A stretch of DNA of 16,051 nucleotides from NCBI GenBank assembly GCA_016219765.1, contig JACRKM010000077.1, positions 1 through 16,051 of the forward strand. The letters are read 5' to 3'. The notes beneath the pieces were generated by a model, which was not told the DNA's origin, ran no database searches, and saw only the letters and a list, made by a program, of their open reading frames with translations. Positions 1 to 16,051 of the stretch are shown in pieces; the stretch's first letter is position 1; each line of letters starts with the position of its first letter. Made by a program: the position numbers and the translations under genes. Source of the stretch: Candidatus Woesearchaeota archaeon (lineage in GTDB: Archaea > Nanobdellota > Nanobdellia > Woesearchaeales > UBA11576).

Positions 1-63
1 ACACTTAAACAAAAGACAATAGATAGCGGCTTCGCCGCTGGTGTTCCACCGACAGCTATCCAC
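1..63 (-). CDS. Possible 5' end of a gene running off the left edge
   Basis: A minus-strand frame is open from a GTG at 63 (or a TTG at 72) to the window edge, about 21 codons, with several Cys residues. A GAGAGGT ribosome-binding-like site lies at 76-82, 12 bases before the GTG. The symmetric TATA-like TTTATATAA at 111-119 could serve this strand and would start transcription near 92. The same stretch folds into hairpins, so it may not be coding. No family is recognisable from so few residues. Confidence 0.22.
   Translation of the reverse strand, partial: MDSCRWNTSGEAAIYCLLFKC
22..60. other. Compact cluster of inverted repeats
   Basis: GATAGC (22-27) pairs with GCTATC (55-60). Inside lie AGCGGC (25-30) with GCCGCT (34-39) around a TTC loop, and GGTG (40-43) with CACC (47-50). 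The outer stem and the first hairpin compete for bases 25-27. This could be a terminator-like or small structured RNA end for something upstream of the window, or simply coding sequence of the minus-strand frame here. Confidence 0.35.
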
Positions 64-111
64 ACTCGTCAATTTACCTCTCTTCAACGGTTAGTGAATT
101 ACTACAGCAAG

Positions 112-150
112 TTATATAAACAAAAATGAGGCATTGCTCCGCATGCGAAC
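112..150 (+). promoter_or_regulatory. TATA plus CGCATGCG module, upstream copy
   Basis: TTATATAAACAAAA (112-125) is followed after exactly 14 bases by CGCATGCGAAC (140-150). The identical arrangement recurs at 877-915 before the AlaX gene. The 8-base palindrome CGCATGCG lies about 28 bases from the TATA centre, where transcription should start. Similarity weakens but continues past 150, including an ATGCGAAC start-like codon at 143, so this looks like a duplicated and decayed copy of the AlaX promoter and gene start. Confidence 0.55.
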
Positions 151-193
151 GACTATTGGACGCGTGCGGTCCACGAGAAATCGGGTGCGAAGC

Positions 194-208
194 CGAAAAG
201 TTTAAATA
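194..208 (+). promoter_or_regulatory. BRE/TATA promoter of the HTH-nucleotidyltransferase gene
   Basis: CGAAAAG (194-200, BRE-like) joins TTTAAATA (201-208, TATA box). The expected transcription start is near 230, a few bases before the ATG at 238, so the mRNA is probably leaderless or nearly so. Confidence 0.6.
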
Positions 209-209
209 T

Positions 210-229
210 TAACTATTCGTTAATAGTTA
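210..229. promoter_or_regulatory. Palindromic operator candidate
   Basis: TAACTATT (210-217) and AATAGTTA (222-229) form a perfect 8-base inverted repeat with a 4-base spacer. It lies between the TATA box and the likely transcription start of a gene whose product has a winged-helix domain. A dimer bound here would block initiation, which suggests autorepression (inference). Confidence 0.5.
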
Positions 230-237
230 TTAACCAA

Positions 238-816
238 ATGGAAACATCAAAAGAAGTGATGCTGGTATTGTTGAAAGATTTTTCTAAACGGCACACCATA
301 ACCTCTCTTGCTGATGAATTGAAGTTGAGCCGTGTTGGAATGTGGAAAATCCTCAAGAAGCTAGAAGCTGAGAAATTCGTCTTAATAGAATCTGTTGGAA
401 CGGGAAGGACTAGCACATCCATCATCAAGATAAATTGGAGGAACGCATTAGTAGAGAAAGCTCTGGTTTTTTATCTTGCAGAGGAATCAGTCAAACAGAG
501 GAGATGGGGAGTAAATCTCGCGGAATTGGAAACGGAAGTGGATTTTCTTATCTTGTATGGAAGTATCTTAACTTCTCCACAGCAGGCTAATGATATAGAT
601 CTAATAGGAACAGCCAAGAAGAAGAAATTCGTAAAAATACAAAAGATCATAGATAAACTACAGAAAACTGAAAGTAGGAAAATCCATGCCATAAATTTCA
701 CCGTTCCTGAATTCAGAAAAGAACTTCAAGAAGGCAACAAAGCTTTTTTAGAAGGAATAAAAAAAGGAGTCATATTGTTCGGACAAGAAAACTTCGTCAA
801 ATTCATGAAGAGTTGA
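238..816 (+). CDS. HTH domain fused to a minimal nucleotidyltransferase domain
   Basis: The 192-residue protein has an N-terminal winged helix-turn-helix (about residues 5-65) and a C-terminal minimal nucleotidyltransferase domain. The latter shows the family signature: LYGS with G108-S109, then DID at 119-121, two metal-binding acidic residues. Proteins with this architecture are common in archaea; relatives of the nucleotidyltransferase part (MntA-like) act as antitoxins that adenylylate HEPN toxins. No HEPN partner gene is visible in the window, so a regulatory role is equally possible. The start follows a TATA box at 201-208 and a palindrome at 210-229. The gene is clearly AT-rich compared with its neighbour (601-660 is 17/60 G+C by hand count), suggesting separate ancestry. 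It lies between two copies of the same promoter module. Confidence 0.85.
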   Translation: METSKEVMLVLLKDFSKRHTITSLADELKLSRVGMWKILKKLEAEKFVLIESVGTGRTSTSIIKINWRNALVEKALVFYLAEESVKQRRWGVNLAELETEVDFLILYGSILTSPQQANDIDLIGTAKKKKFVKIQKIIDKLQKTESRKIHAINFTVPEFRKELQEGNKAFLEGIKKGVILFGQENFVKFMKS

Positions 817-876
817 AGAGATAAAATAAAGTCCACTTTCATCATTCGACAGGTGTCACGCGCATCTATCCATAAA

Positions 877-915
877 TTATATAAACAAAATCAGGATGTA
901 TTTTCGCATGCGAAC
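877..915 (+). promoter_or_regulatory. TATA plus CGCATGCG module at the AlaX start
   Basis: TTATATAAACAAAA (877-890), 14 bases, then CGCATGCGAAC (905-915). This is the second copy of the module at 112-150. The TATA centre is about 27 bases before the ATG at 908, as expected for a leaderless message. Confidence 0.6.
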
Positions 916-2071
916 AAACGTCACGTACGTCCATCAAGAGAAGGGTCTCACAGCAGTTGAGGTTGGCCAAAGTATTTTTCATCCCCGCGGCGGAGGACAG
1001 CCTGGTGACGCCGGGCACCTGACGAAGATCATTCCCGGGTCTCATCAGCACTTTCGCGTCGTCGACACGCGGTCGGAGGATGGGCGGCTTCTTCACTTTC
1101 TTGATGCTCCGACACTTGATCTTGTGGAAGGTGATGCCGTTGAAGTTGTCAGAGACGAAGGCAGGCACCAGAAACTCACCCGCATGCACACCGGCGAGCA
1201 CATTCTCTTTGGGGCTCTCAAGCGCGTTGTGAAAGACGCGGTTGTCGACAAGGTAGAGCTCGACGAACACGAATCAAGCATTTTTGTGAAAGCAGACAAT
1301 CTTTCTATCGATCATCTCATAGCAGCAGAGCGACTCGCGAATCAAATTGTCCGCGAAAACCGCAGCGTTATTTCACACCGCGTGGATAAAGGAAGCGTTC
1401 ACGAAGTTGATGGTGTGCGTATCCGGCCAGAGCGCATCAAAGAAGACACTGTACGCATTCTAGAAGTCAAGGATTTCGACAAGAGCGCTTGCTGCGGAAC
1501 GCACGTCAGCAGGACGCGGGAGATAGGGCCATTGCTTGTCACGAAGTTTAATACAGTCAAGAAAGGATTCTATGAAGTTAGATTCAAACTCGATCCAGTT
1601 GATGATCTTTTTCTCTTTGCCGATATTGCACGGCGTGTGCGTGTGCTTACGAATTTCGATTACGGGGATATCACGCATGGAATCAAGAATCTGCTTGCCG
1701 AGCGCGAAGTGCAAAAGGCAAAGATTCGTGAGCTGTCAGCAAATGTGCATGCAGATATCGCGGAAGAAACAGTTGATGGCCTTACATTCGCGTATGCAGT
1801 GTTTCCCGGAATCAATAAACGTGACTTCGTCGACAAGATCAATGCGGTTAATAAGCCCGATACTGTTTTCTGCTTCGTCAATGACGGGGAACGGCCTACG
1901 ATTGCTGTTCGATCGACCAGCCCGCAAAATTATAACGCTGCAGAATTGCTAAAGCAGTTGTTCTTGAAGATCGAGGGGCAGGGAGGCGGCGGTCCACAGC
2001 TTGCACAGGGAAGTTACCAGAATGCAACAGTTGAAGAAGTGTTTTCTGCAGTTCGTGAGCTCCTGCAATAG
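908..2071 (+). CDS. alaX: Alanyl-tRNA editing protein, long AlaX type with DHHA1 domain
   Basis: AlaX proteins hydrolyse Ser (or Gly) wrongly attached to tRNA-Ala in the cytoplasm. Counted from the 908 start (387 residues), the N-terminal part has the AlaX/AlaRS glycine-rich stretch HPRGGGQPGD (about 25-34). The editing centre has the zinc ligands HxxxH (H94, H98, in MHTGEH) and CxxxH (C195, H199, in CCGTH). The C-terminus carries a DHHA1-like domain ending in the GGGGP motif near 359-363. Length and layout fit the long AlaX-L class, which can bind tRNA through the extra domain. An in-frame ATG at 896 is possible, but the TATA distance and the duplicated promoter module favour 908. No catalytic residue is missing. 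The gene is GC-richer than the upstream nucleotidyltransferase gene. Family assignment is firm; the exact start is less so. Confidence 0.93.
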   Translation: MRTNVTYVHQEKGLTAVEVGQSIFHPRGGGQPGDAGHLTKIIPGSHQHFRVVDTRSEDGRLLHFLDAPTLDLVEGDAVEVVRDEGRHQKLTRMHTGEHILFGALKRVVKDAVVDKVELDEHESSIFVKADNLSIDHLIAAERLANQIVRENRSVISHRVDKGSVHEVDGVRIRPERIKEDTVRILEVKDFDKSACCGTHVSRTREIGPLLVTKFNTVKKGFYEVRFKLDPVDDLFLFADIARRVRVLTNFDYGDITHGIKNLLAEREVQKAKIRELSANVHADIAEETVDGLTFAYAVFPGINKRDFVDKINAVNKPDTVFCFVNDGERPTIAVRSTSPQNYNAAELLKQLFLKIEGQGGGGPQLAQGSYQNATVEEVFSAVRELLQ

Positions 2072-2088
2072 TAATTTTCCATCATACT
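2072..2088. terminator. T-rich tail after AlaX
   Basis: After the AlaX stop the plus strand reads TAATTTTCC and soon enters the structured element at 2089. Archaeal termination often needs only a T-rich stretch; the run here is short, so this is a weak call. Confidence 0.2.
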
Positions 2089-2406
2089 GTATTTGTTTAG
2101 CTAATCACCCTCACAGCGCCGCCACCGACCTGCGAGCGAACGCCACGTTTGATGTGTGAACGTCTTGCTTGTAAGTGTGATGAGAAGCGTTTCGTTCTCT
2201 CATTCCTGCGCCGCCAGACATCCTTGCAGGGAAACCTGTCTGGCGGCGACGGACTGCGTAGGACATCTGACAGGGTTCCCTCAGGGATGTCAGATGTCCC
2301 AGGAATAATCATGATTTGTCACAAAAAACAAAGTCACATCAAGCAAATAACACGGGAAATGGCGAGCATCGCGGCGGCGCGGTGAGCATAAGAGCTAAAC
2401 AAATAC
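2089..2406. repeat. Structured inverted-repeat element (MITE-like or ncRNA)
   Basis: Perfect 14-base terminal inverted repeats GTATTTGTTTAGCT (2089-2102) and its complement (2393-2406) enclose a GC-rich, heavily folded stretch. Inside: CTCAC-GCGCCGCC arms (near 2110-2123 and 2373-2386), TTGATGTG (2149-2156) with CACATCAA (2335-2342), an 11-base hairpin CGCCGCCAGAC (2209-2219) with GTCTGGCGGCG (2238-2248) topped by CAGG-GAAA-CCTG, and a perfect 12-base stem GGACATCTGACA (2261-2272) with TGTCAGATGTCC (2288-2299). I see no target duplication and no SRP RNA or RNase P hallmark. It is either a non-autonomous mobile element or a structured RNA; the strand is unknown. Confidence 0.6.
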
Positions 2407-2411
2407 CGTTT

Positions 2412-2540
2412 TTATAGGTGCTTCCCTTTCAAGAACTGGCGAAATGCAATCAACCTGGCAATATAGAATAATGCTGGTATAAGAAGTAAAAGAATGACGA
2501 GCGTCACAAGGCGCTCATGCAGCCCATCAATAAAGCCCAT
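2412..2540 (-). CDS. Small single-pass membrane protein (42 residues)
   Basis: A short minus-strand frame from ATG at 2540 to TAA at 2412-2414 encodes 42 residues: a charged N-terminus (MGFIDGLHER), one strongly hydrophobic helix at about residues 11-33 (LVTLVILLLLIPALFYIARL) and a basic tail (RQFLKGKHL). A good ribosome binding site, GAGAGGT, lies 6 bases before the ATG on the minus strand, and TATA-like sequence occurs further upstream (2576-2585 or 2591-2600). Positive charges after the helix fit an N-out, C-in orientation. No family is recognised. It sits divergent to the membrane protein at 2678, sharing the AT-rich promoter region. Its size means gene callers may have missed it. Confidence 0.6.
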   Translation of the reverse strand: MGFIDGLHERLVTLVILLLLIPALFYIARLIAFRQFLKGKHL

Positions 2541-2644
2541 CTTTAACCTCTCTTGTTTCAATATTCTAATATCAACATTTATATGTCAATATTTATAAAT
2601 CTGCTGTCTGTTATCTTGCAGATTTTTGGAATATCACGGAACAT

Positions 2645-2654
2645 CATAAAATAA
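2645..2654 (+). promoter_or_regulatory. TATA-like promoter for the 2678 membrane gene
   Basis: CATAAAATAA is centred about 28 bases before the ATG at 2678, which points to a leaderless message. There is no ribosome binding site before that ATG. Confidence 0.4.
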
Positions 2655-2677
2655 GATTTTCTCGAATTTTCAGCGCT

Positions 2678-3370
2678 ATGGCGAAACAACGAAAGAAAAC
2701 AAAAAAAAGAAAACCAGTTAGAGAAAAATCGCACGGCACGCGCAATGTTCAGCCGCAAACTTTGGTTGAACAACCTGACAAGCAGATGCACGAACCGGGC
2801 CATAAAAAGAAACGCCAGTTTCTAGCACACGGGCCGCTGCGACACGCGAATCTCTTTAAAGCTGCTCACGTTACTTTCTGGTCATATCTTTTCATCTTCG
2901 CGATCTACCTTACCTTATCTTCCGTCGTGACAATCGATCTGAAACTCGCCAGCGCGGCCAATATCGCCTTTCACGTTCTTATCGCTGCTGCAAGCGGGTG
3001 GACTGCAATGCTATTGTCGCGCAAACTGCTCTCAGCGTGGAACACGCCCGCATATGCGATCACGCTCAATACACTGGGCGCTCTTGTCACACGCCGTCAG
3101 CAAACCTCAATCACCACTGCACTGCTCGTCTTGACGGCGCTTCTTCATGCACTCTACATTGCAGGGTCAGGTTCATACTACATCATGTTCCCGTTCATCG
3201 TTCCGCTCTTTCTCTATGCCAATCTCACATTCGCACTTACACCGCCCGAATTGGCAGCAGGTCCATTATCCTTTCTCCCTTCATTCTTCTCGCTCGTCCC
3301 GATCATTCTTCAAGTTGCTTATCTTGCACTCATTGCACGCATAGTGATGAATATTTACTCAAAAAGGTGA
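2678..3370 (+). CDS. Polytopic membrane protein with a basic N-terminal tail
   Basis: The 230-residue product begins with about 50 hydrophilic residues very rich in Lys and Arg. Then come hydrophobic segments at about 67-87, 93-113, 146-163, 168-188 and 202-224, plus a weaker one near 121-137, so five or six membrane helices. The basic tail should be cytoplasmic by the positive-inside rule and could touch nucleic acid or acidic lipid heads (inference). No transporter or enzyme motif is visible and I do not recognise the family. The ATG at 2678 follows a TATA-like sequence at 2645-2654. The next gene, at 3538, is separated by 167 bases with nothing obvious in it, so this is probably a single-gene unit. 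Confidence 0.8.
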   Translation: MAKQRKKTKKRKPVREKSHGTRNVQPQTLVEQPDKQMHEPGHKKKRQFLAHGPLRHANLFKAAHVTFWSYLFIFAIYLTLSSVVTIDLKLASAANIAFHVLIAAASGWTAMLLSRKLLSAWNTPAYAITLNTLGALVTRRQQTSITTALLVLTALLHALYIAGSGSYYIMFPFIVPLFLYANLTFALTPPELAAGPLSFLPSFFSLVPIILQVAYLALIARIVMNIYSKR

Positions 3371-3537
3371 AGATCAAGCGCCAGACCAATACTTTCATAA
3401 TGATAAGCGGGCTGTACGAATAATATCCCCATTATAATCCATAATCTTCTCAAATGCCCTTCTAATGCTTTTGTTTTTTCATATTGGACAAAAAAGCCAT
3501 CCATTCTTTTTTATGAACACGCGGCAGGCATATACAT

Positions 3538-3798
3538 ATGGCTTTTACGTTTCCAAAAAACACGATATACTATATCACGCGTGCAGTCAATGGGCTCGTC
3601 TGCACAGTTGGAGCAGGTTACGTTGCCTTCAGTATCTATGTATCACGCACTGACAGCGATCCACAGCTTTCCAAGAATGCATTCCTGTACGGAGCAGTCC
3701 TGATCGCGTCCACAATCCCCGCGCACCTATTTATCAAAAAAGACACGTCAAGCGCCCATAAGAAGGACAATGATTCCGATTTGGAAAGCAGACTCTGA
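3538..3798 (+). CDS. Small two-helix membrane protein, tandem paralogue A
   Basis: The 86-residue protein has two hydrophobic helices (about 13-34 and 47-67) followed by a charged hydrophilic tail. It aligns along its length with the next gene: both start MAF..PK, share Y.I..AVNG.V.T.G.G, an IY...TD turn between the helices, a Pro near the end of helix 2, and the C-terminal ending DLE-x-RL. This is a clear tandem duplication. I do not recognise the family. A TTTTTTATGAA stretch at about 3506-3516 could be the TATA box, implying a leaderless start at 3538. The second copy follows after 19 bases, so they are probably cotranscribed and may form a hetero-oligomer (inference). Confidence 0.75.
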   Translation: MAFTFPKNTIYYITRAVNGLVCTVGAGYVAFSIYVSRTDSDPQLSKNAFLYGAVLIASTIPAHLFIKKDTSSAHKKDNDSDLESRL

Positions 3799-3817
3799 CA
3801 GTTTAACGTTGATGTTA

Positions 3818-4111
3818 ATGGCCTTCCAACTCCCAAAACATTCTGCTCAGTACATCGTGTCCGCAGTCAACGGTATCGTATCCACGGCAGGTGTAGGATT
3901 GATCGCATATGGAATCTACAAGCGCAATACTGATCCAGAAAACTCACAAAATCTTATCCTACTTGGCGGCATGCTTATCGGCCTGCAGGGTCCTTACTAT
4001 TACTGGGCGTTAAAAGCGAGGAGAGATGAGAAAATAGATGAAAAAAAGGACGCAGCGAACAATCAAGATGGAAACGACAAGAATAATAAAGATTTAGAAG
4101 GCAGACTATAA
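3818..4111 (+). CDS. Small two-helix membrane protein, tandem paralogue B
   Basis: The 97-residue product is a diverged duplicate of the preceding gene. Two hydrophobic helices occupy about 12-34 and 46-66; the tail of about 30 residues is rich in Asp, Asn and Lys and ends DLEGRL, matching DLESRL in its paralogue. The start at 3818 is chosen because alignment with the upstream protein begins exactly at MAFQLPK; an earlier in-frame ATG at 3770 would overlap the upstream gene and adds sequence with no counterpart. No function is recognised. The stop is only 6 bases before the target duplication of a MITE insertion (4118-4126), so the element may affect transcript ending. Confidence 0.75.
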   Translation: MAFQLPKHSAQYIVSAVNGIVSTAGVGLIAYGIYKRNTDPENSQNLILLGGMLIGLQGPYYYWALKARRDEKIDEKKDAANNQDGNDKNNKDLEGRL

Positions 4112-4117
4112 TTATCT

Positions 4118-4345
4118 TCATTTATTGGCTCTGTAAAAAATATCACCGGCACGCTCACCACCACCGCCCATTTGCGAGAGATAGAAAGACACACGAACAC
4201 GCCGACAAGGGGGACGCCCCATCCGGGGAATGTCGGCAATCAAAGAACAGAGCACATATCACGAGCCCGGCGTGGTGGTGAGCGAGCGAGGCGTCGAGCC
4301 TCGCGGTGCCGGCTAATTAAGATTTTCTACAGAGCCTCATTTATT
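4118..4345. repeat. 9-base target duplication framing MITE copy 1
   Basis: TCATTTATT occurs at 4118-4126 directly before, and at 4337-4345 directly after, the inverted-repeat element 4127-4336. Perfect flanking direct repeats of this size are the footprint of transposition. Confidence 0.85.
4127..4336. mobile_element. MITE-like non-autonomous element, copy 1 (210 bases)
   Basis: Terminal inverted repeats GGCTCTGTA (4127-4135) and TACAGAGCC (4328-4336). Internal nested arms: CCGGCAC (4146-4152) with GTGCCGG (4306-4312); GCTCACCACCACCGCC (4153-4168) with GGCGTGGTGGTGAGC (4269-4283); GCCGACA (4201-4207) with TGTCGGC (4231-4237) capped by CCCC/GGGG; and hairpin GCGAGGC-GTCGA-GCCTCGC (4286-4304). 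It is very similar over its whole length to copy 2 at 12294-12501. There is no transposase gene; frames inside are shadows. The GG-CTGT-AAA ends and 8-9 base duplications resemble the IS6-type pattern, but that link is inference. Confidence 0.9.
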
Positions 4346-4393
4346 GGTTTTCTCATTCATTTGGCTGAATTTCAGTCAATTTAAACACAATTC

Positions 4394-4401
4394 TTATAAA
4401 T
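4394..4401 (+). promoter_or_regulatory. TATA-like box for the cation-transport operon
   Basis: TTATAAAT lies in the AT-rich stretch between the MITE and the operon. It would start transcription near 4423 and leave a leader of about 65 bases containing the GAGGTG ribosome binding site at 4479-4484. A second AT-rich candidate at 4451-4460 would start too close to that site. Confidence 0.35.
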
Positions 4402-4489
4402 TAAAATTTCCTTTTAATTTCAAAAAGAGGTAGAGCGCTGCTTCTTTTCAGTATATTTACAACATTTACAATAGTAACGAGGTGTTTGT

Positions 4490-5062
4490 ATGGGCCAAAA
4501 TATCAAAGAGAACATTCTCCAGATGAAAAACGTGTCTGAGCTGATGCTCGACCTGGCATACTCTGCCATCTTACTTGGCGATGAGCGAATTACGCGCGAA
4601 GTCGAGTCTCTTTTTGAGAAGATTAAGCTGCTTGAGGAAGAGACTGTCAGATATGTCTTTCGCATCAAAGAAGCTGACGAGAAACGGATCTTGCTGCTTG
4701 ACATGATCGACCACGTCAAAGACATCTCAATAGCTGCACGACACATTGCGCTGCTTGCCAAACGCGGCAAGGACTTTCCTTCCGTCATCAAGGACGTACT
4801 CAAAGATTCTGACGAACGCGTTGTCGCAGAACGTGTCAACCCGGCATCTACCCTTGGCAATACCACTGTTGGAACACTCAAACTACGAACGCATGTGGGA
4901 ATCAGAGTTATTGCGGTCCAGCGGCGAGACATGTGGTACTTTGGAATTAGCCGTGAATTCAGCCTGGCTCCGGGAGACATTATCGTCGCAGTCTGCTCTG
5001 CACACGCAGAAGTTATCCTGCGGGAACTTGCGGCTGGAAAGCGTAAACTTCCCACAGTGTAA
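4490..5062 (+). CDS. PhoU-like / TrkA_C regulatory protein of a cation transporter
   Basis: The 190-residue cytoplasmic protein combines an N-terminal all-helical PhoU-like bundle (about 5-95) with a C-terminal RCK/TrkA_C ligand-binding domain (about 110-185; GIRVIAVQR followed by LAPGDIIVAV is the typical beta-strand pattern). This is the layout of the archaeal group described as having PhoU and TrkA_C domains (COG3273), commonly encoded beside MgtE-like permeases. It probably senses an ion or nucleotide and gates the two permease halves encoded next. The ATG at 4490 follows a strong GAGGTG site at 4479-4484, which fixes the start. The next gene begins 25 bases after the stop. Domain assignment is from pattern recognition; the ligand is unknown. 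Confidence 0.85.
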   Translation: MGQNIKENILQMKNVSELMLDLAYSAILLGDERITREVESLFEKIKLLEEETVRYVFRIKEADEKRILLLDMIDHVKDISIAARHIALLAKRGKDFPSVIKDVLKDSDERVVAERVNPASTLGNTTVGTLKLRTHVGIRVIAVQRRDMWYFGISREFSLAPGDIIVAVCSAHAEVILRELAAGKRKLPTV

Positions 5063-5087
5063 CTGAATCTCTCCTTTTCTTGTTCCC

Positions 5088-5630
5088 ATGGCTTTCGACA
5101 AAGATAGCAAAGAAATCGCCATCGGCCAGATCGTCACGGTAACCGGCGGGCTGCTTGCAGGAGGCGCACTCGCTTTCTACACAGACAAGATCGCACTAAT
5201 TCCCGGCATTTTTGTATTACTTCCGGGATTCCTTGATATGCGGGGAGATGTGGTGGGAAGCCTTGCAGCACGGCTTTCTTCAGAACTGCACATCGGAAGC
5301 ATTGACATCGCAAAACAAAAAAGACAAGGCATCAGGGATGGAGTCGTGGCAGCATTTCTTCTCTCATTGGCTGCCAGCGTTATCTTGGGTCTCGTGGCTT
5401 ATGCAGCTTCATACTTCATCTTTAAGATAAACAATCCTGACATTATCTGGGTGGCCATCATTGCAACTATCGTTTCAAACCTTATCTTGATCCCTTTAAC
5501 CGTAAAAAGCACGGTCTGGTTCTTCGCGCATGGTTACGACCCTGATAACGTGATGGGCCCGTATATAACCGTCGTTGGAGATGTCGCCGCAATCGTCTCA
5601 TTATTAATTGCTATTGTCATAGTAACGTGA
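5088..5630 (+). CDS. MgtE/SLC41-like divalent cation permease, half 1
   Basis: The 180-residue membrane protein matches one membrane half of the MgtE/SLC41 family (COG1824 type), which moves Mg2+ or similar ions. Family signatures: the loop LLPGFLDMRGD (about 44-54), corresponding to the MgtE pore-lining PG..D/N region, and DPDNVMGPYITVVGDVAAI (151-169), the DP....P..T...D signature where acidic residues bind metal. Hydrophobic segments lie at about 13-30, 37-50, 85-113, 118-140 and 155-178. There is no N-domain or CBS domain as in bacterial MgtE; regulation is probably by the upstream PhoU/TrkA_C protein. The stop is 6 bases from the next start, so the operon is tight. Ion specificity cannot be read from the sequence. 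Confidence 0.88.
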   Translation: MAFDKDSKEIAIGQIVTVTGGLLAGGALAFYTDKIALIPGIFVLLPGFLDMRGDVVGSLAARLSSELHIGSIDIAKQKRQGIRDGVVAAFLLSLAASVILGLVAYAASYFIFKINNPDIIWVAIIATIVSNLILIPLTVKSTVWFFAHGYDPDNVMGPYITVVGDVAAIVSLLIAIVIVT

Positions 5631-5636
5631 TAATCA

Positions 5637-6233
5637 ATGCGATCTGCAATATCGTTTAAAAGATTTAGCATGAATAAAACAGTGTTAACAATCTTTCGGG
5701 AAACGTTCAGCGTCATGATCATCTCAAACATCATCAGTTCCTTGGGAGGGCTGGCGCTCCATTCAGTAGAGAAAAAACTTCTCATCTTGCTCCCCATACT
5801 AATAATCGTGCCAGGACTCAACGCGCTCATTGGAGGCTTTGCCTCGATCGTATGCTCTAAATTTACGACGATGCTCTACCTGGGCGAATTTCCAGAAGGC
5901 AAATGGTGGCAGTCACATAACTTCAAGGCGCTATTTTCTAAAGTCATGGTCGCAGCGTTAATCTCATCGATGTACCTTGCGATCCTCGCATTTGTCATCG
6001 CTATATTGCGCGGATTCCGTTTTAACCCGCCATTGTTCATCAAAATCACGTTCATGACGATCATCTCAACGCTGATCTTGGTGGCGCTGCTGCTCCTTTT
6101 TTCTATCGTGACGGGGCTTTACATCTATCATAAAAAACACGATCCTAATAGTTACCTTATCCCGCTTGTAACATCAATCGCGGATGTTGCGACCATGGCG
6201 CTCTTTAGTGTTCTACTGCAATTCTTCTTCTGA
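5637..6233 (+). CDS. MgtE/SLC41-like divalent cation permease, half 2
   Basis: The 198-residue membrane protein is homologous in layout to the preceding gene. The loop IVPGLNALIGGFAS (57-70) matches the PG region and KHDPNSYLIPLVTSIADVATM (167-187) matches the DP....P..TS..D signature. Hydrophobic segments lie at about 25-40, 47-62, 102-125, 134-163 and 172-195. Together the two halves would make the pseudo-symmetric pore that is a single chain in eukaryotic SLC41 or a homodimer in bacterial MgtE. Several residues differ between halves (LNALIGG versus LDMRGDV), so they likely have distinct roles in a heterodimer. The start at 5637 is 6 bases after the previous stop; an internal ATG at 5670 is an alternative. 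Confidence 0.87.
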   Translation: MRSAISFKRFSMNKTVLTIFRETFSVMIISNIISSLGGLALHSVEKKLLILLPILIIVPGLNALIGGFASIVCSKFTTMLYLGEFPEGKWWQSHNFKALFSKVMVAALISSMYLAILAFVIAILRGFRFNPPLFIKITFMTIISTLILVALLLLFSIVTGLYIYHKKHDPNSYLIPLVTSIADVATMALFSVLLQFFF

Positions 6234-6292
6234 TGCTTGATTCTGATTCATTCTTGAAGAGTGGCGAACGCCTTTCCATCACTTTGAGCTTT

Positions 6293-6365
6293 CATTGTAA
6301 TGGCTCTATAGAAAATAGTGCCGGCACGACCAGTCGGTAGGTTTTCAATAACGTCCCATTGTAAC
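6293..6365. mobile_element. Internally deleted MITE copy 3 with flanking duplication
   Basis: GGCTCTATAGAAAATAGTGC at 6302 and on to CCGGCACG at about 6329 matches the left end of the MITE family with about two changes. The core is lost; a 55-base remnant (6302-6356) ends in ACGTCC, whose complement begins GGACGT. It is framed by CATTGTAAT (6293-6301) and CATTGTAAC (6357-6365), an 8/9 match target duplication. It lies immediately upstream of the glutaredoxin promoter. Confidence 0.7.
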
Positions 6366-6378
6366 AAAAGATTTAAAT
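6365..6378 (+). promoter_or_regulatory. BRE/TATA promoter of the glutaredoxin gene
   Basis: ACAAAAG followed by ATTTAAAT (6371-6378). The predicted transcription start near 6400 gives a leader of about 45 bases that includes the GAGGTG site at 6435-6440. Confidence 0.5.
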
Positions 6379-6444
6379 TGATAGAATCAATGAACATCAG
6401 GATCCCAAGCAATGCTCAAGATTAACGAATCAAAGAGGTGTTAT

Positions 6445-6765
6445 ATGCCAAAAAGCAAAAGTTCGTCATCCAAGACGCCGGCAAGCAAAAGCCCCGCAGG
6501 ACAGACTTCTAAATACCCCCACGTTAAAGTCTACTCGACCCCAACGTGCCCATACTGCCACATGGCAAAAGATTACCTTAAAGCAAACAACGTGCCATTT
6601 GAGGACATTAACGTAGCGGCCGATGAAAAAGCTGCCGATGAAATGCAGAAAAAAACCGGGCAACTCGGCGTTCCCGTCATCGAGATCGGCAATACTATAA
6701 TCGTCGGGTTTGACAAAGATGCGATCAATGAAGCACTCAAGCTCAAACCCAAAGCCGCATCCTGA
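6445..6765 (+). CDS. Glutaredoxin-family thiol-disulfide protein
   Basis: The 106-residue protein is a single thioredoxin-fold domain of the glutaredoxin/NrdH type. It reduces disulfides or mixed thiols in the cytoplasm. The active site CPYC follows YSTPT (about residues 32-40 from this start), and the cis-proline motif GVPVIEIG lies near 77-84, then a GFD turn and a short C-terminal helix. The first 25 residues are a Ser/Lys-rich low-complexity tail not typical of the family. The ATG at 6445 is chosen because GAGGTG at 6435-6440 lies 4 bases upstream; the in-frame ATG at 6412 would place this site inside the gene. The electron donor is unknown. The next gene, 85 bases downstream, has its own ribosome binding site. 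Confidence 0.92.
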   Translation: MPKSKSSSSKTPASKSPAGQTSKYPHVKVYSTPTCPYCHMAKDYLKANNVPFEDINVAADEKAADEMQKKTGQLGVPVIEIGNTIIVGFDKDAINEALKLKPKAAS

Positions 6766-6850
6766 CGTTACAGCAGCGAGTTCAATAAACTGATCCAATC
6801 CACACGGCCATCGCGAAGAAGAAAACTCCGCGTGAACAGAGGTGACAAAT

Positions 6851-7246
6851 ATGCCTAAACTCGAACTAAAACAACCCAAACAAAACATCGCAATCCTCGG
6901 CGCATCACGCGACCGCAGCAAGTACAGCAACAAAGCAGTACGAGCGTATTCCAGCAAAGGCTACGGGGTGTATCCGGTCAATCCCAACGCTCAACAGATT
7001 GAAGAGCTTACGTGCTATCCCAAACTCAAAGACGTTCCAGTCAAACTTGACATCGTGAGCGTGTATGTTCCGCCAGCAGTCGGGTTGACGCTTGTCGAAG
7101 ACATCGTGCGGGTCGGTCCAAAGATTGTATATCTCAACCCGGGCGCCGAGTCACAGGAGTTCGTCAAGATGCTGCGTGCACGCGGAATCAGGCCCATGAT
7201 GGCATGCAGTATACTCGCTATTGGAGTAGATCCTGCAAAACTTTGA
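6851..7246 (+). CDS. CoA-binding Rossmann-fold protein (YccU-like)
   Basis: The 131-residue single-domain protein belongs to the CoA_binding_2 group (COG1832). The N-terminal nucleotide-binding turn is AILGASRDRSKYSNKAVR, followed by the characteristic YSSKGYGVYPVNPN strand and DVPVKLDIVSVYVPP; the tail has the NPGAES turn. Relatives are the CoA-binding subdomain of ADP-forming acyl-CoA synthetases, but a stand-alone copy has no ligase domain. It may bind CoA or be involved in CoA-thiol modification; the role is not established. The ATG at 6851 follows a GAGGTG site at 6839-6844; a GTG at 6842 overlaps that site and is rejected. The neighbouring glutaredoxin hints at thiol chemistry, as inference only. 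Confidence 0.9.
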   Translation: MPKLELKQPKQNIAILGASRDRSKYSNKAVRAYSSKGYGVYPVNPNAQQIEELTCYPKLKDVPVKLDIVSVYVPPAVGLTLVEDIVRVGPKIVYLNPGAESQEFVKMLRARGIRPMMACSILAIGVDPAKL

Positions 7247-7259
7247 AGAGCTTGTTTAG

Positions 7260-7315
7260 TTATCAGTATTTTTTATTTATTGGTATTATTTATTATCAAT
7301 AATTTGTTATCAATA
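7260..7315. repeat. Three TTATCARTA repeats before the GTPase gene
   Basis: TTATCAGTA (7260-7268), TTATCAATA (7293-7301) and TTATCAATA (7307-7315) occur in one AT-rich spacer. Starts are 33 and 14 bases apart. They may be binding sites for a regulator of the downstream GTPase and carbamoyltransferase genes, or chance in AT-rich DNA. TATA-like TTTATTTATT overlaps the same stretch. Confidence 0.35.
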
Positions 7316-7326
7316 CGATTTTCAGC

Positions 7327-8727
7327 GTGATTCGTGTGTTTCAAAAAAAAGATACATTCAGCGGCGATGCCGGCAAGAGGGCTGAGCCTGTCTCGGCCAT
7401 CATCATGGGCGCCGCAGGACGAGACTTTCATGATTTCAACACACACTTTCGTAATAATCCGCGTGAACGGGTTGTCTGTTTTACCGCTACACAAATCCCA
7501 AACATCGAAGGCCGACGGTATCCGGCTGAACTCGCAGGACCCCACTATCCAACCGGCATTCCGATCTATGCAGAAAAAGAGCTGCCTTCTCTGATTAAGA
7601 AATACCGCGTCGATACCATCTACCTTTCCTACAGCGATCTCTCACACATAGACGTAATGCACAAAGCGTCAACAGTGCTGGCAAGCGGCGCAAACTTTGC
7701 AATTCTTGGGCCAAGGTCGGCATTCCTGCATGCCGCTGTTCCTGTGATTGCAGTGTGCGCAGTCAGAACAGGAAGCGGAAAAAGCCAAACTTCACGCTAC
7801 GTTGCGAAATACTACAAAAACCAAGGAGCGCGCGTTGTTGTGTTGCGCCACCCGATGCCATACGGGGACCTGCGTAAACAAGCGGTGCAGCGATTTGCTA
7901 CGTATGCTGATCTCGACGCTCACAAATGCACGATAGAAGAACGCGAAGAATATGAACCCCACATCGCAAACGGCATAGTTGTCTACGCGGGCATCGACTA
8001 CCAGAGAATCCTGGACCTTGCCGAACGAGAAGCAGACATCATCATCTGGGATGGGGGCAACAATGATATTCCCTTCATCAAACCAAACCTGCACATCGTC
8101 GTCGTCGACCCGCATCGCGCAGGCCATGAAATCAAATTCCACCCCGGCGAAACGAATTTTCGCATGGCGGACGTCCTCATCATCAATAAGATCGACTCGG
8201 CACAAGAACACGAAGTCAAAGTGGTCGAGAAGAACATCAAGCTGTACAACCCTGATGCTGTTGTCATTAAGGCAGAGTCCCTGCTTTGCATCGATTCACC
8301 ACAACGCATCACAGGAGCGCGCGTGCTCGTCATCGAGGATGGGCCCACGCTCACGCACGGAGGCATGACGTATGGCGCAGGCATGCTCGCAGCAAAACGC
8401 CATCGCGCGAGCGAGATCGTCGACGCTCAAAAATACGCCGCGGGAAGCATCAAGGACGTCTATAAAAAATACCCTGCACTGCATAAAATATTGCCTGCAA
8501 TGGGGTATGGCAAAGCGCAAGTTGCAGATCTTGAAAAAACAATCAATCGTGCTAAGTGTGACATTGTAGTAGACGCGAGCCCGGTGGATATATCACGCAT
8601 TCTCAAAGTCAACAAACCAGTAGTCAGCGTCCGTTACGAACTTGCCGAGGTTGGAAATCCAAAACTGCCGAAGATCCTCTCAAGAATCAAAATCAAACGA
8701 CAAAGTGCTCATTTAGGCATTCATTGA
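7327..8727 (+). CDS. GTPase related to cyclic 2,3-diphosphoglycerate synthetase
   Basis: The 466-residue protein matches the archaeal family of cyclic 2,3-diphosphoglycerate synthetase and predicted GTPases (COG2403). An N-terminal Rossmann-like domain (about 20-135; IIMGAAGRDFHDF) precedes a P-loop NTPase domain: VRTGSGKS (146-153) is the Walker A motif, IIIWDGGNND (238-247) the Walker B-like strand, HPGE (272-275) a conserved loop and INKID (286-290) the NKxD base-recognition motif. The family includes the enzyme that cyclises 2,3-diphosphoglycerate in Methanothermus, but many members, including those near carbamoyltransferase genes, have no proven substrate. GTG at 7327 is the start used because no upstream ATG is in frame. 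The carbamoyltransferase gene starts 9 bases after the stop, so they form one transcript and probably one pathway. Confidence 0.9.
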   Translation: MIRVFQKKDTFSGDAGKRAEPVSAIIMGAAGRDFHDFNTHFRNNPRERVVCFTATQIPNIEGRRYPAELAGPHYPTGIPIYAEKELPSLIKKYRVDTIYLSYSDLSHIDVMHKASTVLASGANFAILGPRSAFLHAAVPVIAVCAVRTGSGKSQTSRYVAKYYKNQGARVVVLRHPMPYGDLRKQAVQRFATYADLDAHKCTIEEREEYEPHIANGIVVYAGIDYQRILDLAEREADIIIWDGGNNDIPFIKPNLHIVVVDPHRAGHEIKFHPGETNFRMADVLIINKIDSAQEHEVKVVEKNIKLYNPDAVVIKAESLLCIDSPQRITGARVLVIEDGPTLTHGGMTYGAGMLAAKRHRASEIVDAQKYAAGSIKDVYKKYPALHKILPAMGYGKAQVADLEKTINRAKCDIVVDASPVDISRILKVNKPVVSVRYELAEVGNPKLPKILSRIKIKRQSAHLGIH

Positions 8728-8736
8728 ACTTGTGTA

Positions 8737-9687
8737 ATGGGCATCATCATGTTATCTACGAAAGACTTCCTTTCTATTGCAGACCTCAGCTCGCACGAGC
8801 TCTCTGACCTTATCTCATTCTCAGTCCGCATCAAACGCAAGCCGCGACGGTACCGACGAGCCCTTGCAGGAAAGAATCTGCTCACGCTCTTTGCAAAACC
8901 ATCGCTGCGCACGCGACTCTCGTTTGAAGTCGGCATGCAGCAACTCGGAGGCCATGCCATCTACTATTCAATTGAAGAATCGACACTCGGGCATAAAGAG
9001 ACTATCAGTGACTTTGCAAATACAGCATCCAGATATGTTGACGCTATCATGGCACGATTGTACTCACACAAAGAATTGCTGTCACTTGCAAAGCATTCCT
9101 CGGTGCCTGTGATCAATGGGCTGACAGACTTTTCCCATCCCTGCCAGGCACTTGCTGATGCAGTAACGATGCTCGAGCGAAAAAAGAAACTTGCAGGACT
9201 CAAGCTTGCTTATTTTGGGGACGGAAAGAACAACACCTGCCATTCGTTGCTCGAAGCGTGCGCAAAACTTGGAATCCATATGACCATCGCCGCCCCAAAA
9301 CACCACGAATTTCAGCCAGACCACACAGTTCTTGACACGGCGAAAACTGAAGCCCTCAGAAATCACTGCATGATAAATGTTACTACAGATGCGCATTCCG
9401 CAGCAGCGAACGCAGATGTTCTCTACACCGACGCCTGGATGAGCTACCACGTAAGTACAAGAGAACACGCGCGGCGTCGAAAGGCGCTTAAGCACTATCA
9501 AGTTAATGAAGAACTGCTGTCCCTTGCTGCGAAAGATGCAATCTTTATGCACTGCCTGCCGGCCAAGCGAGGCGAGGAAGTCACAAGCGAAGTCATTGAT
9601 GGCCCGCAGAGTGCGGTGTTTGACCAGGCAGAAAACCGTCTGCATGCACAAAAGGCGCTCTTGATACGCTTGCTCAAAGAGGGGTGA
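8737..9687 (+). CDS. Ornithine carbamoyltransferase family protein, altered substrate loop
   Basis: The 316-residue protein has the carbamoyltransferase signatures: carbamoyl-phosphate site SLRTR (56-60) within KPSLRTRLSFE, HPCQALAD (134-141), GDGKNN (161-166) and catalytic HCLP (272-275). These place it with ornithine-type rather than aspartate-type enzymes, which transfer carbamoyl phosphate to ornithine to make citrulline, or the reverse in fermentative use. The usual substrate loop D-x-W-x-S-M-G reads DAWMSYH (232-238): the Ser remains but Met and Gly are replaced, followed by a very basic run (THEHARRRK-like, about 241-249). The preferred amine may therefore differ from ornithine. A second ATG at 8749 (MLSTKDFL) matches typical family starts and may be the true one. 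Upstream is the COG2403 GTPase; a small membrane protein follows after 4 bases. Confidence 0.9.
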   Translation: MGIIMLSTKDFLSIADLSSHELSDLISFSVRIKRKPRRYRRALAGKNLLTLFAKPSLRTRLSFEVGMQQLGGHAIYYSIEESTLGHKETISDFANTASRYVDAIMARLYSHKELLSLAKHSSVPVINGLTDFSHPCQALADAVTMLERKKKLAGLKLAYFGDGKNNTCHSLLEACAKLGIHMTIAAPKHHEFQPDHTVLDTAKTEALRNHCMINVTTDAHSAAANADVLYTDAWMSYHVSTREHARRRKALKHYQVNEELLSLAAKDAIFMHCLPAKRGEEVTSEVIDGPQSAVFDQAENRLHAQKALLIRLLKEG

Positions 9688-9691
9688 AAAA

Positions 9692-9928
9692 ATGATCGGA
9701 GATCTAGACCGCAGGATGCGGCGTGCGGGAGTAGCCATGGCAGCAGGCCTTGGCCTCATCATCAGCTCATTCGCCCTCACGATAATCGCGGCTAGCGGCG
9801 TAGCCTCGAACTCTATAAGCCCACAAGCATTACTATGGACGCGTGAATTATATCCTTTAGGAATCGGACTGATACTGCTTGGAATAGGGATGAAGCTGCA
9901 CTGTATTGTTTCGGCGGTCAATAAATAA
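9692..9928 (+). CDS. Small two-helix membrane protein
   Basis: The 78-residue product has a short basic N-terminus (DRRMRRAG), a hydrophobic helix at about 13-37, an outside loop, and a second helix at about 55-73. Both ends are predicted inside. A strong GAGGGGTGA site overlaps the end of the carbamoyltransferase gene just before the ATG at 9692, so the gene is translated as part of that operon. I do not recognise the family; Gly-rich helices (GLGLI, GIGLILLGIGMK) suggest tight helix packing. Its place suggests a link to the carbamoyltransferase but the sequence gives no direct evidence. Confidence 0.75.
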   Translation: MIGDLDRRMRRAGVAMAAGLGLIISSFALTIIAASGVASNSISPQALLWTRELYPLGIGLILLGIGMKLHCIVSAVNK

Positions 9929-9959
9929 AAAATGAAACCTAAAAAAGAAGAGAAAAGAT

Positions 9960-10771
9960 TTATTTGTATAATTTCTGAGCTTCAGTTTCGAATGCGTCCA
10001 TGCCTTCTTTAGAAACATGTTCTCTTCCTAATGCAAGAACTTGTTCTAAACTTGGTGCGACGATTACACTTCCGTTAGAAGGTGTGCTATTTTTCGCGCG
10101 ACCTGCGCCTCCGGCGCTTCTACCCCGACCAGCCGGCCGCTGTCGCCGTAGGAGTCGAGGCCGAGGTTGCCGTCGGCACCGCCGAAGTAGCCGACAGCCC
10201 AAAGACACCAAAGCCGCATGGTCTCCTTTTCTTGTGGAGAAGCAACGAAAACGCCCATTGCAGTATCGTAACCTAATTCTTTCGCTCGTGCGAAAGCAGC
10301 AGTATCATATTCAGCAAGTAAGGTTTTATCTCCGCGCGCTAATGCAACCCAGACTGGATTATTAACGGATTCTCCTTTATTATACCATTTGCTTACGTAT
10401 TGTGCGAGCTGGTCTTTGCCGAATTGTTCTCCTTGTAAACCTGCGTAGGTTCCTTGTGGAAGAACGAGAGCACCATTGTGTAATTCGCTTTTAGAAGTTA
10501 GTTCTCGTAACGGTTGAGCGTCAAGAACAACTTTCATATTTCCTTGAGTATCGTACGCTGGAGCGTCTCCTGTGTCAAAGTAGTGGTTCCACCAAGAATC
10601 TTTTACTTCTTTGGAAACATTGCTATTAAGAACTTCAAGTCTTCGTTGCATCAAACCTGCAACAGACAGAGGAACTCTTCCTTCTTTTATCAAAAGGGGC
10701 ATTTGTTCAGTATTTTTGCCTTCAAATGCTTTGTATGGTTGAACTTGTTCGTTTAAGATTAGATTGCTCAT
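9960..10771 (-). CDS. Unrecognised protein, broken by a one-base frameshift
   Basis: Read from ATG at 10771, an open frame runs about 235 codons to a stop at 10064-10066. A second frame continues the coding pattern (NSTPSNGSVIVAPSLEQVLALG) to a stop at 9960-9962. Adding one A to the run of five at 10090-10094 joins them smoothly into 270 residues, so one base is missing here, by mutation or sequencing error. The start is set by GGAGG (10780-10784) 8 bases upstream; an ATG at 10786 overlaps that site. The protein is soluble, rich in Gln and Gly, with WWNHYFDTGDAPAYDT, LPQGTYAGLQ and a GGADGNLGLDSYGDSG stretch. I recognise no family. Residues about 191-225 are encoded by a strikingly GC-rich patch (75% over 10095-10200, hand count) in an otherwise about 42% GC gene. 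Confidence 0.75.
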
Positions 10772-10813
10772 GTGTATGGCCTCCAATTAAGTTACCATTT
10801 GAAATGGGCTTTT

Positions 10814-10828
10814 CTTCATAAAGCTTTC
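10814..10828 (-). promoter_or_regulatory. Candidate promoter of the frameshifted gene
   Basis: On the minus strand GAAAGCTTTATGAAG has a BRE-like purine run joined to TTTATG. Initiation about 25 bases on, near 10795, would leave a short leader with the GGAGG site at 10780-10784. Other AT-rich candidates lie at 10850-10860. Confidence 0.3.
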
Positions 10829-10913
10829 TGTTATTACTGCTTACAAGTGTAAATAAAGAAATAACTGGATTATACTACATTTTGCTGCCTTTCGACCTTT
10901 TGTATCGTTATTC

Positions 10914-10925
10914 TTTTATAATAAG
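10914..10925 (+). promoter_or_regulatory. TATA box of the glycosyltransferase gene
   Basis: TTTTATAATAAG is centred about 25 bases before the ATG at 10943, and no ribosome binding site is present, so the message is probably leaderless. Confidence 0.5.
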
Positions 10926-10942
10926 ACTTCTTCCGTTCACTC

Positions 10943-11668
10943 ATGCAACGACCACGCGTCCTCATTGGCTGCGTCACATGCGACCAGGATGAACAATTCC
11001 TTGATCAATTCATGGAAGCCGCGCACGCACAAGACAACAAGAACTTCGACGTCCTCTTTGTCGATAATTCTGTACGCGATGCCTATTTTGAGCGCCTGAA
11101 AAGGACTGGCGCACGCTGTATTCGCGACGCTGCAGGAGGGATCACCATCGTTAAAATCACGCGCGGGCGCAACACGATCAGGGAGTATGCGCTGGCCCAC
11201 GACTATGATTATCTCCTTTTCGTCGACACCGATATTGTACTGCCGCCATTTGCCCTTTCACGACTGCTCTTTCAACACAAAGACATAATCTGCGGCGTAT
11301 ACTTATCAGAAGTCAATTATGAAGGATACAAGATCATCGCACCAATCCTATTCGATTTTGGTGATGAAGAAAGCGGACGCATCTACAACATCGGCGGAGT
11401 ACTGCGTGAACGCGTCACAGAGATCGCAGCAAGCGGATTTGGGTGCATGCTGCTCTCAGCCAAGGTGCTCAAGGACATCAAGTATCGGTACAACCCGGCC
11501 ATTGATTCGGGAGAAGACATCATGTTCTGCCTCGATGCGCGGACAAAAGGATATAAAATCTACTGCGACACATCAGTCAAGTGCGACCATTATGGGTACC
11601 CGGTAGGAGATAAACGAAATGACAAGCAACTGTGGAAGACCTATCTGCCTGCTTCATCAAATCCATAA
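10943..11668 (+). CDS. GT-A fold glycosyltransferase (family 2-like)
   Basis: The 241-residue protein has a GT-A type fold: an N-terminal strand RVLIGCVTCDQ, FDVLFVDNS (35-43), then the metal- and sugar-nucleotide-binding DTD (95-97) in LLFVDTDIVLPP. A GFGCMLLSAKVL segment (165-176) and the acidic GED (190-192), a candidate catalytic base, with H216 in CDHYGYP, complete the pattern. It would transfer a sugar from a nucleotide donor onto a lipid, protein or glycan; the acceptor is not visible. There is no membrane segment, so it is cytoplasmic or peripheral. The length is short for a family 2 enzyme but complete. The copper lipoprotein gene follows after 16 bases and may be cotranscribed, though no functional link is evident. 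Confidence 0.85.
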   Translation: MQRPRVLIGCVTCDQDEQFLDQFMEAAHAQDNKNFDVLFVDNSVRDAYFERLKRTGARCIRDAAGGITIVKITRGRNTIREYALAHDYDYLLFVDTDIVLPPFALSRLLFQHKDIICGVYLSEVNYEGYKIIAPILFDFGDEESGRIYNIGGVLRERVTEIAASGFGCMLLSAKVLKDIKYRYNPAIDSGEDIMFCLDARTKGYKIYCDTSVKCDHYGYPVGDKRNDKQLWKTYLPASSNP

Positions 11669-11684
11669 GAATGAGTGATGCAAT

Positions 11685-12254
11685 GTGAGAAAACTGTTCG
11701 CTGTTGTGCTGCTCTCTTTGTTTGTACTTCTTGTTGCCTGCACACGTGCTCAAGAACCTTCTCGAGATCTACAGCAGGTATCTACTCCACCTTCTCCTGC
11801 ACCCGCGCCTGCAGCTGTATCATCTGCTCCTTCCCAAGAGGTTGAACCTGTCAGTGCTCAACACGCCCAACCGCTGTCACAGCCAGCAGATGAGCTTATA
11901 CAACCTGCTAAGAGCTCTGCGCCGTCACCTGTGGCGAAATCAAAATTCGAACACGCAAGCGAACCGGTAGTCGAGCAGATCAAGAAATTCAATATAATCG
12001 CCAAGCAGTGGGCGTGGGTTCCAGATACAATAACTGTGAACCTCGGGGACGAGGTCGAACTCAATATCACCAGCCAAGACGTGCCGCACGGATTCTACCT
12101 GCCAGACTTTGGTGTTAGCCAGCATCTCGGTCGAGGAGAAAGTGCAACCGTGAAATTCACTGCAGACAAAGCCGGAACATTTGGATTTTCGTGTAACGTG
12201 TACTGCGGCGCTGGACATGGCGATATGGTTGGAAAGCTAGTAGTGAACCCGTAA
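11685..12254 (+). CDS. Membrane-anchored lipoprotein with a CuA cupredoxin domain
   Basis: The 189-residue protein begins with a lipoprotein signal peptide (RK, hydrophobic core 4-16) and lipobox LVAC with C19 as the lipidated residue. A Pro/Ala/Ser/Gln-rich linker (about 20-90) leads to a cupredoxin domain (about 98-189). Copper ligands match the binuclear CuA site of cytochrome oxidase subunit II: H135 (DVPHGF), then C170, C174, H178 and M181 in CNVYCGAGHGDM. QWAW (108-111) matches the conserved QWYW segment of that subunit. The two-helix membrane hairpin of true subunit II is absent. It is probably an extracellular electron carrier or copper-binding protein. GTG at 11685 is the only sensible start; GAGTGATG at about 11672 can pair with the ribosome. 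No oxidase or other copper enzyme gene is in the window. Confidence 0.9.
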   Translation: MRKLFAVVLLSLFVLLVACTRAQEPSRDLQQVSTPPSPAPAPAAVSSAPSQEVEPVSAQHAQPLSQPADELIQPAKSSAPSPVAKSKFEHASEPVVEQIKKFNIIAKQWAWVPDTITVNLGDEVELNITSQDVPHGFYLPDFGVSQHLGRGESATVKFTADKAGTFGFSCNVYCGAGHGDMVGKLVVNP

Positions 12255-12284
12255 GAATCTTTTCTATTCTTATATTAACTTTGT

Positions 12285-12510
12285 GAAAGCTATGGCGCTG
12301 TAGAAAATAGTGCCGGCACGCTCACCACCACCGCCTTTCCGCGAGAGATAGACTGAAACACAGCGACGCCGACAAGGGGGATGCCCCATCGGGGAATGTC
12401 GGCCATGAAAAGACGCTGACATATCACGAGCTTGGCGTGGTGGTGAGCGAGCAAGGCGTCGAGCCTTGCGGTGCCGGCTCGTCAAGACTTTCTACAGAGC
12501 CAAAAGCTAT
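12285..12510. repeat. Target duplication framing MITE copy 2
   Basis: GAAAGCTAT (12285-12293) and AAAAGCTAT (12502-12510) directly flank the element, matching at 8 of 9 bases. The right copy contains the stop codon of the aldehyde dehydrogenase gene (12507-12509, minus strand). Confidence 0.8.
12294..12501. mobile_element. MITE-like non-autonomous element, copy 2 (208 bases)
   Basis: Ends GGCGCTGTAG and CTACAGAGCC. It has the same nested arms as copy 1: CCGGCAC (12313-12319), GCTCACCACCACCGCC (12320-12335) with GGCGTGGTGGTGAGC (12434-12448), GCCGACA (12368-12374) with TGTCGGC (12397-12403), and hairpin GCAAGGC-GTCGA-GCCTTGC (12451-12469). Orientation matches copy 1. It sits between convergent genes, where it could fold as a hairpin in both transcripts and act as a terminator (inference). 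Confidence 0.9.
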
Positions 12511-13988
12511 TTAAGAACTTTCACCACATCGATCTGCGCCCTCTGCAGCCTTTCTGAGAAATCGACATAAACTGCCTTCACTTCGGAGAATTCATTGATG
12601 CCTTCGATCCCCGCTTCACGCGCACCGTTTCCGGTGCTCTTCACTCCGCCAAAAGGCAGATGCACTTCGGCACCGATCGTGCTTGCGTTGACATACATCA
12701 CGCCGGACTCCATCTTCTCAATTGCCTTGAACGCACTATTGATATTTTGCGTATAGATTGAAGCAGAAAGTCCGTACTCGATCCCGTTTGCTACGTCGAT
12801 CGCTTCGTCCAGATTGTCAACGGGAATGAGCGAGAGAACCGGACCAAAGATCTCTTCTTGCGCGATACGCATCAACGGCTTCACGTTTGTGAATACCGTC
12901 GGATGATAGAAGCATCCCTTCATCTTCGGTCGACTACCGCCGCACAACAGCACAGCGCCCTCGTTTTTTCCTATCGCAACATAGCGGTGGCTCTTCTCTA
13001 CCGCCGCCTCGTTGATCAGGGGACCGACATCGGTATCTTTCCCAAGCCCATTTCCCAATCGCAACCTTCGGACACGATCAAGCAACATCTGCTCGAAGCG
13101 ACGCTGCAACGAGCGATGGATAATGACTCTGCTTGTTGCAGTGCAACGTTGTCCAGTGGTACCGAACGCGCCCCACAAGACTCCCTCGAGCGCAAGATCA
13201 AGATTCGCATCGTCCATAATGATGATGGCGTTCTTGCCGCCCATCTCGAGACCTACTTTCTTGATCCCTGCATTCTGCAGGAGGTATTTTCCCGCATCCT
13301 TGTGGCCGGTAAACGATAGCCCCCGAATCTTCGGGTGCTTGATGATCGCACTGCCGACGCTGTCGCCAGGTCCGGTCACCATGTTCACCACGCCAGCAGG
13401 GACTCCTGCCTTGCCCATCAATTTCACGAGCTCGGCTGCGCACAACGGAGTATCGGAAGATGGCTTGAGCACGAGCGTATTGCCACAGATCAACGCTGCA
13501 GACATTTTCCACGCAGGAATCGCGATGGGAAAATTCCATGGCGTGATAAGACCGACAATACCGATCGGGCGACGCACAGTCATGCAAAACTTGTTTTGCA
13601 GTTCAGAAGGGGTCGTGTGCCCAAACAGACGACGGCCTTCGCCAGCCATGTACTCAAACACATCGATTGCTTCCTGCACATCGCCAAGTCCTTCGGAAAG
13701 GACCTTGCCCATCTCTGTCGTGACGAGCTTTCCAAAGCGCTGCTTGTTTTTCTTCAAGAGATCGCGAATCTTAAAAAGAATCTCGGCACGATGCGGCGCG
13801 GGCACTTCACTCCAGAGCGGAAATGCTTTCTCAGCAGCCGACACTGCACGCTCTACATCCTCTTCATTGCCCTTCTGAAAGATCCCAAGCGTCTGCGACG
13901 GCTTTGCCGGATTATAACTCTTAAACGTCTTGCCAGAAGAAGACCGTACCCACTTTCCGTCAATAAAATTGCCCCAGACGCGAAGCAT
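12507..13988 (-). CDS. NAD(P)-dependent aldehyde dehydrogenase
   Basis: The 493-residue cytoplasmic enzyme oxidises an aldehyde to a carboxylate with NAD(P). All catalytic parts are present: the PWNF motif with the oxyanion Asn (about N152), the general base Glu in LEMGGKN (about E248), the nucleophile Cys in GTTGQRCTATSR (about C282), and EEIFGPVL. The GQRCTATSR form is usual in semialdehyde dehydrogenases such as those for 2-oxoglutarate semialdehyde or succinate semialdehyde. The true substrate cannot be set from sequence. The start at 13988 (MLRVWGNFIDGKW) agrees with the family's N-terminus and follows a GGGTG site; ATGs at 14009 and 14024 lie upstream and 14009 could serve a leaderless message from the TATA at 14026-14040. 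The stop codon lies inside the target duplication of MITE copy 2. Confidence 0.93.
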   Translation of the reverse strand: MLRVWGNFIDGKWVRSSSGKTFKSYNPAKPSQTLGIFQKGNEEDVERAVSAAEKAFPLWSEVPAPHRAEILFKIRDLLKKNKQRFGKLVTTEMGKVLSEGLGDVQEAIDVFEYMAGEGRRLFGHTTPSELQNKFCMTVRRPIGIVGLITPWNFPIAIPAWKMSAALICGNTLVLKPSSDTPLCAAELVKLMGKAGVPAGVVNMVTGPGDSVGSAIIKHPKIRGLSFTGHKDAGKYLLQNAGIKKVGLEMGGKNAIIIMDDANLDLALEGVLWGAFGTTGQRCTATSRVIIHRSLQRRFEQMLLDRVRRLRLGNGLGKDTDVGPLINEAAVEKSHRYVAIGKNEGAVLLCGGSRPKMKGCFYHPTVFTNVKPLMRIAQEEIFGPVLSLIPVDNLDEAIDVANGIEYGLSASIYTQNINSAFKAIEKMESGVMYVNASTIGAEVHLPFGGVKSTGNGAREAGIEGINEFSEVKAVYVDFSERLQRAQIDVVKVLK

Positions 13989-14025
13989 CAGATACACCCT
14001 TTTTTGCATAGATAGCGGCGTCAAG

Positions 14026-14040
14026 CTTTAAATATCTTTT
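14026..14040. promoter_or_regulatory. Shared TATA-like region of the divergent pair
   Basis: AGCTTTAAATATCTT holds a near-symmetric TTTAAATA core. On the minus strand it lies about 25 bases before 14007 and can serve the dehydrogenase gene. On the plus strand it would start a leader of about 65-70 bases for the oxidase gene at 14130. One box may serve both directions. Confidence 0.4.
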
Positions 14041-14100
14041 GGGTTTGTCTTGGCTGTACTCACTTTTACGTCCAAATCCCCCTCAGGACGACGACCATCA

Positions 14101-14144
14101 TCAAACCATGACAGAAGCTATCTCAAACCATGACCGAAGCTATC
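14101..14144 (+). repeat. 22-base tandem duplication over the oxidase start codon
   Basis: TCAAACCATGACAGAAGCTATC (14101-14122 in one unit) is repeated at 14123-14144 with a single A-to-C change. Each unit carries an ATG (14108, 14130). As 22 is not a multiple of three, the first ATG opens a short out-of-frame reading frame. Confidence 0.85.
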
Positions 14145-15341
14145 CCAATCACTATCATCGGCGGCGGCGTTACCGGCTGCGCAATCGCGTGTGAATTGTC
14201 CAGAACTCTCGATGATCAAATCGTTGTCCTTGAGCGAAACAAGACAATCCCTGGAGACAACCAGTCGTCAAGAAATTCAGGAGTCATCCATGCCGGAATC
14301 TACTATCCACAGGACAAAGGACATCTCAAAGCAACTCTCTGTGTCCAAGGTAATAGGATCCTATACGAATTCTGCAAGGAACACCACATTCCCCATAAAC
14401 AAACGGGAAAGCTAATCGTGGCCGTGAACAGCAACGAAGAAGCATATCTTGATGATGTTCTTAAGACCGCAATTGATAATCATGTCCCCGGCGTCCAACG
14501 AATCGACGCCGCAAAAGTGAATGACTACGAACCAAACGTCAACGCAACTGCAGCAGTCCACGTTCCAACATCCGGCATCGTTGATGCAGGAGAGCTTGTA
14601 CGTATGCTTAAATCATTGGCGGTAAATGTGGGAGTTGTTTTTTCAACGGGAACTCGAGTCGAGAACATCGTGGCGAAACGACGAGGATTTGATATAGTCA
14701 TCAACGCGGGAAATACGCGTGAGACGTTTGAAACAAACACGCTGATCAATGCAGCAGGCCTCTACGCAGACGAACTTGCAAGGATGGTGAACCCCGGCAG
14801 CCCCTATGTGATGTATCCGCTCCGCGGAGAGGCTGCCAAGTTCTCTTGCGCAAAGCGAGCGGATCTCTTTATGCGCGGACTCAACGTGTACCCTGTGCCC
14901 TGGGCCGTGCTGCCAAATGGCGATCGGTTGGACGTTCCCTTTGAGGAGTTTCAACGCTTGTTTCTGGAAGGAAAGGTAACAAAATCAGTGGGCGCGCACC
15001 TCACATCAACGTTTGATATTGCAGACGGCAATCCTGTCATCGGCAAAACAGTAACCATCGGACCCGTGTACATCGGAAACGTCGGCAAAGAAGATTATCA
15101 TCAGACAAGGAACAAGCAGCACTATCTTGCGGCGGTAAAACCCTTTTTTCCAAATCTCGAACTAGAAGACATCACGCTTCATCAGGCAGGCATCCGTGCA
15201 CGGCTCAAAGATCACTATGATTTCGTCATCGAGCGTGATGCGTGCCATCCTGACTGCATCAACTTGATCGGCATAGATTCTCCCGGCCTGACTGCATCAC
15301 TTGCTATCGCGAAGTATGTCCGAGAATTGTTGCATGGTTAG
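14130..15341 (+). CDS. lhgO: L-2-hydroxyglutarate oxidase-like FAD protein
   Basis: The 403-residue FAD-dependent protein is in the DAO superfamily. It begins with the FAD-binding GGGVTG motif (11-16) and shows hallmarks of the LhgO/YgaF group: SRNSGVIHAGIYYPQDKGHLKATLC (about 47-71), LINAAGLYADELA, an HQAGIRARL region and the C-terminal IGIDSPGLTASLAIA FAD-contact motif. These enzymes oxidise L-2-hydroxyglutarate to 2-oxoglutarate, passing electrons to oxygen or a membrane quinone. There is no membrane segment. The start at 14130 is fixed by the FAD fold; the ATG at 14108 is out of frame. The gene is divergent from the aldehyde dehydrogenase. In an organism without a visible respiratory chain in the window the electron acceptor is unclear. 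Confidence 0.9.
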   Translation: MTEAIPITIIGGGVTGCAIACELSRTLDDQIVVLERNKTIPGDNQSSRNSGVIHAGIYYPQDKGHLKATLCVQGNRILYEFCKEHHIPHKQTGKLIVAVNSNEEAYLDDVLKTAIDNHVPGVQRIDAAKVNDYEPNVNATAAVHVPTSGIVDAGELVRMLKSLAVNVGVVFSTGTRVENIVAKRRGFDIVINAGNTRETFETNTLINAAGLYADELARMVNPGSPYVMYPLRGEAAKFSCAKRADLFMRGLNVYPVPWAVLPNGDRLDVPFEEFQRLFLEGKVTKSVGAHLTSTFDIADGNPVIGKTVTIGPVYIGNVGKEDYHQTRNKQHYLAAVKPFFPNLELEDITLHQAGIRARLKDHYDFVIERDACHPDCINLIGIDSPGLTASLAIAKYVRELLHG

Positions 15342-15393
15342 CCTTGCAGGTATTTTCGCTCGCGCATTTTTAGGTTTTGTAGAACAGAACGCG

Positions 15394-15405
15394 TGCCACG
15401 TGGCA
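15394..15405. other. Perfect 12-base palindrome between convergent genes
   Basis: TGCCACGTGGCA sits between the ends of the oxidase gene (15341) and the minus-strand gene (15408). It could be a hairpin in a two-way terminator; there is no T-run directly after it, so this is weak. Confidence 0.25.
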
Positions 15406-15407
15406 TC

Positions 15408-15944
15408 TTACAATCCTGCTCCAACACCCAGGATTACAAAAATCCCCGCAGTGTTCAGTGTGTACGACAGGATTGAAAATGTTCTTGTTGAGATGTCCCT
15501 TGATGCAGCAAGCAGCATGACTCCGATCTCATCAGGCAACGGGGACGCGATGAAGAACGCTGCAATCCCCGAGTACAACAGCTTACGGAGAATATTTGGC
15601 GTGCGATGATGGATGTGGATAACAAAACGCTCCTGCGAAAGCTTCTCTATCTCGTCGGCAAAAGAATGCCTGATGAACCTGAAGATAATCAGGTCGCCGA
15701 GCAGCGAACCCGGCCCGCCCACGAGGCCAGCCAGTATGATGTTATGCTGCTTTGCGATGATAAGAAACACCGCAGTCGCGAATGCCGCTGAGAAACTGTA
15801 GACATAGAAAATTCCCGCAATGAACGCCCCTGCATAGCCGAGAGACAGGATGTACGGGTGCAGTGACCCGAAGTCTTCTCCTGCAAAAAGTAGGTACGCC
15901 ACAAAAAACGTCAGCAAGAGCAGCGACAGCTTGGGATATTTCAT
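15408..15944 (-). CDS. DedA/VTT-like (SNARE-associated) membrane protein
   Basis: The 178-residue membrane protein has hydrophobic segments at about 4-22, 34-50, 52-65, 68-88, 122-140 and 155-176. A GLVGGPGSLLGDLIIFRFIR segment matches the Gly-rich re-entrant helix of DedA/VTT proteins (usual form GA.LGD...Y..GR), and SPLPDEIGVMLLA matches their second re-entrant loop. The family comprises lipid scramblases or proton-linked transporters of undecaprenyl- or polyprenyl-phosphate; here the function is unproven. The gene is short for the family, which is typically near 200 residues. The ATG at 15944 starts 30 bases after the stop of the upstream partial gene and they probably share a transcript. 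It is convergent with the oxidase gene. Confidence 0.78.
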   Translation of the reverse strand: MKYPKLSLLLLTFFVAYLLFAGEDFGSLHPYILSLGYAGAFIAGIFYVYSFSAAFATAVFLIIAKQHNIILAGLVGGPGSLLGDLIIFRFIRHSFADEIEKLSQERFVIHIHHRTPNILRKLLYSGIAAFFIASPLPDEIGVMLLAASRDISTRTFSILSYTLNTAGIFVILGVGAGL

Positions 15945-15974
15945 CGTATGTGGTCTTGCGCACTCCGCGCTTAC

Positions 15975-16051
15975 TCATTTAATTTCCTTCAGCTTCAGAT
16001 TATACGCTATCGCGATCTTCGCTTCCTTTGGCAGCCGCTCTTCACTAGGAG
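15975..16051 (-). CDS. C-terminal end of a gene cut by the right edge
   Basis: On the minus strand a frame enters the window and ends with TGA at 15975-15977, coding the last 24 residues: PSEERLPKEAKIAIAYNLKLKEIK. The alternation of Lys, Glu and hydrophobic residues looks like a soluble protein tail. It is too short to name. It precedes the DedA-like gene by 30 bases on the same strand. Confidence 0.45.
   Translation of the reverse strand, partial: PSEERLPKEAKIAIAYNLKLKEIK

Follow-up and report, generated by a model that had tools for sequence, protein, structure and literature searches.

Mobile mini-transposons of a Woesearchaeota-type archaeon with IS5-family partners, a preferred position upstream of TATA motifs and a covarying core

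Elements in the window and their mobility

The window, by which we mean the whole stretch of 16,051 nucleotides analysed, belongs to Candidatus Woesearchaeota archaeon (contig JACRKM010000077.1) and contains the following features.

2089..2406: type C element with ends GTATTTGTTTAGCT, a different element family of the same genome, serving as control
4118..4126: left target duplication of copy 1, TCATTTATT
4127..4336, plus strand: copy 1, type A element of 210 bases with ends GGCTCTGTAAAAAAT / GGCTCTGTAGAAAAT (right end in the read direction TACAGAGCC)
4157..4291, plus strand: folded core of copy 1 (covariance model R1, 60.3 bits)
4337..4345: right target duplication of copy 1, TCATTTATT, perfect
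6293..6301: left target duplication of the mini element, CATTGTAAT
6302..6356, plus strand: chimeric mini element of 55 bases with an A-type left end and a D-type right end, core deleted
6357..6365: right target duplication of the mini element, CATTGTAAC
6372..6379, plus strand: TATA-like motif TTTAAATT, upstream of a glutaredoxin-like ORF at 6412-6765 (ORF named by reading)
12271..12278, minus strand: TATA-like motif TTAATATA, facing away from copy 2, with its start 15 nt from the left edge of that copy
12285..12293: left target duplication of copy 2, GAAAGCTAT, occurring once at the unoccupied site in genome G001
12294..12501, plus strand: copy 2, type A element of 208 bases with ends GGCGCTGTAGAAAAT ... 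TACAGAGCC
12324..12456, plus strand: folded core of copy 2 (covariance model R1, 45.9 bits)
12502..12510: right target duplication of copy 2, AAAAGCTAT, with one mismatch to the left one

No transposase was recognised among the ORFs of the window, which were judged by reading; ORFs within copies 1 and 2 reached at most 71 aa, and the tRNA search of the window returned none. For the type C element no target duplication was seen. An earlier note had described a two-copy family with duplications of 8-9 bases. Both copies are real and lie where that note had placed them, and the duplications are present, being specifically of 9 bases in the A type; the third, chimeric member had been overlooked, and so had the fold of the core, the swapping of ends and the constant distance to TATA motifs.

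A search of the host genome (G000) with the 210-base copy gave 67 aligned pieces (81 candidates, 40 of them scored), the weakest of which (E 0.69) were single end repeats. The A-end pattern occurred 29 + 27 times in this genome, against 0 + 0 for its reversed control. Among its 20 elements with both A-type ends, 19 were flanked by a 9-base duplication at no more than one mismatch, the sole exception being C15:1129-1604. The type B duplications (9-12 bases, offset by 0-4 nt) were judged by eye, and at the exact edges 3-7 mismatches were counted across 11 BB rows. Elements of up to 200 bases in other genomes (n=40) had a perfect duplication in 30 cases; these are 40 of 85 motif matches, a raw count with no shuffled baseline.

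The empty site of copy 2 was present in G001, a genome of the same genus. The joined flanks of copy 1 had no match in nine genomes of the family, and for the mini element there was no empty site in G001, where, judged by eye, another IS5-ended element (TTCATTGTA / TTCATTGTG) occupies the same promoter. The repeats thus have terminal inverted repeats and target duplications, are short, multicopy and free of a transposase gene, and they are mobile mini-transposons (MITEs) of this Woesearchaeota-type archaeon. The earlier proposal of a transposase-free mobile family, to be checked by searching the genome with the element and the relatives for empty sites, is borne out by the further copies and the one empty site. 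It had also held that such elements are little described in DPANN-type archaea, which agrees with our search of the open-access literature, where no description of DPANN MITEs was found.

Partner transposases in related genomes

IS5-family elements of 883-1019 bases with such ends are present in the genus and in the order. The ends flanked 17 of 30 transposase loci, with a duplication at no more than one mismatch in 12, and were missing from the other 13. GGCTAATATGAAACCC is common to the insertion sequence L202 (1019 bases, perfect 9-base duplication) and the MITEs L122 and L149; likewise, GGCTCTGACGAAAAT is common to the insertion sequence tail L133 and the MITEs L089, L112 and L159 of the same MAG records. 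Genome G055 has these ends on an insertion sequence (L205/L259) as well as on a core MITE (L245), and in G001 four contig-end pieces have GGCTCTGTAGAAAAT as their element end, followed by a DDE C-terminus. L202 and L205 scored 52.1 and 45.0 bits against PF01609 (cut-off 23). With NF033579 (NCBIfam, cut-off 140), L202 passed at 145 bits, while L205 (120.4) and the C-terminal piece of G001 stayed below. The partners therefore carry an IS5-type DDE transposase.

In the host genome itself, which is 81% complete, no IS5 transposase was found, so that an autonomous partner sharing the ends is known from the genus and order and not from the host. The transposases are borrowed from IS5-type elements, and this partnership was demonstrated in relatives. 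The earlier note had suggested looking for an insertion sequence that combines matching ends with a DDE transposase, and it is in these relatives of the genus and order that we found one. The same note tentatively likened the elements to the IS6 type, as the GG start and the 8-9-base duplications would allow. However, PF13610 had no match in the host genome, the 13 PF13610/PF12762 loci of relatives (L071-L083) were not bordered by paired ends plus a duplication, so that no PF13610 transposase with these ends was seen, and the cognate elements score as IS5. We regard an IS6 origin as hardly credible, and both IS6 and IS1595 were rejected as partners.

In having a DDE_Tnp_1 transposase, matched ends and mostly 9-base duplications, the partners resemble the IS5 family, presumably its IS903-like subgroup with 9-base duplications. 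The MITEs, in turn, are like other prokaryotic MITEs (Correia, ERIC, haloarchaeal), which are multicopy, have terminal repeats and duplications but no transposase, and are mobilised in trans by insertion sequences. MITEs of H. walsbyi are likewise described as being in places without a working partner (PMC3119063).

Position relative to TATA motifs

The motif TTTAAATT starts 15 nt from the edge of the mini element, a distance made up of the 9-base duplication and AAAAGA. Such fixed spacing from a TATA motif was found in 55 of 75 IS5-ended elements (30/40, 10/18 and 15/17 in the three sets), against 0.9-1.8% of random flank positions and 1 of 25 type C control elements (Fisher p 4e-10 against the control family). 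The set of 40 includes L120 and L131, which have other ends (1/2 match), and without both the count is 29/38; L120 and the control-set entry L051 are seemingly one element, which is a miss in both sets. For the control, 33 type C elements were found, of which two nested ones and six with worse duplications were excluded. Among 124 sides, YTTAWA began at +15 in 23 cases and at +17 in 11, with 0-3 at most other offsets; inward TATA motifs in the 10-19 bin numbered 36, partly since TTTAAA is a palindrome.

The strict motif was missed by 20 of the 75 elements. By eye, the only candidate at +15 of copy 1 is a weak TTATAG, and this copy was scored as a miss; TTAATATA of copy 2 was counted under a loose TATA pattern composed after the flanks had been viewed. 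Type B elements, whose edges are uncertain, fitted less well, with the strict motif in 2/10 and the loose one in 5/10. With respect to genes (n=45), 38 elements had ORF neighbours on both sides, two lay inside an ORF and five at contig edges. Altogether, the elements tend to insert a short, constant distance upstream of promoter-like TATA boxes.

This spacing could also be a matter of survivorship, if insertion occurred anywhere and was tolerated in a compact genome only just upstream of promoters. That most elements are intergenic and that BRE and TATA remain whole would suit such an explanation. Selection alone, however, predicts a step, and a peak (+15, +17) was observed; type C elements, which come from the same genus and family, persist elsewhere; and copy 2 lies between convergent ORFs, its TATA motif pointing into the 3' end of one of them. 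We consider survivorship rather improbable.

Targeted insertion appears to be the better account. The MITEs would be moved in trans by IS5-family DDE transposases sharing their terminal repeats and 9-base duplications, and the transposase complex would insert at a fixed place, with the duplication immediately preceding an A-rich stretch and the TATA box (BRE-TATA); BRE and TATA would therefore stay whole. We infer that the target is recognised either through the promoter DNA itself or through bound TBP-TFB. In contrast to the IS5 family in general, fixed spacing to BRE-TATA is seen here (in 15/17 elements), and no report of it for IS5 elements was found in the literature searched. Insertion at a fixed distance from a promoter is the mode of Ty3 and other Pol III-promoter retrotransposons. 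Their insertion is position-specific and falls a little upstream of a promoter bound by TBP, which the Ty3 intasome contacts (PMC8632968). Here, by contrast, a prokaryotic DDE transposon is found at archaeal Pol II-like promoters, and the contact with TBP/TFB is putative. Insertion at a constant distance beside BRE-TATA suggests that archaea, too, have evolved a harmless targeting of promoter edges, which would involve homologues of the proteins used by Ty3.

The folded core

Within the order, 92 of the 287 genomes contained the core of about 134 nt, also under unrelated ends. In the phylum sample of 237 genomes, counted irrespective of their order, it occurred in 46, all 46 within the order. 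In reading order it consists of H1, an asymmetric loop, H2 with tandem G.A, H3 and the mini-hairpin H4; H3 is capped by purine-pyrimidine-purine tracts and H4 is closed by tandem G.A. The core shows structure covariation, with one of five measures not above shuffled alignments (further pair types, 37 vs 41.2). The interior of a MITE is usually said to be unrelated and free; in these elements it is folded, exceeds the ends in conservation, extends across the order and recurs with several unrelated ends. Motif invariance in the pattern-found sets arises partly by construction, as the 31-base pattern fixed most motif bases.

The tracts at the apex switch in threes from G-C-G to A-T-A, in 13 and 10 of 131 motifs at positions 5/14/24 and 6/15/23, respectively, in the parallel third-strand register expected of a purine-motif triplex. 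For this count, made per distinct motif irrespective of lineage kinship, elements were found with the covariance model, which relaxes the constraint of the 31-base pattern. There were 163 distinct motifs, 131 of length 31 (those counted) and 87 with the exact pattern. Among the 32 excluded motifs of other lengths, L370 and L372 agree with the triples and L048 and L353 disagree; exceptions among the 131 were GTG and AGC at 5/14/24 and GCT at 6/15/23. An alternative apical hairpin between the first G tract and the C tract, the choice of RNAalifold, was dropped because the co-varying pairs 5-14 and 6-15 run parallel and were left unexplained by it. The apex apparently forms a triple helix.

Purine-motif triplexes, or H-DNA, consist of mirror-repeat purine tracts flanking a pyrimidine tract, with G*G.C and A*A.T triads. 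The apex has the same arrangement and would form the same triads; it differs in that these would number 3-4 on one strand within a hairpin of a mobile element, conserved through three-way covariation. Arm covariation could be purely mutational, palindrome-correcting template switches matching the arms without selection, and the almost perfectly Watson-Crick arms with few wobble pairs would fit this. Template switching, however, yields inverted repeats and not mirror-repeat triples, and it leaves unexplained both the conserved asymmetric loop and the exchange in H4 of G.A/G.A (28/32) for T.A/A.T (4/32); we think it an improbable source of the pattern. The H4 loops were GNA in 8/32 and GNNA in 16/32, GNRA making up just four of these 16; in this tally 6 of 38 rows fell below the scoring threshold, and G...A loops had a built-in advantage of 0.6 in a score of about 10.

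Whether the core works as DNA or RNA was considered from its wobble pairs. In H2, G-T pairs outnumbered A-C pairs 21 to 3, which leans towards RNA or action on one strand; H1 and H3 do not. In H1 the two were about equally rare (9 and 8 of 933 cells), and in H3 G-T was the rarer (8 against 19 of 697), unlike in 19 tRNAs of the same loci (9 and 0 of 228; Fisher p 0.0007). A structured RNA working when transcribed, as a regulator, terminator or processing site, has been proposed for some bacterial MITEs, and the strand-specific features, tandem G.A and the G-T excess of H2, speak for it. Folding of MITE transcripts is documented (PMC10969869).

Against an RNA stand the wobble counts of H1 and H3, the scarcity of GNRA among the H4 loops and the triples G-C-G/A-T-A, which match a purine-motif triplex; to our knowledge, this triplex excludes RNA. 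Rfam gave no match for the window at the gathering score; when seven loci were searched at E<=5, the sole matches were of tRNA type and lay in L110, beyond the core, so a known RNA was rejected. We consider an RNA role doubtful, and we infer from the composition of the pairs and triples that the core would act as DNA. A K-turn reading of H2 was dropped as a poor fit to the canonical K-turn (by eye).

As DNA, the module between the ends would be read on one strand, with the H3 tracts forming the triple helix, and would most likely aid persistence or movement of the element, for example as a binding site or in the single-stranded state at replication. Taken as a whole, IS5-mobilised MITEs with promoter-edge insertion and a conserved folded DNA module are quite probably the best explanation. 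More speculative, although conceivable, is that a single-strand DNA fold with a purine-motif triplex has been passed order-wide among transposons whose ends are unrelated, and that the IS5 transposases carrying it dock like Ty3 on TBP-TFB-bound (or TATA) promoters. If true, this would be a natural DNA triplex tested by evolution, and a transposon tethered to promoters in a prokaryote. The base triples, backed by three-way substitutions, offer a direct handle on whether DNA triplexes serve a biological function.

The elements also provide a marker for mobile DNA of uncultured DPANN archaea. Viral contigs gave 0 exact matches to the 31-base core pattern. A pattern scan of the genomes of 84,980 species gave 83 stretches, and among the matches listed 80 of 80 rows bear archaeal titles (Woesearchaeota, Nanoarchaeota/Nanoarchaeia or 'archaeon').

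Copies in the window and in the host genome

On re-reading the sequence, we found the two copies as the earlier note had described them, among the following features (A to D denote types of element ends):

2089-2406: element of the type C family
4127-4336: copy 1, a transposase-free MITE
6302-6356: 55-b mini element with the core deleted, an A-left/D-right chimera with duplication
12294-12501: copy 2, a transposase-free MITE
14101-14144: near-perfect 22-b tandem duplication (TCAAACCATGACMGAAGCTATC) overlapping an ORF start (14130)

The real transposition proposed in that note was supported at copy 2, the flanks of which, joined with a single GAAAGCTAT, matched contig C256 of a genome of the same genus (G001) gap-free over 316 b (80%, the first 31 b identical). 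This locus is the empty site for copy 2; the join lies only 18 b into the alignment because a 3.5-kb island breaks G001 further left. For the joined flanks of copy 1 no match was found in 9 genomes of the family. The island adjoining the empty site (~3.5 kb; L344, G001:C256:5950-9600) has flanking TAACTTTG repeats as well as a C-type end, and its ORFs read as restriction-modification-like (TSPPYN methylase motif).

End patterns were applied to fetched loci of the host draft genome (G000; 1,086,044 b, 178 contigs, 81% complete), in which the window is contig C32. Both A ends were present in 20 elements of 207-509 b; in 19 of these the 9-b duplications differed at no more than one base. The longer A copies had hairpin-rich extra inserts within the core. 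The two D-ended elements (GGCGTTATTGAAAAC) both had perfect 8-b duplications, as did four of the six C-ended rows (GTATTTGTTTAGCT), two of these four being nested inside A copies at the same AGATTTTC; for the 11 B-ended rows (GGTTGGTGCGAAA) duplications were seen by eye only. The core, a folded module of ~134 nt, was common to A, B and D elements. Chimeric elements also occurred, A-left/B-right without duplication in the host (C30:1207-1429) and, in G001, an A-left/D-right form (L189) for which the duplication GGTCGCTTA was read by eye. Type A elements were truncated by contig ends in C17, C22, C36, C118, C124, C126 and C143 of the host, which means that the actual number of copies exceeds the count. 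Exact type C ends (GTATTTGTTTAGCT) numbered 36+40 genome-wide in G000 and 37+46 in G001; this family has 8-b duplications, and no partner transposase was identified for it in these two genomes.

IS5 partners in related genomes

The IS6-type affinity suggested earlier was not upheld: PF13610 had no match in the 81% complete host draft, nor had PF12762 and PF01609, and the partner elements are IS5. An IS with the same ends and a DDE transposase was found in relatives. In G001, four contig-end pieces carried an A end followed by a DDE transposase C-terminus, the longest being 79.8% identical over 84 aa to a transposase of genome G055 (L205), which is flanked by GGCTCTGTAGAAAA / GGCTCAGTAGAAAA; core MITEs with ends of this type are also present in G055. 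A 1019-b IS of G017 (L202) carried ends GGCTAATATGAAACCC inside a perfect 9-b duplication, and the same ends were found on two MITEs of another genome (L122 and L149). IS5-type ends were recognized in 17/30 related transposase loci (883-1019 b), and in 12 of these the duplication differed at no more than one base; the ends were as varied as those of the MITEs (e.g. GGCTCTGTCCTAAAT, GGCCGCGATGAAAAT), and a related transposase was present in 59/287 genomes of the order. As the ends and duplications show, an IS5 transposase works in trans on matched ends.

Two further loci, in two families of the order, were seen (L072 in G025, L073 in G001), where a SWIM-like plus DDE (PF13610) transposase gene adjoins a RelA/SpoT-like gene, names other than PF13610 being by reading; this transposase gene may be domesticated or part of a two-gene element. 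DNA adjoining a core element in G001:C210 (L056) reads like an IS630-type transposase end (LPPCSPELNPIEQYW).

Insertion at the promoter edge

Among 62 defined-end elements, YTTAWA lay between +8 and about +18 from the edge in 46/124 sides, starting at +15 (23 sides) or +17 (11), with an A-rich stretch separating the duplication from the TATA box. The formal test sought the motif 5-9 nt past the duplication on either side, with random positions in the same flanks as control.

Elements with the motif 5-9 nt past the duplication; the loose TATA pattern was formulated only once the flanks had been seen
Elements; strict motif; random control; loose pattern
Core MITEs; 30/40; 1.7%; 37/40
Host A copies; 10/18; 0.9%; 12/18
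IS5 elements; 15/17; 1.8%; 17/17
D; 1/2; -; 2/2
B; 2/10; 0.7%; 5/10
C-ended elements, same genus and family (control family); 1/25; -; 2/25

In the window, the mini element fitted the TATA spacing exactly, copy 2 by the loose pattern only and copy 1 by neither, with TTATAG noted by eye. The promoter orthologous to that of the mini element carries a different IS5-ended element in G001, shifted by 2 nt, apparently from a separate insertion event at this promoter. Upstream of a glutaredoxin-like gene of G001 (L345, C256:1-560) we observed tandem ~255-b units and another IS5-ended element (GGCTCTGTCCCGAAT). Searches of open-access PMC papers turned up no account of the core, or of IS5 elements that insert at a constant spacing from TATA boxes in archaea.

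The target site would be a 9-b stagger ending ~6 nt upstream of TATA, probably where TFB meets the BRE, and either orientation seems to be accepted (left 19, right 16 among the elements of the YTTAWA count from genome contigs). Insertion is likely to be mild, because BRE and TATA survive.

The folded core and its apical motif

Alignments of 38 (A1) and 30 (A2) elements were obtained from a pattern scan and BLAST. RNAalifold gave 35 pairs, with both-side changes in 23. The A2 structure, written by hand, was tested against 500 shuffles and slid structures: paired cells reached 86.7% (shuffled 70.9%), both-side changes 143 cells (44.5) and covariation 0.445 (0.168), each with 0/500 shuffles; a fifth measure, further pair types, stood at 37, below the shuffled 41.2 (482/500). 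Slid structures paired at <=40.4%. Three pairs outside the apical 31-nt motif were Watson-Crick in 93, 100 and 88% of 76 distinct contexts, against 44-45% when shuffled.

Within the motif (G of GACA = 0), counts were made on the 131 of 163 distinct core matches whose motif is 31 nt long (sets A3 + A4, the latter being 60 chosen covariance-model matches and 10 earlier loci). Positions 5/14/24 were G-C-G in 116, A-T-A in 13, GTG in 1 and AGC in 1; positions 6/15/23 were G-C-G in 120, A-T-A in 10 and GCT in 1; positions 7/16/22 were G-C-G in 129, with 2 exceptions. Pairs 14-24 and 15-23 form an antiparallel hairpin, and 5 and 6 track the pyrimidine strand in parallel. Purine-motif triplexes are built of G*G.C and A*A.T triads, and the three-way covariation matches their register at the level of sequence; since the motif is unpaired in the covariance model, it was not imposed by the model. 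A-T-A forms were spread over several genomes, those at 5/14/24 over G013, G043, G070, G100, G141, G154, G170, G176, G194, G266 and G280, and may not all be independent events.

As to the material, mini-hairpin H4 (CGAGC-loop-GCGAG; 38 rows, 6 under the score cut-off) had tandem G.A in 28/32 scored rows and T.A/A.T or T.A/T.A in four; by this exchange the G.A positions act like paired bases, but only in one of the two strands. Its loops were GNA in 8, GNNA in 16 (GNRA in 4/16) and other in 8; GNA-loop mini-hairpins such as GCGAAGC are exceptionally stable in DNA. In stem H1, G-T (9) and A-C (8 of 933) were equally rare, and H3 had 8 G-T vs 19 A-C, unlike tRNAs (n=19; G-T 9, A-C 0 of 228); H2, however, went contrary to H1 and H3 (G-T 21, A-C 3). 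With moderate confidence, we interpret the core as a folded DNA strand.

By its covariance model (R1; copy numbers per genome are lower bounds, <=11 candidates being scored in each), the core was found in 92/287 genomes and 72/193 genera of the order. It was also present under C ends (L120, L125), TAATACTTCAGC ends (L143, L155) and GAGTTTGTCGATTAAT ends (L131); being kept under unrelated ends, it would matter to something beyond a single transposase. Our leading guesses are a structure-binding host factor or replication-coupled element activation. The TAATACTTCAGC-ended elements (L143 1550-1799, L155 7601-7854) contained two cores each, in opposite orientations.
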